This document shows positions 1-64,000 of a stretch of DNA of 64,000 nt, piece by piece; position 1 is the first letter of the stretch; each line of letters starts with the position of its first letter. Position numbers and translations under genes: made by a program. The DNA is taken from the NCBI GenBank assembly GCA_017428055.1, contig JAFRRN010000094.1, positions 1 through 64,000 of the forward strand, read 5' to 3'. Below the pieces are notes generated by a model. That model was not told the DNA's origin and ran no database searches. It worked only from the letters and a program-made list of their open reading frames with translations. This DNA comes from Prevotella sp. Its GTDB lineage: Bacteria > Bacteroidota > Bacteroidia > Bacteroidales > Bacteroidaceae.

Positions 1-140
1 TAATTCGAATTCGCGGGTTAACGACAGCATAAAGCCCCTGTAATGCTTGACGGGGTAAGGGGAAGGTGTGGAAATAGACACATATAATCTCGTCTATAGT
101 GGCAAGAGAATTGACAAATGGAGAACCGAACTGCAAAAAA

Positions 141-169
141 AAGTCCGCATAACTATTAGTTGCGGATTT
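141..169 (-). terminator. Hairpin terminator downstream of the HTH gene
   Basis: The arms aagtccgca (141-149) and tgcggattt (161-169) pair over nine bases with one G-T pair. Read on the minus strand, the stem is followed by a run of T (the A run at 134-140). It lies just past the stop of the minus-strand HTH gene, as a rho-independent terminator should. The rest of 1-188 holds no gene that I can support. Confidence 0.55.
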
Positions 170-188
170 TAGGATGTAAGACAAATGT

Positions 189-479
189 TTAAGTGATTTT
201 ACTCATACTGCTCAGACGAGAGGCTGGTAGTTTGCCTTGTTCAACGAGTTTATAAACATACTGACGGGTACAGCCTAATAGGATGGCTGCTTTGGAAAAG
301 GTCAGGTACTCCTGTTGTTGGAGTTCCATCACAGGTTCTACAGCCCGAAGGAAATCCCTCTGTCTTTTCTTCTTGGTCTCTTTTGCTGCCGTGGCACATT
401 CCTCGGAGCAATACTTCTGCATTCCGCTGTTCGTGGCGAACACCTTGCCGCAATGGGCACATTTTCTGGTCTTTGTCAT
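189..479 (-). pseudogene. Truncated zinc-finger/HTH excisionase-like protein
   Basis: This 96-residue protein starts with a CxxC zinc-ribbon-like motif (CAHCGKVF) and a second CSEEC pair. After a basic linker comes an excisionase-type helix-turn-helix (FSKAAILLGCTRQYVYKLVEQGKLPASRL, about residues 61-89, of which the recognition part is CTRQYVYKL). Proteins of this kind are common next to integrases in Bacteroidales conjugative transposons. The reading frame stops soon after the HTH wing, where relatives (from memory) continue, so it is probably cut short. No integrase or transfer gene is seen nearby, so this looks like a remnant of a mobile element whose remainder may lie left of the window. 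Confidence 0.6.
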
Positions 480-902
480 GCTTGCAATTATTATGGGTTG
501 AATACTATTCTTCCTCCTCCTTGCAAGGCATAGTTCAAGCGAGCTTGACTCTGCTCTTGCTTCGTTCGTCGGTTCAACATTTCTTTTGTTGTACCTCTCC
601 GCAAGTCATCACAGGTAAACCTTTGACATCCTTTGTCGCCTATCGCCATGATGTTCCGTTTCTTAAAATCGGAGCAGGAATCTGTCAACTCTTGTAATCC
701 GTCAGAAACTCTTGTCAACTCCGTTCACGATGTGGCAAAAATAAAGCTCCGTAAATTCCCTGCGGTAGAAATACGTTGCAAATTTATAGGGAATTTCCGA
801 AGCGACCAAAAACAGCTTCCGAAGTGTTAAAATCTAAAAGTATCTGTAATACAATGATTTAGGTTTGGTTAGTTTTCGTTATTCATGGTAGTTTAGGTAT
901 CT
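480..902. other. Gene-free stretch beside the element remnant
   Basis: No convincing gene is seen here. The short open frames on both strands lack recognisable motifs and overlap each other. The stretch lies between the excisionase-like remnant and the broken BspA-type gene, so it may include the junction where a mobile element was lost or inserted. Confidence 0.4.
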
Positions 903-1959
903 CTAAATACAGCCCTGAAAGGCACTTCGACCAATACTTGTAACACTTTCAGGTATAATTATAGATGTTAAGCCTCGACAAGAACTGAAAGCACGCATTT
1001 TTATGGATGTTACTGTATTAGGAATAATAACAGATTTAATTCTATCACAATCAGAAAAGGCCCAATCTCCAATGCCTGTTACAGTATATCCTTTTACATG
1101 ACTGGGAATTGTAACCTCTCCTTCTGTAGAAGTATCAATTGCACGTTCATAATTATTATTACCTTGTTTCGGACTATACACTTCACATGTCTTTTCTTCT
1201 TCATTAGTAACCAAGAATTTCATATCAATTCCTTCTATAGTTTTTTCCGTGAAAGCAATTTCATCTACAACTTTTATTATAAACGAAGCATCAAGATCAA
1301 TCTGTCTTTGCACGGATAATCGTCTCCCCCTTCTTAATGCATTTCACATATCCATTTTGTGATGTAATTGTTGCAATTGAAGGATCGTCTGAAGTCCATG
1401 TTATATTTGTTTTCGCATCTTGTGGAGTATATGAAACTGAAATATAGTATTCTTTTCCAACATAATAGTTTTTCCCCTCATTAGATTGTAAACTTATTGC
1501 TGTTGGTTTTGGTGGAACAGGTGGGGCTGTTACTTTCACGGTATAATATCCATGCCATACGCTCCATAGATGGGAATCACTATTTATTTTATACATTAAC
1601 TGACATGTTATCTTTGTATTGGATGTAGCACTTACCCCTTCTATTACACAGTAGCCCTTGGTTTGGTTAGAACCAACCACCCTAACGCAATTCTCATTAC
1701 TTGAATTCCAAAAGTTAGAATAAACGGGAGCATCGAGTGTATACCCAAAGTCATCGCCAATGTAAATGGTCTTTTGTTCGCCGACTTGTAAAGTAACCTC
1801 GCCCCAAAAATATTCCGTTGAATGCTCTTGCGCAAATGCGGATAAAGGGAATAGGTACGCCATCAATAGGCAGATAAACACGGCAATAGGTAATTTGCCA
1901 TTTTTCCAAACACTCCTCACTTCTTTCGTGTCGTGAGCAACATTCATCATCCTTTTCAT
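903..1959 (-). pseudogene. Frameshifted, C-truncated BIG2/BspA-type surface protein
   Basis: The N-terminal part (1959 down to 1297) has a signal peptide ending near LSAFAQ and a bacterial Ig-like (BIG2) segment with the typical TSDDPSIATI and ETIIRAKT motifs. It stops at 1297-1299. In the overlapping frame (from about 1313 to 903) the same protein clearly continues into BspA-type leucine-rich repeats of the form IPxSVTSIGxxAFxxC. One extra base (or two missing) near 1300-1310 explains the break. The repeats then stop after FQGC, where such proteins normally go on for many more repeats and a sorting domain, so the 3' end is lost as well. Start chosen at MKRMMN, just before the hydrophobic signal; a longer GTG-started frame at 2040 is less likely. 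Once a secreted adhesin-like protein, now probably dead. Confidence 0.75.
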
Positions 1960-2018
1960 TTTTTTTCTCTTTTTGCGACAATCGGGCAAAAAGAAAGGTG
2001 TGAATCTTTCCTGTTGCA

Positions 2019-2135
2019 ACCTCAAGGTATCGCCAAACACCCGTACTCAAACAACAGCGAAGCCCACACCTCATCGGTGCAAGCATTCGCTTTCCACTGT
2101 TGTTGAGTACTATTGAAGTTGGCGATTTCTGAGGT
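2019..2135. repeat. Long imperfect inverted repeat (117 bp)
   Basis: Outer arms acctcaaggtatcgccaaac (2019-2038) and gttggcgatttctgaggt (2118-2135) pair with small gaps. Inner arms gtactcaaacaacag (2043-2057) and ctgttgttgagtac (2097-2110) pair with one bulged base. A further inner stem lies between agcg/cgct. The element sits between the promoter at 2224-2231 and the start of the broken BIG2/BspA gene, so it would be a large structured leader of that transcript. Confidence 0.6.
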
Positions 2136-2223
2136 ACTCCAAGTAGAAGCAAACACTTCCTTTATGTCATTTTGTCAATGTTAAACGTTTATGTCATAAA
2201 TAATTAATGATTTTGTTTGATTG

Positions 2224-2231
2224 CAAAAATA
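2224..2231 (-). promoter_or_regulatory. -7 box of the BIG2/BspA gene
   Basis: CAAAAATA reads as TATTTTTG on the minus strand, a match to the Bacteroidetes -7 box. It lies about 265 bases upstream of the chosen start at 1959, leaving a long leader that includes the inverted repeat at 2019-2135. Confidence 0.5.
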
Positions 2232-2367
2232 CGAAAATTATCTTATTGTTCAATGATAATGTATGCTTTTTTCTTATTCTTACGGCGAAAAACTTCCTTC
2301 ATACGCCTTCTTGCCTTGTCCTGGTATTTTTAGGCGGATCGTAATCGTCGCTTTCTATTTTGTGGGC

Positions 2368-3324
2368 TTACAGCTTGACGGCGGAGATGTCTACCAAGTT
2401 GTTGACGATGGCATAGATGGTGAGGCCCGCAGGGGAGTGGATTTGGAGCTTTCGTGCGATGTTTCGCCGGTGTGTGATGACGGTGTTGATGGAGATGCAG
2501 AGGTGGTCGGCGATTTCCTTATTGGTCATTCCCTGCACCATGCTGATGATGACATCCTTCTCGCGGTCGCTCAATGCCTCCGCCCCCGATGGCGTCTGGT
2601 TGATCATATTGGAGATTTTGTACGTCACGTCGCTCTGTTTGAGCTTCTTTTCCAATAGCCTGATGGCGGGGATGAATATCTCGTCCTCCACGCGAGAGTG
2701 CTGTGCGAGCCACTCCTCGTTGTTGTAGATGTCGTAGAGGGTCGCCGATAGTTGGTTGTTTCGCAGGTCGTTGGATGGCAGGTATTTGATGATGATGCTC
2801 TTCAACTCCTTGACTTTCTGGTCCACTTGGCTATGGTGCTTCGAGAAAGTCTCAATGTCATAGTCGGCATTGGCATTCCCCGCGAGCAACGCCTCCACGT
2901 ATGGGAACACCATTTTCTCCTCATACTTCATGTGCGAGCGGATGGAATGGGCGTATTCGTCGTAGAGTTTGAGGATGAGGCGGGCGAGGTTGTCTTTCGC
3001 ATCCAAGGCATCCACGAGTTCCTTTCGGATGAAAGGGAGCTGGAAGTCAAGGTAATAGGCGTGTGATGCCCGTAGGTACTGCATCAGGGTTGGCACGGAG
3101 AGGTTCTCCACGTCGTTGAATGAGCGGTAACCGTTGATGGTGAAGTTCACCACGGCGAGGAAGGTGAATGTGTCCACCCCTTGTTCCCGGCACACCTCTT
3201 CCACCGTCTTGTCGCCAAAACCGAGGCTGATGCCAAAGCTTCCGAGGCTCTGCAAGATGTTATAGTTGTCCCTGATCATATCGATCATCAGGTCATCGGG
3301 CTCGTACATTTTCTGATTTTTCAT
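2368..3324 (-). CDS. Hemerythrin-domain LuxR-type regulator (ScdA/RIC-like N-terminus)
   Basis: This 318-residue protein has three parts. Residues about 10-60 resemble the ScdA_N/DUF542 domain (DLMIDMIRDNY then LGFGDKTVEEVC). Residues about 70-220 are a hemerythrin-like HHE bundle with spaced histidines and glutamates (HAYYLDFQLP, HSIRSHMKYEE, KHHSQVD, HSRVEDEIF) that could bind a di-iron centre. Residues about 250-310 are a LuxR/GerE helix-turn-helix (LSDREKDVIISMVQGMTNKE). The fusion suggests a cytosolic transcription factor sensing iron, oxygen or nitric oxide. Start taken at the methionine at 3322-3324, after a low-complexity upstream stretch. It is divergent from the porin-imelysin-diheme-CcsBA genes and is the obvious candidate for their regulator (inference). 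Confidence 0.85.
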   Translation of the reverse strand: MKNQKMYEPDDLMIDMIRDNYNILQSLGSFGISLGFGDKTVEEVCREQGVDTFTFLAVVNFTINGYRSFNDVENLSVPTLMQYLRASHAYYLDFQLPFIRKELVDALDAKDNLARLILKLYDEYAHSIRSHMKYEEKMVFPYVEALLAGNANADYDIETFSKHHSQVDQKVKELKSIIIKYLPSNDLRNNQLSATLYDIYNNEEWLAQHSRVEDEIFIPAIRLLEKKLKQSDVTYKISNMINQTPSGAEALSDREKDVIISMVQGMTNKEIADHLCISINTVITHRRNIARKLQIHSPAGLTIYAIVNNLVDISAVKL

Positions 3325-3330
3325 CGTGCG

Positions 3331-3443
3331 TATATACCTATTTAATATTATGAATGCAAAATAACTAAAAAAAAACCAAACACACAATAATCATTTATAG
3401 GTATTTTGGGCGTTGGAAATTCCATGATTTTTAGGTATTGTGG
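3331..3443. promoter_or_regulatory. Repeated TAGGTATT motifs in the divergent promoter region
   Basis: ataggtattttgg (3397-3409) and ttaggtattgtgg (3431-3443) form an imperfect direct repeat 34 bases apart, and tatataccta (3331-3340) carries the same core in the opposite orientation near the regulator start. The arrangement is what one would expect of binding sites for the HHE-LuxR regulator acting on both divergent promoters. That link is inference. Confidence 0.4.
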
Positions 3444-3460
3444 CATTTCATAAAAGATAA

Positions 3461-3468
3461 TACCTTTG
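3461..3468 (+). promoter_or_regulatory. -7 box of the porin operon
   Basis: TACCTTTG fits the Bacteroidetes TAnnTTTG -7 box and lies 26 bases before the porin start codon at 3494. Confidence 0.65.
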
Positions 3469-3493
3469 CAAACCGATATAAAAGAACGATAAA

Positions 3494-4792
3494 ATGAGAA
3501 ATTTCAAGATGATAATCGCCTCCTGTGCCTTGGCTCTCTCGCTGCCAATGGAGGCACAAGTGAACGCCGGCGATAGCGTGATGAGCCATGCCCGGGGCAA
3601 CCGCCTGAGCGTGGGAGGGTATGGCGAGGTGGCAATGAGCCGCAATTTCTACAGCGACCATGTGAGCCGCTACAGCCAGCCGGAGCAGCATAAGAATGAC
3701 CCTTCTCATGGCAAATTCGACATCCCCCATGCCGTCATCTATTTAGGTTACGACTTCGGCAAGGGCTGGTCGTTTGGCACGGAGGTCGAGTTTGAGCATG
3801 GCGGCACCGGCATCGCCTACGAAAAGGAAGACGAAGAGGGTGGCGAATGGGAACAGGAGACCGAGAAGGGCGGCGAGGTGGAACTGGAACAGTTCTGGGT
3901 CCAGAAGTCTTTCTCCCGCGTCGCAAATATCCGAGTGGGGCATATCGTGGTGCCTGTGGGACTGAATAACGCCCATCATGAGCCGTTGAACTTCTTTACC
4001 GTCTACCGTCCCGAGGGCGAAAACACCATCATGCCCTCCACTTGGCACCAGACGGGTGTGAGTTTCTTCGGGCGTACGGGCGACTTCCGCTACGAGGCGC
4101 AGGTGCTGGCGGGCTTGAACGCCGACAACTTCACCAACACGGGATGGATCCGCAAAGGACACAAGTCGCCCATGGAATACGATGTCGCCAACAAATATGG
4201 CGTGAGCGCACGTATCGACAACTACACCATCCCCGGTCTTCGCATCGGCTTGAGTGGCTACTACGGACATAGCATCGGCAACAGTTACCCCCGCAATGCC
4301 AACGGCGTGGACGCCGAATACAAGGGGCAAGTGGTCATCGGTGCCATCGACTTCACCTACAACGACCACAATTGGATTGTCCGAGGACAAGCCGACTACG
4401 GCTATTTGGGCGATGCCGAGCAGTTGAAATATGTGTATAACCGCCTCAATTCCAAGTCGCCGTTCAAGCATTCCGCCTTCGTGAGCAAGAACGCCTACGC
4501 CATCGGCATCGAGGCGGGATATGATGTGTTCTCGCAGATAGAGCGTCTCCGCGCCGACCACCAGAAGATGTATGTGTTTGGACGCTATGAGGCATACAAC
4601 CCCTACGCCAGCAACACCAAGGGCACGGCATACGACTACACCGCCGTGAAGCGCATGGCGGTGGGCGTGAATTACCAACCCATTCCTCAAGTGGTCGTCA
4701 AGGCGGAGTATTCCAACCGTTTCCTCAAGTCGATTTACAACAACGAGCCGTCTATCAACATCGGCATCGCCTACGAGGGATTTTTCAGATAA
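3494..4792 (+). CDS. Outer-membrane porin-like beta-barrel protein
   Basis: A 432-residue protein with a signal peptide (MRNFKMIIASCALALSLPMEAQ) followed by alternating aromatic and polar stretches typical of a beta-barrel, such as GGYGEVAMSRNFY, ELEQFWVQKSF and RVGHIVVPVGLNN, and ending in a C-terminal phenylalanine-containing strand (IGIAYEGFFR). The pattern fits the phosphate-selective porin O/P-like group of Bacteroidetes outer-membrane proteins. An acidic EKEDEEGGEWEQETEKGGE loop near residue 112 could bind cations. It is first in a row with an imelysin lipoprotein (30 bases downstream), a di-heme oxidoreductase and CcsBA, so its substrate may be a metal or redox-related solute, but nothing in the sequence fixes it. 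Confidence 0.75.
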   Translation: MRNFKMIIASCALALSLPMEAQVNAGDSVMSHARGNRLSVGGYGEVAMSRNFYSDHVSRYSQPEQHKNDPSHGKFDIPHAVIYLGYDFGKGWSFGTEVEFEHGGTGIAYEKEDEEGGEWEQETEKGGEVELEQFWVQKSFSRVANIRVGHIVVPVGLNNAHHEPLNFFTVYRPEGENTIMPSTWHQTGVSFFGRTGDFRYEAQVLAGLNADNFTNTGWIRKGHKSPMEYDVANKYGVSARIDNYTIPGLRIGLSGYYGHSIGNSYPRNANGVDAEYKGQVVIGAIDFTYNDHNWIVRGQADYGYLGDAEQLKYVYNRLNSKSPFKHSAFVSKNAYAIGIEAGYDVFSQIERLRADHQKMYVFGRYEAYNPYASNTKGTAYDYTAVKRMAVGVNYQPIPQVVVKAEYSNRFLKSIYNNEPSINIGIAYEGFFR

Positions 4793-4822
4793 ACCAATAT
4801 AAACCATAAAACACAAAAGAAA

Positions 4823-6076
4823 ATGAGAAAGATTTTTAAGTTTGCCCTGATGTTTGCAGTGGCAGGAATGATGTCAACAGGCTTCACCGCTTGCAGCAGT
4901 GACGACAATGATGACAACAACACAAATTATTCAGACAAGTCATACGGGCAAAACGCCATCGACGCTTGCGCCAACGTGGTGACACAGTTCGAGAACGCCA
5001 ACAAGATCATCGCCACCACCAACCTCAGCACTGGGCAGGAGATATACCTACGCAATGTGCTCACAGGGCTGGTCAGCGACGTGATTGTACCTACCTATAC
5101 CAAACTGGCAGACGACGTGGAAGACCTGGAGAAGACCTTGAATGGCCTGACCGTCAACACCATCACCCAGTCGCAAATCGACAAGGCGTGCCAAGACTTC
5201 AAGTCGGCACGTGAGAACTGGGAACGCTCCGAGGCCTTCCTCATGGGTGCCGCCAGCGACTTCGACATTGACCCGACCATCGACTCTTGGCCCCTCAACC
5301 GCACGTTATTGCTAAGCTATTTCAACAATGGCATGAATGAAGAGATGCTGGAAGATGCTACCATCCTCGGTTTCCACGCACTCGAATTTATCCTCTTCCG
5401 CAACGGGCAGCCCCGCAAGGTGGCGGAGTTGCAGACAACCGACACCTACAAGCACTTCGAGCGCATCACCGGAGCGCAGGAACTGAGCTATGCACAAACC
5501 ATCTGCACCCTGCTCAAGCAACGCTGCTACCAACTGCAAGTGGCTTGGGAGGGTGAGACTGTTAAGAATGCCAGCCGCCTCGCCGTGGTGAAAGCCGCCG
5601 GTCTTGACTATCTGACGGAGAATGGGCTCCCCTACGGAGCCAACCTCATCGGTGCCGGTGTGAACAGCCAGAGCACATTCCCATCATTGAAGGATGCCAT
5701 CGCCCAGGTGCTCTCCGCCGACGAAGGCTCCTGCGTGGGCATCGCAAACGAGGTGGGAACCGCCAAGATTGCCAACCCCTTCTCCGCAGGCGACATCTCT
5801 TACGTGGAGTCACCCTATAGCTACAACTCCATTACCGACTTCCAAGACAACATCCGCTCCATCCGCAACGTATGGTTTGGCAGCACCAATGGCAGCGCGG
5901 CTTCCACGAGTTTCAGCAGCTTCTTCACCAACGTGGGGGAGACGGCGACAAACACGGCCGTCGTCGATGCCTTCAACAACGCCATCACACGTATCGGCAA
6001 CATGCCCGCTCCCTTCGTGAAATATTGCAGCACCATCTGGAAGATTGCCTTCGAAGACGATGAGGATTGGGAATAG
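4823..6076 (+). CDS. Imelysin-family (peptidase M75-like) lipoprotein
   Basis: A 417-residue protein with a lipoprotein signal ending in the lipobox FTAC, then an acidic SSDDNDDNN spacer typical of Bacteroidetes surface lipoproteins. The GxHxxE motif that defines imelysins is present as GFHALE at residues 183-188, in a helical fold with long Asn/Gln/Ala-rich helices. Imelysin relatives (IrpA, EfeO/EfeM, Algp7) are linked to iron handling in the periplasm or cell surface; proteolysis has not been shown for most. Lying between a porin and a di-heme protein, it probably binds or delivers iron or works with the heme protein. Which metal cannot be read from the sequence. Confidence 0.9.
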   Translation: MRKIFKFALMFAVAGMMSTGFTACSSDDNDDNNTNYSDKSYGQNAIDACANVVTQFENANKIIATTNLSTGQEIYLRNVLTGLVSDVIVPTYTKLADDVEDLEKTLNGLTVNTITQSQIDKACQDFKSARENWERSEAFLMGAASDFDIDPTIDSWPLNRTLLLSYFNNGMNEEMLEDATILGFHALEFILFRNGQPRKVAELQTTDTYKHFERITGAQELSYAQTICTLLKQRCYQLQVAWEGETVKNASRLAVVKAAGLDYLTENGLPYGANLIGAGVNSQSTFPSLKDAIAQVLSADEGSCVGIANEVGTAKIANPFSAGDISYVESPYSYNSITDFQDNIRSIRNVWFGSTNGSAASTSFSSFFTNVGETATNTAVVDAFNNAITRIGNMPAPFVKYCSTIWKIAFEDDEDWE

Positions 6077-6149
6077 ACCATGCCTTCACCCATGATAAGC
6101 CATATCGATAAGATGTGCCAATAGATAGTCCGGGATGGTCATTTGCCCT

Positions 6150-6232
6150 AAGTAATCGGTTTATATGTATCTTATAATCTCTTTATATGTATCTTATAAT
6201 CACTTTATATGTATCATATAATCCGATTACTT
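6150..6232. repeat. Three 22-bp direct repeats inside a 10-bp inverted repeat
   Basis: tttatatgtatcttataatc occurs at 6160-6179 and 6182-6201, and with one change at 6204-6223, giving a period of exactly 22 bases. The array is bounded by aagtaatcgg (6150-6159) and its perfect complement ccgattactt (6223-6232). It fills the space between the imelysin gene and the di-heme gene. It could be an operator array, since 22 bases is two helical turns, or an RNA hairpin controlling the di-heme gene. Confidence 0.75.
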
Positions 6233-6310
6233 GCGGCAGATAACAGCCCGGTAATTTGCCTTCAACAGAAATCAATACCATTTAAATACATTATAATTAT
6301 ATATAAAAAC

Positions 6311-8071
6311 ATGAAGAATTTATCGAAAATAACTCTTTGGGGATTGCTTGCGCTCCCACTCTTCACCGCTTGCTCCGACGATGAAGTAAACAACGACCTT
6401 GGACCACTGGTGCCCGCAGAGGACGTGTTTGGCAAAGCCAACGACGTGTTCAGTGCCGAAGAGTGGTACCCTGGCGGCCAGTTGGGGACGACGGAGAAAG
6501 CCAGCTACTCCGCCGCCGCGCCCGCCGTTGAGAACATCGAGGGCATGGAGGAGGACTTCAACACGGGTGAGGACTTCTTCGAGCACCTCTATACCTTCGA
6601 GCAGGCACCGCGCAAAGGCCTCGGACCGGCATGGGTACGCAATAGTTGCATCCATTGCCATCCCTCCTACGGACATGGCAAGCGACAGACAGAGTACCGT
6701 GCCAACACGATAGGCAACGGCTATCTGCTCGTCATCTACCATCCCGACAACAACGCTTATATCTCTGAGGTGACGGGAATGCCGCAGACACAGGCGATGT
6801 CGCCCTTCAAGGCTCCCATCGACGAGAACCAAATCACCATCGACTGGCGGCCCGTGGCATCCATGGAGAGTGGCTTGTCGATGACCTTCCCCGATGGTGA
6901 GAGCTATTCGCTCATCTATCCCGAGGTGCGTATCCCCCAGTCGGCATTCAATACCAACCCCAAACCCGAGAATTATGACGTGCGACTGGAGTCTACGATA
7001 GGTGTCTATGGCACAGGTTTGCTCGATGCCCTCAGCGACGAGGACATCCGTGAGCAGTGGCGAGCCGAGGCTCCATACGTGGACTTGAACCCCGCCATGT
7101 GGGACAAGGACGCCAACGATTTCAAGGCTTCCGCTTATTACAGCGCACCATACAATGACCTTGGCATGTTCCGTGGCACACACGGCCCCGTCAAGCGATT
7201 CACTTATGCCATGACACGCGGCTCTCTGCAAGACGGCGCGGGGGCAAACGCCATCTGGAACATCACCAACGTGACCCGTTCCGACCGCCATTGGCTCTAC
7301 ACGACACCCGCCTGGGCGAAGGCGCAGAGCGAAGACGCGGAGGTCATCAGTTATATCAAGGACAATGGTGCGTCGGAGTCGAGCATCCTGCATCCCTACT
7401 ATGCCGATGGCACCAACGAGGGTATCGCCGCACGGGTGAATGATATCCTCAGTATCGCTTCCATCTCCAAGAAGGAGACCTTTGACAATTACCTATTCAA
7501 GGGTGCGCCCTACAATGGCGAGGAGGAGATGACCGACAAGCAATATTACCAATTTATGGTATGGCACAGGGGACTGGCAGTGCCCGCCGCCCGCAACCTG
7601 AACGACTCCGACGTGAAACGTGGCAAGACGCTCTTCACGCAGATGGGCTGCGCACAGTGCCACCGTCCATCGTGGAAGACGGGCAACGACAATATGTGGG
7701 TGGATGCCAGCATCAAGGCGTATGCCGATGCCAACGGCTTGGCAAAGGACGGCGACTACACGAAGTTGTTGCCCAAATACCCCAATCAGACCATTTGGCC
7801 GTACACCGACATGGTGCAACACCGCCTCTTCATGGTCAATGACATCCGCACGGGGTGGTGTCGGACAACGCCATTGTGGGGACGCGGCCTCTCCCGACTG
7901 CTCACCGGTGCCGACGACCGTCTGCATGACTGCCGCGCGCGTACCATTGTGGAAGCCATCATGTGGCACGGCTACAGCAAGCAGTCGGATGCTTACGACA
8001 GCACGGTCAAGTTCTATAACCTACCAAAAGCCGACCGCGATGCCGTCGTAAAATTCATCGAGTCGATCTGA
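6311..8071 (+). CDS. Di-heme c oxidoreductase lipoprotein (DHOR family)
   Basis: From the methionine at 6311 the protein is 586 residues long, with a lipoprotein signal (lipobox FTAC, Cys about residue 18). It contains two heme c attachment sites, CIHCH at residues 113-117 and CAQCH at 447-451, as in the family annotated as di-heme or thiol oxidoreductases, often found beside imelysins. It would act in the periplasm or on the outer membrane in electron transfer, possibly as a peroxidase or in iron redox chemistry. An in-frame upstream extension to 6209 starts inside the repeat array and is rejected because MKNLSKITLWG begins a standard signal. Its stop TGA shares one base with the next start codon, so it is translationally coupled to ccsBA. 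Confidence 0.88.
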   Translation: MKNLSKITLWGLLALPLFTACSDDEVNNDLGPLVPAEDVFGKANDVFSAEEWYPGGQLGTTEKASYSAAAPAVENIEGMEEDFNTGEDFFEHLYTFEQAPRKGLGPAWVRNSCIHCHPSYGHGKRQTEYRANTIGNGYLLVIYHPDNNAYISEVTGMPQTQAMSPFKAPIDENQITIDWRPVASMESGLSMTFPDGESYSLIYPEVRIPQSAFNTNPKPENYDVRLESTIGVYGTGLLDALSDEDIREQWRAEAPYVDLNPAMWDKDANDFKASAYYSAPYNDLGMFRGTHGPVKRFTYAMTRGSLQDGAGANAIWNITNVTRSDRHWLYTTPAWAKAQSEDAEVISYIKDNGASESSILHPYYADGTNEGIAARVNDILSIASISKKETFDNYLFKGAPYNGEEEMTDKQYYQFMVWHRGLAVPAARNLNDSDVKRGKTLFTQMGCAQCHRPSWKTGNDNMWVDASIKAYADANGLAKDGDYTKLLPKYPNQTIWPYTDMVQHRLFMVNDIRTGWCRTTPLWGRGLSRLLTGADDRLHDCRARTIVEAIMWHGYSKQSDAYDSTVKFYNLPKADRDAVVKFIESI

Positions 8072-10305
8072 TGATTAAGAGAATGGTCTTCATCCTGTAT
8101 GTTGCCGTCCTCATCGTGCTTGGGGCGGCAACATTTATTGAACATAGCGAGGGGCGCACCTTCGCCTTGACGCATATCTATGGGGCATGGTGGTTTTCCT
8201 TGTTATGGGCATTGCTTGCGGCGTTTGGCATCGCGTGGATAGTAAAGAGGCGAGTTAGTCGTTGGTTTGTATGGTTGTTGCACGGGTCGTTTGTGCTTAT
8301 TCTGGCAGGGGCATTCATCACCCATCTCTTTTCAAGGCAGGGCGTGATACACTTGCGTCAGGGCGAAAGCACCAACCAATATTATGTCACCGTGACAGAA
8401 ACGGGCATGAGAGCCAAGACTCTTCCTTTCCAAGTGGAGCTCAAGCAATTTGATGTAGCCTACCATGACGGCACGGAGGCGGCAGCCGACTATGTGTCGC
8501 ACATCACGATTACGGACAAGGAGAAGGTCATTGAGGGCATCGTGTCGATGAACAACATCTTCTCGTATCGAGGCTTCCGGCTATATCAGAATAGTTTTGA
8601 CGATGACCTGCGGGGAAGCCTGCTGTCCATCAATAACGACCCGTGGGGCATCGGCGTGACTTATTTGGGCTATGGGCTGTTGTTTTTCTCATTGATATGG
8701 CTGCTCATCGACCCCAAGGGCACGTTTCGGAGATTGCTCCGTTCGCCTTTGCTCAGGCAAGGGGCAGCCGTCGGCGTGTTGCTTATGGGAAACGCCGGCA
8801 TCATCCATGCCCTGCCGACCCTGCCAAAGGAAACGGCAAAGGACTTCGGAAAGATGCACATCTTATATAATGACCGCATCTGCCCGTTGCAGACTTTCGC
8901 CATCGATTTCACCAAAAAACTCTATGGCAAGGCACATTACGGGGAATATTCCGCCGAACAGGTGTTGGCGGGATTCATCTTCTGGGGCGACGAATGGGCA
9001 AATGAACCCATCGTGAAGGTCAAGGGCGGCGAGTTGCGAGGGCAAATGCACCTTGACAAATATGTCTGTGTCAATGCGCTGTTCAACCCTAATAACGGCG
9101 AATACCGTATCGGGCCATATTTACAAGGATATTATAACGGCAAGCATGATGCCGTCCATAAGCAAGCCATGCAACTTGATGACAAGCTGATGTTGGTGAT
9201 GAATTTACGTTCGGGCGCACTCCTCAAGGTGTTCCCCAACACCCATGAGGACAAAACCATTTGGGTATCGCCCGCCGAGAAACTGCCTGCCACCGTGGAT
9301 ACCGATGATGCCGTGTTCATCTCATCGGCATTCAACCAGTTGTATCATGACACCCAGTCGCTGGATTTCAACCATTTCAGCCACGTGATGGGCGAGATCA
9401 AGGACTTCCAGGTGCGGAATAGCGGGGTCTCCATGCCCAGCAACAAGAAAGACAGAGCCGAATATATATACAATAAGGTGCCGTTTGCCACCATCCTCTT
9501 CATGGTCAACCTAACAATGGGCATCCTCTCGCTGTTATTCTTGATATGGGAGTTGACCCGAAAGGAGCAACGTACATCTAAACGATGTCACCGTGCCATG
9601 CGAGCCTTTTCAACCATCGTCCTCCTTACTTCTTTCTTAACTTTAACCGCTTGTATTGCCCTGCGGTGGGTCATCAAGGGAACGCTGCCGATGAGCAACG
9701 GCTATGAGACGATGTTGTTTATCGCTTGGTTCGTGATGCTCATTACCCTCCTTGTGCGCCTGAAGATGCCATCCTTGCCCAAGAACCTGTCATCGCTCAT
9801 CGTCATGGCGGGTTTCCTGTCGAGTGGATTCTTCCTTTTAGTAAGTCACATTAGCCAAATGGACCCGCAGATTACACACCTCATGCCCGTATTGAACAGC
9901 CCCTTGCTAAGCCTTCACGTAAGTGTCATCATGATGTCATACGCCCTGTTGAGCTTGACATTCGTCTGTGGTGTTGTCGGGTTGGTGATGAAAAGCTGCG
10001 CCGAACAATTGGCGGTGTTGAGCCGCATCATGCTATACCCCTCGCTGACAACCATGGGACTCGGTGTTTTCATAGGGGCAATATGGGCGAATGTGTCTTG
10101 GGGACAATACTGGAGCTGGGACCCGAAAGAGACTTGGGCACTCATCACGTTCATGGTATATGCCATCGCCGTCCACCAACAATCCCTTCCCGCCTTCCGA
10201 CGCCCCCTCGTCTACCACGCCTTCATGGTCTTGGCATTCCTCACCATCCTCATGACTTACTTCGGAGTCAACTATTTCCTGGGTGGGATGCATAGTTATG
10301 CGTGA
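8071..10305 (+). CDS. ccsBA: Fused cytochrome c maturation protein CcsBA (ResB-CcsA)
   Basis: This 744-residue membrane protein joins a ResB/CcsB-like N-terminal half (helices near residues 5-25, 30-50, 65-85 and 190-215, then a large periplasmic domain) to a CcsA-like C-terminal half with many helices. The CcsA part carries the tryptophan-rich heme-handling signature WGQYWSWDPKETWALI and conserved histidines in HISQMD and LSLHVS. Such System II fusions export heme and attach it to CxxCH motifs. The start codon overlaps the stop of the di-heme gene (TGATG), which suggests a maturation system made together with its own client protein. Confidence 0.9.
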   Translation: MIKRMVFILYVAVLIVLGAATFIEHSEGRTFALTHIYGAWWFSLLWALLAAFGIAWIVKRRVSRWFVWLLHGSFVLILAGAFITHLFSRQGVIHLRQGESTNQYYVTVTETGMRAKTLPFQVELKQFDVAYHDGTEAAADYVSHITITDKEKVIEGIVSMNNIFSYRGFRLYQNSFDDDLRGSLLSINNDPWGIGVTYLGYGLLFFSLIWLLIDPKGTFRRLLRSPLLRQGAAVGVLLMGNAGIIHALPTLPKETAKDFGKMHILYNDRICPLQTFAIDFTKKLYGKAHYGEYSAEQVLAGFIFWGDEWANEPIVKVKGGELRGQMHLDKYVCVNALFNPNNGEYRIGPYLQGYYNGKHDAVHKQAMQLDDKLMLVMNLRSGALLKVFPNTHEDKTIWVSPAEKLPATVDTDDAVFISSAFNQLYHDTQSLDFNHFSHVMGEIKDFQVRNSGVSMPSNKKDRAEYIYNKVPFATILFMVNLTMGILSLLFLIWELTRKEQRTSKRCHRAMRAFSTIVLLTSFLTLTACIALRWVIKGTLPMSNGYETMLFIAWFVMLITLLVRLKMPSLPKNLSSLIVMAGFLSSGFFLLVSHISQMDPQITHLMPVLNSPLLSLHVSVIMMSYALLSLTFVCGVVGLVMKSCAEQLAVLSRIMLYPSLTTMGLGVFIGAIWANVSWGQYWSWDPKETWALITFMVYAIAVHQQSLPAFRRPLVYHAFMVLAFLTILMTYFGVNYFLGGMHSYA

Positions 10306-10656
10306 GATAAAAACCCAATAGTCTCTCCATTTTTCATATATTAATCAAAAAATGGCATCGTTTCTTGCTGGATTAAGTTATGAGGATTTTCTTTCGAAAG
10401 TCAAGAAGTATTTAGATTAATGCGTATTCTACATTTATGAGATAACACCCCAAGCCTCCTACGTTGTTGGGAAATCCACCCATCTTATTCAGTCAATACC
10501 TGTTTCAAGAATAATTGGACGTTGGTAAATAAGTCGTTTGATTGTTCAGGGAAATGTCTCAAATCACCATACGACAAAGACACAAAACGACTCTGTTAAT
10601 CACGCTTACATGGTGTTGACTATCCTCACCATCCTCATGACCTACTTCAGGGTCAT
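10306..10656. other. Intergenic stretch with a decayed copy of the ccsBA 3' end
   Basis: No intact gene is present. Bases about 10595-10661 match the last part of ccsBA (about 10207-10275): the words ccaccatcctcatgac-like (ctcaccatcctcatgac at both places) and tacttc recur in the same order, and the translated relic reads HAYMVLTILTILMTYF against HAFMVLAFLTILMTYF in ccsBA. The relic is not a functional gene. Confidence 0.65.
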
Positions 10657-10959
10657 TTATTTAAATTCAAAGAGGCTGTTGAAGCCTGTCATGGCAAACA
10701 CCTGCTTGAGGTCATCATTCAAGCCAGTGATATAAAGGTGGATGCCTTTAGGCTTTGTGGATTTCAGTAATCCGAGGAAGAGGCGCAGCCCACTTGATGA
10801 TATATACTCTAACTTAGAGCAGTCGAGTGTTATCTCCGGACAAGAGCAGACAAAAAGAGGTTGCATCTCCTGTTCTGCAATGGAAGCGGCTGCCGTATCG
10901 AATCTACCTATAAACATGGCGGTTGTGCAGTCGCCTTGTTCTTGAATGATTGTTCTCAT
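10657..10959 (-). CDS. STAS-domain anti-sigma factor antagonist-like protein
   Basis: A 100-residue stand-alone STAS domain. The phosphorylatable serine region is visible as LDCSKLEYISSSGLRLFL (about residues 45-62), with strands before (TTAMFIGRFDT) and after (KGIHLYITGL). Such proteins are switched by phosphorylation through HPK-like ATPases and dephosphorylation through SpoIIE/PP2C phosphatases. Both activities appear fused in the protein at 15000-17414, and the divergent neighbour is an ABC transporter, so the STAS protein may control transport or a hidden sigma/anti-sigma pair. The target is not visible in the window. Confidence 0.88.
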   Translation of the reverse strand: MRTIIQEQGDCTTAMFIGRFDTAAASIAEQEMQPLFVCSCPEITLDCSKLEYISSSGLRLFLGLLKSTKPKGIHLYITGLNDDLKQVFAMTGFNSLFEFK

Positions 10960-10996
10960 AACTAATTTGCTTAAAAGGCCTTTTTTTTACTTTATG

Positions 10997-11004
10997 CAAA
11001 GATA
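10997..11004 (-). promoter_or_regulatory. -7 box of the STAS gene
   Basis: CAAAGATA reads as TATCTTTG on the minus strand, 38 bases before the STAS start codon. Confidence 0.65.
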
Positions 11005-11090
11005 GGACAAATTGTGTCATAATCTTTAGTTTTTCTTATAATTTAGTTTTTTTTAATAACAGCGACCATATATTATCTGCAATTAATTCG

Positions 11091-11098
11091 TATTTTTG
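11091..11098 (+). promoter_or_regulatory. -7 box of the ABC transporter gene
   Basis: TATTTTTG matches the Bacteroidetes -7 box and lies 60 bases before the start at 11158. It is divergent from the STAS promoter 87 bases away, so the two genes share one control region. Confidence 0.65.
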
Positions 11099-11157
11099 CA
11101 CACAAGTAATACTCACCTTTCTCTAACGACAAGAGGGTGACCATGGATTATGGGTAG

Positions 11158-14046
11158 ATGACAGACATCGTTTTGTCCAGTTTCTTAAGCCTATTCGCCT
11201 TGTTTGGCAAGGAAGAACACGTAGATGAGTCGCGGGCAAAAAAAATGCTCGTGAGTTATTTGCGGCATCATTTCGGCATTAGGAATGTCGATACATACCT
11301 TGACCTCTATAGTGACTTGCGAGGGGCATACGAGATGACTGACAACCTTGACACGAATAGCGTGGTAGCCTCTATTTGCGACAACCTACATGGGAAGATC
11401 CGTTCTGATGAAGAACGGATGCTCCTCTTGCGTATGATGGAGTTTTGTGGCGGAGACGCTCCCAAGAGCCATCCCATATTCCACACCATGGCAGAAAGGT
11501 TGAACATTCCGCAGCGGTTGATGGGCGACTTTGCCGACTTTGTCAACGGCATCCCTTCCGAGCGTGTGATGATACACAAGCCAGAGGGCTTTGGCGGCGA
11601 ACTGAAAACACTACTTTTGCCCCATGCGGGCAACCTTGTCTTCTCTTATACAGGAGAGGATCGTGTGCTGCTCAATGATGTACCAGTGCTGCCACGAGCC
11701 TATCAGGTGTGGCAACAGAGTAGCGTGCTGAAGGGACAAGGCGGGAAACCGCTTTACTATTCTACCGTCATGGCCGCATATAGCAAAGACAAGGCACATC
11801 GGCAACGTGTGGAGTTTTCGGGCCGCGACATCAATTTCCGTTTCCCAAACAGCGACAATGGCATACACAACTTGAGCTTCACGTTGCACGATGGGGAACT
11901 GCTTGCCATCATGGGCGGGTCGGGAACGGGCAAGTCCACCTTGCTCTCCATCTTGAATGGCAACATTATCCCCGACGAGGGGAGCATCACCATCAACGGT
12001 CATGACATCTCTGAACCCCAGGCAAAAGACTTGATAGGCTTCGTCCCACAAGATGACTTGCTCATTGAAGAGCTGACCGTCTACCAAAATCTATATTATA
12101 CCGCCAAACTTTGTTTCGCAACCCTCACGGAGGAGGATATCCGAAAGCGAGTCATCGATACGCTCAATGGCCTGGGGCTTGACGCGGTGAAAGACTTGAA
12201 GGTGGGGTCGCCCATCAATAAATACATCTCGGGAGGGCAGCGTAAACGACTCAACATCGCATTGGAATTGATAAGAGAGCCAGCCGTCTTGTTTCTCGAC
12301 GAACCTACGTCTGGACTCTCGTCGGCTGATACGGAGAGGGTCATCAACTTACTGAAAGAGCAAACCTACAAGGGAAAGTTGATCGTGGTGAACATACACC
12401 AGCCATCAAGCGACGTTTTCAAGCTCTTCGACCGCCTGTGGATGCTCGACCGGGGCGGCTATCCCGTATATGACGGCAATCCGATAGATGCTATCACCTA
12501 TTTCAAGGAGGCTGCCAATTATGCTGATGCAGAGACGAGTGCCTGTCCGACATGTGGCAACGTCAATCCGGAAATCATGTTGAACATCATAGAGGAAAAA
12601 GCAATCAACAGCAACGGTGAGATTTCCGATGAACGCAAGGTGTCGCCCCAGGAATGGCATGAGTTGTATCTGAAGAACCGTGCCTTACTATCGGAGCCTA
12701 AGAAGGAGAGTATGCCGACATCCGACCAAAGGAAACCAGGGCGGTTACGCCAATTTGCCATCTTCCTCCAGCGCAACCTCAAGACCAAAGTTACCAATGT
12801 GCAGTATCTCTGCATTGCCTTGTTGCAAGCACCCATATTGGCTGTCATCTGCGCCTTTCTCACTCGCTATTCCCCTCCGGAGGGATATTCTGTGATGAAC
12901 AACAAGAACTTGGTAAGTTACTTCTTCATGTCGATTATTGTTGCCACATTCATTGGCATGAGCGGTAGTGCGGAAGAAATCATCAAGGACCGTGCCTTAT
13001 TGAAACGCGAGCGCTTCCTTCGATTGTCATACGGCAGTTATATATGGTCAAAAATCATATTCGTAGCGTCGGTGTCACTTATCCAGACACTTCTTTTCAT
13101 ACTCATTGGCAACGCCATCATGGGGTTGCATGGCTTGTATGGCACATGGTGGCTTATCCTCTTCATGACAGCCTTGCTTGCCAACCTTACGGGACTTCTG
13201 CTCTCACAATGCCTCAATTCCATTGTGGCAATCTATATCAGCATTCCCATCTTGCTTATCCCACAAATATTGTTATGCGGACTGGTGGTGAACTTCTCCG
13301 ACCTTACCCCTAAGAGTACCACGGGATATGTGCCACTCATTGGCGATGTCATTCCCTCAAGATGGAGTTATGAGGCATTGGCTGTCACGTCGTATACCGA
13401 CAACTTATACGAGCGGCCATTCTTCAAGTTAGACAAGAAACGGCAGGAAAGCCAGTTCTATAACATGGCATTTCTCTATGAATTGCAGTCGCAGTTAGAG
13501 ATGATGGAGGAGGAAAAGAAACGTGGCATGAAGGTTAATCCTTCTCATGCGAGTATCATCCATTCCAACTTGCCAATTCTTTCTGGTTTTTGCGGAATGG
13601 AAAACTACACTGGCGACGGTTCCTACAATTCACTTTTCGACTATCTCAAGCAAGCGGAGGCTATTCTTGCCAAACGTAGCAACGATGCAACACTCAAGAA
13701 AGATGCCTTGATTGGCAATATCGTGAGACAACAAGGCAAAGAGGCTTTCCTGGAATTAAAACGGCAAAACCATAATAACAAGTTAGAGGAGTTTGTGACA
13801 GGGGCAGACCAGATGCGGGTACTCGACATCGTGGATGACCATCTTGTGCCTCGCAGTGCCATGGTCTTTCTGACCCCGCATAATCATTGGGGACGCGCAC
13901 CTTTCTACAGCAGTGAGAAGCTGTTAGGGCATTGGCATATCAAGACCCTTTGGTTTAATATGGGTGTAATCCTTCTGATGTGTATGATTGTAACAGGCCT
14001 GTTGTTATTCGACTGCCCTGGTCAGTATATGAGAAAAGAACAATAA
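11158..14046 (+). CDS. ABCG-type ABC transporter with an extra N-terminal domain
   Basis: A 962-residue protein with three parts. Residues 1-130 are a helical, TerB-like domain (EEHVDESRAKKMLVSYLRHHF). Residues about 225-470 are an ATPase with Walker A GGSGTGKST (catalytic Lys259), signature ISGGQRKR and Walker B VLFLDEPTSGL followed by the D-loop. Residues about 540-960 are an ABC2-type permease with at least six helices (CIALLQAPILAVICAFL, ILFILIGNAIMGLHG, ISIPILLIPQILL) and a large soluble insert before the last helix. ATPase before permease is the ABCG half-transporter order. The substrate is unknown. The following lipoprotein is 37 bases away and may be a partner. Confidence 0.88.
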   Translation: MTDIVLSSFLSLFALFGKEEHVDESRAKKMLVSYLRHHFGIRNVDTYLDLYSDLRGAYEMTDNLDTNSVVASICDNLHGKIRSDEERMLLLRMMEFCGGDAPKSHPIFHTMAERLNIPQRLMGDFADFVNGIPSERVMIHKPEGFGGELKTLLLPHAGNLVFSYTGEDRVLLNDVPVLPRAYQVWQQSSVLKGQGGKPLYYSTVMAAYSKDKAHRQRVEFSGRDINFRFPNSDNGIHNLSFTLHDGELLAIMGGSGTGKSTLLSILNGNIIPDEGSITINGHDISEPQAKDLIGFVPQDDLLIEELTVYQNLYYTAKLCFATLTEEDIRKRVIDTLNGLGLDAVKDLKVGSPINKYISGGQRKRLNIALELIREPAVLFLDEPTSGLSSADTERVINLLKEQTYKGKLIVVNIHQPSSDVFKLFDRLWMLDRGGYPVYDGNPIDAITYFKEAANYADAETSACPTCGNVNPEIMLNIIEEKAINSNGEISDERKVSPQEWHELYLKNRALLSEPKKESMPTSDQRKPGRLRQFAIFLQRNLKTKVTNVQYLCIALLQAPILAVICAFLTRYSPPEGYSVMNNKNLVSYFFMSIIVATFIGMSGSAEEIIKDRALLKRERFLRLSYGSYIWSKIIFVASVSLIQTLLFILIGNAIMGLHGLYGTWWLILFMTALLANLTGLLLSQCLNSIVAIYISIPILLIPQILLCGLVVNFSDLTPKSTTGYVPLIGDVIPSRWSYEALAVTSYTDNLYERPFFKLDKKRQESQFYNMAFLYELQSQLEMMEEEKKRGMKVNPSHASIIHSNLPILSGFCGMENYTGDGSYNSLFDYLKQAEAILAKRSNDATLKKDALIGNIVRQQGKEAFLELKRQNHNNKLEEFVTGADQMRVLDIVDDHLVPRSAMVFLTPHNHWGRAPFYSSEKLLGHWHIKTLWFNMGVILLMCMIVTGLLLFDCPGQYMRKEQ

Positions 14047-14083
14047 ACATATCACTTATTTATAAACATTAAAAACAAAAAAA

Positions 14084-14884
14084 ATGAAGAAACTATCAAT
14101 TTTCGCTGTGGCAATTGCAGCATTGGCCTTCACCGCTTGTGGGGGCAACAAGAGTACACAACCCGCCGATGAGGCTGACTCTGTGAAGACTTTTGAACAA
14201 GAGCAGGTTGAGGCAAAAATTAAAATGGAACTCGACAGCCTCGCTGCCGAGGTTGGAAAACTCAAACAGTTGCCTTTCATACAGACAGGAGAGAATGGCA
14301 TCAAGTTGACAGAGCAAGAGAAGCAAGTTAAGCCCGAATACCTGATTGCTCCATCCGTGGCAGAAAATGCCACTACCCTGGCCGAGAAATACCGTATGTT
14401 AAGTGCTTTGAGCGTTGACAAAGGCATTGCGGCTCTCTACGACATGCCAACAGCTGACTACGAGGCTGCCATTGCCAAACTTGTGGCAGACATCAACGAT
14501 CCCTCATTCAAGGACATAGAGGCTGCTACTCTCTATGAGACCGGTCAAAAGCTCTATGATGCCATGAACGAGAATGGACGTATCAACTACTTCTGGCAGA
14601 TGGCTGCAGGGACACTTGTGGAGGATATTTATGCCATGTCCCAGAACACGGACAAATTCCTTACGGCTTTCAATGACGAGGCTGCCGCCAATGTCACCTA
14701 CCGTATCGTTTTGCTTTCGGATGCCGTGAAGCGTCTCGCTGAATACGATTCCGATTTCGCACCCGTTGCCAAAGCCATTGAGGCTCTTGAGCCGCTGAAT
14801 GCCGAGACTGTAGACCAACTGAAGTCACAGTTGGCAGAGACCAAGGATAAGATTGCCGAGGCTCGCAACGCTCTCATCAAGTAA
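14084..14884 (+). CDS. Lipoprotein of unknown function, partner of the ABC gene
   Basis: A 266-residue lipoprotein with signal MKKLSIFAVAIAALAFTAC and a polar spacer. The rest is largely helical and charged, with heptad-like stretches near residues 30-65 (FEQEQVEAKIKMELDSL) and 240-266 (VDQLKSQLAETKDKIAEA). No known catalytic motif is seen. It is on the ABC transporter transcript and ends at a strong bidirectional terminator. It could tether or gate the transporter in the periplasm; this is context only. Confidence 0.75.
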   Translation: MKKLSIFAVAIAALAFTACGGNKSTQPADEADSVKTFEQEQVEAKIKMELDSLAAEVGKLKQLPFIQTGENGIKLTEQEKQVKPEYLIAPSVAENATTLAEKYRMLSALSVDKGIAALYDMPTADYEAAIAKLVADINDPSFKDIEAATLYETGQKLYDAMNENGRINYFWQMAAGTLVEDIYAMSQNTDKFLTAFNDEAAANVTYRIVLLSDAVKRLAEYDSDFAPVAKAIEALEPLNAETVDQLKSQLAETKDKIAEARNALIK

Positions 14885-14904
14885 TATCCAAAAACTTTAA
14901 TAGT

Positions 14905-14943
14905 AGTAACAGGGTTTATGCAATTGGCATAGACCCTGTTACT
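14905..14943. terminator. Bidirectional terminator between convergent genes
   Basis: agtaacagggtttatgc (14905-14921) and gcatagaccctgttact (14927-14943) form a 17-bp stem with one mismatch around a five-base loop. It lies between the converging lipoprotein gene and SpoIIE-type gene, with A-rich and T-rich sequence on the two sides. Confidence 0.8.
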
Positions 14944-14999
14944 TGTTTATTAAAGCAGACGCTCATTTCCCATTCTGCTCGGCATGATGAGAACCTCTG

Positions 15000-17414
15000 C
15001 TACACGAGCTTCTTTCTAAGGGTAAAGATGTTTTGGTTATCTTCGCGTTCATAGTTGATGCTGTCCATGATTTGCCTGACGAGGTGAATCCCCAAGCCAC
15101 CTATGCTCCGTTCCTCGACAGAAAGGGTAATATCGACATCGGGCTTCTCTGTGGGGTCGAAAGGCATTCCATCATCACTAATGGTGATTTTCAAGCGAAC
15201 ATCGTTGGCCTCAGCCTGTATACGAACTTCACCTTGCACACCAGTAGGGTAGGCGTAATTCATCACGTTCACAACGGCCTCCTCTATGGCGAGGTTCATC
15301 TTCATGGTAGTAGACATGTCGAAACCAACCGCCTCACACACCTCGTCGACGAAAGCCGCTAACTGTGGCACTTCCTGCACGTCATTATGAAGTGTGAGAC
15401 GCTGCTTAAAGCGCACGGTCTTTTTCTGGAAAGTATATTTGATGGCAAGCATTGTAAGGTCATCACTTTGTTCCGTGTCACCAACGAATTGGTGTACCGC
15501 ATCGGTCATGCTCGCTATCAATTGTTGTGGGGTATCGTCATCATTGTCGTTGTTTGAATTGACAGACGAGTGGAGGATGCTTACCATGCGGTCCTTTCCA
15601 AACAACTCATGCCTTTCGTTTTCTGCCTCTGTCAGTCCATCGGTATATAGGAAGATGGTCGTGCCGGGGGAAACGATGGTCTCTTGCTCGGAATATTTCC
15701 TGCCAGGGATGATGCCGATAGGGATATTGGGGTTGCACTGAAGTCTGGCGGCTTGGATGTACGGGGCATCGTGTCCCGCATTGCAATAGCGCATACGACC
15801 CGTAGGAAGGTCAAGCACTCCTACGAAGACCGTGATGAACATATTGGCGTCGTTGCCCTCGCTAATTGAGTCATTGAGGGCTGCTACGATGTGGTCTGGC
15901 CGGGAAGTGTGAACGGCGACATTACGGAAGAGCGTCCTTGTGACAGCCATGATGAGTGATGCCGGCACTCCTTTGCCAGAAACATCGCCAATACAGAAGA
16001 AGAGTTTCTCGTCGCGGATGAAGAAGTCATAGAGGTCACCACCTACGGCCTTGGCGGGTGTCAGCATACCATACAACTCAATATCGTTACGTTCAGGGAA
16101 TGGCGGGAATGTCTTGGACAACATCGACATCTGAATGTTGTGGGCAATGCGCAGTTCGCTCTCTATGGTTGCTTTGGATGATGTCGTTTCCTTCAGTTCC
16201 TCCACATATTTAGCGAGTGAGAACTGCATGGTTTCGAATGAATCGCGCAACTGGCTAATCTCATCGTTGTGCTTGAACTTGGGTAAAGATGTTTCAAAGT
16301 TTCCCTTTGCCACCTCGTTGGCCGAGTTGGTCAGGAAGCGGAGTGGCTTGGTTGCACTCCAGATACTGAAATGAGTGGTAAAGAAGAGAATAATGCTGCC
16401 GATAATAACGACAAGCAATATGAGAATACTGATAACAATCCCCCAGATATAGACCAAGATCCAATGTTGCGCAACAGCCATCGTCCACCCCGTATGACCC
16501 AACGGAGAGTAACTGATATAATAGCGCGTGTCATTGATGTTCATCTTTTCGAGCATAGAACTTTCCCCTGCCAACATCTTGGTAAACACACTATCGTCAA
16601 CCAAGTCGGGTGTTGCCTCTACGGCCTCCTTAAAACTCCCTTTAAGGACATTGTTCTTATTGGGTGGTACGATGTATTGGCCTTTCCTCCCAATGACAAA
16701 GCTATAGAGAACCCTCTCATCATCGTCATCAGAGTCTTCCTTTATCAGTTCTTCAGTCATCTCTATCTTTTCCTGGGCTCGTATTGACTTTTCCAGCCAG
16801 TCTAAAGGCAAGTCAACACCAAACACACCAACCTTTTTCCCATGTCTGTCACGAAGAGGAAGTATATAACTGCACAACATGGTCTTTGCACCATCGGCAT
16901 CAAAGTATGGGTCTGACCAATAGCCATGTTGCCCATCTTCTGTGTTGAGTCCATTCTTGTACCATTCTCTCTTAAAGTAGTCGTGTATGACAGAGCCCAT
17001 TTGTGCCCGTTCAATACGGGTACTGTCACGATATACCACGTATGGTTCAAACCATCGACCCTGGCTGGCAAAGTAGTTGGGCTCGAACGCGGCAAAACAC
17101 CCGATATAATGATTGTTCAATCTCAGTCCTTTCTCCAACGCAGCAAACACCTTTTCGGGACTATCCAGATTGGCTTCCACTTCTGCCACGTTGTTGACAG
17201 CCGTTGCTTCGATAGCAGTAAGCTTAGTCTCCAGTTTACTTCCTATGACATTGATCAAATCACGGGAACGTAGCACGGACTGTCCTTTAGTCCCGACAAC
17301 AATCAGGAACAATGCCGCACTGATGATAAGCATATTGATAAGTGTCACTATCAAGATGATGCGCCATGTCAATCGTCGGGCAAATTTTCTTCTTTTCTTT
17401 TCCTTCTTTTTCAT
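15000..17414 (-). CDS. Cache-HAMP-SpoIIE phosphatase-HATPase fusion
   Basis: An 804-residue membrane sensor. A helix at about 17-40 is followed by a periplasmic double-Cache-like domain (about 45-315, with GYWSDPYFD and GVFGVDLPLDWL), a second helix (319-346) and a HAMP segment (347-405). A PP2C/SpoIIE phosphatase follows (about 420-660) with metal-binding motifs GGDLYD (458-463), GDVSGKG (477-483) and the late DD pair (651-652). The C-terminus (about 670-804) is an RsbW/SpoIIAB-like ATPase with EEAVVNVMNY (711-720) and GGLGIHL (772-778). One polypeptide therefore appears to hold both the phosphatase and the kinase of a partner switch, probably acting on the STAS protein at 10657-10959. The ligand of the Cache domain is unknown. 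Confidence 0.9.
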   Translation of the reverse strand: MKKKEKKRRKFARRLTWRIILIVTLINMLIISAALFLIVVGTKGQSVLRSRDLINVIGSKLETKLTAIEATAVNNVAEVEANLDSPEKVFAALEKGLRLNNHYIGCFAAFEPNYFASQGRWFEPYVVYRDSTRIERAQMGSVIHDYFKREWYKNGLNTEDGQHGYWSDPYFDADGAKTMLCSYILPLRDRHGKKVGVFGVDLPLDWLEKSIRAQEKIEMTEELIKEDSDDDDERVLYSFVIGRKGQYIVPPNKNNVLKGSFKEAVEATPDLVDDSVFTKMLAGESSMLEKMNINDTRYYISYSPLGHTGWTMAVAQHWILVYIWGIVISILILLVVIIGSIILFFTTHFSIWSATKPLRFLTNSANEVAKGNFETSLPKFKHNDEISQLRDSFETMQFSLAKYVEELKETTSSKATIESELRIAHNIQMSMLSKTFPPFPERNDIELYGMLTPAKAVGGDLYDFFIRDEKLFFCIGDVSGKGVPASLIMAVTRTLFRNVAVHTSRPDHIVAALNDSISEGNDANMFITVFVGVLDLPTGRMRYCNAGHDAPYIQAARLQCNPNIPIGIIPGRKYSEQETIVSPGTTIFLYTDGLTEAENERHELFGKDRMVSILHSSVNSNNDNDDDTPQQLIASMTDAVHQFVGDTEQSDDLTMLAIKYTFQKKTVRFKQRLTLHNDVQEVPQLAAFVDEVCEAVGFDMSTTMKMNLAIEEAVVNVMNYAYPTGVQGEVRIQAEANDVRLKITISDDGMPFDPTEKPDVDITLSVEERSIGGLGIHLVRQIMDSINYEREDNQNIFTLRKKLV

Positions 17415-17738
17415 TTCGTCTGCTACGTCAACAGGTTACCATATCTTCCAGATAGGAATTAGTCAATAAGGGGGAAACTATCTGACGAGAATAATGTAAA
17501 TGCAAACATACGAAAATTTAACAATAAAGAATAACTTTTCCTTGTAATTAACTTATATTAAGTAGATAACCTTAATCTGTAACTGCTTATGCCATTAGTT
17601 ATATGCAGGGACATGTCTACATGTTACAGTCCCCACTATAACTGTATCTGACTCTTTGCCCGCGCTTCATCTTAGGACGTGTTGGCAAGGTTTATCCGTT
17701 AAGAATCTGTAGCCAATAAGAAATAGGAATAGGCTTTT
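17415..17738. other. Leader and spacer between the phosphatase gene and GH28
   Basis: This 324-base stretch holds the promoter of the phosphatase fusion: CAAACATA at 17503-17510 reads as TATGTTTG on the minus strand and leaves a leader of about 80 bases. Nothing else recognisable was seen in 17515-17738. Confidence 0.55.
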
Positions 17739-19241
17739 TTATTTCTCCAAGGTCAATACGACATCTTCTTTGGTTACGTTCTCACAGTTGAAGAAGTCGG
17801 AATTGACATCCGCTGAGACGTGAACATTCTTCAAGTGTATATTCTTAATGGGCTTTTCTGGCAAGCCGTTGAAGAACAAGGCACGCCGTGCATGACGGCA
17901 ATAAATGTTCTCAATATTGATGTCACGAAATTCGGGAGTGGTCTCGTCGACAGGCTTTGCCTCGATGTTGTTCACCTTTTCGCCGCTCTCTAACACTTCG
18001 ATGACAGACTTCCCACCATAATAAAGGTCGAAGGTGATAGCGTCGCCTTGGATGTCAAACATGGAGATGTTGCGGATGTTGATGTTTTCCACCACGCCAC
18101 CACGCCCACGGCAGCTCTTGAAACGCAAACCTACATCCGTTCCAAGGAACTGGCAGTTTTGCACAAGGATGTTTTTCACGCCACCGCTCATCTCAGATCC
18201 AACCACAAAGCCGCCATGTCCCTGAAACACGGTGCATCCGTCCACCACCACATTCTCGCAAGGCATTCCACGCTTTCTGCCATCGGCATCCTTGCCGCTC
18301 TTGATGCAGATGCCATCATCACCGGCGTCAAAGGTTGAGTTGACAATCAAAGCATTCTTGCAAGATTCCAAGTCCAGGGCATCGCCATTCTGTGCATAGT
18401 CGGGATTGCGGGCGAGGATGTTGTCGATGATGACGTTCTCGCACATCAACGGATGGATGTTCCATGCGGGAGAGTTTTGGAAGATGACATCCTTCAGCAA
18501 CACGTTCTTGCACCCCACGAGGCTCACCATCACGGGACGAAGGAATCGTTTCACCTCGTTCCATTGCTCATCCGTCTGTAGTCCCCGTGGCACGTTCATG
18601 TCGGCAAGGGAGTCTCCCTTGGCATATCCTGCCGAGGGGAACCAAAGGTCATTGCGCTTAAACACGCCCTCTTGCATACCAGTAAACTTCTTCCACTGCC
18701 CATCGGTCACCTTCGACTTCTTCAACGGACGCCAATACAGGCCGTTTCCGTCTATCGCTCCCTGCCCCGTCACGGCAATGTTGGTCGCGCCGTTGGCGGA
18801 GAGTGGCGACTGGCAGCGTCGCGTCTCCAGCCCCTCAAAGGAGGTCTTGATGATGGGGTAGAGCGTCTCGTCTGCGGCGAAGAGAATGACGGCACCCTTC
18901 TCCAAGTGCAATTCTGTGTTGCTTTTCAAGACGATGGGACCCGTGTACCACACGCCCTGCGGCACGATGAGCTTGCCTCCTCCTTTCTTCTCCAAAGCAT
19001 CGAAGGCTTTCTTGAAAGCATCAGTGCATAAGGCTGAGCCGTCGCCCTTGGCACCGAAGTCTGTGATGGTAACTTTATTTTGGGGGATGAAGGGTGCCTT
19101 GACGGCATCCATCTTGAAAGGCAATCCCTGCGTATACCGCGCGTATGGATTGGGTGTGCTCACTCTTCTTGCCCTTTGGGCAGACGTTCCGAGGCAAAAC
19201 AAGGTAAGCAATGCCAAGGCTGTGATTTGGATTTTTCTCAT
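17739..19241 (-). CDS. Secreted GH28 family glycoside hydrolase (polygalacturonase-like)
   Basis: From the methionine at 19241 the protein is 500 residues long with a signal peptide ending GTSAQ. It is a right-handed beta-helix with the GH28 active-site motifs in order: NGDALDLES (NxD-type), AGDDGICIKSG (the double aspartate), GHGGFVVGS and RFKS (RIK-type). GH28 enzymes hydrolyse galacturonan backbones of pectin or related uronide or rhamnose linkages. No SusC/SusD pair or other pectin enzyme is next to it, so it seems to be an isolated enzyme gene. A longer frame from 19310 starts before the promoter-like CAAAGATA at 19282-19289 and is rejected. Confidence 0.9.
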   Translation of the reverse strand: MRKIQITALALLTLFCLGTSAQRARRVSTPNPYARYTQGLPFKMDAVKAPFIPQNKVTITDFGAKGDGSALCTDAFKKAFDALEKKGGGKLIVPQGVWYTGPIVLKSNTELHLEKGAVILFAADETLYPIIKTSFEGLETRRCQSPLSANGATNIAVTGQGAIDGNGLYWRPLKKSKVTDGQWKKFTGMQEGVFKRNDLWFPSAGYAKGDSLADMNVPRGLQTDEQWNEVKRFLRPVMVSLVGCKNVLLKDVIFQNSPAWNIHPLMCENVIIDNILARNPDYAQNGDALDLESCKNALIVNSTFDAGDDGICIKSGKDADGRKRGMPCENVVVDGCTVFQGHGGFVVGSEMSGGVKNILVQNCQFLGTDVGLRFKSCRGRGGVVENINIRNISMFDIQGDAITFDLYYGGKSVIEVLESGEKVNNIEAKPVDETTPEFRDINIENIYCRHARRALFFNGLPEKPIKNIHLKNVHVSADVNSDFFNCENVTKEDVVLTLEK

Positions 19242-19281
19242 TTTGTTGTTATTTAAGTAGATTGGATTAGACTTCTTGGGG

Positions 19282-19289
19282 CAAAGATA
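19282..19289 (-). promoter_or_regulatory. -7 box of the GH28 gene
   Basis: CAAAGATA reads as TATCTTTG on the minus strand, 41 bases before the GH28 start at 19241. Confidence 0.65.
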
Positions 19290-19314
19290 CGAAAAAAAAC
19301 TAATATACAAAAAA

Positions 19315-19349
19315 ACAATTCACAATGAAAGTCGATCATTGTGAATTGT
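19315..19349 (-). terminator. Terminator of the glycine-zipper lipoprotein gene
   Basis: acaattcacaatga (19315-19328) and tcattgtgaattgt (19336-19349) are perfectly complementary over 14 bases with a seven-base loop. Read on the minus strand, the stem is followed by a T run. Confidence 0.8.
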
Positions 19350-19375
19350 AAGTAATATGATTAATTGTTGTCTTC

Positions 19376-20203
19376 TCAATTCTTCTTCGTCGGCACATTA
19401 AATTCGCAGACCTTTGAGATGGCCCTGTTGCCTTGCAAAACGGAGACGCAGATGCGGGCCATGCCGTCTTTCAGTCGGTTGTCTGCCTTGACCATGGCTG
19501 TGTAGCGGATGCCCTTTCCGGGGTCGATACGCTCCACGTGCATGTTGGGTGATATGAAGATGTGCTTATTGCCCGTGGTCTCTATCACCGTTGGCTGCAC
19601 GTCGTAGATAGGTTCATGGCCATGGTTGTAAATCTCGAAGATCACCTTGCATACCTCGTTGCGGTTAATCACACTGTTTTGGTTGACATCAACGATACGG
19701 GCATTTCTAATCTCGATGGTCTCGGCATAGTCAAGTCCTTGCGCTAACTGTTCCACACTTGACGACATAGGCAAGACTGTCGTGGGCTCCTGGGCGGTGT
19801 AATTGCCCGTGTAGTCAGAGCTTTGGAAGTCATAGAGGCGGTCGTCGCCGCCCATGGAGGCGTCAAAGCCACTGTCGTCATAACCCTGCTGTTGGTAGCT
19901 TGTGTTGTTTTGCGACGCTTTTTCCTGTGCTTTGCGCTGCATCACTTTCTGGTAATGGTCGTGTACTTCCTGCTTGTCTTTTTGGTCCTTGGCGGCACCA
20001 ATGGCACTTCCCACTATGGCGCCACCCGCCATTCCAACTATTGTCCCGATGTCTGACCCACGGGGACCGTCGCTGATGCCACCGATGGCAGAACCGAGGA
20101 TAGACCCAAGGGATGCTCCGACGTATGCACCCGACCCCTGATAAGTCCCGCAGCTGCTGAGCAAGAGAGCTGCACTCACTGTGATTACAAAAACCTTTTT
20201 CAT
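19376..20203 (-). CDS. Glycine-zipper lipoprotein
   Basis: A 275-residue lipoprotein with signal MKKVFVITVSAALLLSSC. Directly after it comes a glycine-zipper membrane-like stretch (about 28-75) with repeated GxxxG spacing (GASLGSILGSAIGG and GTIVGMAGGAIVGSAIGA). A Gln/Asn-rich linker leads to a C-terminal beta-rich domain (about 150-275) with NRNEVCKVIFEIYNHG and an RYTAMVKAD strand. Glycine-zipper lipoproteins are usually envelope proteins that insert in or span the outer membrane. No specific role is recognised. The start is at 20201-20203, just after a -7 box (CAAATATA, 20226-20233). Confidence 0.8.
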   Translation of the reverse strand: MKKVFVITVSAALLLSSCGTYQGSGAYVGASLGSILGSAIGGISDGPRGSDIGTIVGMAGGAIVGSAIGAAKDQKDKQEVHDHYQKVMQRKAQEKASQNNTSYQQQGYDDSGFDASMGGDDRLYDFQSSDYTGNYTAQEPTTVLPMSSSVEQLAQGLDYAETIEIRNARIVDVNQNSVINRNEVCKVIFEIYNHGHEPIYDVQPTVIETTGNKHIFISPNMHVERIDPGKGIRYTAMVKADNRLKDGMARICVSVLQGNRAISKVCEFNVPTKKN

Positions 20204-20225
20204 GTCAATAGTCTTTAAAACGTTG

Positions 20226-20233
20226 CAAATATA
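20226..20233 (-). promoter_or_regulatory. -7 box of the glycine-zipper gene
   Basis: CAAATATA reads as TATATTTG on the minus strand, 23 bases before the start codon at 20203. Confidence 0.6.
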
Positions 20234-20288
20234 CATGATTATCTGCTTTCACAAAGTATATTTTCCCTAAAAGCGAGTAGGGAAATCC

Positions 20289-22232
20289 CTAAAATTCGAT
20301 TATCAGTGTTTGTCGTGGCCGAAGCTTTACATCTTTGTCTATCGTGATGTTGCGTCCTGTGATGATGTCACGCGCCGTGGCTTTTCCTTGTATCACCTCT
20401 GCATAACGTGCCACTTCCATCACGGCGGGCTTGCTGGTGCCGTTCAAGATGGTGAGGACGCTCCTCCCCCCATATTGCCTGGTGATGACATATACGCCCT
20501 TCCAAGGGATGAACTGTGTCTGCTTTCCCTTGATGATGACATCGTTGCCTTGCCGCCAGTGGAGCAGCTTACTCAGCCAGTTGAACATCGCTTGTTCTGC
20601 CTTGGTGCGTCCTTCCGCTGTAAAGGCGTTGTGTTTGTCGTTGGGAAACCCACCGGGGAAGTCTTTTCTTACGTTTCCATCAGTAATCTCTTTCGTACCG
20701 TTCATCAAGATTTCCGTACCATAATAGAGCTGGGGGGTACGGTTGATGGTGAGCAATAGGGCGAGGGCTTGCTTCAAGGAAAGCGTGTCCTTGCCATTGC
20801 CGAGGAATCGGTCGGTGTCATGGTTCTCGATGAAAGCCATCACGTTGGATGGGTTCTGATAGAGATAGTCGTACACCAAGGAGTTGTAGATGCGATTAAA
20901 TCCATTCCACCAACCGTCAGTCTCCTCGTTCTTGGCTTGATTGAGCTTATCGAAAAACGAGAAGTCCATCACGGTTTTGAGATAGGAGTTGGTAGAAGAA
21001 AGCTTGGAGTCTTTCTGCCAAGCGGCGGTGTAAGCTGGTTCCGTCACCCATGTTTCTCCTACAGTATTAAAGTTGGGATATTCCTTGTCAAGCACTTTCA
21101 TCCATTGTGCCATCCCCTCGCGGTCGGCGTATGGGTAGGTGTCCATGCGTATACCGTCTATACCCACGGTCTCAATCCACCAGATGCTGTTTTGGATGAG
21201 ATACTTCATCACATGGGGATTCTTTTGGTTGAGGTCGGGTATGGTGGGTACAAACCATCCTTCCACGGTTTCCCGCATATCCACCTTCGATGCGTAAGGG
21301 TCAAGTACGGGTGTCAACTTATAGGAAGTTTGTAGATGTTGGGAGTTCAGTAGTTCAGGAGTTATAGGAGTTGCAGACATTTGTTTTGGGCTATTGTCTG
21401 TACTCCAGAACTCCTGTACTCCAGAACTCCTTGACAAATTAAACCAGTCCTTTGATGGCATGTTGGCAACCCACGGATGCTCAAAACCGCAATGGTTGAA
21501 GATCATGTCCATCACCACCTTCAAGCCCTTGGCATGTGCCTCGTCAATGAGTTGCTTGTATTGGGCATTCGTGCCAAAGCGAGGGTCTACGCGGTAATAG
21601 TCTGTCGTGGCGTAACCATGATAAGTAGAGAAACCATTTTCGTTATCGGGGGAATTGTTCTCTAACACAGGAGTAAACCACAATGCCGTCACGCCCAACT
21701 CAGTGAAATAATCGAGATGTTGGCGAATGCCCTCCAAGTCGCCCCCATGTCGCAATGACGGTTGGGAACGGTCTTCCTTGTAGGTGTTGAGACCCTTGAT
21801 TTGGGCGACATGGTTAGCTGATTGTGCGAAGCGGTCGGGCATCAGCATGTATAGCACGTCGGCATTAGAGAACCCCCGGCGTTCTGTTCCCGCCATTTCC
21901 CGTGTCTTCAACTCGTAGGGATAATTCATGCTTTTCTTTCCCACCTTGAATCGCAAGGTCATTTTCCCCGCCTGGGCCTTTGCCACATCCATGTAGACGA
22001 GCAGGTAGTCTGGGGAGTCGAGGCGCACGAGCGATTCAATGCTCACACCTGGATAGTCGGTAGACACCTCGGCATCGCGGATGCCCTTGCCGTAAACCAT
22101 CAATTGCAACGATGCGTCTTTCATTCCCACGTACCAGTGAGTGGGGTCGATGCGCTCTACATTCACTTTGTTTGCCGCTTTCATAGACATTGCACACATC
22201 ATTATTCCAAAGAATAAAACAAATCTTTTCAT
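20289..22232 (-). CDS. Secreted GH13 alpha-amylase/neopullulanase-type enzyme
   Basis: From the methionine at 22232 the protein is 647 residues long with a signal peptide ending MSMKA. An N-terminal Ig-like domain (about 25-115, cyclomaltodextrinase type) is followed by the GH13 barrel with conserved regions MDMIFNH, DGIRMDTYPY (nucleophile Asp), GETWV (acid/base Glu) and FIENHDTDR (transition-state Asp), then a C-terminal beta domain ending IIEF. Relatives degrade starch, pullulan or cyclodextrins in the periplasm, like SusA. Unusually, about 30-40 residues around SSGVQEFWSTDNSPKQM, between DWFNL and LDPYAS, come from an in-frame insertion of short inverted repeats (see 21341-21430). The start codon lies 24 bases from a -7 box. 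Confidence 0.9.
   Translation of the reverse strand: MKRFVLFFGIMMCAMSMKAANKVNVERIDPTHWYVGMKDASLQLMVYGKGIRDAEVSTDYPGVSIESLVRLDSPDYLLVYMDVAKAQAGKMTLRFKVGKKSMNYPYELKTREMAGTERRGFSNADVLYMLMPDRFAQSANHVAQIKGLNTYKEDRSQPSLRHGGDLEGIRQHLDYFTELGVTALWFTPVLENNSPDNENGFSTYHGYATTDYYRVDPRFGTNAQYKQLIDEAHAKGLKVVMDMIFNHCGFEHPWVANMPSKDWFNLSRSSGVQEFWSTDNSPKQMSATPITPELLNSQHLQTSYKLTPVLDPYASKVDMRETVEGWFVPTIPDLNQKNPHVMKYLIQNSIWWIETVGIDGIRMDTYPYADREGMAQWMKVLDKEYPNFNTVGETWVTEPAYTAAWQKDSKLSSTNSYLKTVMDFSFFDKLNQAKNEETDGWWNGFNRIYNSLVYDYLYQNPSNVMAFIENHDTDRFLGNGKDTLSLKQALALLLTINRTPQLYYGTEILMNGTKEITDGNVRKDFPGGFPNDKHNAFTAEGRTKAEQAMFNWLSKLLHWRQGNDVIIKGKQTQFIPWKGVYVITRQYGGRSVLTILNGTSKPAVMEVARYAEVIQGKATARDIITGRNITIDKDVKLRPRQTLIIEF
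21341..21430. repeat. Short repeat pair inserted in frame in the GH13 gene
   Basis: gggagttcagtagttcagga (from 21341, continuing to 21372) and the run of tactccagaactcctg units (21401-21430) are imperfect inverted copies built from ggagttc/gaactcc words. They lie inside the GH13 frame without breaking it, at the point where typical family members go straight from the DWFN motif to the DPYAS motif. Confidence 0.65.
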
Positions 22233-22255
22233 ACGCTTTTTTCCGATTTTATCCA

Positions 22256-22263
22256 CAAAGATA
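22256..22263 (-). promoter_or_regulatory. -7 box of the GH13 gene
   Basis: CAAAGATA reads as TATCTTTG on the minus strand, 24 bases before the GH13 start codon at 22232. The divergent folP promoter is about 35 bases away. Confidence 0.65.
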
Positions 22264-22296
22264 AGCATTTTCTTTTACAATTCAAAAAAATATTCG

Positions 22297-22304
22297 TAAG
22301 TTTG
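22297..22304 (+). promoter_or_regulatory. -7 box of folP
   Basis: TAAGTTTG matches the Bacteroidetes -7 box but ends only seven bases before the folP ATG at 22312. The transcript would start at or within a base or two of the start codon, so folP-cdaA mRNA may be leaderless. Confidence 0.6.
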
Positions 22305-22311
22305 CAAAGAA

Positions 22312-23091
22312 ATGAACAATACCATCAATATTCGGGGGGGGGTCGTCGATGTGGGAAAGCCTTGTGTGATGGGAATCCTCAATGTCACACCCGACTCTTT
22401 CTTTGAGGGAAGCCGCAAGCAGACGGAGCGTGATATAGCCGAGCGAGCCAACCAAATCATTGCCGAGGGAGGTTGCATGATAGACGTGGGAGCTTGCTCC
22501 ACGCGTCCAGGGGCAACCCCAGTAGACGAGGAGGAGGAATTGAGGCGACTCGCCTTTGCCCTGCCCATCATCCGAAGGGAGCAGCCCGATGCCATCGTGA
22601 GCGTTGACACCTTCCGCCCCAAGGTGGCACGGCGATGCGTGGAGCAATGGGGGGCAGACATCATCAACGATGTGGAGGGGAGCGAGGAGATGTGGCAGAT
22701 GGTAGCCTCCTTACATACACCTTATATATATATGTCATCAAGACCATCCCTCCATGACATGCTCATCGAGTTTGCTGATGTCACCCAACGTCTTCATGGT
22801 TTAGGCATAAACGACATCATTATCGACCCGGGCTTTGGGTTTGGGAAGACATTGGAACAAAACTACAGACTCTTATCGGAAATGGAAAGGCTACAGGTAT
22901 TGGGCTTGCCCATCCTCGTAGGCGTTTCGCGCAAGCGCATGGTTTATCAATTATTGGGCAATACTCCTGCTGAGGCTCTCAATGGAACAACCGCCATCCA
23001 TGCCATCGCCCTCTATAAAGGTGCCTCCATTCTTCGTGTACATGATGTGAAAGAGGCAGTGGAAGCCGTCCATATCCTCCAGCAATTATGA
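22312..23091 (+). CDS. folP: Dihydropteroate synthase
   Basis: A 259-residue enzyme joining p-aminobenzoate to dihydropterin pyrophosphate in folate synthesis in the cytosol. Family motifs are MGILNVTPDSF (residues about 20-30), IDVGACSTRPGA (sulfonamide loop region), IVSVDTF, DIINDV, IIIDPGFGFGKTLEQNY and GVSRKRM near the C-terminus. The usual MHM-type motif is replaced by IYMSS, which is tolerated in some relatives. Length is normal. It is followed 31 bases later by cdaA, the arrangement usual in Bacteroidetes. Confidence 0.96.
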   Translation: MNNTINIRGGVVDVGKPCVMGILNVTPDSFFEGSRKQTERDIAERANQIIAEGGCMIDVGACSTRPGATPVDEEEELRRLAFALPIIRREQPDAIVSVDTFRPKVARRCVEQWGADIINDVEGSEEMWQMVASLHTPYIYMSSRPSLHDMLIEFADVTQRLHGLGINDIIIDPGFGFGKTLEQNYRLLSEMERLQVLGLPILVGVSRKRMVYQLLGNTPAEALNGTTAIHAIALYKGASILRVHDVKEAVEAVHILQQL

Positions 23092-23122
23092 ACTATGAAC
23101 TCTTAACAATGAACTGATAATT

Positions 23123-23902
23123 ATGTTGCCATTCGATTTAGGGATTAAAGACATCATCGACGTATTCCTTGTGGCGTTGATGCTTTACTATATCTACCGA
23201 CTGATGAAAGAGAGCCGCTCGCTCAACGTGTTCATCGGCATCATGGTGTTTATCGTGATATGGCTCTTCGTGAGCCAGATACTTGAGATGAGGCTGCTCG
23301 GCTCTATCATGGACAAGTTGGTGAGCGTGGGTGTCATCGCCCTCATCGTGTTGTTTCAGGAAGAGATACGAAAGTTCCTTTATACACTTGGCGCCCATGA
23401 GAGGTTCAAGGCGGTGTTCCAGTATTTCTATAAGTCTAACTCTAAAAAGGAAGAGGTAGAAGACAAGGAGACCATCATGCCCATCGTCATGGCTTGCATG
23501 AACATGTCAAAGGCCAAGGTGGGCGCATTGATTGTCATCGAGAGGGGTACACCGTTGGACGACATCATCGACACGGGAGACCGCATCGATGCCAACATCA
23601 ACCAGCGGCTCATCGAAAACATCTTCTTTAAGAACTCCCCGCTGCACGACGGGGCCATGATAGTTTCCAAGAAACGCATCGTGGCGGCTGCCTGTATCCT
23701 CCCCGTTTCGCACGACCTCGAGATACCAAAGGAATTAGGACTGCGACATCGTGCCGCCATGGGAATCTCGCAAGATAGCGATGCCATTGCCATCGTCGTG
23801 TCGGAAGAGACGGGGCGCATCAGCGTAGCCATCACTGGCGAGTTCCGCCTACGCCTCTCTGCCGAGGAGTTGGAGGCAGTCTTGGCAAAGGAAATGAGAT
23901 AA
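23123..23902 (+). CDS. cdaA: Membrane diadenylate cyclase CdaA
   Basis: A 259-residue membrane enzyme making c-di-AMP from two ATP. Three helices fill the first 80 residues (VFLVALMLYYIYRL, VFIGIMVFIVIWLFV, LVSVGVIALIVLF). The DAC domain follows (about 100-255) with its DGA motif in SPLHDGAMIV and RHR motif in LGLRHRAAMG. Co-transcribed with folP. c-di-AMP in other bacteria controls potassium and osmotic balance and envelope stress; the target in this organism is not in the window. Confidence 0.95.
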   Translation: MLPFDLGIKDIIDVFLVALMLYYIYRLMKESRSLNVFIGIMVFIVIWLFVSQILEMRLLGSIMDKLVSVGVIALIVLFQEEIRKFLYTLGAHERFKAVFQYFYKSNSKKEEVEDKETIMPIVMACMNMSKAKVGALIVIERGTPLDDIIDTGDRIDANINQRLIENIFFKNSPLHDGAMIVSKKRIVAAACILPVSHDLEIPKELGLRHRAAMGISQDSDAIAIVVSEETGRISVAITGEFRLRLSAEELEAVLAKEMR

Positions 23903-24102
23903 GTTTGTTTTTCGGGAGTGCCTCTTCAAGGTTGATGCTTTTGTCAATTTTTTATCACGAAACAGGCCTCCGTGGCTGCGTTATTTGCCAACAACCTCGA
24001 CCTTGGGCGTAAATAACCCCGTTTTTGCGCATTCGTGTAACGTACTGAATGCCAATGACTTGCGTTTTTCATTCATTATCCGATGCCCATAAATGCCACC
24101 TT

Positions 24103-24201
24103 TTAACATTATTTGGGTGGCATCCGCACCCCATAAAAGGCACATCTACGGGTGATAGATGTGGCATCCGCCGCCGACGGATGCCGCCCAAAAAATGTTA
24201 A
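24103..24201. repeat. 99-bp element with 24-bp terminal inverted repeats
   Basis: The arms at 24103-24126 (starting ttaacattatttgggtggca) and 24178-24201 (starting cggatgccgcccaaaaaatg) are complementary at 22 of 24 positions. A third copy of ggcatccg is at 24163-24170, next to the right arm, so a smaller hairpin ggcatccg/cggatgcc can form inside. It could be a miniature mobile repeat or a structured RNA or terminator for folP-cdaA. Confidence 0.65.
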
Positions 24202-24504
24202 ACAGCCGTTTTTGTCTGGTTTTTCCGGAATTTCCAGATAATTCGGATAATCTGGTTATCTTCAATGATTCTATTTCGCGACTTTTCCCGAACATTGTTT
24301 TGTCAACATCTTTCATCGGATTTAGTGACATTTTCGCACGCGTTGCACCCCATTTTTTCCAACCATCGTTTTTTCCCATCAAAGCAACCAAGTTAAGCCT
24401 TGATGACATTTCCTTGGTTGCCAAATCGTTGTTTATTAGGCTCGAAGGAGGCATGTTTAATTATTTTTAATTGTCTATTGCAAGGATAGCCCAAATAAAA
24501 TCCG

Positions 24505-24512
24505 TATTTTTG
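24505..24512 (+). promoter_or_regulatory. -7 box of pta-ackA
   Basis: TATTTTTG matches the Bacteroidetes -7 box, 56 bases before the pta start at 24568. Confidence 0.65.
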
Positions 24513-24567
24513 CATTCAAATACCTAACGACTACATAATTATACATTTAACATATTAATAACAAATC

Positions 24568-25581
24568 ATGGATTTATTACAACAAATTGTTGCGCGAGCT
24601 AAGTCAAACAAGCAGCGCATCGTCCTCCCCGAGGCAACCGAGGAGCGCACACTCCGTGCCGCCGACTGGGCAACGGCAGACGACATTGCCGACATCATCT
24701 TGATTGGCAACCCCGCAGAGATCAAGGCAAAGGCCGCCGAGTGGGGCTTGAAGAACGTAGACAAGATTACCATTATCGACCCTGAGAACAATCCCAAGAG
24801 CGAGGAATATGCCCAACTGTTGGCAGAACTTCGCAAGAAGAAGGGCATGACGATTGAGCAAGCCCGCGAGTTGGTGACGAAGAACCCGCTCTACCTGGGT
24901 TGCATGATTATCAAGACCGAGGGCGCAGACGGACAAATCAGCGGCGCGTTATCCACGACGGGCGACACTCTTCGCCCTGCCTTGCAGATTATCAAATGCA
25001 CCCCTGGCATTACATGCGTGAGTGGTGGCTTGCTCCTTATCTCCAAGGAGAAGCAATATGGCGAGGATGGCGTTCTTGTCGTTGGCGACGTGGCGGTCAC
25101 GCCGATGCCTGATGCTGACCAGTTGGCACAGATTGCCGTCTGCACTGCACAGACTGCCAAGAGCGTGGCGGGTTTCGCTGAGCCGCGTGTGGCGATGTTG
25201 AGTTTCTCTACCAAGGGAAGTGCCAAGCACGAGGTGGTAGACAAGGTGATTGAGGCTACCCGTTTGGCCAAGGAGAAAGACCCGTCGTTGAAGATTGACG
25301 GCGAGTTGCAAGCCGATGCCGCCCTCGTTCCCTCCGTAGGTGCGAAGAAATGCCCAGACAGTGAGATTGCCGGCAAGGCTAATGTATTGGTGTTCCCGAA
25401 TCTGGAAGTGGGCAACATTGGTTACAAGATGGTGCAACGCCTCGGTGATGCCGTCGCCATCGGTCCCATCCTCCAAGGTATCGCCCGTCCTGTCAACGAC
25501 CTCTCTCGTGGCTGTTCCGTGGAAGACATCTATTATATGATTGCCATCACCGCCTGCCAGGCAATGGACGCAAAGAAGTAA
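24568..25581 (+). CDS. pta: Phosphate acetyltransferase
   Basis: A 337-residue enzyme of the short, single-domain Pta type (PTA_PTB fold) that converts acetyl-CoA and phosphate to acetyl phosphate. Visible motifs are RIVLPEATEERTL at the N-terminus, GALSTTGDTLRPALQ near residue 125, SFSTKGSAKHE, GELQADAALVP and the C-terminal GPILQGIARPVNDLSRG. It directly precedes ackA: the pta stop TAA is followed at once by the ackA ATG. Together they make acetate and one ATP, the main fermentation route of Bacteroidales. Confidence 0.97.
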   Translation: MDLLQQIVARAKSNKQRIVLPEATEERTLRAADWATADDIADIILIGNPAEIKAKAAEWGLKNVDKITIIDPENNPKSEEYAQLLAELRKKKGMTIEQARELVTKNPLYLGCMIIKTEGADGQISGALSTTGDTLRPALQIIKCTPGITCVSGGLLLISKEKQYGEDGVLVVGDVAVTPMPDADQLAQIAVCTAQTAKSVAGFAEPRVAMLSFSTKGSAKHEVVDKVIEATRLAKEKDPSLKIDGELQADAALVPSVGAKKCPDSEIAGKANVLVFPNLEVGNIGYKMVQRLGDAVAIGPILQGIARPVNDLSRGCSVEDIYYMIAITACQAMDAKK

Positions 25582-26790
25582 ATGAAGAAAGATATGAAGA
25601 TTTTAGTATTAAATTGCGGCTCCTCTTCCATCAAGTACAAACTGTATGACATGGATGACGAGTCTGTCATGGCACAAGGAGGCGTGGAGCGCATAGGCTT
25701 GGACAACGCTTTCTTGAAGTTGACCTTGCCTAATGGCGAGAAGAAAATCCTTATGCACGACATGCCCGACCACAAGGAAGGTGTGAATTTCGTGTTCCAG
25801 ACATTGCTGAGTGACGAATACGGAGCCATCAAGAGCCTCGATGAGATTGATGCCGTGGGGCATCGCATCGTGCAGGGCGGCGACCTCTTCGAGAAGAGTT
25901 GCATCGTCAACGAGGGTGTGGAGGCTGGTATTGAGAGCCTTTGCGACCTCGCTCCCGTCCATAACGCTGGCCACCTGAAGGGCATCCGTGCCGTTGACCA
26001 CCTCATGCCGAAGGTGCCACAGGTAACAGTGTTCGACAATGCCTTCCATGCCACCATGCCCCCTGAGGCATATCTCTATGCCATTCCTTACGAGTTGTAT
26101 GAGAAATACCACGTGCGTCGCTATGGTTTCCATGGCACCAGCCATCGCTATGTGTCGCACCGCGTGGCAGAATTGATGGGTAAGGACATCAAGGACTTGA
26201 AGATTATCACCTGCCACATCGGCAACGGGGCATCTGTCGCCGCCATCAAGGATGGCAAGGTCATCGACACTTCTATGGGTCTTACGCCATTGGCTGGCGT
26301 GATGATGGGTTCTCGCTCGGGCGACATCGACCCCAGTGCCGTCACTTACGTGATGGATAAGCTCGGCAAGAAGCCGCAAGAGATGGCAGACTTCCTCAAC
26401 AAGGAGAGTGGTGTGCTCGGCATCACGGGCATCTCAAGTGACATGCGCGACGTGGAGAATGCCGCCAATGAGGGCAATGAGCGTGCCCAATTGGCATTGC
26501 GGATGTACAACTACCGCATCAAGAAATACATTGGCGCATACGCCGCCGCTATGGGAGGCGTGGATGTCATTGTATGGACGGCGGGAGTCGGCGAGAACCA
26601 AATCAGCACCCGCATGGGAGCTTGTTCGGGATTGGAGTTCCTTGGCGTGAAGATGGACGCGGAAGCCAACAACAGCCGGGGCGAGGAGAAATTGATCTCC
26701 GCACCCGATTCCAAGGTGCAAGTGTGGGTCGTTCCCACCGACGAGGAGATTGTCATCGCCCGCGACACCATGGAACTTGCCAAGAAATAG
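25582..26790 (+). CDS. ackA: Acetate kinase
   Basis: A 402-residue ASKHA-fold kinase making ATP and acetate from acetyl phosphate. Signatures include MKILVLNCGSSSIKYKL at the N-terminus, VGHRIVQGGD, the RRYGFHGTSHRYV motif, CHIGNGASVAAI, MGLTPLAGVMMGSRSGDIDP and GVGENQ. Translation may start at 25582 or at the second methionine at 25594; the second gives the commoner N-terminus. It ends before a strong hairpin terminator. Confidence 0.97.
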   Translation: MKKDMKILVLNCGSSSIKYKLYDMDDESVMAQGGVERIGLDNAFLKLTLPNGEKKILMHDMPDHKEGVNFVFQTLLSDEYGAIKSLDEIDAVGHRIVQGGDLFEKSCIVNEGVEAGIESLCDLAPVHNAGHLKGIRAVDHLMPKVPQVTVFDNAFHATMPPEAYLYAIPYELYEKYHVRRYGFHGTSHRYVSHRVAELMGKDIKDLKIITCHIGNGASVAAIKDGKVIDTSMGLTPLAGVMMGSRSGDIDPSAVTYVMDKLGKKPQEMADFLNKESGVLGITGISSDMRDVENAANEGNERAQLALRMYNYRIKKYIGAYAAAMGGVDVIVWTAGVGENQISTRMGACSGLEFLGVKMDAEANNSRGEEKLISAPDSKVQVWVVPTDEEIVIARDTMELAKK

Positions 26791-26808
26791 GATGATAGTA
26801 GATTGAAA

Positions 26809-26870
26809 ATTGAAGATTGAAGATTGTTAGGCTACGACTTGATGGTGTTAGCAAATCTTCAATCTTCAAT
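26809..26870 (+). terminator. Terminator of pta-ackA
   Basis: attgaagattgaagatt (26809-26825) and aatcttcaatcttcaat (26854-26870) are perfectly complementary over 17 bases, and the right arm runs into ctttttttc. Confidence 0.8.
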
Positions 26871-26954
26871 CTTTTTTTCTCATTGTAGGGTTAAAAAACG
26901 TCATGTTGACCGTCTAACATGTAAAGGCGAAAGGCAAATGCTCCCATTTTTCGT

Positions 26955-27827
26955 ATGACGACAGGAGAAGGCAAGGGAAACAAACAACGGGAAATCGCCC
27001 AACTCTACGAGCGGCACCATGCAGAGATGCGCCAATTGGCAAACTCCATCTTGCATGACGAGGAGGAAGCCAAGGATGTCGTAAGCGACATCTTTGCATG
27101 GTTGGTGGGGCATTTTTCGGAGACACAAGCCGACCAATGGCGCAGCTATCTCCTCGCAAGCGTCCGCCATCGTTGCCAAGATGTCATCAAGCACCGCCAA
27201 GTACAGCAAAAGGCGCAGTCGTCTCTGATGGCGGAGAATATGGTAGAACAGCCCTTGGAGGAGTCAGTCCACCCCGATGCCATCGATGTCATCAATTATG
27301 CGGAGCGCAAGATGACACCCCGCACAAAGAAGGTCTTTCTCATGCGCTACGGCGAAAACATGACTTATCGCGAGATTTCCGATGAGCTGGGCATCAGCAT
27401 CCCCGCCGTTTACAAACACATCCTGCAAGCCCGGCACAAGATTACCGCCCGCTTTGTGGGTGTCATCTTGGCTTTGGCGATGATGGCCATTGCCGTGGCA
27501 ATAGGCATCAGGTGGAGTCAACGCCAGCATTCCTCTCCTATTTCTTCCGACATTCTTCCCGTAGAGAATGCCGTCCATGTGGAAGACGCGGCCCTTTCTA
27601 CACCCTCCGTCGTTGTTTTCGAGAATGTGGAATTGTCACAAATCATCCGCCAAATAGCCGATTATTACCAGGTGGAGGCATACATCCAGGATGAGAAAGT
27701 AGGACGGCTCCGCCTGTATTTCCAATGGAATCAAAGCGAAAGCGTCGACAAGGTTGTCCAGCGGCTCAATCATTTCAGCCAGATCCATATCACCATTGAG
27801 TCTAACCATAACCTCATCGTGCAATGA
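26955..27827 (+). CDS. ECF sigma factor fused to membrane-anchored FecR C-terminal domain
   Basis: This 290-residue protein combines two usually separate genes. Residues about 10-78 are sigma-70 region 2 (IAQLYERHHAEMRQLANSIL, then EEEAKDVVSDIFAWLV). Residues about 115-165 are region 4 with the HTH MTYREISDELGISIPAVYKH. One membrane helix follows at about 167-186 (FVGVILALAMMAIAVAIGI). Residues about 219-290 resemble the DUF4974/FecR C-terminal domain (VVFENVELSQIIRQIADYYQ, then LRLYFQW and LNHFSQIHITIE). The FecR core domain is missing. The sigma factor would be tethered to the inner membrane and need proteolysis, or act while tethered. Its stop overlaps the next start (ATGA), so it is coupled to the STN protein. 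Confidence 0.85.
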   Translation: MTTGEGKGNKQREIAQLYERHHAEMRQLANSILHDEEEAKDVVSDIFAWLVGHFSETQADQWRSYLLASVRHRCQDVIKHRQVQQKAQSSLMAENMVEQPLEESVHPDAIDVINYAERKMTPRTKKVFLMRYGENMTYREISDELGISIPAVYKHILQARHKITARFVGVILALAMMAIAVAIGIRWSQRQHSSPISSDILPVENAVHVEDAALSTPSVVVFENVELSQIIRQIADYYQVEAYIQDEKVGRLRLYFQWNQSESVDKVVQRLNHFSQIHITIESNHNLIVQ

Positions 27828-29326
27828 ACTTACTGATAAATCCCACAAAAAGATGGTTGGTATGTTTGGTTTTGGCGTTCATGACAAGCATCAACGTGCA
27901 AGCGCAACGCATCACCACGTCGTTCCGTGACGTGTCGTTGTCAGACGCGCTCATCGCCATCGATAAGATGAGCGATGAGTGTACGGTTAGTTTCATCTAC
28001 GATGAGTTGGAAGACTTCCGCGTGACATGCGACATCAGGGACAAGAGCATACCCGATGCTGTCCATGCCTTGGTGGGATTCTATCCCGTCAGCGTCACCT
28101 TGGAAGGTAACACCATCTATTTGGAATGTACGCAAAAGCAACCTTACAAACTCATGGGGCGGCTCGTGGATATGCGGGGGAAGCCAGTCGGATATGCCAA
28201 TATCGCCGTTTTCGACCCTACGGACACAACCAAGGTTGCGGCTGGTGTGAGCAATGAGGATGGACAATTCACCATACCATGTCCCATCAATTGTGCCAAG
28301 GTGCGTATCAGCCACGTGGGATATGTCACCTTGTATCGTGCCATGGATATATGCAACGTGGGAATCATCCGTTTGCAAGAGGATACCAAGCGCATAGAAT
28401 CGGTCGATGTGAACACGTCCCATGTCGTAGGGAACATGTACTTGCCAGACGACTATGCCCGTTATGCCAAGCAAGTGAGGCAAAAGGTTTGGGAGATGGA
28501 CTTGCCCCATTTCCATGATTTCCTATGCCCGAAGGAGTTGACGGACAGTGCGATGGTGTATCTTGCCAAGTATGATGAGATGAACATCTTTCATGCCAAC
28601 GCCAGTACCAACTGGATTCCTTATTTCATGTTTGGGCTTGCAGGAACCTTGTTCTCCAAACAGCGTTTATCATATACTTCCCGCTTGCGCCGCATCATGG
28701 TGGCACTCAATGGAAGCGATGCCGTCAAGGAATGGTCTCTTATCAAGGATTATAAGACGAGAATGGGATTGAACCGTTCTGCTACCACCGTCGTGGGCAT
28801 TCGTGTCATCAAGCCGGATGGGTATATCATCCACTATGATATGGACAAATACATTTGCCCAAACGTTTGGAACAACCGCCTCAAAGACTGCCCAGAGAGT
28901 TTACCCGTGAAAGGGCTTGGCAAGGGGGATGTCATCGACCTGTTTTGGTACAATGAGGGTCTTGACATTCCCATGAAGGAGGGGGAGAGGACTTTGGCGT
29001 TTCCCAGTGGACATCCCGTCCTTCATGAGCAATATAAGTTTGCCTTCCCTTCCGAATATGTGTTGGAAGTCACCACCGACGATGAGGCGTTGGCTATCGT
29101 CAGGGGTGCAGACAAGCATGGTAACCACCTCTGTTCCATTGAGCGTTATACGCTCCCGTCCCATAGTCAACGCCATCCCACAGAAGCCGTCTTGCGTTAT
29201 TGGAGTAGCCGCAGACGTGCCAATAGGTATTGGAAAAAACAACCAACTATACAAGAAAACAACAATTCATCCACTTATGAAACAGATAGCATACAAAAAA
29301 GGAATGATGGGAAAGACACCTATTAG
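27824..29326 (+). CDS. STN plus carboxypeptidase-like domain protein lacking a TonB barrel
   Basis: A 500-residue secreted protein, signal peptide ending INVQAQ. Residues about 29-100 are an STN (secretin/TonB short N-terminal) domain: FRDVSLSDALIAIDKMS, then SIPDAVHALVG. Residues about 108-190 are a CarboxypepD_reg-like domain (GRLVDMRGKPVGYANIAVFD, then EDGQFTI and ISHVGY). In TonB transducers these two domains precede a plug and a 22-strand barrel, but here neither is present. The C-terminal half has a stretch like DUF3857 (GIRVIKPDGYIIHYDM then VKGLGKGDVIDLFW). STN domains in FecA-type receptors contact FecR C-terminal domains; the fused upstream protein carries just that domain. It is coupled to the sigma gene through ATGA. 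Confidence 0.8.
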   Translation: MNLLINPTKRWLVCLVLAFMTSINVQAQRITTSFRDVSLSDALIAIDKMSDECTVSFIYDELEDFRVTCDIRDKSIPDAVHALVGFYPVSVTLEGNTIYLECTQKQPYKLMGRLVDMRGKPVGYANIAVFDPTDTTKVAAGVSNEDGQFTIPCPINCAKVRISHVGYVTLYRAMDICNVGIIRLQEDTKRIESVDVNTSHVVGNMYLPDDYARYAKQVRQKVWEMDLPHFHDFLCPKELTDSAMVYLAKYDEMNIFHANASTNWIPYFMFGLAGTLFSKQRLSYTSRLRRIMVALNGSDAVKEWSLIKDYKTRMGLNRSATTVVGIRVIKPDGYIIHYDMDKYICPNVWNNRLKDCPESLPVKGLGKGDVIDLFWYNEGLDIPMKEGERTLAFPSGHPVLHEQYKFAFPSEYVLEVTTDDEALAIVRGADKHGNHLCSIERYTLPSHSQRHPTEAVLRYWSSRRRANRYWKKQPTIQENNNSSTYETDSIQKRNDGKDTY

Positions 29327-30266
29327 ACTTATGGCAATCCTTGTAACGGGTGTTGCCTTGATGGGATGCTCGCCTCGGGTCACCACGTCCATCTTTGAGA
29401 CATATCCTGTTTTACCCGTAGACTCCGTCGAGGTGTTTGAGGAGGGCGACCCTGTACCCATCTCGGCGAAAGTCATCGGCAAGGTGCAAGTGAGAGACCG
29501 TGGCACCACCACCAAGTGCAATTATGACTATGTGCTCCAACTCGCCAAGGAACGGACAGCGGAAATTGGCGGCAATGGTCTCTATCTCACAGAGCATCGT
29601 CTGCCCAATGCCAGAAGCACCTGCCATCAGGTGTGGGGAAACATGCTGTATCTCACAGACCATGAGATGGGAGACGCCCCAACCATGGCGCAGCAAGAGA
29701 CTTTTGGCGCAGAGGTGTTTTATCGTGAGCGACGTAATATTTCATCTGACATTATCATGGTGAGCGTCGGTCCCTCGCTCATCACCTCCAAGGTGGTGTC
29801 GCCACGGGGCAACGAGAGCAGGAAAGGGGGTGTGGATTGTCTGCTTGAGTTTGAGCATGTGAACGGAAAAGGCATTGGGTTTGGGTTGAATGTCAAATAC
29901 AACAAGACCACTTTCGATGACTACGGATACTTGCAATTGTATTACATGGGTCCCAGTTTCGTCTACAATTACGTTACCTCCATGAACTGGCGATGGGACT
30001 TGGCGGTAGGCATTGGCTATGCGATGTATAAGGATGGTGCTGGCAAAGGAAACAATTCCTTCTATGGTATGCAAACCCAGTCGGGCATCGGATTCATGAG
30101 TAAGATAGGCATTGACTATCTGTTGTCAGACCGCTTGGGCATAGGCGTTGAGGTGAATAATGTCTCCCACAATTTCTCCAAGCCCGAGGGATTCCAATTA
30201 GGGAAGAATGAACACTATGGATTCCATACACTAAGCCTCACCGCAGGTCTACGCTTCTACTTCTAA
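29277..30266 (+). CDS. Outer-membrane lipoprotein with a small beta-barrel
   Basis: From the methionine at 29277 the protein is 329 residues. The N-terminus has a hydrophobic signal with lipobox LMGC. The middle has GNGLYLTEHRLPNARSTC-type sequence with two cysteines. The C-terminal part has alternating strands (GIGFGLNVKYN, LQLYYMGPSFVYNYV, WRWDLAVGIGYAMY, LGIGVEVNNVSHNF) ending in LSLTAGLRFYF, which is an outer-membrane barrel signature. The start overlaps the previous gene by 50 bases, so the three genes from 26955 form one translationally linked operon. Function is unknown; context makes it the outer-membrane component of the sigma/STN system. Confidence 0.75.
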   Translation: MKQIAYKKGMMGKTPIRLMAILVTGVALMGCSPRVTTSIFETYPVLPVDSVEVFEEGDPVPISAKVIGKVQVRDRGTTTKCNYDYVLQLAKERTAEIGGNGLYLTEHRLPNARSTCHQVWGNMLYLTDHEMGDAPTMAQQETFGAEVFYRERRNISSDIIMVSVGPSLITSKVVSPRGNESRKGGVDCLLEFEHVNGKGIGFGLNVKYNKTTFDDYGYLQLYYMGPSFVYNYVTSMNWRWDLAVGIGYAMYKDGAGKGNNSFYGMQTQSGIGFMSKIGIDYLLSDRLGIGVEVNNVSHNFSKPEGFQLGKNEHYGFHTLSLTAGLRFYF

Positions 30267-30327
30267 ACGCTCGCTATCACAGCACAGTCCATAAAGATCG
30301 TTGTGGTCTTGATATTTTTTCCAGTAG

Positions 30328-35145
<4,818 letters not shown>

Positions 35146-35213
35146 TTTTATTAGTTTTTAATCAGTATTTTACTTTTTTTGCCAATAGGGCGCGATACCT
35201 TGGGATTTTTGCG

Positions 35214-35221
35214 TAACTTTG
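35214..35221 (+). promoter_or_regulatory. -7 box of the GH89 gene
   Basis: TAACTTTG matches the Bacteroidetes -7 box, 17 bases before the GH89 start at 35238. Confidence 0.65.
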
Positions 35222-35237
35222 CAAAAACACAAAGAAT

Positions 35238-37478
35238 ATGATGATGAAAAGAATCCTTACCATGATGGCTTGCCTTTACATGATGGCGATGCAAGCCAAC
35301 CCCGTGACAGACATGTTGGAGCGTATCGACAAAGGCGCGTCAAAGAAATTCAAGGTTGAATTGAAGACATCCGACAAGGATTTCTTCGAGTTGGACCAGA
35401 GTGGCAACCGCGTGGTGGTGCGCGGCAATACGTGGGTGAATATCGCCGTGGGCGTGAATTGGTACTTGAAGTACCATGCGGGTATACACCTCACGTGGAA
35501 CAACATGACGGCTTCGCTGCCGCCTACGTTGCCACGGGTAGACAAACGAGAGCGGCACGAGACAGACCTCACGCTGCGCTATGACTTCAACTATTGCACC
35601 TTTTCGTATACCATGGCGTTCTGGGACTGGCAACGTTGGCAGACCGAACTCGACTGGATGGCGTTGCATGGCGTCAACCTTCCGCTTGCCATTGTGGGCG
35701 AGGAATGCGTGTGGCGCAATATGTTGTTGAAGTTGGGATATTCAAAGGATGAGGTCAACCAATTCATCGCCGGCCCCGCCTTCTTGGCTTGGTGGGAGAT
35801 GAACAACCTGGAAGGGTGGGGCGGACCATTGCCCGACTCGTGGTATATACAGCAGGAGCGGTTGCAGAAGCAAATCCTCCGACGCATGAAGGAGTGGGGG
35901 ATGCAACCCGTGTTGCCCGGCTATTCGGGAATGCTCCCCAGCAACGCCAGGGAGAAGTTGGGCGTGAACGTGGCGGATGGCGGCAAATGGAATGGCTATA
36001 CGCGCCCAACGTTCCTCCAGCCCACCGACAGACGTTTCCATGACATCGCCACTTTATATTACAAGGAGCTAACAGCTCTTTATGGCAAGGCCCGCTATTA
36101 TTCGATGGATCCATTCCATGAGGGGGGCAATACCGAGGGCGTGGACCTCGACGCTTCGGGAAAAGCCATCATGAAAGAGATGAAACTGGTGAACCCCAAT
36201 GCCGTATGGGTGATACAGGGATGGCAGGAGAATCCAAGGGAAGAGTTGATAGGCAACCTGCCCGAGGGCGACCTCTTGATTCTCGACCTGTTCAGCGAAT
36301 GCCGCCCGAAATGGGGCATCGCTTCCATTTTCCAGAACGACAAGGGCTTTGGTCACCACCAATGGCTTATGTGCTTGTTGGAGAATTTCGGCGGGAATGT
36401 GGGCTTGCACGGGCGCATGGACCAACTTCTCAACAATTTCAACCAAACGAAGACCAACCCGTTGGCATCGCATCTCAAGGGCATCGGCTTTACCATGGAG
36501 GGTTCTGAGAACAATCCCATCATGTTTGAGTTGATGAGCGAGTTGCCGTGGCGTTCAGAGGTGATGACTAAAGAGGGCTGGATAGACGACTATGTCAAGG
36601 CACGGTATGGGGTGGATGACCCCACCTTGCGTGAGGCTTGGCAACTTCTCGGTAAGTCCATCTACAACTGTCCGATGGGCAACAACCAGCAAGGTCCTCA
36701 CGAGAGCGTCTTTTGCGGAAGACCATCGACCAACAACTACCAAGTTTCGAGTTGGTCGAAGATGTCGAATTATTATGACCCAGACGACACCCGGCGGGCA
36801 GCTCTTCTGATGTTAAGCGTGGCAGACAAGTATAAAGGGAACAATAACTTTGAATACGACCTTGTGGATGTCGTGCGCCAAGCCTTGGCAGACCAAGGAA
36901 GAGTGCAGTATCTACAGACGATGGCAGACTATAAGGCGTTCCGCAAGAAAGCATTCCAAGAAGATTCCCAACGGTTCTTGGACATGATTTTGGCACAAGA
37001 CCGCCTGTTGGGAACACGCACGGAGTTCCGTTTAGGGCGTTGGATAGAGAGCGCAAGGAGCCTTGGCACTACGCCCGAAGAGAAAAACCAGTACGAATGG
37101 AATGCACGTGTGCAAATCACCACGTGGGGCAATCGCACCTGTGCCGACCAAGGCGGCTTGCGCGACTACGCCCACAAGGAGTGGCAGGGGCTGCTCAAGG
37201 ACTTCTACTATATGCGCTGGGCTGCCTATTTCAAGGCTCTTGAAAACCAGATGGAGGCGAAGTCGAAGCCCGACATCGAGAAGTTGGGCAGCGGCAAATA
37301 CAAGGGTCTTTCCACGGATGAACTGTTCAAACTCGCCCTCGAACAAGAAGTGAAACTCGACTTCTATGCCATGGAAGAGACGTGGACATTGCAGCACAAT
37401 CCCTATTCCGCCCAACCCGAGGGCAATCCCGTGGATGTGGCGAAGGAAATAGGCAAGTCTTTCCTGATGGAAAGATGA
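35238..37478 (+). CDS. GH89 alpha-N-acetylglucosaminidase
   Basis: A 746-residue enzyme with a signal peptide (MACLYMMAMQANPV). It has the three-part NAGLU architecture: a short N-terminal alpha/beta domain (about 25-105), a barrel (about 110-450) with WRNMLLKLGY, YYSMDPFHEGG and QGWQENPR motifs, and an all-helical C-terminal domain (about 450-740). GH89 enzymes release terminal alpha-linked GlcNAc, as in heparan sulfate ends or the GlcNAc-alpha1,4-Gal caps of gastric mucin. Next to a beta-galactosidase/fucosidase fusion, mucin O-glycans are the more likely target (inference). Start may be any of the first three methionines. Confidence 0.93.
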   Translation: MMMKRILTMMACLYMMAMQANPVTDMLERIDKGASKKFKVELKTSDKDFFELDQSGNRVVVRGNTWVNIAVGVNWYLKYHAGIHLTWNNMTASLPPTLPRVDKRERHETDLTLRYDFNYCTFSYTMAFWDWQRWQTELDWMALHGVNLPLAIVGEECVWRNMLLKLGYSKDEVNQFIAGPAFLAWWEMNNLEGWGGPLPDSWYIQQERLQKQILRRMKEWGMQPVLPGYSGMLPSNAREKLGVNVADGGKWNGYTRPTFLQPTDRRFHDIATLYYKELTALYGKARYYSMDPFHEGGNTEGVDLDASGKAIMKEMKLVNPNAVWVIQGWQENPREELIGNLPEGDLLILDLFSECRPKWGIASIFQNDKGFGHHQWLMCLLENFGGNVGLHGRMDQLLNNFNQTKTNPLASHLKGIGFTMEGSENNPIMFELMSELPWRSEVMTKEGWIDDYVKARYGVDDPTLREAWQLLGKSIYNCPMGNNQQGPHESVFCGRPSTNNYQVSSWSKMSNYYDPDDTRRAALLMLSVADKYKGNNNFEYDLVDVVRQALADQGRVQYLQTMADYKAFRKKAFQEDSQRFLDMILAQDRLLGTRTEFRLGRWIESARSLGTTPEEKNQYEWNARVQITTWGNRTCADQGGLRDYAHKEWQGLLKDFYYMRWAAYFKALENQMEAKSKPDIEKLGSGKYKGLSTDELFKLALEQEVKLDFYAMEETWTLQHNPYSAQPEGNPVDVAKEIGKSFLMER

Positions 37479-37537
37479 TGGTGTTCCAACAATGATGATG
37501 GAGTCTATGGGCGACAATCTTTTGCCGCCCCTTTATT

Positions 37538-37601
37538 TTGGCTATAGCCGCAAACCCTTTCGCCTATAGCCGCAAGCCCTTTTGGCTATAGCCGCAAGGT
37601 G
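37538..37601. repeat. Tandem 23-bp repeat, about 2.8 copies
   Basis: Units of the form ggctatagccgcaarccctt occur at 37538-37560, 37561-37583 and 37584-37601 with few changes. Each unit contains the palindrome ggctatagcc (gcctatagcc in the second). The array lies just past the GH89 stop. Confidence 0.7.
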
Positions 37602-37774
37602 CCAAAGGTATGCTTCAGACCCGATAGATGCATCATCCGCTCCCCATGAATACCGCATTTGTGCCGCGTCAGATGGTCTGTTGCTTATGTTGGCTTCCCC
37701 GATGATTATGAGTTGTCGGCTCATTTTTCTTTCTCATCTTTGTTGGAATGTAAGATTTTATTGTACCTTTGCGA

Positions 37775-37880
37775 CACAAATCCCTACTCTTTCGTTCCAT
37801 TCCGAGGGCAACCCTGTGGATGTGACAGAGGAAGTGATAGTGGTTTTTTATCACTAACGTGTTGGAAAGATGGTATTGAC
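37775..37880 (+). pseudogene. Decayed copy of the GH89 gene's 3' end
   Basis: The words acaaatccctact, ccgagggcaaccctgtggat and gttggaaagatgg follow each other in the same order as acaatccctatt, ccgagggcaatcccgtggat and gatggaaagatgatgg at the end of GH89 (37393-37490). One frame translates EGNPVDVTEEV against EGNPVDVAKEI in GH89. There is no room for a working domain, so it is a relic. Confidence 0.7.
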
Positions 37881-38503
37881 AAGATAAGATCAGGCAAAAA
37901 AAAACTGGCGGTACGGCGATAGAATTCGCATCTCATCTGAAATCTGGAATATTTCATTTGCGCAGGATGCGTCCACTCGATACTTGCCAGGAGGTCATTA
38001 GGGTCGATGGTCGGGCCTGAGGATACGGGGAGCACAAAGGGCTTAGTAGGGAGGGATGAATACCTGGAGTTCTGCTGCAATAAAGTTTTGACCGAATGCT
38101 AAGGTGTTGTTTGTATGAGGGTTTGACATTGGTTTTAATGGCCTATTTTTTGCTGAATGCCTTGATGTGAGACGCATTTTTCTGGTTTTCCTTTGTCCTT
38201 TCCTTATTTTTTATTACTTTTGTCATTGTAACCCTATGATGATAGGGTGAAGACATGATGGATGCAAAACGTTGAAGCGTTTGTTGCATTATCCTCAATC
38301 TGAAAACTGGAAAATTTCATGTACACAGGGGTAAATAGCGACAGCTTCCACGTGTTAGCACATCGACAAGCCTCGAGCGAGAGCCGGGGCGAGTCGGTGG
38401 CTATATGTGGAACTATTGTTATATTACATGTGTACAGGTATTCCAGAACCTCAGATGGTGTAGTATATAGTAGTTCCATTTTTGTATATATCGAATCAAG
38501 AGT

Positions 38504-40324
38504 ATGAATCGCGTGTTTTCCTTATTGCTTTTGGCCATCGTATGCCTGCAAGGCTATGGCACAACAGAGAAAGAGGCGGGCAAGGTGCCACTCGACACCA
38601 TCCTCGCCCGTAATGCCGAGCGCATTGCCGACCTGCTCGACAACCCTGCCACCTACGAGGAGGCGGGAAAGTTGATCCAACAAAGCCTGAACATGGAAGG
38701 GGCAAGAGAGTCGGAGATTTATCCCATCTTGCGTCTCCACCAAGGGTTCTACCATTACGTCAAGGGCGACTTGGCGAGCCAAAAGGCCATCCTTCTTGAG
38801 TTATGGGATATGATGCCCGTGAAGATCCTGCCCGACATGAGCATCAACGTGGCACAGAGCCTCGCCGTGCTTTACCGCCGGGAGGGCAAGATTGACTCCG
38901 CCTTCTATTATTACGACCGTGCCTTGGAGGAAGCCCAAGAGCAACACAACATGGAATGGATGGTGGTGCTCCACCACAACGTTGGCGTCTTGCACCATAG
39001 CCTCGGGCAGATGGAGGAGGCAGAGGTGTTTCTCGACCGTGCCGTGAAAGACCTCGAACAGACCGAAGACCCCTACACGGAGATGTGTACCTTGCAGGTG
39101 AGGGCGGCGGTGAAGATCGCCTTGGACAAGCTTGATGTGGCAGACAAGGACATCCACGCCGCCTGGGCGTTGGCGCAGGAGTCGGAGATGCCCGATTGGC
39201 AACTGCGCTGCATCACCACGATGCTGACGCTCTTCGATATGCGCGAGCAGCTCGACTCCGCCCGTGCCTACATCCAAGTGGGCAATGGCATCCTCGCCAC
39301 GCTGCCACGGAATAGCGTCGCCTCGGTGGGATATGTCTCCGCTCGCGCGTACCATTATTATTTAGAGGGTGACTGGGCGCGGGCATTGGCAGACTACCAA
39401 GAGAACAACCGCATAGAAATGGGCGGGGTCAACACTCGCAAGGTGTATGAGAACATGGCGCGTTGTTGCGGGCACTTGGGGCGTTACCGCGAGGCATACC
39501 AATATCTCGACAGTGCCTTGGTGCGTGCCGACTCGTTGGCATCGGAGAACCTGGCGAAGCAGTTGAGCGACTTCAACGTGAAATACAAGACGGTGGAAAA
39601 AGACCTTGCCATCGCCCAGTTGCGGACGCAGCGGACTTGGGCGGCGATTGCCATCGGCATCATCTTGCTTGCCGCCATACTCGCGGTGGTGTGGTGGAGG
39701 CTGCGCCGTGCCAGGCGCGAGGCGCAGTTGCGTATCGCCACGTTGGAACAGGAGCGCGGGAGGCTTGCCAAGGACTTGCACGACGGCCTCTGCAACGACA
39801 TGCTGGCATTGGAGATGCAGATGCAAGTGGCAGACCCACCCACCACGCCCGCTATGCAGGAGCGGCTCCATGAGCTTCGCGAGCAGGCGCGGCAGATCTC
39901 CCACCAGCTCATGCCGCCCGAGTTCACCTACCTCAGCTTGAACCAACTACTCAAGCTATATGCCGACATGATGGCGAAGTCTACGCACATATCCATATCT
40001 TACCTTGCCAACCCTGCCGATGACGGGACATGGCGAGAGATTGACGAAGACACCGCCAGCAATGTGTACCGCATCGCACAAGAGCAGATTGCCAACATCA
40101 TCAAGGGGCGCACGGCGACGCAAATCGACATCACGCTGACTACCACCGCTGGCGAAGGGTATGATTACCGTCTCACCATCGCGGACAATGGCCGCCCTGC
40201 CGACCATGGGGAATCGGCGGGCTTGGGTAAACGCACGTTGAAAGACCGCGTGACAAGTATCGCCGGCCGTCTGCATACTGCACACGGGGATATGGGAAAT
40301 CGCTTCGTTCTCGACTTCCATTGA
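38504..40324 (+). CDS. TPR-containing sensor histidine kinase (NarL-type partner)
   Basis: A 606-residue sensor. A signal peptide (VFSLLLLAIVCLQGYG) is followed by a long periplasmic region of TPR-like helical repeats (about 30-375; for example SAFYYYDRALEEAQEQHN and AEVFLDRAVKDLEQ). One membrane helix (about 382-402, AAIAIGIILLAAILAVVWW) leads to a coiled-coil linker and a HisKA_3 domain with the phosphorylated histidine at 426 (KDLHDGLCNDM). The HATPase at about 500-606 has an IADNGR motif and a weak glycine loop, GLGKRTLKDRV. The response regulator gene follows 125 bases later. Such TPR-HisKA_3 kinases are typical of Bacteroidetes; the signal is unknown. Confidence 0.9.
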   Translation: MNRVFSLLLLAIVCLQGYGTTEKEAGKVPLDTILARNAERIADLLDNPATYEEAGKLIQQSLNMEGARESEIYPILRLHQGFYHYVKGDLASQKAILLELWDMMPVKILPDMSINVAQSLAVLYRREGKIDSAFYYYDRALEEAQEQHNMEWMVVLHHNVGVLHHSLGQMEEAEVFLDRAVKDLEQTEDPYTEMCTLQVRAAVKIALDKLDVADKDIHAAWALAQESEMPDWQLRCITTMLTLFDMREQLDSARAYIQVGNGILATLPRNSVASVGYVSARAYHYYLEGDWARALADYQENNRIEMGGVNTRKVYENMARCCGHLGRYREAYQYLDSALVRADSLASENLAKQLSDFNVKYKTVEKDLAIAQLRTQRTWAAIAIGIILLAAILAVVWWRLRRARREAQLRIATLEQERGRLAKDLHDGLCNDMLALEMQMQVADPPTTPAMQERLHELREQARQISHQLMPPEFTYLSLNQLLKLYADMMAKSTHISISYLANPADDGTWREIDEDTASNVYRIAQEQIANIIKGRTATQIDITLTTTAGEGYDYRLTIADNGRPADHGESAGLGKRTLKDRVTSIAGRLHTAHGDMGNRFVLDFH

Positions 40325-40335
40325 TGGGGATTTTG

Positions 40336-40351
40336 TCACTTGAATAGGTGA
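40336..40351. promoter_or_regulatory. Operator-like palindrome upstream of the response regulator
   Basis: tcacttgaataggtga is a near-palindrome that reappears as tcacctaaataggtga at 43984-43999. Its centre is about 68 bases upstream of the -7 box TACTTTTG (40411-40418), nearly the same spacing as at the second copy. Surrounding bases (ttttgtcac and aaaatg) are shared as well. Confidence 0.55.
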
Positions 40352-40410
40352 AAATGCGGCATCGATGGACGAATTGGGGGGCCGACCGTTCCGATGTCAA
40401 CCCTTTTTAT

Positions 40411-40418
40411 TACTTTTG
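40411..40418 (+). promoter_or_regulatory. -7 box of the response regulator gene
   Basis: TACTTTTG fits TAnnTTTG and lies 32 bases before the start at 40450, so the regulator can be expressed apart from the kinase gene. Confidence 0.55.
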
Positions 40419-40449
40419 TGAAACTTTTAACAACTACTTTCAAATATTG

Positions 40450-41106
40450 ATGATGCCACAGACTGACAATGTTTATCGAATACTTGCGCTCGATGACCAC
40501 CCCGTGGTGCTTGAAGGCATCACCCATTTGCTCTCTTCCTTGACCGACACGTCATGCCAGGGCTTCACCGACATCGGCACACTTACTGACACATTATATA
40601 AGAAAGGGGAATGTCACCTGCTAATCCTCGACCTGGAATTGCCCGATTCAGATGGCTTTCAGGTCATCAAGGATGTGAGGAAACGGTGCGGGGACGTGTC
40701 CATCCTGATTTACACCATGCACGAGGAGCCGTGGCTGCTGGCGAAGTTGGCACGGCTCGACATCCAAGGGGTGGTGTCGAAAAACCATCCCACCGCCGAC
40801 TTGGTGGAGGCGGTGAATGCCATCCGCGAGGGCGACACCTATTTCTGCGAGGCATTTCTCGAACAGCTGAAGCAAGTGCAAACCAAGAAAGATGTCCTCA
40901 AGTCGAGCCCACCATTCAAGTTGTCGGAGCGGGAGAGGGAAGTGCTGGTTCTCATCAAGGAGGGTTTGATGACCAGCCAGATAGCCGAGAAACTGTTCCT
41001 CAGCGAGAATACCATCGGCACTTACCGCCACCGCCTCATGAAGAAGTTTGGCACGCATAGCGCGACCGAGCTCGTCGCGGCGGCAAGGAAATTCTTGGAA
41101 GACTGA
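40450..41106 (+). CDS. NarL/LuxR-type response regulator
   Basis: From the methionine at 40450 (just after a -7 box) the protein is 218 residues. The receiver domain (about 8-130) has acidic residues in LALDDHP and the phosphorylated Asp61 in LLILDLELPDSDG, with the conserved Thr/Lys positions in IYTMHE and GVVSKNHP. A LuxR/GerE helix-turn-helix follows (about 150-215: LSEREREVLVLIKEGLMTSQ, then IAEKLFLSENTIGTYRHRL). It is the partner of the kinase encoded just upstream. The paired palindromes at 40336 and 43984 are candidate binding sites. Confidence 0.93.
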   Translation: MMPQTDNVYRILALDDHPVVLEGITHLLSSLTDTSCQGFTDIGTLTDTLYKKGECHLLILDLELPDSDGFQVIKDVRKRCGDVSILIYTMHEEPWLLAKLARLDIQGVVSKNHPTADLVEAVNAIREGDTYFCEAFLEQLKQVQTKKDVLKSSPPFKLSEREREVLVLIKEGLMTSQIAEKLFLSENTIGTYRHRLMKKFGTHSATELVAAARKFLED

Positions 41107-41138
41107 ACAAAGACACATTTCTTTGGGCTTGATGGGAC

Positions 41139-41237
41139 TTAAGCCTGTTGGCTATGATTCCCTCGTCTCTCCATACAAATGGTGCATGTGCAGGAACCGT
41201 TGGTAAAATGTCGGATGCCAACAAGTTTACCATTGTC
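41139..41237 (-). pseudogene. Severed 3' end of the DUF3800 gene
   Basis: Reading the minus strand from the left copy of the 29-bp direct repeat, the frame used by the DUF3800 protein continues from VGIRH into 22 further residues (FTNGSCTCTICMERRGNHSQ then QA) and a TAA at 41139-41141. Before the insertion element arrived the DUF3800 gene therefore ended here, convergent with the response regulator gene whose stop is at 41106. Confidence 0.75.
41209..41237. repeat. Left 29-bp target duplication of the insertion element
   Basis: The 29 bases beginning atgtcggatgccaacaag and ending accattgt are identical to 42970-42998 and directly abut the left terminal inverted repeat of the element. Confidence 0.9.
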
Positions 41238-42969
41238 CTGACTTCGGGAATGCGTCACCCAAAATACTTTTTGAGGTCGAATAGCGGTTTGATGGCACGC
41301 TGCTCATCCGTCAGGAAGAGGGTTCTGGTCTGTTTTTGCTGATTGAATGGCAACCTCATGGTGACTGTCGGTATTGTCTTGGCTATTTCAAGAGCCTTGT
41401 CTACACTCATGGGGAACTTCATCAGTTTCATAATCCTTTCCAGCTCCTTGTACACCTTGTATGCTATGAAGCAGATGCAGATGTGCGCCTCAATTCTTCT
41501 GGGCGTGAAATGGAACACCGGCCGTGCCTCCAAATTGCCTTTCGTAACTCGGAATGCACGTTCCACCACCCAAAGCTCATGGTACTGGGATACAACCTCC
41601 CTTGCCGCAATGTCGGTGTTCGTGATATATCCCTTCCATCCGTCCCATTTCTCATCTTCAAGGATTTTCTCCTCATTGATGGTGATGTCGACATCATTTG
41701 TTATCTCAAGGAACTTGTTGTAGCCCCTCCTGTTGATGCTCTCTTTCTTGATGGTTCCTGAGCCAAAGGCACGCCTGAGCCGCTCTATGCCGCGTTTCCT
41801 GTTCTCTGCATCGTTCCTTGCCCTGTCTTTCGAGTAGGTGATGATCAGACGTTCCCTGATTTTATCCGTACTCTTCGGATCTTCGGACGTTGGGGCGGCG
41901 ATGGTATGTGTCTTCTCGTACTCAGGGTAGGTGTTCTCCACCTTCTTTTGGGAAAGTACCCACTCCCTGATTTCTTTGGCCTCATTGCGGATTCTCGCAC
42001 CAAGTACGTACTTGTACTTGCCCGTCTGCAGCAGCAACACATTCTTCTTGGTCATCAGCCCTGAGTCCGCGACCACTACCACATCTTCCAGTTGGAATCT
42101 CTTCACGAAATCATCCACCACGGGAATCATCGTAAACCCTTCGTACTGGCTTCCGCAGAATACGGAATACGCGAGCGGATAGCCACCTGCACTGACCAAC
42201 AGTCCTATCACAATCTGGTTCTCCTTGCTCTTCCCGTCTTTGGAGAAACCAGGCTCGCAAAGCTTGTCCCTTATGAACGACTCAAAATAGAGCGTCGTGC
42301 AATCATAGAACACGATTCCGATACATCCGCCGAGTATGCGCCGGGTATGTTCAACGCTTATCTGCTGCACCGTCTCCTGCTGGGTATTGTACAGTTTGTC
42401 CATATAGTAGTATATCTGGTCAAGGCTTGTGTCCTCATTGAAGTGGGACCTCAAGTAATCCACTGTGGCCAGCTTGCTCATCGGCTGGCATATCCTTGCT
42501 ATCACAAGATGTCTCAGGACACTGTCGGGTATCCGGTTGAAGCCGATGCTGTCATAGATCGGGTTGAGGATCAGCTGGGGCGCGTTCATGAACACGGAGT
42601 CGATATTGGCGAAAGCACGCTCCGTTTCCTCCAACTCACGGTCTTGTGCCGGGCAATGGCCAAAATCTATCAGCTGTTGTCCGCCATAGGAACGAATCCA
42701 CTCGCTGGCTCTCATGCAAAGGACTTCGGCCTCCTCATCAGTAGTCACGACACCGAAGTTCTTCACCTCCTTGAAACCATGCCTCTTATCCACCACCACC
42801 ACACTGATGGTGCCCGACCTGTTCTTCTTCTTACGTACAAACATGGTGCAAAGGTAGCAAAATTTCTCCTTGCGTCACCCAAATCACCCAAGAAAAGACT
42901 ATAACTAACTGATAATCAATGGTCGGTTTTTAAAATGTTGGATTTTTTCAATCAATTCCCGAAGTCAGG
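41238..42969 (-). mobile_element. IS1634-type insertion sequence, 1732 bp
   Basis: The ends are the perfect 15-bp inverted repeat cctgacttcgggaat (41238-41252) and attcccgaagtcagg (42955-42969). They enclose one transposase gene on the minus strand. The element is flanked by a 29-bp direct repeat. IS1634-family elements are known for long and variable target duplications, which agrees with the transposase type. The repeats are identical, so the insertion looks recent. Confidence 0.9.
41255..42844 (-). CDS. IS1634-family DDE transposase
   Basis: A complete 529-residue IS4-like DDE transposase. The catalytic core can be followed in FYDCTTLYFES (first Asp), VVVADSGLM (second Asp) and YHELWVVERAFRVTKG (Glu, in the YxxxW/E-type C-terminal motif). 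The start codon lies five bases from a CAAAGGTA box (42849-42856, TACCTTTG on the minus strand), so the transcript may be almost leaderless. No frameshift or stop interrupts it, so the element may be active. Confidence 0.92.
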   Translation of the reverse strand: MFVRKKKNRSGTISVVVVDKRHGFKEVKNFGVVTTDEEAEVLCMRASEWIRSYGGQQLIDFGHCPAQDRELEETERAFANIDSVFMNAPQLILNPIYDSIGFNRIPDSVLRHLVIARICQPMSKLATVDYLRSHFNEDTSLDQIYYYMDKLYNTQQETVQQISVEHTRRILGGCIGIVFYDCTTLYFESFIRDKLCEPGFSKDGKSKENQIVIGLLVSAGGYPLAYSVFCGSQYEGFTMIPVVDDFVKRFQLEDVVVVADSGLMTKKNVLLLQTGKYKYVLGARIRNEAKEIREWVLSQKKVENTYPEYEKTHTIAAPTSEDPKSTDKIRERLIITYSKDRARNDAENRKRGIERLRRAFGSGTIKKESINRRGYNKFLEITNDVDITINEEKILEDEKWDGWKGYITNTDIAAREVVSQYHELWVVERAFRVTKGNLEARPVFHFTPRRIEAHICICFIAYKVYKELERIMKLMKFPMSVDKALEIAKTIPTVTMRLPFNQQKQTRTLFLTDEQRAIKPLFDLKKYFG

Positions 42970-43812
42970 ATGTCGGATGCCAACAAGTTTACCATTGTGT
43001 TTGTCAAAACGCCTTTTTATTCTTTCAAATAAATCGGTCTCGCCAATTTCAAAGAACCTTCGGGTGACATAGGAGCATAGGTCGGCAAGTTGCACCATGC
43101 TCGTTAATTCGGAATTGACAAATAAGGGAGTTTCAATGATGTGATTGATGGATGTCCAAAGTGTTCCATTGCGATGAAATTGCTGCATCAATCGGGTGTG
43201 TCGTTTGGCTACGGTAAGGTTGTTGTCGTGAATAAGCGCACCATATATACTGATAGGATTTACATCTTTTATTGACATGTATTGTTCAAAGCGTGAGACG
43301 ATTTGCTCCAAAGCCATTTCATCTATGGTATGCTTGGCGGCTGAATTAAAATGGGTCTTGTCTACTCCTTCCGCAAAGAGGCGAGCAAACTGCCAACTGC
43401 CAATTTTATTGGCTATCTCCTGTATGAGGCAGTTACGCTCATCACGTGTCAGATGGATATATGCCTCGGTCATTCGGTAGTTTTTCTTGAACTGTTTGTA
43501 AAGTTTCTTGTTGCCGGAATGTTGAAGTCGGAAAATTTCTTTTGCGCGTTCACGAATGACTGCTGATCGGCGTTCCAAGTAATTCATTTCCTCAAAGTCA
43601 GGAATCCGGCTCTGCTCCAAATAGTTCCGAAGAATCCATCCAGTATGTATCTCGGCATCATCCAAACCGTATTTGTGCTTGATGGCATGTATTTGTTTGT
43701 CACACATTTTCCATTTGTTAATAGGGATGGCAAGTCCACACAAAACATAATGGCTTGAAGTGCCTAGTATCTCAGGCGTACCCGATTCGTCAATATAACA
43801 AAAGTACATCAT
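42952..43812 (-). CDS. DUF3800 protein, 3' end interrupted by the insertion element
   Basis: The readable frame is 286 residues. It starts with the DUF3800 signature YFCYIDESGTPEIL and ends with the second conserved block MVQLADLCSYVTRRFFE. DUF3800 proteins have an RNase H-like fold with conserved acidic residues and are often found near mobile elements or defence genes; their activity is not settled. The last five codons (PDFGN and stop) come from the insertion sequence; the native protein had 22 other residues there (see 41139-41237). Both signature blocks are intact, so the shortened protein may still work. A -7 box, CAAAGGTA on the plus strand at 43903-43910, lies about 90 bases upstream. 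Confidence 0.85.
   Translation of the reverse strand: MMYFCYIDESGTPEILGTSSHYVLCGLAIPINKWKMCDKQIHAIKHKYGLDDAEIHTGWILRNYLEQSRIPDFEEMNYLERRSAVIRERAKEIFRLQHSGNKKLYKQFKKNYRMTEAYIHLTRDERNCLIQEIANKIGSWQFARLFAEGVDKTHFNSAAKHTIDEMALEQIVSRFEQYMSIKDVNPISIYGALIHDNNLTVAKRHTRLMQQFHRNGTLWTSINHIIETPLFVNSELTSMVQLADLCSYVTRRFFEIGETDLFERIKRRFDKHNGKLVGIRHPDFGN
42970..42998. repeat. Right 29-bp target duplication of the insertion element
   Basis: Identical to 41209-41237 and directly abutting the right terminal inverted repeat. It lies inside the coding sequence for the C-terminal NGKLVGIRH of the DUF3800 protein. Confidence 0.9.
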
Positions 43813-44220
43813 ATTAGTTAAGGTCTACATATAAAAAAAGCGACTAGTTTCTGGGAAAGTACCCATCATGGAGACGCTTGGCGACTCTTCCTAGACGCAT
43901 GGCAAAGGTACGAACATTTTTCTTTTCTACCAAACAAATTAATAGTTTTTATAAATTTCTATGCAAAATGCCCTCGATTTTTGTCACCTAAATAGGTGAA
44001 AATGAGGGTCTTGGCGATAATTGGCGGGGTTTCTTGATGGGTAATCCCGCCAATTCTTTATAACTTTGCGAAAGACAGGATGTCATATAAAAGTGGGTAT
44101 TTCATACCTTAATCCCTACCTTTCGTGTAGTATGATTGATAAAGTTTGGAAACAGGGCTTTACCCTATTATTTTTGCAACCGAATAAACAACCTAAATAT
44201 TCATTTAAATAGTTATCAGT
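43813..44220. promoter_or_regulatory. Divergent control region with operator and two promoters
   Basis: It holds the minus-strand -7 box of the DUF3800 gene (43903-43910), a near-palindrome tcacctaaataggtga (43984-43999) inside a larger hairpin that pairs ccctc with gaggg, and the plus-strand -7 box TAACTTTG at 44061-44068. The palindrome centre is about 70 bases upstream of that box. A leader of about 150 bases precedes the beta-helix gene at 44221. Confidence 0.6.
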
Positions 44221-45189
44221 ATGAAAAAAATTATGTTGATTCTGGCAGTCGCTTGCATGACAACCGCTGCCAACGCGAGAATTCTCAGAGTAAGTAATGT
44301 TAGCGGTAGCTCGGCACCGTATGCTTCTATCCAGGAGGCACATGATGCTGCCAATGTTGGTGACACCATTATGGTAGATGGATCAAATGTCACTTATGGT
44401 GGAGTAAATGATACACATAATATTACTAAAAGAATTGTTTTGATGGGACCAGGTTATCGACTTGTAGAGGATGGCATCGTTGCAGAGGGAGCATCATCCG
44501 CTTATATTCGTGGTACATTGTCAATTTCTGCTTCTGGTGCAACTGTTATAGGGATGCGAGTAAATAATATCGTTATCAAAACAACCAAGGTAGTAGTGAA
44601 ACGATGTAGGGTAAATAATCGTATAACCTTACAAGCTGGTGCAGACAATTGTGTGATACATCAGAATTTCATCACGGGTTATATCGAAGGAAGTATAAGT
44701 GGAGTACAAACAAATTATACGCAAATAACAAACAATATCATAGTCTATTCCAATGTTAATGCTGGAGCAATTAGAGATATGGTAAATAGTTATATTGCAT
44801 ACAATACATTGCCAGAAAAGGGCAAAGCTACATGGTTGTACTATTCAGACTTGAGAAATTGTACACTTGAGAATAATATTGCTCCAAAAGAAAACGTGAA
44901 AGATGGGCAATCGAATACTTATCATAATAACTACTCTTTCGCTGATTCAACAAAAGATGCCGATTTCAATAACCAACCATCGCCATATACAGATCAAACA
45001 GATGATAAGTCCATGTGTGAGATTGAGCGAGGGTTTGCTGAAAACAAATATGGAGCATGTGCAGGAGATTCTCCATATGTGGTGGCTGGTGTCCCCTCTG
45101 GTCCCGTGATTCTTGATTTAGACGTTCCCACCACCGTAGAGATGGGTAGCAAATTGAATGTGACCGTTAAAATTGGCATGGTAAAATGA
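44221..45189 (+). CDS. Secreted right-handed beta-helix protein
   Basis: A 322-residue protein with signal peptide MKKIMLILAVACMTTAANA. The pattern after it (YASIQEAHDAANVGDTIMVDG, then rungs such as NNIVIKTTKVVVKRCRVNN and VIHQNFITGYIEG, with stacked asparagines) is that of pectate-lyase-like parallel beta-helices found in surface proteins. No lyase catalytic residues can be assigned. The sequence is AT-rich compared with its downstream partner. The stop overlaps the start of the next gene (ATGA), so the two are made together. Upstream lies the candidate operator for the response regulator at 40450. Confidence 0.75.
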   Translation: MKKIMLILAVACMTTAANARILRVSNVSGSSAPYASIQEAHDAANVGDTIMVDGSNVTYGGVNDTHNITKRIVLMGPGYRLVEDGIVAEGASSAYIRGTLSISASGATVIGMRVNNIVIKTTKVVVKRCRVNNRITLQAGADNCVIHQNFITGYIEGSISGVQTNYTQITNNIIVYSNVNAGAIRDMVNSYIAYNTLPEKGKATWLYYSDLRNCTLENNIAPKENVKDGQSNTYHNNYSFADSTKDADFNNQPSPYTDQTDDKSMCEIERGFAENKYGACAGDSPYVVAGVPSGPVILDLDVPTTVEMGSKLNVTVKIGMVK

Positions 45190-46853
45190 GCATCCCGAGA
45201 GTATTCACGCTCTGCCTCGCGATGGTTGCCACGACGCTGTTGGCGCAGCAACCGATGCGGGTGGAGTATTTCCTTGACACCGACCCAGGGTATGGGGCTG
45301 CCAAGACGGTGAGCGGCATCACCACGGGCGACAACGGCTTTGCTTTCGACCTCGGCGATGCCCAGCCGGGAGCGCATGTGCTCTATGTGCGTTGCCAGGA
45401 CACCCAAGGGCAATGGTCTGCCACGGTGGCACACCCGCTGTTCATCCGCGAGAAGGCAGGGCAGCAACCCATGCGCTTGGAGTATTTCCTCGACGACGAC
45501 CCAGGGTATGGCTTGGCGGCAACCATCACGGGCTTGCAGGTGGGCGACAATGCGTTGACCTTCGACCTCTCGCCATTCAAGGACGGTGCGCATGTGTTGT
45601 ATGTGCGGAGCCAAGACGACCAGGGGCATTGGTCTGCCACGATGAGCCGCCCCTTGTTCATCGACCGCTACCAGGACATCGTGTATGTGGAATATTTCTT
45701 CGACGGCGAGGATCCCGGCGTAGGCAAGGCTACATCCGTGCCATTGCCCGATGTGGAATACAAGGGCAACCTGTCGCTCGACCTGTCGCTTGACATCACG
45801 GGGCTTGCCCTCGGCGACCACCAGCTCTCCGTCCGCGCCCTCGACCGCTACGACCAATGGACGGATGTGATGACCCGCCCGTTTACCATCGTGGAGAAGA
45901 AAGACCCGGATACCCCCGACAATCCCGTCAACCCTCCCGTGGAGGAGGGAGACTTGGCGAGGTTGGAGTATTTCTTCGATACCGACCCCGGCTATGGCAA
46001 CGGCATCCCCCTGTCGCGTCCCAATACGGGTACGAACACCTACTTGATGTCATTTGAGGGGCTTGCCCCTGGCGCACACCTCCTCTGCCTCCGTGCGTGG
46101 GATGACCAGAACCACTGGTCGCAGACGCTCTCACGACCCATCTATGTCTGTTCGGTGATGGGAACGAGCGTGACGCGGATGGAATATTTCCTTGACACCG
46201 ACCCCGGCTATGGCAATGCCCGGCAGATGACGGGCAGCGTCATCGACCTCGGCGACACCGAGGCGGGAGCGCACGTGCTATACCTCCGCGCACAGGACAA
46301 CCAAGGACGGTGGTCGATGGTGATGGCTCGCCCGCTCTATGTCACCAACAAGGCGGACGGCAGCATCGTGGCGATGGAATATTTCTTTGACAGGCAAGAC
46401 CCAGGGGAGGGAAACGCCACGGCGATACCCTTGCCCGCCAACGCCAACGGCAGGGATGGCATAGCCTTCGAGGTTTCGATAGACGGACTTGACGTGGGCG
46501 AGCACCAGTTCTCCATCCGTGCCAAGGACGACGAGGGCAAGTGGTCGATGGTGCGCAGCGAGCCGTTTACCATCACCATCAATGATGGCATTGCCGCAGT
46601 GACATGGAACATGCCCATCGGCATCCGCATGGATGGCGCAACGTGCATCTTGACAGACCAAGGCGACGGCAGCCGTGGCGACAGCCGTGTGGAAGTCTAT
46701 ACCCTCTCGGGCATGACCTTGGCGACGGCAGAGTGGCCGGGCGATGTGAATACCCTTTCCATCCCCATCGGCAACGCGCCCAAGGGCAGCGTCATACTCG
46801 TCAAGGTGACAGCTGCGGGCAACCGCATGAAGATTGTCCGATTGGCACGGTAA
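45186..46853 (+). CDS. Secreted protein with six YFxDxDPGxG repeats and a sorting domain
   Basis: A 555-residue protein with a signal peptide ending TTLLAQ. It is built from six imperfect repeats of about 70-90 residues. Each opens with xEYFFDxDPGYG or EYFFDGEDPGVG and closes with GAHVLYVRAQDxQGxWS or GxHQLSVRAxD. The aspartates in the opening motif look suited to bind calcium (inference). A proline-rich linker (DPDTPDNPVNPPVEEG) separates repeats three and four. The C-terminus (VYTLSGMTLATAE, then IPIGNAPKGSVILVKV and NRMKIVRL) resembles a type A type IX sorting domain. I know no function for this repeat. Coupled to the beta-helix gene by an ATGA overlap. Confidence 0.8.
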   Translation: MSIPRVFTLCLAMVATTLLAQQPMRVEYFLDTDPGYGAAKTVSGITTGDNGFAFDLGDAQPGAHVLYVRCQDTQGQWSATVAHPLFIREKAGQQPMRLEYFLDDDPGYGLAATITGLQVGDNALTFDLSPFKDGAHVLYVRSQDDQGHWSATMSRPLFIDRYQDIVYVEYFFDGEDPGVGKATSVPLPDVEYKGNLSLDLSLDITGLALGDHQLSVRALDRYDQWTDVMTRPFTIVEKKDPDTPDNPVNPPVEEGDLARLEYFFDTDPGYGNGIPLSRPNTGTNTYLMSFEGLAPGAHLLCLRAWDDQNHWSQTLSRPIYVCSVMGTSVTRMEYFLDTDPGYGNARQMTGSVIDLGDTEAGAHVLYLRAQDNQGRWSMVMARPLYVTNKADGSIVAMEYFFDRQDPGEGNATAIPLPANANGRDGIAFEVSIDGLDVGEHQFSIRAKDDEGKWSMVRSEPFTITINDGIAAVTWNMPIGIRMDGATCILTDQGDGSRGDSRVEVYTLSGMTLATAEWPGDVNTLSIPIGNAPKGSVILVKVTAAGNRMKIVRLAR

Positions 46854-46883
46854 ACATCGACGAACACGAGTATCGGATTGTAG

Positions 46884-46963
46884 GAACGAACACGAATAAA
46901 CCGAATATCACGAATAACCATAGTTGGAATGATTCGTCAGATTCGTTAGATTCGTGTTCGTTC
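46884..46963 (+). terminator. Inverted repeat ending the beta-helix/repeat-protein operon
   Basis: gaacgaacacgaat (46884-46897) and attcgtgttcgttc (46950-46963) are perfectly complementary over 14 bases. The loop carries further copies of the word cgaat/attcg, and the right arm is followed by acaaaaa. Confidence 0.6.
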
Positions 46964-47000
46964 ACAAAAAGACAATAACAATGATGAAGGAATAGTTAGT

Positions 47001-47597
47001 ATGGAACATGTAACGATTGGCGTGGCGATAGACCTCGGATTGCCTTCTGGCACGAAATGGGCATCATGCAACGTGGGTGCTACCAAGCCTGAAGAGCTTG
47101 GTGGCTATTATGCCTGGGGCGAGATAGAGGAACAGGAAATGAAATGGTATCACTGGAGCAGTTATTTTGCCGACATGTTAGCCTATCCCGAAGACCCCGA
47201 AGATGTAGGGATGGAAATCAGCGGCACGGGATACGATGTCGCCCACATGAAATGGGGCGGCGATTGGCGTATGCCCACAAGGGCGCAGTGCCAGGAGTTG
47301 ATCGACAACTGCACGACCGAGCAGACGACGCTCAATGGCGTGAACGGGGTGAGGTTCACAAGCAACATCAACGGCAACAGCATCTTCCTTCCCGCAGCGG
47401 GATGTTACCACCATCGTTGGCAAGCCAGGCGCAGCTCCATTTGCTATTGGGCATCGACACGGTTTTCTGCGGGTGATGAATGGCGGTTTGCCTTCTGCAT
47501 GAACAACTCACCTTTCCTCAAAAAAACAAATGAGGTGAGAATGACACGGCGCTTCTATCGTTATCGTGGCATGAGTGTCCGGCCTGTCACTAAATAG
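47001..47597 (+). CDS. FISUMP-like domain protein without a signal peptide
   Basis: A 198-residue protein that opens almost at once with the motif DLGLPSGTKWASCNVGATKP and continues with GGYYAWGE, WRMPTRAQCQELI and GMSVRPV. These are features of the FISUMP/DUF1566-like domain common at the C-terminus of Bacteroidales surface proteins. No signal peptide or lipobox precedes it, so it is either cytosolic, exported another way, or the detached end of a larger protein. The ATG at 47001 has no obvious -7 box near it. Confidence 0.65.
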   Translation: MEHVTIGVAIDLGLPSGTKWASCNVGATKPEELGGYYAWGEIEEQEMKWYHWSSYFADMLAYPEDPEDVGMEISGTGYDVAHMKWGGDWRMPTRAQCQELIDNCTTEQTTLNGVNGVRFTSNINGNSIFLPAAGCYHHRWQARRSSICYWASTRFSAGDEWRFAFCMNNSPFLKKTNEVRMTRRFYRYRGMSVRPVTK

Positions 47598-47670
47598 GCA
47601 TCCGTAAATAAACAGGTGATTAATCATCAAGAGTTATATCATTTTATTGAACTTTGAATATATATATAGT

Positions 47671-48423
47671 ATGTGTAAATATATCTATCAATTGACAATG
47701 GTGGCATTCCTCCTGACCAGCGGAGTGCAAACCACATCGGCGCAAGGTTTCCTTGACAAAATAGGGAAGGCTATCGAAAAGGGAAACAAGACCTTGGAGA
47801 AAGTCAACAAGGGACTGGAAGGCGTGATGGATGCCTTTGGCATCGCACACGACTCTACGGCGGTAGACGCAAAAGGACAAGGGCAAGCCAATGGGCAACG
47901 TACCAATGGCGGCAACACGGGACAGGCAACGTCGGGAAACTCTGGGCAGACCGCCAAGGGCAATGCGAGGCGCGGCTCTTCCATCTTGGGGGGCAATAAT
48001 GCCACGCAAGCAACATCGGCCAACGGGGCGGCGGTCATCGCCACAGACCCCAGGACGCTCGGCATACAGGTTGACGGGGTGACGGTGGAGACGGATGTCA
48101 CCGTGTCGATACCCACCACGGGCAGCAAGCAATACGCTTGCCTCGCACTCATGAGCAACTACAAGTGGGCGGTCAACACCCTCGACGACGTGCTTACCCT
48201 CAGCGAACAGCTCTGCTATGGCGAAAAGATGCTCTCCTCCACAAAGAACCAACAGAAGGTCACTGTCTCCATCCTCTTGGAACAATCGGGCTTCACGGGC
48301 AGCGAGGAAAATGTCTACGTGCAGGCCTACATCGTCGATGTGGGTAATAGGAAGCTACTCGCCAAGGGCGACTTCGTGAAGGTGGATGGGGAGAAATTAC
48401 GAAATACTTTACAAAACAAGTAG
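47671..48423 (+). CDS. Secreted protein of unknown function with Gly/Asn-rich linker
   Basis: From the methionine at 47671 the protein has 250 residues with a signal peptide ending TTSAQ. An amphipathic helix (GFLDKIGKAIEKGNKTLEKV) is followed by a Gly/Asn/Thr/Gln-rich linker (about 65-130). A C-terminal domain of about 115 residues has beta-type sequence (VTVSIPTTGSKQYACLALM, then TVSILLEQSGFTG). I do not recognise the family. A longer frame with TTG at 47647 is less likely because it would add residues before the signal. Confidence 0.65.
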   Translation: MCKYIYQLTMVAFLLTSGVQTTSAQGFLDKIGKAIEKGNKTLEKVNKGLEGVMDAFGIAHDSTAVDAKGQGQANGQRTNGGNTGQATSGNSGQTAKGNARRGSSILGGNNATQATSANGAAVIATDPRTLGIQVDGVTVETDVTVSIPTTGSKQYACLALMSNYKWAVNTLDDVLTLSEQLCYGEKMLSSTKNQQKVTVSILLEQSGFTGSEENVYVQAYIVDVGNRKLLAKGDFVKVDGEKLRNTLQNK

Positions 48424-48550
48424 CCATCTGACAAAGAAATCGGATATTCCGTGTTGATTGGTATGTTAGGAGGAATGTGACAATTAACCCGTTACTTCCT
48501 ATTTAAAAAGTTCATGAATATAATGCGTCGTTTTAATGACTAAATGATAA

Positions 48551-49453
48551 ATGCAAAATAGTTACTATAGATTATTCTTGTATATTGCTACTGCTATCGT
48601 TGCCGCTGCAGGCTTGTATGTGGCTTGGCTCTATGTAATCAGCCATCGTGATATGGGATTTACCATTGAATGGAAATTCTGGAAGTCCACCATACTTTGG
48701 CCAGCCCTTAGTGTCATAGGCTTTTTCCTTCAGTTTATTGACTGGGAACATACCTCGTTCACAGAAGGCTGGGTGGTAAAGGATAGCTGGGGACGCGAGA
48801 GGTTTGTGGAAAACAATGACATCATGAGCGTACTTTGGGGAAATTGTCTTTTTCCCCTGATAGCCCATCTCTTTCTTATTCCATGTATATATGGAGCGGT
48901 ACTTTACTACATCATCATCACCCCATTGGCTTTGGTCAATGCGTTCATTCCCTATATCGCCGCTGCCGTTTGCGTTATTGTTCCCGTGTTGTTTTATATC
49001 ATTTCAAGGAATTTTGACGAAAAGTCATATTCCCTTGTATGGTTGGTCGGGGCGACGCTCATTTTTCTCTTGGTAGTTGGATTGTTGTTTCTCCCAACCA
49101 CTATTGATTTTAGTTCCCACAAGGAAGAAACGACTCGCAGCGAAGTGGTGAAACGGAAGGCAATAGGACAAATAGCTGTGAAAGTGCAAATGGCCAACCT
49201 CCGTACAGGTCCTGGGGCAAATTATGCTATCTGTACACGACCCGATGGAACGAAAGTGCAAGCTCCCAAGGGCGAGCGTTTCGAGGTCTTGGAACTCAAG
49301 GGCAAATGGTATAAGGTGTTTCTATCCGATGGAAGGGAGGCATACATCAAGAAGTCCCTCTGTACGAAGATGGAAACATATACTGCTACGAAAGATGAAG
49401 ATTCACCATTAAACAATGATAGTATAGGCGAAATCCCGAAAAGCCTAAAATAG
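48551..49453 (+). CDS. Polytopic membrane protein with C-terminal SH3b-like domain
   Basis: A 300-residue protein. Helices lie at about 7-30, 45-62, 95-120, 125-150 and 160-185. The C-terminal part (about 205-275) carries the SH3b hallmark MANLRTGPGANYAI and WYKVFLSDGREAYIKKSLC. SH3b domains often bind peptidoglycan or act as docking modules; here the domain follows the last helix and is followed by a polar tail. It starts a run of small envelope genes (48551-50925) with short spacings. Confidence 0.7.
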   Translation: MQNSYYRLFLYIATAIVAAAGLYVAWLYVISHRDMGFTIEWKFWKSTILWPALSVIGFFLQFIDWEHTSFTEGWVVKDSWGRERFVENNDIMSVLWGNCLFPLIAHLFLIPCIYGAVLYYIIITPLALVNAFIPYIAAAVCVIVPVLFYIISRNFDEKSYSLVWLVGATLIFLLVVGLLFLPTTIDFSSHKEETTRSEVVKRKAIGQIAVKVQMANLRTGPGANYAICTRPDGTKVQAPKGERFEVLELKGKWYKVFLSDGREAYIKKSLCTKMETYTATKDEDSPLNNDSIGEIPKSLK

Positions 49454-49483
49454 AGTAGGGACAAACTAACAATATAATGAATT

Positions 49484-49711
49484 ATGGAATACAAAGTTCT
49501 TCCTTTTAACGCTTCCCTCAAAAGGAACGGTTCTGCCGATGAGGCTGCCCGCCAGCTACAACAGCTAATCGACCAACAACGGTCGCAAGGTTATGAGTAT
49601 GTGGGATTAGAGGACATCACGACTACTGTGGAGGGTACCAATGGATGTCTTGGCATCGGTGCAAAGCCTGGGTATATGGTTGCTGTTGCCGTGGCTATCT
49701 TTAAAAAGTAA
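49484..49711 (+). CDS. Small DUF4177-like protein
   Basis: A 75-residue protein of the form MEYKVLPFNA...LQQLIDQQRSQGYEYVGLEDI...AVAVAIFKK. The strand-helix-strand layout with a central GYEYVGLE resembles DUF4177 proteins, small folds of unknown role. It lies 31 bases after the SH3b membrane protein and 10 bases before the YidD-like gene, so it is likely co-transcribed. Confidence 0.65.
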   Translation: MEYKVLPFNASLKRNGSADEAARQLQQLIDQQRSQGYEYVGLEDITTTVEGTNGCLGIGAKPGYMVAVAVAIFKK

Positions 49712-49720
49712 GCGGCATCC

Positions 49721-50053
49721 ATGATGAAACACTTGCTCTTGCTGGCTATCCGCGTATACTGGAAGATTCCCACGAAGTGGCATCAGAAGTGCATCTTTCG
49801 TGAGACATGCTCCCATTATGTCTATCGGAAAGCCAGCGAGCGAGGTTTCAAGGCGGGAATTGCTGCATTAAGAGAGCGAAATGAGTTGTGCCGTCCTGGC
49901 TATGTCGTTTATCTGTCGCAAGGGCATTATTATCTTAAGACCGCAAACGGCACTGTATTTGAAGAACAGGAAATTGCCCTATCGGAGCTCCCTCCATGTA
50001 ACAAACATATCCTTGACCTTGACAACTATGTGCCAAAACAAATTGAATACTGA
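49721..50053 (+). CDS. YidD-like membrane insertion factor, divergent
   Basis: A 110-residue protein whose first 65 residues match the YidD pattern: hydrophobic start, RVYWKIP, KCIFRETCSHYVYRKASERG and FKAGIAALRERNELCRPGY. The CxxxxTCS, GxxxG-type and final RxxxCxPG landmarks are present, with changes from the usual PTCS. YidD helps YidC-dependent insertion of membrane proteins and is usually beside rpmH, rnpA and yidC. Here it is with small membrane proteins instead and has a 45-residue C-terminal extension, so it may be a specialised paralog. Confidence 0.7.
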   Translation: MMKHLLLLAIRVYWKIPTKWHQKCIFRETCSHYVYRKASERGFKAGIAALRERNELCRPGYVVYLSQGHYYLKTANGTVFEEQEIALSELPPCNKHILDLDNYVPKQIEY

Positions 50054-50104
50054 TAATCCTCCCTATGTGAAGTCTTGCAATCCCAACAAAAAACATCTAA
50101 GAAG

Positions 50105-50278
50105 ATGAAAAAGAAACATGCAATCATTGCGATATGTACATTTGTCGTGCTTACAGTATCTTATCTTTTTTATGCCTTGTCGATAGAACAAAAGCCCAAA
50201 GCAACATGGCCATCGACAGACTCTACCCAAGTGAATAATGTCAATATAGAAACGGACTCAATAACATCATTACCATGA
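50105..50278 (+). CDS. Small membrane-anchored peptide
   Basis: A 57-residue protein with one membrane helix (HAIIAICTFVVLTVSYLFYAL, about residues 5-25) and a polar tail with Asn, Asp and Thr. No family recognised. The start is taken at the ATG at 50105 (MKKKH). Its stop overlaps the next start (ATGA), so it is coupled to the larger membrane protein. Confidence 0.6.
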   Translation: MKKKHAIIAICTFVVLTVSYLFYALSIEQKPKATWPSTDSTQVNNVNIETDSITSLP

Positions 50279-50925
50279 ATGTCTTCATGCATATCATTAT
50301 CAACATCGCAGCCGCCGTCCTCCTCGTAGGAGGGGCATTTGCCTTATTTGCCCATTTTGACAAAGTCGTAGCAAGATTGTTTGGAAGAACGAAAGTTGGT
50401 CCCATCGAGGACTTGCATATCAATAACGAAAACGTCTCTAATTTCGTCGGGTCTGAATACACGACGTATTTATTAAGCGTGGTCATAGGAGCCATCATGG
50501 AAATCGGGAATGCTATTGGTGGCAGATTCATTTTGGGGTTTCATGGCTTTTGGAGTAGCTTATGCACGTTACTTCCCTTGTTGCTCTTTGCGGCTTATTC
50601 GCTTCATGTTTATTTCGTGTTGGAGGCAGAAGAGAGCATTGGGCGCATCATTGGGCGACTGTTGTTCCTTGCTGGTGTCTGTGTATTTGGATTCCTTGCG
50701 GGCGCAACGGCGATGGCTCTTATATTTCTTGTGATATGCCTCGTCATCGTATTGGTATTTGCCATTTTGGCAATAGATGGAGGAAACCCTGAAAGAATTA
50801 AAATCATAGGCAAAGGTCTCTTTAGCCGTGACAAGATAGCTACAAGAAACTGGGATGGCACCTACACGGATGAGGACGGAGGGCATTGGAAAAAGAATTC
50901 AAATAATACAGTAACGAAAATATAA
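50275..50925 (+). CDS. Polytopic membrane protein of unknown function
   Basis: A 216-residue protein with about five helices: residues 5-25 (HIIINIAAAVLLVGGAFALFA), 65-80, 85-108, 122-140 and 142-165. A soluble C-terminal tail of about 45 residues (NWDGTYTDEDGGHWKK) follows. I do not recognise the family. It is coupled to the small membrane peptide and ends the envelope gene run from 48551. Confidence 0.6.
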   Translation: MNVFMHIIINIAAAVLLVGGAFALFAHFDKVVARLFGRTKVGPIEDLHINNENVSNFVGSEYTTYLLSVVIGAIMEIGNAIGGRFILGFHGFWSSLCTLLPLLLFAAYSLHVYFVLEAEESIGRIIGRLLFLAGVCVFGFLAGATAMALIFLVICLVIVLVFAILAIDGGNPERIKIIGKGLFSRDKIATRNWDGTYTDEDGGHWKKNSNNTVTKI

Positions 50926-50955
50926 TTAATTGACGTACCCAAATAAAATAAACGT

Positions 50956-53562
50956 ATGAAAAAGATATTGTTATTATTATTGCCTATCATTGGCATGATG
51001 CAAGCAGAGGCCTCTCCTTATATTGATGATGTTCAAACGGTGCAGGAAGTGCCTTATAGTCCCTCCATCTTTTTCTTTGATTCCGAGGTAAAACGCATTT
51101 GCGTAGAAAATTGGGACACCGATAAAAACGGCGAACTCTCGTATGATGAGGCGGCAAATGTGACTTCTATATGGCAATTCCATGGAAGCGCGATAGTGAC
51201 TTTTGATGAACTCCAATATTTTACAGGATTGGAGAGTATTGATGATAATGCTTTTAGTGAATGTACGAATTTGCAATCGATAACACTTCCTGAAAATTTA
51301 TTGAAGATTGGTAGTTTCGCTTTTTGGGGGTGTATATCTCTCGTTACCATTGAGATTCCTGCTTCTGTCACAGAGGTTGGATGGGGATCATTCTTTGGTT
51401 GTAGTAGCCTTGAATCAATACGTATGAATGGTGTTTATCCGCCCCAAATGGGAAGTCATGTTCAGGATGATGGCTCTGTCTCTTTTGATATTCTTTCAGG
51501 AGGGGAATTTGAAATAACTTTATATGTTCCCATTGGAGCTAAAGATGTATATAGTAATGCAGAAGGTTGGAGTAGTTTTTGGAATATTGTGGATGTGGAA
51601 GTTGATACAGCTGCTTGCATCCAATTTGCCGATGCCGAGGTGAAGCGCATCTGTGTAGAGAATTGGGACACCAATGGCGATGGTGAGTTGTCGTATGCGG
51701 AGGCGGCAGATGTTATCCAAATAGGTAAAGTGTTTAAAGGGAATAAGTCCATTCGGCTTTTTGATGAATTGGTCAATTTCACGGGATTGACAACGATTAC
51801 GGATAGTGCATTCTTTGATTGTACGGCATTTACATCAGTGAAAATACCCAGCAATGTGGAATCAATCCGTAATTATGCTTTCATGGGGTGTGATCATTTG
51901 GGAGTTGTCAACATCCCAAGTGGCTTGACATTGGTTGAACCATTGGCATTCACGGGCTGTGCGGGATTTATAGTTGTTAGTGGAAATAGTCGTTATGATT
52001 CTCGAAATAATTGTAATTCTATCATAGAGACCAATACGAATAAACTCATTATAGGTAGTAATTCATCGACAATACCCAGTAGTGTAACGAGCATAGGATA
52101 TTATGCATTTTCTGGTTGCGCAGGGTTGAAATCTATTACCATTCCATTTGGTGTTACAAAAATAGATAGGGGTACTTTCTATGGTTGTTCTGGGCTTACT
52201 TCTGTAACAATTCCTAATAGTGTTACGATTATTGGTGCTGATGCTTTTGGTAATTGTTCAAGTTTAGAATCTATATACATTCCAAATAGTGTGAAGCAAA
52301 TTTACGATTTTGCATTTAGTGGTTGTAAAGGATTGAAATCCATAACAATCCCCAATGGAATAAGCGAAATCGGTATTTACGTTTTTTCTGGATGTTCAAA
52401 TTTAGAATCTGTAGTAATACCAAATAGCGTGACAAGCATAGGGCATTGGTCTTTCAGCTTTTGCTATGGGTTAAAATCATTATCTATTCCAAATAGTGTG
52501 ACAACGATAGGTTCATACGCCTTTTTTGACTGTGATGGGTTGGTTTCAATTTCTATTCCAAATAGCGTGACCGAAATTGGAAGGGATGCTTTTCGATGGA
52601 GTGATGGTTTGACGTCTATCACGATTCCCAGTAGTGTTACTACTATTGGCGATGGTATTCTATATAGGTGTGGAAGCCTATCTTCTATTTTGATGAAAGG
52701 TAGTACACCACCTGATAATTTTGAAAATGTAGTAGGAGGGAATTATGATTATTATGAAGGTATCATTTGCGTTCCCAACGGAGCCAAGTCTGCTTATCAG
52801 TCCTTGGAATGGAAGACAGAGCATCCGATTTACGAGGCTGGCGACGTGAATAGGGACGATGAGATTGACGTTGCCGACGTGGTTGGCATTGCCCGTGGCA
52901 TTGTGGGTTTGCAGGATGACGGGTATGTCGAATTCTTGGCAGACTTCAATGCCGATGACGAGGTGGATGTGCGCGATGCCGTGGCGTTGGTGAATGAGAT
53001 TGCTGGTGACGTTTCGTTTGCCAAGGGGGCAAATGTTGGTGGGCAGGTTGCGAGTGGCCATGCCGTTCCGACGTTAAGCGCACACTTTGCCGACGGCACG
53101 GTGTCGCTGCTCGTGGGCAATGCCTCGGCCTATACGGCGTTCCAGTTTGACATCCATGTCGATGATGACGTGGATGTGGAGTCGGTGTTGCTCAACGAGC
53201 GTCGCGGCAACGGTCACACCTTATTATATAATAAGATGGGCGAGGGCTGGTATCGTGTCGCCGTGGTGTCGATAGCCAATAACCCCTTGCGCGGCAATGA
53301 TGGTGAGTTGGTCAACTTCACATTGAGCGACAGGTATTTCGATGACATCGTGATAGACAACATCCGCTTCGTGACCGTGCAGGGCGACAGCCATCAACTT
53401 GATGGCATCGACGTTGCCGAGTTGACGGGCGTCCAATCGTTTGCGCAAGACGGTGCCCACGAGGCGGACGACGATGCTGCCTATACGCTTAATGGCATCC
53501 GCGTGAAGACGATGGGCAAGGGCATCTATGTGAAGAATGGAAAGAAAATTGTTGTGAAGTAA
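50956..53562 (+). CDS. BspA-type LRR surface protein with dockerin-like and sorting domains
   Basis: An 868-residue secreted protein. After the signal peptide it has two copies of an EF-hand-like block, VKRICVENWDTDKNGELSYD (about 46-65) and VKRICVENWDTNGDGELSYA (about 229-248), each followed by leucine-rich material. From about residue 275 to 610 it carries a series of BspA LRRs of 23 residues (IPNSVTSIGxxAFxxCxGLKSIT). Then come a dockerin-like pair (GDVNRDDEIDVADVVGIARG and DFNADDEVDVRDAVALVNEI, about 640-685), a cohesin-like beta domain, and a type IX-like C-terminus (YTLNGIRVKTMGKGIYVKNG). BspA proteins bind host matrix and other bacteria. The LRR part is AT-rich; the C-terminal part is GC-rich. 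Confidence 0.88.
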   Translation: MKKILLLLLPIIGMMQAEASPYIDDVQTVQEVPYSPSIFFFDSEVKRICVENWDTDKNGELSYDEAANVTSIWQFHGSAIVTFDELQYFTGLESIDDNAFSECTNLQSITLPENLLKIGSFAFWGCISLVTIEIPASVTEVGWGSFFGCSSLESIRMNGVYPPQMGSHVQDDGSVSFDILSGGEFEITLYVPIGAKDVYSNAEGWSSFWNIVDVEVDTAACIQFADAEVKRICVENWDTNGDGELSYAEAADVIQIGKVFKGNKSIRLFDELVNFTGLTTITDSAFFDCTAFTSVKIPSNVESIRNYAFMGCDHLGVVNIPSGLTLVEPLAFTGCAGFIVVSGNSRYDSRNNCNSIIETNTNKLIIGSNSSTIPSSVTSIGYYAFSGCAGLKSITIPFGVTKIDRGTFYGCSGLTSVTIPNSVTIIGADAFGNCSSLESIYIPNSVKQIYDFAFSGCKGLKSITIPNGISEIGIYVFSGCSNLESVVIPNSVTSIGHWSFSFCYGLKSLSIPNSVTTIGSYAFFDCDGLVSISIPNSVTEIGRDAFRWSDGLTSITIPSSVTTIGDGILYRCGSLSSILMKGSTPPDNFENVVGGNYDYYEGIICVPNGAKSAYQSLEWKTEHPIYEAGDVNRDDEIDVADVVGIARGIVGLQDDGYVEFLADFNADDEVDVRDAVALVNEIAGDVSFAKGANVGGQVASGHAVPTLSAHFADGTVSLLVGNASAYTAFQFDIHVDDDVDVESVLLNERRGNGHTLLYNKMGEGWYRVAVVSIANNPLRGNDGELVNFTLSDRYFDDIVIDNIRFVTVQGDSHQLDGIDVAELTGVQSFAQDGAHEADDDAAYTLNGIRVKTMGKGIYVKNGKKIVVK

Positions 53563-53569
53563 GTTTTTT

Positions 53570-54658
53570 ATGGATATGAAAAGAATATTAGGTGTTATGG
53601 CGTTGCTGATGCTTTGTGTCAGCAATGCCACCCTTGCGGACAATATCGAGGTGGAAGGTTTTTCCATCAAGCAGGGAGAGAAGAAGACGTTTGCCATCAA
53701 CTTGAACAATACCGTGTCGACATACATCGGTTTTCAGATGGACTTGGTGTTGCCCGATGGCTTGACAATCAATAAGGCGGATTGCTCATTGACAGCTCGT
53801 TTCAGCGATGCCTCGCAGACATTGACCATCGGCAAGCAGGAGGACGGCTCGTATCGCTTGGTCAGCACCTCGATGAGCCTCAAGCCCATCACGGGAACAA
53901 ATGGGGCGGTGGTCAACGTAAGTGTCACGGCGAGCGAAGACTTCAGCGGTGGCACGGTGGAAGTGAGGAACGTGAAGTTTGTCGATGCCAATGGCGTGAA
54001 GACCATCCTTGATGGAGCAACGGCGGCGGTGAACGTGGATGTGGCCAACTGCATGTATATCGAGGCCGTGAAAGGACGGGCTGGTGGTAGCGTGGTGCTG
54101 CCCGTGAAGATGAAATGCGACGAGGACATCTATGGATTCCAATTGGATTTTGTCTTGCCCGATGGCGTATCGGTTGCCACAGATGCCAATGGCGGCTATC
54201 AGGTGTCGTTGGTGAGTGGGATTGGCAACCAATTCTCGCTTGTCGCCAACAAGCGGTCGGAGGGTACGTATTCCATAGCCCTGTTTTCCGCCTCCGTCAA
54301 GAAAATTGGTGCGATGGACGGCCCTGTATTCCAGGTGGTATTGGAAATTGCGGATGACGTAGAGGTGGGCGACTATCCCATCATCCTTCAGGATGTGCAG
54401 ATGACCAAGAAGGTGGGTATCGCCTTTGACACTATCTTTGCACCCACGTACACCTCGACGTTGACGGTAGACGACATCCTCATGGGCGATGTCAACAACG
54501 ACGGCCTCGTCAACATCACGGATGTGGTGTCGATGGTGAGCCATATCATCGGCAATGAGGTTGGCGGGTTCAACGTTGCGGCTGCCGATGTGACTGCTGA
54601 TGGCCTTGTCAACATCACCGATGTTGTCACTGTCTTGTATAGTATTATCGGGCAATAG
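53570..54658 (+). CDS. Secreted protein with two cohesin-like domains and dockerin
   Basis: A 362-residue protein with a signal peptide (ILGVMALLMLCVSNATLA). Two cohesin-like beta domains follow, about 25-155 (STYIGFQMDLVLPDGLTINK) and 165-300 (DIYGFQLDFVLPDGVSVATD), which are clear repeats of each other. The C-terminus is a dockerin type I-like pair, GDVNNDGLVNITDVVSMVSH and ADVTADGLVNITDVVTVLYS. It starts seven bases after the BspA gene's stop. It lacks a type IX sorting domain. The two neighbours share dockerin and cohesin-like parts, so they may assemble together on the cell surface (inference). Confidence 0.82.
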   Translation: MDMKRILGVMALLMLCVSNATLADNIEVEGFSIKQGEKKTFAINLNNTVSTYIGFQMDLVLPDGLTINKADCSLTARFSDASQTLTIGKQEDGSYRLVSTSMSLKPITGTNGAVVNVSVTASEDFSGGTVEVRNVKFVDANGVKTILDGATAAVNVDVANCMYIEAVKGRAGGSVVLPVKMKCDEDIYGFQLDFVLPDGVSVATDANGGYQVSLVSGIGNQFSLVANKRSEGTYSIALFSASVKKIGAMDGPVFQVVLEIADDVEVGDYPIILQDVQMTKKVGIAFDTIFAPTYTSTLTVDDILMGDVNNDGLVNITDVVSMVSHIIGNEVGGFNVAAADVTADGLVNITDVVTVLYSIIGQ

Positions 54659-54671
54659 TTCATAATATACT

Positions 54672-54746
54672 ATGGCTTATATGAAATTGATAGCAAGGCG
54701 GAATCCGAAAAGCCAGAAAAGAGTAGGGAAAATAAAAAATTACTAA
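54672..54746 (+). CDS. Possible 24-residue basic peptide
   Basis: A short frame from ATG at 54672 encodes MAYMKLIARRNPKSQKRVGK followed by four residues and TAA, ending four bases before the cysteine-rich gene. The first half resembles the N-terminus of Bacteroidetes HU-like proteins, so it may be a fragment of one or chance. No promoter is visible. Kept at low confidence because of its position at the head of the peptide cluster. Confidence 0.2.
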   Translation: MAYMKLIARRNPKSQKRVGKIKNY

Positions 54747-54750
54747 AGTT

Positions 54751-54858
54751 ATGTTGACAGATGTTTATACTGTAAACGAAAAAAATTGCAGCAATGCGAC
54801 AGCGGGTTGTTGTGATGTTTTCGGTTATGGCTGTTCTTGCGCTTGCAACAATAGCTAA
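54751..54858 (+). CDS. Cysteine-rich candidate RiPP precursor peptide (35 residues)
   Basis: ATG at 54751 opens a 35-codon frame ending TAA at 54856-54858. The first 12 residues (MLTDVYTVNEKN) would be a short leader. The rest contains six cysteines, at 13, 20, 21, 28, 30 and 32, in the pattern C-x6-CC-x6-C-x-C-x-C, and ends GCCDVFGYGCSCACNNS. There is no hydrophobic signal. The gene sits first in a one-strand cluster with two radical SAM/SPASM maturases, and a strong hairpin follows 16 bases after its stop, as is usual between a highly expressed precursor and its enzymes. Upstream in-frame TAA at 54733-54735 rules out a longer ATG form. An overlapping 48-codon frame (54794-54940) is considered less likely. 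Identification is by context. Confidence 0.6.
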   Translation: MLTDVYTVNEKNCSNATAGCCDVFGYGCSCACNNS

Positions 54859-54874
54859 AGAAACTTTTAGTAGT

Positions 54875-54900
54875 GGAAGGTGTGTTAAGACGCACCTTCC
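54875..54900 (+). terminator. Strong hairpin between peptide gene and maturation genes
   Basis: ggaaggtgtg (54875-54884) and cgcaccttcc (54891-54900) form a 10-bp stem with one G-T pair and a six-base loop. It lies 16 bases after the stop of the cysteine-rich peptide and 23 bases before the next start. There is no long T run, so it may be a partial terminator or an mRNA-stabilising 3' end. Confidence 0.7.
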
Positions 54901-54923
54901 GTTTCATCGAGATGATTATAGTT

Positions 54924-56015
54924 ATGGAACATACATTTGAAAAAATATCAATTTTGGCAAAAAAATACTTGCTTTTTATCGTGTTATGTTGTATTGTCCT
55001 TGTTCTTTTGTTGATACTTCTTTTTGCTGGAGAAAAAATACAAGAAGATACATGGTCACGTAATTTTATCAGTGCTTTGTTGGGTGCTGCCACAGTTTCA
55101 GTTATCACATATTCGCTTTTGAAAGGTCAGGCTAACAATGAGAGTGCGGTAGAACAAAATAAGAAAGTTTTTGAAAATCGATTGAATGCTTATGAGTCCT
55201 TTTTGTCCATATTACAGAATGTGGTGGTCAATAATGTCGTGGATGAGAAGAGTGAAAAGCTTTTACAATTTGGAATTGCTACAATTGGTATGCACGCAGA
55301 TTCCGAAGACATGGTGGTAATAAGCAAAAACCTAAAATATATTCTTCAAAAAATTAAAGTAAAAGAACGTGCAGATGGATCTATCTGGAATGAGTTGATG
55401 GAGATAGTAAATGTTTTCCATCACTCCCTTTACGTGAATAAAGAACGTAAGGTAGATAGTTGTATGCGTAAATCACTGCGTAATTTTAGTGGGTTATGTG
55501 TGGATGAAAATTATGAGATTTTGCAGTTTGTTGAGTGTTTGTTGTCTTCTTTCCATTTTGATTCTTTCATTGCAGGTCAATGCTTATTTTATAGTATTCC
55601 TGTTAAAAAGTATTATGTTAAGAACAGAAATGTTCCCAGAAAGTTGTATGTTACATTGCGCATAGATAAGATTACAGATGATATGCACTATTCAGGTATT
55701 ATTGCCATATATAGTGAGTCTGCAAACTATGAACAATTACGTGAGATGATGAAATCTCCTGATTTATGGATAGGTTCTGATAAAATAACTTTTATAGAAA
55801 AATCTGAGTTAGGATTAGGTATTAATGTTGTTGACAAAGCTTTTGTTTTGTCTTTTGAAAAAAAGAAAGATATGGAATTGCAATCTGCCGTATGTGATGT
55901 TTTTATGTTTATGCATCCAATATGGGCAGAAAAAGGGGTATCATATTTACGAAAAGATAAAGATGGAAGGCTAATACGAGAAATTCCCAGTAGCAAACTA
56001 CCATTAACGAGTTAA
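54924..56015 (+). CDS. Two-helix membrane protein of the peptide cluster
   Basis: From the methionine at 54924 the protein is 363 residues. Two helices at about 13-34 (LLFIVLCCIVLVLLLILLFAG) and 46-64 (FISALLGAATVSVITYSLL) are followed by a coiled-coil-like stretch (NNESAVEQNKKVFENRLNAY) and a soluble domain of about 270 residues with no motif I recognise. The start was chosen after the hairpin at 54875-54900. It lies three bases before the first radical SAM gene. It may anchor the maturation complex, export the product or give immunity; nothing in the sequence decides between these. AT-rich like the whole cluster. Confidence 0.7.
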   Translation: MEHTFEKISILAKKYLLFIVLCCIVLVLLLILLFAGEKIQEDTWSRNFISALLGAATVSVITYSLLKGQANNESAVEQNKKVFENRLNAYESFLSILQNVVVNNVVDEKSEKLLQFGIATIGMHADSEDMVVISKNLKYILQKIKVKERADGSIWNELMEIVNVFHHSLYVNKERKVDSCMRKSLRNFSGLCVDENYEILQFVECLLSSFHFDSFIAGQCLFYSIPVKKYYVKNRNVPRKLYVTLRIDKITDDMHYSGIIAIYSESANYEQLREMMKSPDLWIGSDKITFIEKSELGLGINVVDKAFVLSFEKKKDMELQSAVCDVFMFMHPIWAEKGVSYLRKDKDGRLIREIPSSKLPLTS

Positions 56016-56018
56016 ACG

Positions 56019-57347
56019 ATGAGCGAAAAACTTGAATCATATAATATTTTTCCAATCCCTGTTGGTGATTTTTTCGACAATGATCCAGAAGCATGTTATT
56101 TGGTTTATGCACCTCTGAAAAATCAATTCTTTCTGGCAACATCAAGACAAGTGGAATATCTGGAAAAACAGATTAAGCAAAGGGAAATAGGAGACCTACT
56201 CCAAAATCTGATGGATGCTGAATCCCTACCAACCCATGAGATTTCAACTGACACTTTTTGTACATTGCATCTGTTACTGAATGAGAAGTGCAATTTTCAT
56301 TGTACATATTGTTATTCGGCAGCGGGTCGTTCTTCGGTCGAACTTACGATGAACGAGGTTAAACCTTTGCTCGATTTTTTCTTGTCGGGAAAAAGGAAAG
56401 CAGTCAGAGAGAGGACAGTGATGTTTATGGGGGGCGGTGAACCCATGCTTTCCTGGCCTTTACTTAAACAGTCAACACTATATGCAAAACATGTGGCAGC
56501 AAAGGAAAATGTTACAATCCACTTTTCTTTGACGACTAATGGCTCTCTTATGAATGATGATGAGTTATTATTCTTGAAGGAACATGATTTTACAGTACAA
56601 ATATCTTTCGAAATACTACCAGAAGTCCAACGTGTACAAAGAGGCCCCTATATTCAAGTGGCAAAGAATTTACAACACTTGACAGAGAAGGGAATAAAAA
56701 ATTATGTTCGTTCAACGATTACAGCAGAAAATGTAGACCGCATCCCTGAAATGGTGGATTATTGTCATAAACATTTTCCTTTGGTTTGTAAAATGAGTTG
56801 TCAACAAGTGGTGGATCCTGCATACTTCACCTCGACCGCCATTGTAGATAACTTTTTCCAGCGTTATTTCCTATCATACCAAAAGGGTACTCGCCGTGCC
56901 GAATTGTATGGAATTACATTACACTCATCTTCTTCTCATTTGCTTAACTATTCTCATCGTGATCGTTTTTGTTATAATTTGTTGTGTCTCACCCCCTATG
57001 GAACGCTGACATTATGTCCGGATGTGTCATCTCCTGATGAACCAGATTATCAGGAATCCGTGATAGGTGAGCTGAAAGACAATAAAGTCTTGTTTCATCA
57101 AGAAGCATTTGAAAGATTGACCAGTGGCAATATCTATACTATTGAGAAATGCAAGACGTGTTATGCTCGGTGGAATTGTGGTGGTGGGTGTCCAAGTAGT
57201 CGAAGGGTATACTCAACAGATATATTTGATGCAATATGCAATCATTACCGCAGAATGTTACGTAATAGTCTTATAGAAGAACTTGCAAGAAAGCATAAAA
57301 TGGCAACAGGAAATGATTTCTATACAGATATTGCGTCAAAATTATAA
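56019..57347 (+). CDS. Radical SAM/SPASM peptide maturase 1
   Basis: A 442-residue enzyme. An N-terminal domain of about 75 residues (YNIFPIPVGDFF, LKNQFFLATSRQ) is shared with the next gene and may recognise the leader peptide. The radical SAM core begins with the [4Fe-4S] motif CNFHCTYC (Cys91, 95, 98) and has GGGEP at 138-142. The C-terminal SPASM domain has the cluster ligands CLTPYGTLTLCPD, then CKTCYARWNCGGGC (Cys378, 381, 387, 391) and Cys407. SPASM enzymes of this shape install thioether or carbon-carbon crosslinks in peptides. It lies between the membrane protein and its paralog with gaps of 3 and 11 bases. Confidence 0.9.
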   Translation: MSEKLESYNIFPIPVGDFFDNDPEACYLVYAPLKNQFFLATSRQVEYLEKQIKQREIGDLLQNLMDAESLPTHEISTDTFCTLHLLLNEKCNFHCTYCYSAAGRSSVELTMNEVKPLLDFFLSGKRKAVRERTVMFMGGGEPMLSWPLLKQSTLYAKHVAAKENVTIHFSLTTNGSLMNDDELLFLKEHDFTVQISFEILPEVQRVQRGPYIQVAKNLQHLTEKGIKNYVRSTITAENVDRIPEMVDYCHKHFPLVCKMSCQQVVDPAYFTSTAIVDNFFQRYFLSYQKGTRRAELYGITLHSSSSHLLNYSHRDRFCYNLLCLTPYGTLTLCPDVSSPDEPDYQESVIGELKDNKVLFHQEAFERLTSGNIYTIEKCKTCYARWNCGGGCPSSRRVYSTDIFDAICNHYRRMLRNSLIEELARKHKMATGNDFYTDIASKL

Positions 57348-57358
57348 AAGATACTGTT

Positions 57359-58723
57359 ATGTTTTTTCCAAAACTTTATTACTTAAACATCTACCCTATT
57401 GGAGTGGGAGATTATTGGGGCGTTGAAGAATCGCGTGTGTTTTTGGTTTATTCGCCTATGAATGGACATTTCTCATTGGCATCGCCCCAAATGGTAAAAG
57501 AAATGGAAGTTTATGTAAACGGGGCATCGGATGATAAAACTCAAGAAAAGATGTTTAATCTATTTCTCTCTAAAGGATCATTTCCTATTCATCACTTACC
57601 CAAGACGCCCCATGACTTATATCAAATAGACATTTTAACAAATTATACGTGTAATTTCAATTGCATATACTGTTATTCTTCGGTAGGCAGATCAAATCAA
57701 CAGGTAGATTTTAGATGTATAAAGGCAGTCGTTGACTATCTCTTTTGTTCTGGTAAGAAACAGGAAAATCCTTATATAATCAATTTTAGTGGTGGCGGAG
57801 AACCTTTGTTGAGTTTTAGTCTAATTAAACAAACCATAGAGTATATTAAGCAAGTGAATCGTGGAAGAGGTTATTATTATAATATTGGAGTAGTAACAAA
57901 TGGTAGCGTTATTACGCCAGAAATAATAGATTTCTTTCAAGAGAATAATGTCAATATGGCAGTGTCTTTTGAGATACTTAAACGTTTTCAAGATAAAGAG
58001 AGGGGTTCTTATTATCGTGTTGTTTCTAATCTTGACATGATGTTGCTGCGTAACTTTTCATTTGGGATTCGGACAACTTTTACGCCAGAGAGCGTTTTAT
58101 ACATGTGTGAGATGATTGAAGAGATGGCTCATCGCTTCCCAAAAATAAAAAAAGTCGTATTTGATGTCGTACTCGCCCCTAATCTATTCCCCAATCCAGA
58201 AACATTGAAAGATTATTATGATAGCTTTCTTGAAGAATACTATAAAGCTAAAACGTTGGCAACACAATATGGCATCGTTCTGGAGAGTGTGGCTCTTGAA
58301 ACAATGTCGATGATACGAGATCGTACTTGCGAAGGAAAAATAGTGCTGACACCCGTTGGGAGTATTTCTTCATGTGCCCGAGTGTCATCCCCGAAAGAAG
58401 ATAGATACAATGACTACCTTTTTGGAACAACGAATGATGGCACACTTATTTTTGATGAAAACCGTTTTTCCAATATTATCAATCATAACAATATTTACTC
58501 TCAACCAATGTGCCATAATTGTTTTGCAAAATGGAATTGTGGCGGTGGATGTAGATTGTTCCATGATTCTTTTGATGAGCGATTTGAAAAAGTTCGATGT
58601 GAATTCATGCGTAAGGCATTGAAAAGGGAACTACTGGAGGTTATCAGTAAATCTTTTTATCAGGCAAAAGGTAAAGATTTAAAGGAATATATAACAAACA
58701 AAATAAAACAAAACGTATTATAA
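57359..58723 (+). CDS. Radical SAM/SPASM peptide maturase 2 (paralog)
   Basis: A 454-residue paralog of the preceding enzyme in the same order: N-terminal domain (LNIYPIGVGDYW, MNGHFSLASPQM), radical SAM motif CNFNCIYC (Cys98, 102, 105) followed by YSSVGRSN, GGGEP, and a SPASM domain with GSISSCARVSSP, then CHNCFAKWNCGGGC and a final Cys. The N-terminal domain and the shared Y-S-x-x-G-R-S after the cluster motif show a local duplication. Two such enzymes for one peptide suggest two kinds or two rounds of crosslink. Highly AT-rich. Confidence 0.9.
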   Translation: MFFPKLYYLNIYPIGVGDYWGVEESRVFLVYSPMNGHFSLASPQMVKEMEVYVNGASDDKTQEKMFNLFLSKGSFPIHHLPKTPHDLYQIDILTNYTCNFNCIYCYSSVGRSNQQVDFRCIKAVVDYLFCSGKKQENPYIINFSGGGEPLLSFSLIKQTIEYIKQVNRGRGYYYNIGVVTNGSVITPEIIDFFQENNVNMAVSFEILKRFQDKERGSYYRVVSNLDMMLLRNFSFGIRTTFTPESVLYMCEMIEEMAHRFPKIKKVVFDVVLAPNLFPNPETLKDYYDSFLEEYYKAKTLATQYGIVLESVALETMSMIRDRTCEGKIVLTPVGSISSCARVSSPKEDRYNDYLFGTTNDGTLIFDENRFSNIINHNNIYSQPMCHNCFAKWNCGGGCRLFHDSFDERFEKVRCEFMRKALKRELLEVISKSFYQAKGKDLKEYITNKIKQNVL

Positions 58724-58729
58724 TTTTTG

Positions 58730-60061
58730 ATGAAACAATTGAATGTCCTATTTGTTATTCCTTGTTACGAAACTTATGGAATGTCGGGACATTATGTCAT
58801 GCCGATGGGAATTCTATATGTGTCTGCTTATGTAAAACAGAGTGGAGTTTGCATGGTTCACACGTTAAATCTCAATCATATTGAAGGAGATGAGTACCAA
58901 GTTTTAAGAGATTATTGTATTATTCATGATATTCACGTAATAGGAGTCGGAGGATTATCGGGAGAATACAAAGATTTGGCACGTATTGTTGGATATGCCC
59001 GAAAGATTAATCCGAAGATATTTATTGTTGTGGGAGGAGGAATCATGACAGCTGCACCAAAGGTTGCTATGCGGGCTTTTGAAAACGCAGATTGTGGTAT
59101 CATAGGAGAAGGTGAGTTGACAACTGTGGAGTTATTACAGACATTAACTAATGGTGGGTCTCTTGCATCTGTCAGGGGCATCATATACCGTGATGGTGGT
59201 ATGTTACGCAAAACACTCCCTCGTGCAGAGATTATGGAATTGGATAGTTTACCTTTTCCTGATTATGAAGGTTTCAATTACAAAGAATACCTTGAACAAA
59301 ATCCAGATTTAAGTGATGATGGGAAACAGTATACTCCCATATCGGTTATTGGTGGGCGTTCTTGTAAATATAACTGTACGTTTTGCTTTCATCCGTCTGG
59401 AACGAAATATCGTCAACGTTCATTAGATTCCATTTTTTCTGAAATTGATTATTTGATAGCCCACTATAAAGTCTCATATATTGCATTGCGTGAAGAACTC
59501 TTTGCTACTGACAATAAGCGTGTCTATGATTTCTGCCAGCGTATAAACAAATACGATGTTGATTGGTCTATTCAATTACGAATTGACAGTATTAATCAGG
59601 ATTTGGTAGACATTTTGAAAAACACTCGATGTCGATATGTTTTTGTTGGTGTAGAGAGTGCCGATGATATGATTTTGAAAAGTATGAAAAAGGGAGTCAA
59701 ACGAAATCAGATAGAACATGCTTTGGAAATGCTAAAGAATGCAGGTCTTAACTCGCGTTCAGGAGTTATTTTTGGTGACACAGAGGAAACATATGAATCT
59801 GCACAATATACTTTGAAATGGTTTTATGAGAATCGCAAACAGTATAGATTGTATGTGGATATGATAATTGCTTTTCCTGGAACAGACCTTTATGAACGTG
59901 CTTGCAAAAATAATGTCATACCAGATCCCGTACAATTTCTTAAAGACGGATGCCCTATCGTGAATATATCTAAAATGACGAATGAGGAGTTTAGGCAACT
60001 GGTAAAAGATGTTGAGTGCATTAATTACAGAAAATATAATGTGAAAAACTATCCACAGTAA
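58730..60061 (+). CDS. B12-binding-type radical SAM enzyme
   Basis: A 443-residue protein. Residues about 1-140 have the Rossmann-like layout of cobalamin-binding domains (LNVLFVIPCYETYGMSGHYV, then IHVIGVGGLSGEYKD, FIVVGGGIMTAAP, DCGIIGEGELTTVELLQ). The typical DxHxxG ligand motif is not seen, so cobalamin, if bound, may be base-off. The radical SAM core follows with CKYNCTFC (Cys212, 216, 219) and the ISVIGGRSCKYNC opening usual for class B enzymes, and continues to a C-terminal helical end. Relatives methylate unactivated carbons or do ring chemistry. The start is the ATG at 58730; its stop shares one base with the next start (TAATG). Confidence 0.85.
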   Translation: MKQLNVLFVIPCYETYGMSGHYVMPMGILYVSAYVKQSGVCMVHTLNLNHIEGDEYQVLRDYCIIHDIHVIGVGGLSGEYKDLARIVGYARKINPKIFIVVGGGIMTAAPKVAMRAFENADCGIIGEGELTTVELLQTLTNGGSLASVRGIIYRDGGMLRKTLPRAEIMELDSLPFPDYEGFNYKEYLEQNPDLSDDGKQYTPISVIGGRSCKYNCTFCFHPSGTKYRQRSLDSIFSEIDYLIAHYKVSYIALREELFATDNKRVYDFCQRINKYDVDWSIQLRIDSINQDLVDILKNTRCRYVFVGVESADDMILKSMKKGVKRNQIEHALEMLKNAGLNSRSGVIFGDTEETYESAQYTLKWFYENRKQYRLYVDMIIAFPGTDLYERACKNNVIPDPVQFLKDGCPIVNISKMTNEEFRQLVKDVECINYRKYNVKNYPQ

Positions 60062-61143
60062 TGAATAAAATTTGGTTTTTTAATGATGAGGCATTTAATC
60101 GCCTCTGCGACTTAATGTACATTGTCTCACCATCAATGGAAGAGAATGCAATGGCCAACTACCTTCGACAGTATTGGATGAGCCTTGGAGCTTCAGTCAA
60201 GACGGATGTTATGGGTAATGTCCATGCTTCATTTAAATCTCAAGAGACATTAAATATTGGGATTGTGGCGCACATGGATACTGTTGCTGTGCAGATTACA
60301 AAGATATTGTCGAATGGATTATTGCAAATGCGTCATATTGGTCTTAAACCTCATACTTTACTTGGGCAATCTATGAAAGTTCTTACTAAAAATGGTATCA
60401 TTGATGGAATTATTGGATTCGATCCAACTTCACAATATAGTCAGCCAAAAGGGCTTGTTGATGAAGATCTTTGGATGGATATAGGTGCGTCTAACTATGA
60501 TCAGGCTAAAAAGATGGTTGAAATAGGAGATTTGGCCGTGTTTGCTCCACGTGTTGTAGAAATGGGTCAAGGATTTATTTGTGGAACTGCAATAGACGAC
60601 CGCATCGGACTCTTTGTCTTAAATGAGTGCATGAGATGGTTTTCCGTGAATAGTGTGTCTGCTAATCTTCATTTCATGGGGTCTGTTCAAGAGGAGGTCG
60701 GGTTGCGTGGTGCTTCCATATTAGCAGCAAATACGCCAATGGATGCCTGTTTTGTAATAGATGTCGATTATGCAACCGACACACCTACACCTCATGATAA
60801 TCAAATGGGAGTTCTTTGCATGGGGCAAGGAATAGGAATGCATGTAAAATCTGACAATAATCCAGTATTACGGAGGATATGTAAAGAGGTGGCAGATGGT
60901 GAGGGAATCAGCTACCAATTATCTCTGGGGCGTTTTATTTATGGTGGTACAGATGGGGCTTCGCTCCAAATCCAACAAAAAGGAATTGCAACGGTAAACA
61001 TAAATATACCTTGTCGCTATATGCATTCTCCTATTGAGATGTGTAATAAGCAGGATGTGGAAAATGCGATACATCTTCTGGTTGCTGTCATACGAGAATT
61101 GGCAAAACATAATCAAAACAGTTTTATACCAGGAATTGACTAA
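60061..61143 (+). CDS. M42-family aminopeptidase
   Basis: A 360-residue metallopeptidase of the M42 (glutamyl/deblocking aminopeptidase) family. Metal and catalytic positions are visible: AHMDTV (His71, Asp73), GTAIDDRIG (Asp179/180), GSVQEEVGLRGA (Glu211/212), FVIDVDYATD (Asp234 or 236) and CRYMHSP (C-terminal His). The PDZ-like insert of the family is at about 95-160. M42 enzymes make large tetrahedral cytosolic shells that trim peptides from the N-terminus. In this cluster it could remove the leader or trim the modified peptide. The start overlaps the preceding stop. Confidence 0.9.
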   Translation: MNKIWFFNDEAFNRLCDLMYIVSPSMEENAMANYLRQYWMSLGASVKTDVMGNVHASFKSQETLNIGIVAHMDTVAVQITKILSNGLLQMRHIGLKPHTLLGQSMKVLTKNGIIDGIIGFDPTSQYSQPKGLVDEDLWMDIGASNYDQAKKMVEIGDLAVFAPRVVEMGQGFICGTAIDDRIGLFVLNECMRWFSVNSVSANLHFMGSVQEEVGLRGASILAANTPMDACFVIDVDYATDTPTPHDNQMGVLCMGQGIGMHVKSDNNPVLRRICKEVADGEGISYQLSLGRFIYGGTDGASLQIQQKGIATVNINIPCRYMHSPIEMCNKQDVENAIHLLVAVIRELAKHNQNSFIPGID

Positions 61144-61146
61144 TTC

Positions 61147-61623
61147 ATGAAAGTATTACTTGTTACAACCTCCACTAATTCCGTGAGAACAGTACTTGAG
61201 CAGAATGTAGAAATAGAATTATCTACGATAGACTGTAATGTGTATGGGTCTCACACATTAGAAATGATAAAAAGAGTCATTAAAAATAGTAATTTAGATT
61301 TTTTAATAACTTATCGTTGTCCTATTGTTTTTCCAAAAGATATCTTTGAAAGTCCTCGGCTTGGTGCGTTTAATATTCATCCTTCACTATTACCAAAATA
61401 TTCAGGTTTAAATCCATGGGAAGAGATTTTTCGGAATCATGAACGTAAAAGTGGAGTCACATTGCATCAAATAACAGAGAAGGTTGATGCTGGGGAAATA
61501 GTTTTTCAATATCCTTTTATAATAAAGAAATCTGATACGATAGACTCTGCACGTATAAAAGCAGATCAATTATCAGCGAAATTGGCTTTGAACCTTATTG
61601 AATATTTGTGTTGTTTATACTGA
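61147..61623 (+). CDS. Short formyltransferase-fold protein
   Basis: A 158-residue protein of the formyl transferase N-terminal fold (PurN/Fmt group). The catalytic triad is kept: Asn76 and His78 in FNIHPSLLPKYSG and Asp114 in VDAGEI. It is about 50 residues shorter than PurN (about 210), lacking part of the N-terminal segment around the phosphate or GAR site, so it probably acts on another amine. Near-identical motifs occur in enzymes that formylate amino sugars or peptide amines. It is four bases after the aminopeptidase gene and closes the cluster. Confidence 0.8.
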   Translation: MKVLLVTTSTNSVRTVLEQNVEIELSTIDCNVYGSHTLEMIKRVIKNSNLDFLITYRCPIVFPKDIFESPRLGAFNIHPSLLPKYSGLNPWEEIFRNHERKSGVTLHQITEKVDAGEIVFQYPFIIKKSDTIDSARIKADQLSAKLALNLIEYLCCLY

Positions 61624-61741
61624 AAATCATTGTGTTTTTGCCATTATTTCTTGCATTTCTTCATTCCTATATTTCATGTTTGTCTATTGATTACAATTGT
61701 TAAATAATGTATCTGAATGAAAGAATGATGTTGAAAATGCT

Positions 61742-61749
61742 TATATTTG
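61742..61749 (+). promoter_or_regulatory. -7 box of the acyltransferase-like gene
   Basis: TATATTTG matches the Bacteroidetes -7 box, 38 bases before the start at 61788. This marks the right edge of the peptide cluster. Confidence 0.6.
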
Positions 61750-61787
61750 CGTATCAATAACGAATATGGGCAATCCCATTAATAACT

Positions 61788-62882
61788 ATGCAGATGGCAG
61801 ACGGTGTGAAGAAAGGGCAGCGGCTGATGTCGCTCGACATCATGCGGGGCATGACGGTGGCAGGAATGATCTTGGTGAATAATGGCTATGGCGAGTCGTT
61901 TGCGGCATTGCAGCATAGCAAGTGGAACGGGATGACGCCGTGTGACCTGGTGTTTCCGTTCTTTATCTTTATCATGGGCATCTCCACTTACCTGTCGTTG
62001 AGGAAGGCGGGATTCAAGATGACAGGTGCCGTGGTGAGGAAAATCGTCAAGCGTACCGTGCTGTTGTTCTTGATAGGCTTGGGCATTCATTGGGTGGAGA
62101 TGGCTCTCGACGGGCGGCCTTGGGATTTTGCCCACTTGCGCATTTGGTCGGTGTTGGGTCGTATCGCCCTCTGTTATTTTGCCGTTTCGATGATTGCGAT
62201 CACGGTAAGTCATCGGCATTTGGTGAAGATCATCGTGGGATTGTTGGTGGTATATTCTGCCATCCTTATTCTCGGTCATGGATATGACTATGACTCAACC
62301 ACGAATATTCTTGCCCAAGTGGACTTGCGGCTGTTTGGCTATGACCATCTGTATCACAAAAGCCCCGTGGATCCAGAGGGCTTGCTTGGCACCATTTCCT
62401 CCGTTGCCCATGTCTTGATAGGCTTTTATTGCGGCAAGCGGATGATGGATGCCGACCATATATATAATAAGGTGTTGTCGTTCCTGCTCATTGGCGGCAT
62501 ACTGACCATTGCGGGATGGTTGCTCTCATGGGGCTTGCCCTTGAACAAACGCATTTGGAGTCCCAGTTATGTGATGGTGGCATGTGGCTTGGGGGCATTG
62601 CTCCAGGGGATGATCATGTATTCCGTTGATGTCCAACGGAAAGGCAAGGCATGGAAATGGGCTTTGGTGTTTGGCGTGAATCCCCTGTTCCTTTATGTGG
62701 CAAGTGAACTCCTTGCCATCTTCCTTGGACATTTGGGCGTGAGCGATTGGGTTTATTCCACTATTTGCAGCATCGTAAGTTGGCCTAAATTTCAATCATT
62801 GGCTTACGCATTGTCGTTTACTTTGTTACTTTTCTTGATGGGGTGGCCTTTGTATAAACGGAAAATATACATCAAGCTATGA
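61788..62882 (+). CDS. HGSNAT/DUF5009-like membrane acyltransferase
   Basis: A 364-residue membrane protein that begins with the family signature RLMSLDIMRGMTVAGMILVNN and has about ten helices, a conserved CDLVFPFFIFIMGIS segment and GVNPLFLYVASELL near the C-terminus. The family includes heparan-alpha-glucosaminide N-acetyltransferase, which acetylates a sugar amine across a membrane using acetyl-CoA. Bacterial members often accompany N-acetylglucosamine-releasing enzymes. A GH89 enzyme is encoded 24 kb away, a loose link only. GC-rich, unlike the peptide cluster before it. Confidence 0.8.
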   Translation: MQMADGVKKGQRLMSLDIMRGMTVAGMILVNNGYGESFAALQHSKWNGMTPCDLVFPFFIFIMGISTYLSLRKAGFKMTGAVVRKIVKRTVLLFLIGLGIHWVEMALDGRPWDFAHLRIWSVLGRIALCYFAVSMIAITVSHRHLVKIIVGLLVVYSAILILGHGYDYDSTTNILAQVDLRLFGYDHLYHKSPVDPEGLLGTISSVAHVLIGFYCGKRMMDADHIYNKVLSFLLIGGILTIAGWLLSWGLPLNKRIWSPSYVMVACGLGALLQGMIMYSVDVQRKGKAWKWALVFGVNPLFLYVASELLAIFLGHLGVSDWVYSTICSIVSWPKFQSLAYALSFTLLLFLMGWPLYKRKIYIKL

Positions 62883-62934
62883 TGGAAAAGGTGTGAAATA
62901 AAGTTAAACCCTTTTACCTTTACAACTTTCATCG

Positions 62935-62942
62935 TATCTTTG
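62935..62942 (+). promoter_or_regulatory. -7 box of the Rpn nuclease gene
   Basis: TATCTTTG matches the Bacteroidetes -7 box, 27 bases before the start at 62969. Confidence 0.65.
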
Positions 62943-62968
62943 CATCATAACAACAGAATTGAAGGGAA

Positions 62969-63892
62969 ATGGAAGAAGATGACAACAAGTATGTGAGATT
63001 CGACTGGGCCGCGAAACGGATGTTGCGTGACAAGGCAAACTTCGGGGTGTTGGAGGGTCTTGTCACCGTGCTTTTGGGTGAGCCTATCCACATCGTTGAG
63101 ATTTTGGAGAGCGAGAGCAACCAAGACTATATCCTTGGAAAATACAACCGTGTGGACATCAAGGCGAAGAACAGCAAGGATGAGATTATCATCGTGGAAA
63201 TCCAACAGGCAAGGGAGTTGTATTATTTAGAGCGCATCCTTTATGGCGTGGCGAAAGCCATCACCGAGCATATCTCCCTTGGGCAGAAATACAATCAGGT
63301 TAAGAAGGTGTATTCGATTAACATCTTGTATTTCGACCTTGGTCAGGGGGCGGATTATCTGTATCATGGGCAGAATAAGTTTGTGGGAGTGCATACGGGT
63401 GATACGTTGAAGATCAACACTCGTGACAGGGACTTTATCCGCATGAAACCCGTGGAAGAGGTGTTCCCCGAATATTATATCATCCGTGTGAATGAGTTTA
63501 ACAAGGTGGCGACAACCCCTCTTGAGGAGTGGTTGGACTACCTGAAGACGGGACATATCAAGGAAGACACGCAGGCACCAGGCTTGGAAGAGGCTCGTGA
63601 GAAATTGCAATATCTGCGGATGAGCAAGGAGGAGCGGCAAGCATACGACTGGCATATTGATGAGGTGATGGTGAATAACGACATGGTTGATACCGCGAAA
63701 ATGGAAGGCAGGGCCGAGGGTCGTGCCGAGGGTCGTGCCGAGGGTCGTGCTGAAGGTCGTGCTGAAGGAATTATCGAAGGTCGTTTGGAAGCGACAAAGG
63801 AGAATGCCCGAAAGATGAAGTCTCATGGATTGCCGACGAATACAATAGTTGAGATTACGGGTTTGACGGCTGAAGAAGTAGAGGCATTATAA
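62969..63892 (+). CDS. Rpn/PD-(D/E)XK nuclease-family transposase protein
   Basis: A 307-residue protein of the PDDEXK_2 (Rpn, recombination-promoting nuclease) family. The N-terminal motif RFDWAAKRMLRDKANFGVLE and the nuclease residues Asp63, Glu77 and Gln79 (VDIKAKN, then IVEIQQ) are in place. The C-terminal part has five tandem copies of the tetrapeptide GRAE (about residues 250-270) encoded by 12-bp repeats, which can change in number, then a helical end with HGLPTNTIVEITGLTAEEVE. These proteins cut DNA and promote RecA-independent recombination, and some members vary by in-frame repeat changes. Full length for the family. Confidence 0.92.
   Translation: MEEDDNKYVRFDWAAKRMLRDKANFGVLEGLVTVLLGEPIHIVEILESESNQDYILGKYNRVDIKAKNSKDEIIIVEIQQARELYYLERILYGVAKAITEHISLGQKYNQVKKVYSINILYFDLGQGADYLYHGQNKFVGVHTGDTLKINTRDRDFIRMKPVEEVFPEYYIIRVNEFNKVATTPLEEWLDYLKTGHIKEDTQAPGLEEAREKLQYLRMSKEERQAYDWHIDEVMVNNDMVDTAKMEGRAEGRAEGRAEGRAEGRAEGIIEGRLEATKENARKMKSHGLPTNTIVEITGLTAEEVEAL
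63716..63775 (+). repeat. 12-bp tandem repeat in the Rpn gene
   Basis: Units of the form gccgagggtcgt, later gctgaaggtcgt, repeat about five times, each coding for Ala-Glu-Gly-Arg. Since the unit is a multiple of three, slippage changes protein length without breaking the frame. Confidence 0.85.
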
Positions 63893-63898
63893 TGGAAG

Positions 63899-63946
63899 AT
63901 GGAAGATTGAAGAATATACGGCAACTGCCGTTTTTCAATCTTCCAT
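63899..63946 (+). terminator. Terminator after the Rpn gene
   Basis: atggaagattgaa (63899-63911) and ttcaatcttccat (63934-63946) are perfectly complementary over 13 bases, with a second small stem acggca/tgccgt in the loop, followed by T-rich sequence. A further -7 box, TAATTTTG, at 63970-63977 points to a gene starting beyond the window. Confidence 0.7.
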
Positions 63947-64000
63947 TTTCATTTTTCAATAATTATCCGTAATTTTGTAACGTTTTTAATAGATTTGATT

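Follow-up and report, generated by a model that had tools for sequence, protein, structure and literature searches.

What is made by a block in which a 35-codon cysteine-rich gene stands before two SPASM radical SAM genes, a B12-type radical SAM gene and a peptidase gene? The block lies in a 64,000-nt stretch of Prevotella sp. DNA (contig JAFRRN010000094.1; hereafter the window), and a sequence-only reading had taken it for an undescribed RiPP-type cluster. According to the available text of PMC10352776, radical SAM RiPP loci are abundant in Bacteroidales and few of their products are known. Our analysis leads to the same main conclusion: the block is quite probably a RiPP cluster of an undescribed radical SAM family, because related clusters, including one carried by a phage, share its peptide signature. 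We found no description of this gene combination in the open-licence literature.

Organization of the locus

The cysteine-rich ORF, the hairpin and the packed same-strand enzyme genes that the sequence-only reading had named were all recovered (ORF list, folding, Pfam). The precursor ORF (54751–54858, + strand) encodes the 35-residue peptide MLTDVYTVNEKNCSNATAGCCDVFGYGCSCACNNS, which contains six cysteines and ends in the core GCCDVFGYGCSCACNNS. The cluster had earlier been given a start at 54672; this position instead opens a separate 24-codon ORF (54672–54746), which matches nothing in Pfam or NCBIfam, overlaps a cis-regulatory RNA match and was not retained as a gene. That match, to the DUF805b RNA (Rfam RF02914; 54695–54729, + strand; 49.6 bits against a gathering score of 35.6), ends 21 nt upstream of the precursor start. 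A DUF805b RNA lies 20–22 nt upstream of the precursor in four of seven clusters; L031, L263, L032 and L110 have it in the corresponding position. Downstream, a hairpin (54875–54900, + strand) separates the precursor from the remaining genes; its surrounding segment (54859–54920) folds at −20 kcal/mol (z −3.69, with none of 200 shuffles as good), and a hairpin follows the precursor in all seven clusters folded, where it could serve either as an attenuator or as the 3′ end of the precursor transcript.

Six genes follow on the same strand, spaced by 3–11 bases or overlapping by a single base: a membrane protein (54924–56015, with a further in-frame ATG at 54912), SPASM radical SAM enzymes A (56019–57347) and B (57359–58723), both over the curated Pfam Radical_SAM cut-off, a radical SAM enzyme with a B12-binding domain (58730–60061; Pfam B12-binding and Radical_SAM, both over curated cut-offs), an M42 metallo-aminopeptidase that is the probable leader peptidase (60061–61143; Pfam Peptidase_M42, E 2.7e-67) and a short formyltransferase consisting of the catalytic domain only (61147–61623; Pfam Formyl_trans_N, E 1.3e-20).

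A conserved precursor accompanies the SPASM genes

Within the SPASM clade to which the window belongs, all loci whose upstream DNA could be read (11/11) have a homologous precursor with their SPASM genes, in seven different sequences; L210, whose upstream half falls off its contig, is left out of this count. Homologous clusters lacking any small cysteine-rich gene, which would speak against the ORF as precursor, were thus not encountered among the readable loci, and the proposed role of the peptide is strengthened. The clade precursors are short (28–35 aa) and carry a signature of five core cysteines (CCD...G..C-x-C), in which the aspartate of CCD and a glycine are conserved as well; six of the seven distinct sequences begin M-I/L-T. 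Across 159 SPASM loci the core motif terminates an ORF in five (L030, L031, L032, L110 and L111), all of them members of the window's family, and in none of the remaining 154.

The nearest relative, L264, has the same enzyme order, 60–63% identity to the window in all three radical SAM enzymes (60.5% for SPASM A), and the core GCCDVFGYGC[S/T]CACNNS; the sixth window cysteine (C13) is missing from its precursor. Between the two precursors, 11 codons differ synonymously and 7 non-synonymously (differences by codon position 7/1/16), and cysteine codons change while the peptide is kept, a pattern that points to selection acting on the peptide. A gene-encoded precursor that stands next to tailoring enzymes and is conserved with them is the general hallmark of a RiPP. 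The narrower hallmark of GG-leader/PCAT Bacteroidales RiPPs was not found: GG occurs in the seven precursors inside the core only, and the cluster ORFs gave no sign of a PCAT exporter.

Just beyond the clade, L209 (428 bits with the SPASM alignment), L024, L033 and L034 encode cysteine-rich peptides of unrelated sequence. The cysteine-rich ORF lies 3′ of the enzyme gene in L024, L033, L209, L025 and L037 and 5′ in L034. Twelve more distant SPASM loci were scanned and a fitting cysteine-rich ORF lay beside the enzyme in two (L025, L037); since none was found in the other ten (L017, L027, L028, L035, L038, L040, L043 and L213–L215), distant SPASM relatives do not all pair with a cysteine peptide. 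A separate SPASM set scores near 210 bits (G728, G730, G736, G831 and G835, three of which correspond to L213–L215), and its B12 enzyme is only 21–24% identical to that of the window.

SPASM enzymes and their relation to known maturases

The CX3CX2C motif and seven further cysteines are invariant in 32/32 aligned SPASM rows, as expected of SPASM radical SAM peptide maturases with auxiliary-cluster cysteines. SPASM B groups with L264_B, L032_5 and L110_4 (100/98). Its predicted structure (pLDDT 92, pTM 0.90) has CteB (5wgg/5why) as best PDB fold match (461 columns including gaps, E 1.5e-16, TM 0.63), an alignment of the whole model; residues 4–70 of the model, where a leader-binding (RRE) domain would be expected, form a helix, strands and two helices. 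The top NCBIfam models for the SPASM proteins are PapB, nif11 and SCIFF, with PapB best for five of six proteins scanned and second-best for SPASM A. Scores nevertheless stay far below the cut-offs for the named maturases, at 111.0 and 112.9 bits (the two window SPASM enzymes) against 340 for the PapB ranthipeptide maturase (NF047865) and 98.4 and 88.1 bits against 425 for the SCIFF maturase (TIGR03974), so the type of linkage cannot be read from family membership. PADLOC matches to viperins and PDC-M51A were taken as general radical SAM similarity.

Our preferred reading is a new family of radical SAM RiPPs whose enzymes resemble those of ranthipeptides in predicted fold. Ranthipeptide systems (PapB/freyrasin, SCIFF/CteB) likewise place a SPASM radical SAM gene beside a cysteine-rich peptide, and PapB links Cys to Asp/Glu according to the text available from PMC9413430. 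They differ in that the window enzymes reach no more than about one third of the family cut-offs, that the window family has two to six SPASM paralogs for one short precursor, and that the window branch adds the B12 radical SAM enzyme, the M42 peptidase and the formyltransferase. Two SPASM paralogs per cluster are also found in the sactipeptides thuricin CD (TrnC/TrnD) and ruminococcin C (RumMC1/RumMC2). The accessible portion of PMC12093266 describes TrnC and TrnD as forming a complex and acting jointly, and two enzymes are given for ruminococcin C in that of PMC8188230; by analogy, the TrnC/TrnD complex may serve as a model for SPASM A and B. Unlike these systems, the window enzymes score at most 51 bits with the StsB, RumMC and GggB models (cut-offs 625–720), the accessory genes are different, and arrays of five to six SPASM enzymes are not mentioned for sactipeptides in the available text of these sources.

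Radical SAM RiPP loci have also been described from the host's own order. In most of the nine clusters analysed, GG-motif precursors go together with peptidase-containing transporters, and only BGC3 and BGC5 have no such transporter. BGC5, like the window cluster, is without transporters, and it has two radical SAM enzymes together with a pseudo-enzyme; unlike the window cluster, it combines long precursor cores with LanC-like genes (all from the part of PMC10352776 at hand). The window differs from the ChrA/ChrH/ChrI/ChrP system (DUF692 RiPP) in that the latter uses a DUF692 modifying enzyme and not a radical SAM enzyme, has the motif CPACGMG and carries an extra epimerase. This system belongs to Chryseobacterium. 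Its likeness lies in a short precursor with a C-terminal cysteine motif (ending CPACGMG), a membrane protein and an M42 peptidase (excerpted text of PMC10214503).

Accessory genes and their distribution within the family

Residues H71, D179, E211, E212, D234 and H322 of the M42 protein, which we take to be the active site, are invariant in 5/5 aligned rows and, together with the family profile, mark it as an M42 aminopeptidase. N76, H78 and D114 of the formyltransferase, presumably the catalytic residues, are invariant in 4/4 rows; the protein scores 67.6 bits against a cut-off of 201.5 for methionyl-tRNA formyltransferase (TIGR00460). The B12 radical SAM enzyme is 63% identical to the L210 copy and 52% identical to each of the L032 and L110 copies. 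Comparing genomes that keep these genes together, as had been suggested, we found the B12 enzyme, M42 peptidase and formyltransferase together in L264 and L110, both with the precursor; L210 has the window gene set from SPASM B onwards, these three genes included, and in two sister systems, L024 and L033, SPASM and cysteine-peptide genes likewise have an M42 gene beside them. M42 trimming and formyl capping would not be family-wide, because searches of the L023, L030 and L032 genomes found no M42, and loci L023, L030 and L031 yielded neither a B12 enzyme nor a formyltransferase.

The membrane protein has two predicted N-terminal helices, of which one is strong and the other weaker, and reaches no Pfam or NCBIfam cut-off. 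It shows weak similarity to its positional counterpart in L031 (28% over 86 aa, pairwise E 5e-6) and to a hydrophobic-N-terminus protein downstream in L264 (20% over 104 aa, E 0.03), and tblastn at 1e-5 returned no homologue in other loci; a ~200-aa partner domain of L023, L030 and L031 does not match it (hhalign probability 0.1). A role in immunity or export may be inferred. The earlier statement that the cluster lacks an ABC exporter held up in a Pfam scan of all window cluster genes, which gave no transporter match, and reading by eye through the other clusters' ORF lists, in which not every ORF was domain-scanned, brought no ABC transporter to notice. A secreted peptide would normally be expected to come with an exporter.

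Patchy distribution and a phage-borne copy

No SPASM gene of this kind was found in 35 other same-genus genomes (0/35), and one copy of the cluster is phage-borne. Among viral contigs, SPASM A alone as query returned nothing, whereas the SPASM alignment returned L110 and L111; precursor patterns of three core types matched 0, 2 and 0 stretches, the two being L110/L111. Phage and plasmid record collections gave 8 and 28 SPASM matches, all below 60% identity and at most 26.5% among the matches listed, which we regarded as SPASM relatives in a general sense. A homologue of the right-flank gene occurs in 18 of 60 same-genus genomes (source genome counted); no empty site could be defined, because none of the other five flank proteins matched at E 1e-5 in the 14 loci L218–L231 (flanks up to about 1.5 kb).

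The contrast between an AT-rich block and richer flanks, earlier read as a sign of transfer, is real (33–40% GC against 47–53% in the immediate flanks), but the inference from it was dropped: low GC alone is weak evidence because other parts of the window are also AT-rich (50–53 kb, ~40% GC; 43–45 kb, 37–41%; 1–2 kb, 36.5%). Transfer of the cluster is supported by its patchy distribution and the phage-borne copy, not by composition.

Proposed maturation route

From gene content and conserved residues we infer each chemical step, the order of steps and the role of the product. The 35-residue peptide would probably be made in excess over its enzymes, because a hairpin follows the precursor and a regulatory RNA precedes it. 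The N-terminal domains of SPASM A and B likely hold the leader MLTDVYTVNE while both enzymes would act on the C-terminal core, most likely joining cysteine sulphurs to neighbouring residues as thioethers, like ranthipeptide maturases. The B12 radical SAM enzyme would make a further change, most simply C-methylation; the M42 aminopeptidase would then digest the leader from the N terminus as far as the crosslinks allow, after which the exposed amine may be capped by the formyltransferase. Of these steps, crosslinking and removal of the leader are plausible; N-formylation is the weakest, suggested by the retained active-site N, H and D.

In other branches of the family, five or six different SPASM paralogs accompany a single 28–30-residue precursor. 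A speculative extension, to which we assign low probability, is an assembly line in which about five paralogs each place one specific crosslink on the five-cysteine core to give a fully crosslinked miniature peptide, the window being a compact two-SPASM plus B12 form whose related product would be trimmed to the first crosslink, N-formylated and spread by phage. A general rule of one SPASM enzyme per cysteine is ruled out by the window and L264, each with two enzymes for five conserved core cysteines. Such arrays would offer a direct test of site choice and order on a single substrate, and the family, apparently without the usual exporter, provides a searchable precursor signature for Bacteroidales.

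Possible roles of the product

A tentative possibility, compatible with the best explanation, is that the product acts against competing bacteria and that the membrane protein confers immunity to it. Such a role would suit the accessory, mobile distribution and the membrane protein gene directly behind the precursor in the window and L031 (and downstream in L264), but no exporter was noticed, similarity among the membrane proteins is weak, and in L023, L030, L032 and L110 the stretch from the precursor to the next SPASM gene holds no membrane gene.

The PQQ and mycofactocin pathways combine a SPASM enzyme, a short peptide and a dedicated peptidase, a likeness that raises a rather unlikely alternative, also compatible with a RiPP origin: the peptide as scaffold for a small intracellular redox or metal cofactor. 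The peptidase of mycofactocin is MftE, in the available text of PMC10885120. A cofactor would account for the missing exporter (none being noticed by eye in the cluster ORF lists), the cytosolic-type aminopeptidase and the short-chain dehydrogenases in L031, L030, L263, L260 and L261, and the precursors are only 28–35 aa long. Yet no dehydrogenase match (E 1e-5) was found in the window from 50 to 64 kb or in L264, L210, L023, L032 and L110, absence from the same-genus genomes and the phage-borne copy fit an accessory trait better, and what is conserved in the core is cysteines; both known pathways also differ from the window in precursor core, enzyme number and peptidase family.

Methanobactin has a role in copper handling. 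A metallophore or metal buffer in which leftover thiols and modified residues chelate metal, again compatible with a RiPP origin, is improbable here: the five conserved, closely spaced core cysteines favour it, as does ChrA, a Cys-motif RiPP whose modifying enzyme family also makes methanobactin (PMC10214503, available text), but thioether formation would consume thiols and no metal transporter or regulator was noticed by eye in the ORF lists.

That the small ORF encodes, instead of a precursor, a leader peptide which senses cysteine and attenuates the operon through its hairpin, as a cysteine-rich short ORF before a strong hairpin in all seven folded clusters might suggest, is very improbable, given conservation of non-cysteine residues, synonymous change at cysteine codons, downstream genes that are maturase-like and not of sulphur metabolism, and cysteine-rich ORFs mostly behind the enzyme gene outside the clade. 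For the orphan cis-regulatory RNA DUF805b, association with a RiPP cluster provides a context for testing.

Gene layout and a conserved cysteine-rich precursor

The cluster lies on the forward strand, where a match to the model of the cis-regulatory RNA DUF805b (Rfam RF02914; 54695-54729) is followed by a 35-codon Cys-rich ORF (54751-54858; with its homologues, the precursor), a hairpin detected by folding (54875-54900), a membrane protein (54924-56015) for which a strong and a weaker N-terminal helix are predicted, the SPASM radical SAM enzymes A (56019-57347) and B (57359-58723), a radical SAM enzyme with a B12-binding domain (58730-60061), an M42 peptidase (60061-61143) and a 158-residue formyltransferase (61147-61623). 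Spaced by 3-11 bases or overlapping, the enzyme genes are arranged as in one operon. The sequence-only reading had the main points of this layout right, but it began the cluster at a 24-codon ORF that we do not regard as a gene. A PD-(D/E)XK nuclease family transposase gene (62969-63892) is located slightly downstream.

SPASM A matched two of 60 relatives at 1e-20 (its own genome and genome G051), and SPASM B matched five of 295 genomes of the order, the window's own counted. An eight-row SPASM alignment recovered three of 395 genomes of the phylum at 1e-30 (again counting the window's own), 8/123 at 1e-60 and 3/19 and 3/399 at 1e-80 in the families of three hits, and 79 IMG/VR loci; short ORFs were then read in the loci with the strongest SPASM matches. 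The earlier reading had proposed a RiPP, and had named homologous clusters without a small Cys-rich gene at the same position as evidence against it. A homologous precursor accompanies the SPASM genes in all 11 loci of the window's SPASM clade with readable upstream DNA (the window, L264, L031, L263, L030, L260, L262, L023, L032, L110 and L111; L210 starts within SPASM B and is not counted), giving seven distinct peptide sequences, six of which start M-[I/L]-T. It precedes the first SPASM gene, or the membrane gene ahead of that gene, with L030, L260 and L262 having two of their SPASM genes on its opposite side. The cores fall into three types: CCD-x-CGGC-x-CNN (L023, L030, L031 and kin), CCDCFGGGCRC (L032, L110) and CCDVFGYGC[S/T]CACNNS (window, L264). 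As a control, the core motif was missing from 154 of 159 SPASM loci (the best 80 of 448 from the named genome collection plus the IMG/VR loci), the remaining five all being clade members.

Codon comparisons indicate that selection acts on the precursor peptide. Between the window and L264, 16 codons are identical, 11 differ synonymously and 7 non-synonymously, with 7/1/16 differences at codon positions 1/2/3 and a single amino-acid change (S/T) in the 17-residue core; L030 differs from L262 by four synonymous changes and from L260 by one, with no others. Because window Cys13 is not kept in L264, the core cysteines conserved in every type number five.

Related clusters and enzyme state

The closest relative, L264 (genome G1134), has the precursor and hairpin and shares 60.5% (SPASM A), 60.6% (SPASM B), 63% (B12 enzyme) and 45% (M42) identity with the window, and 41% over 105 residues for the formyltransferase, which in L264 is fused to a protein-kinase-like domain (6361-8046). 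L210 keeps the window's order of SPASM B, B12 enzyme, M42 and formyltransferase (48%, 63%, 53% and 38% identity). L110 carries five SPASM genes, M42, the B12 enzyme and formyltransferase; L032 carries six SPASM genes, the B12 enzyme and formyltransferase, and no M42 was found in its genome at E 1e-10. Loci L023, L030 and L031 gave no match to the B12 enzyme or formyltransferase; M42 was found in L031.

Several further proteins lie in or beside these clusters. A large protein within the SPASM arrays of L032 (7550-9574) and L110 (9274-11205) matches a potassium-channel RCK domain, above cut-off in L032 and below it in L110, the two sharing 28% identity across 600 columns. A domain of ~200 residues without a Pfam match accompanies arrays in L031 (7360-7998), L030 (13544-14185) and L023 (8034-9941), where it is fused to a SPASM enzyme, and AAA ATPases with AAA_lid_6 adjoin the otherwise different clusters L264 (9351-11231) and L023 (3556-6231).

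Ten cysteines (CX3CX2C plus seven C-terminal) are invariant in all 32 aligned SPASM rows, an alignment without the longer fourth L023 enzyme, L210 and L260-L264. The predicted model of SPASM B (pLDDT 92, pTM 0.90) has CteB as its best PDB fold match (5wgg, E 1.5e-16; 5why), followed by TigE, and in NCBIfam both SPASM proteins lie nearest the PapB, nif11 and SCIFF maturases, with scores about one-third of the cut-offs or lower. In alignments without L264 and L024, CX3CX2C is intact in 4/4 B12 enzyme rows, and the conserved residues that we take to be key are intact in 5/5 M42 and 4/4 formyltransferase rows.

SPASM arrays

Most unexpected in the finding are the SPASM arrays. In a 35-row tree (without L210, L260-L263 and L111), the clade's SPASM genes group together as 31 members (support 93/85), opposite L209, L024, L033 and L034, whose Cys-rich peptides appear unrelated by eye. 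In this tree and in a second one, L023, L030 and L031 form four three-member orthologous classes (100% bootstrap) with a poorly resolved fifth position (82-83%), and L032 and L110 form five classes (at least 99-100%), one of which includes two enzymes from L032. In the 35-row tree the B enzymes of the window and L264 group with the L032_5/L110_4 class (100/98); window A and L264 A pair (100/100) beside the rest of the clade, their exact place poorly supported (88/33). Paralogs this old and distinct argue for separate jobs. As the core has five cysteines and the enzymes fall into about five classes, we hypothesize for the array branches that one enzyme makes each crosslink; the idea is limited to these branches because L030 and L032 have six SPASM enzymes and the window and L264 have two, serving the same five cysteines.

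Regulatory elements

A hairpin lies 3′ of the precursor in all seven folded clusters (window, L023, L030, L031, L032, L110, L264), beating all 200 shuffles in six and 199 in L030 (z -6.26 in L264). DUF805b sits 20-22 nt upstream of the precursor start in the window, L031, L263, L032 and L110; the L264 match is weak (14.3 bits) and ~60 nt away, and none reached gathering score in L023, L030 or L260. The element is rare, with at least 10 matches over cut-off across 20 genomes, a lower bound from 150 candidates scored per genome. Two fall within the window, the second (49425-49461), 22 nt before a 75-residue ORF, being the only other copy in this genome among 150 of 1572 candidates scored. Since other copies precede assorted small or secreted proteins, DUF805b looks like a general regulator rather than a RiPP-specific one. 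One copy, in the same-genus locus L269 (1501-1700), is followed after 21 nt by an ORF for a GG-type peptide of 51 residues.

Proposed maturation and wider kin

The cluster is real, and genomic comparison supports the RiPP reading. SPASM A and B would probably crosslink the cysteines, guided by the leader, and perhaps act as a pair, as TrnC and TrnD do (PMC12093266). The B12 enzyme probably makes a further change, M42 probably trims from the N terminus as far as the crosslinked core, where it is blocked, and formylation is possible. The trimming logic is supported by a published RiPP that combines a short Cys-motif precursor, a membrane protein and an M42 peptidase (PMC10214503). The product may be an antibacterial, a metal ligand or an internal cofactor.

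The cluster belongs to a known radical SAM RiPP kind and brings no new principle; we found no description of it among open-licence papers. Unlike most of the nine Bacteroidales clusters analysed in PMC10352776, the window family has no noticed exporter or GG leaders, although BGC5 there likewise lacks transporters. Outside the clade, the single-SPASM loci L033, L024, L034, L209, L025 and L037 have adjoining Cys-rich ORFs of other sequence, the last two being the 2/12 further distant SPASM loci scanned with such an ORF beside the enzyme. M42 is also present in the sister systems L024 and L033. The window family is one branch of a larger, not universal, SPASM-plus-Cys-peptide set. In L024 (4500-5350) and L033 (9274-9524), Cys-rich peptides whose leader is of the VSEL/VSEI type occur together with M42 and a single near SPASM relative; an integrase lies near the L024 system.

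Mobility

SPASM A found no match in 35 other same-genus genomes, and no integrase was noticed in the ORF list of window 50-64 kb. The L110 copy is phage cargo, because its 29 kb contig carries large and small terminase subunits, an integrase, a DNA polymerase and, weakly matched, a head-tail adaptor. The record L111 represents this element a second time. Its cluster (L110 1-17233, L192, L193) lies between the integrase and packaging genes and is followed by a transposase-like ORF and UmuD/UmuC-like genes.
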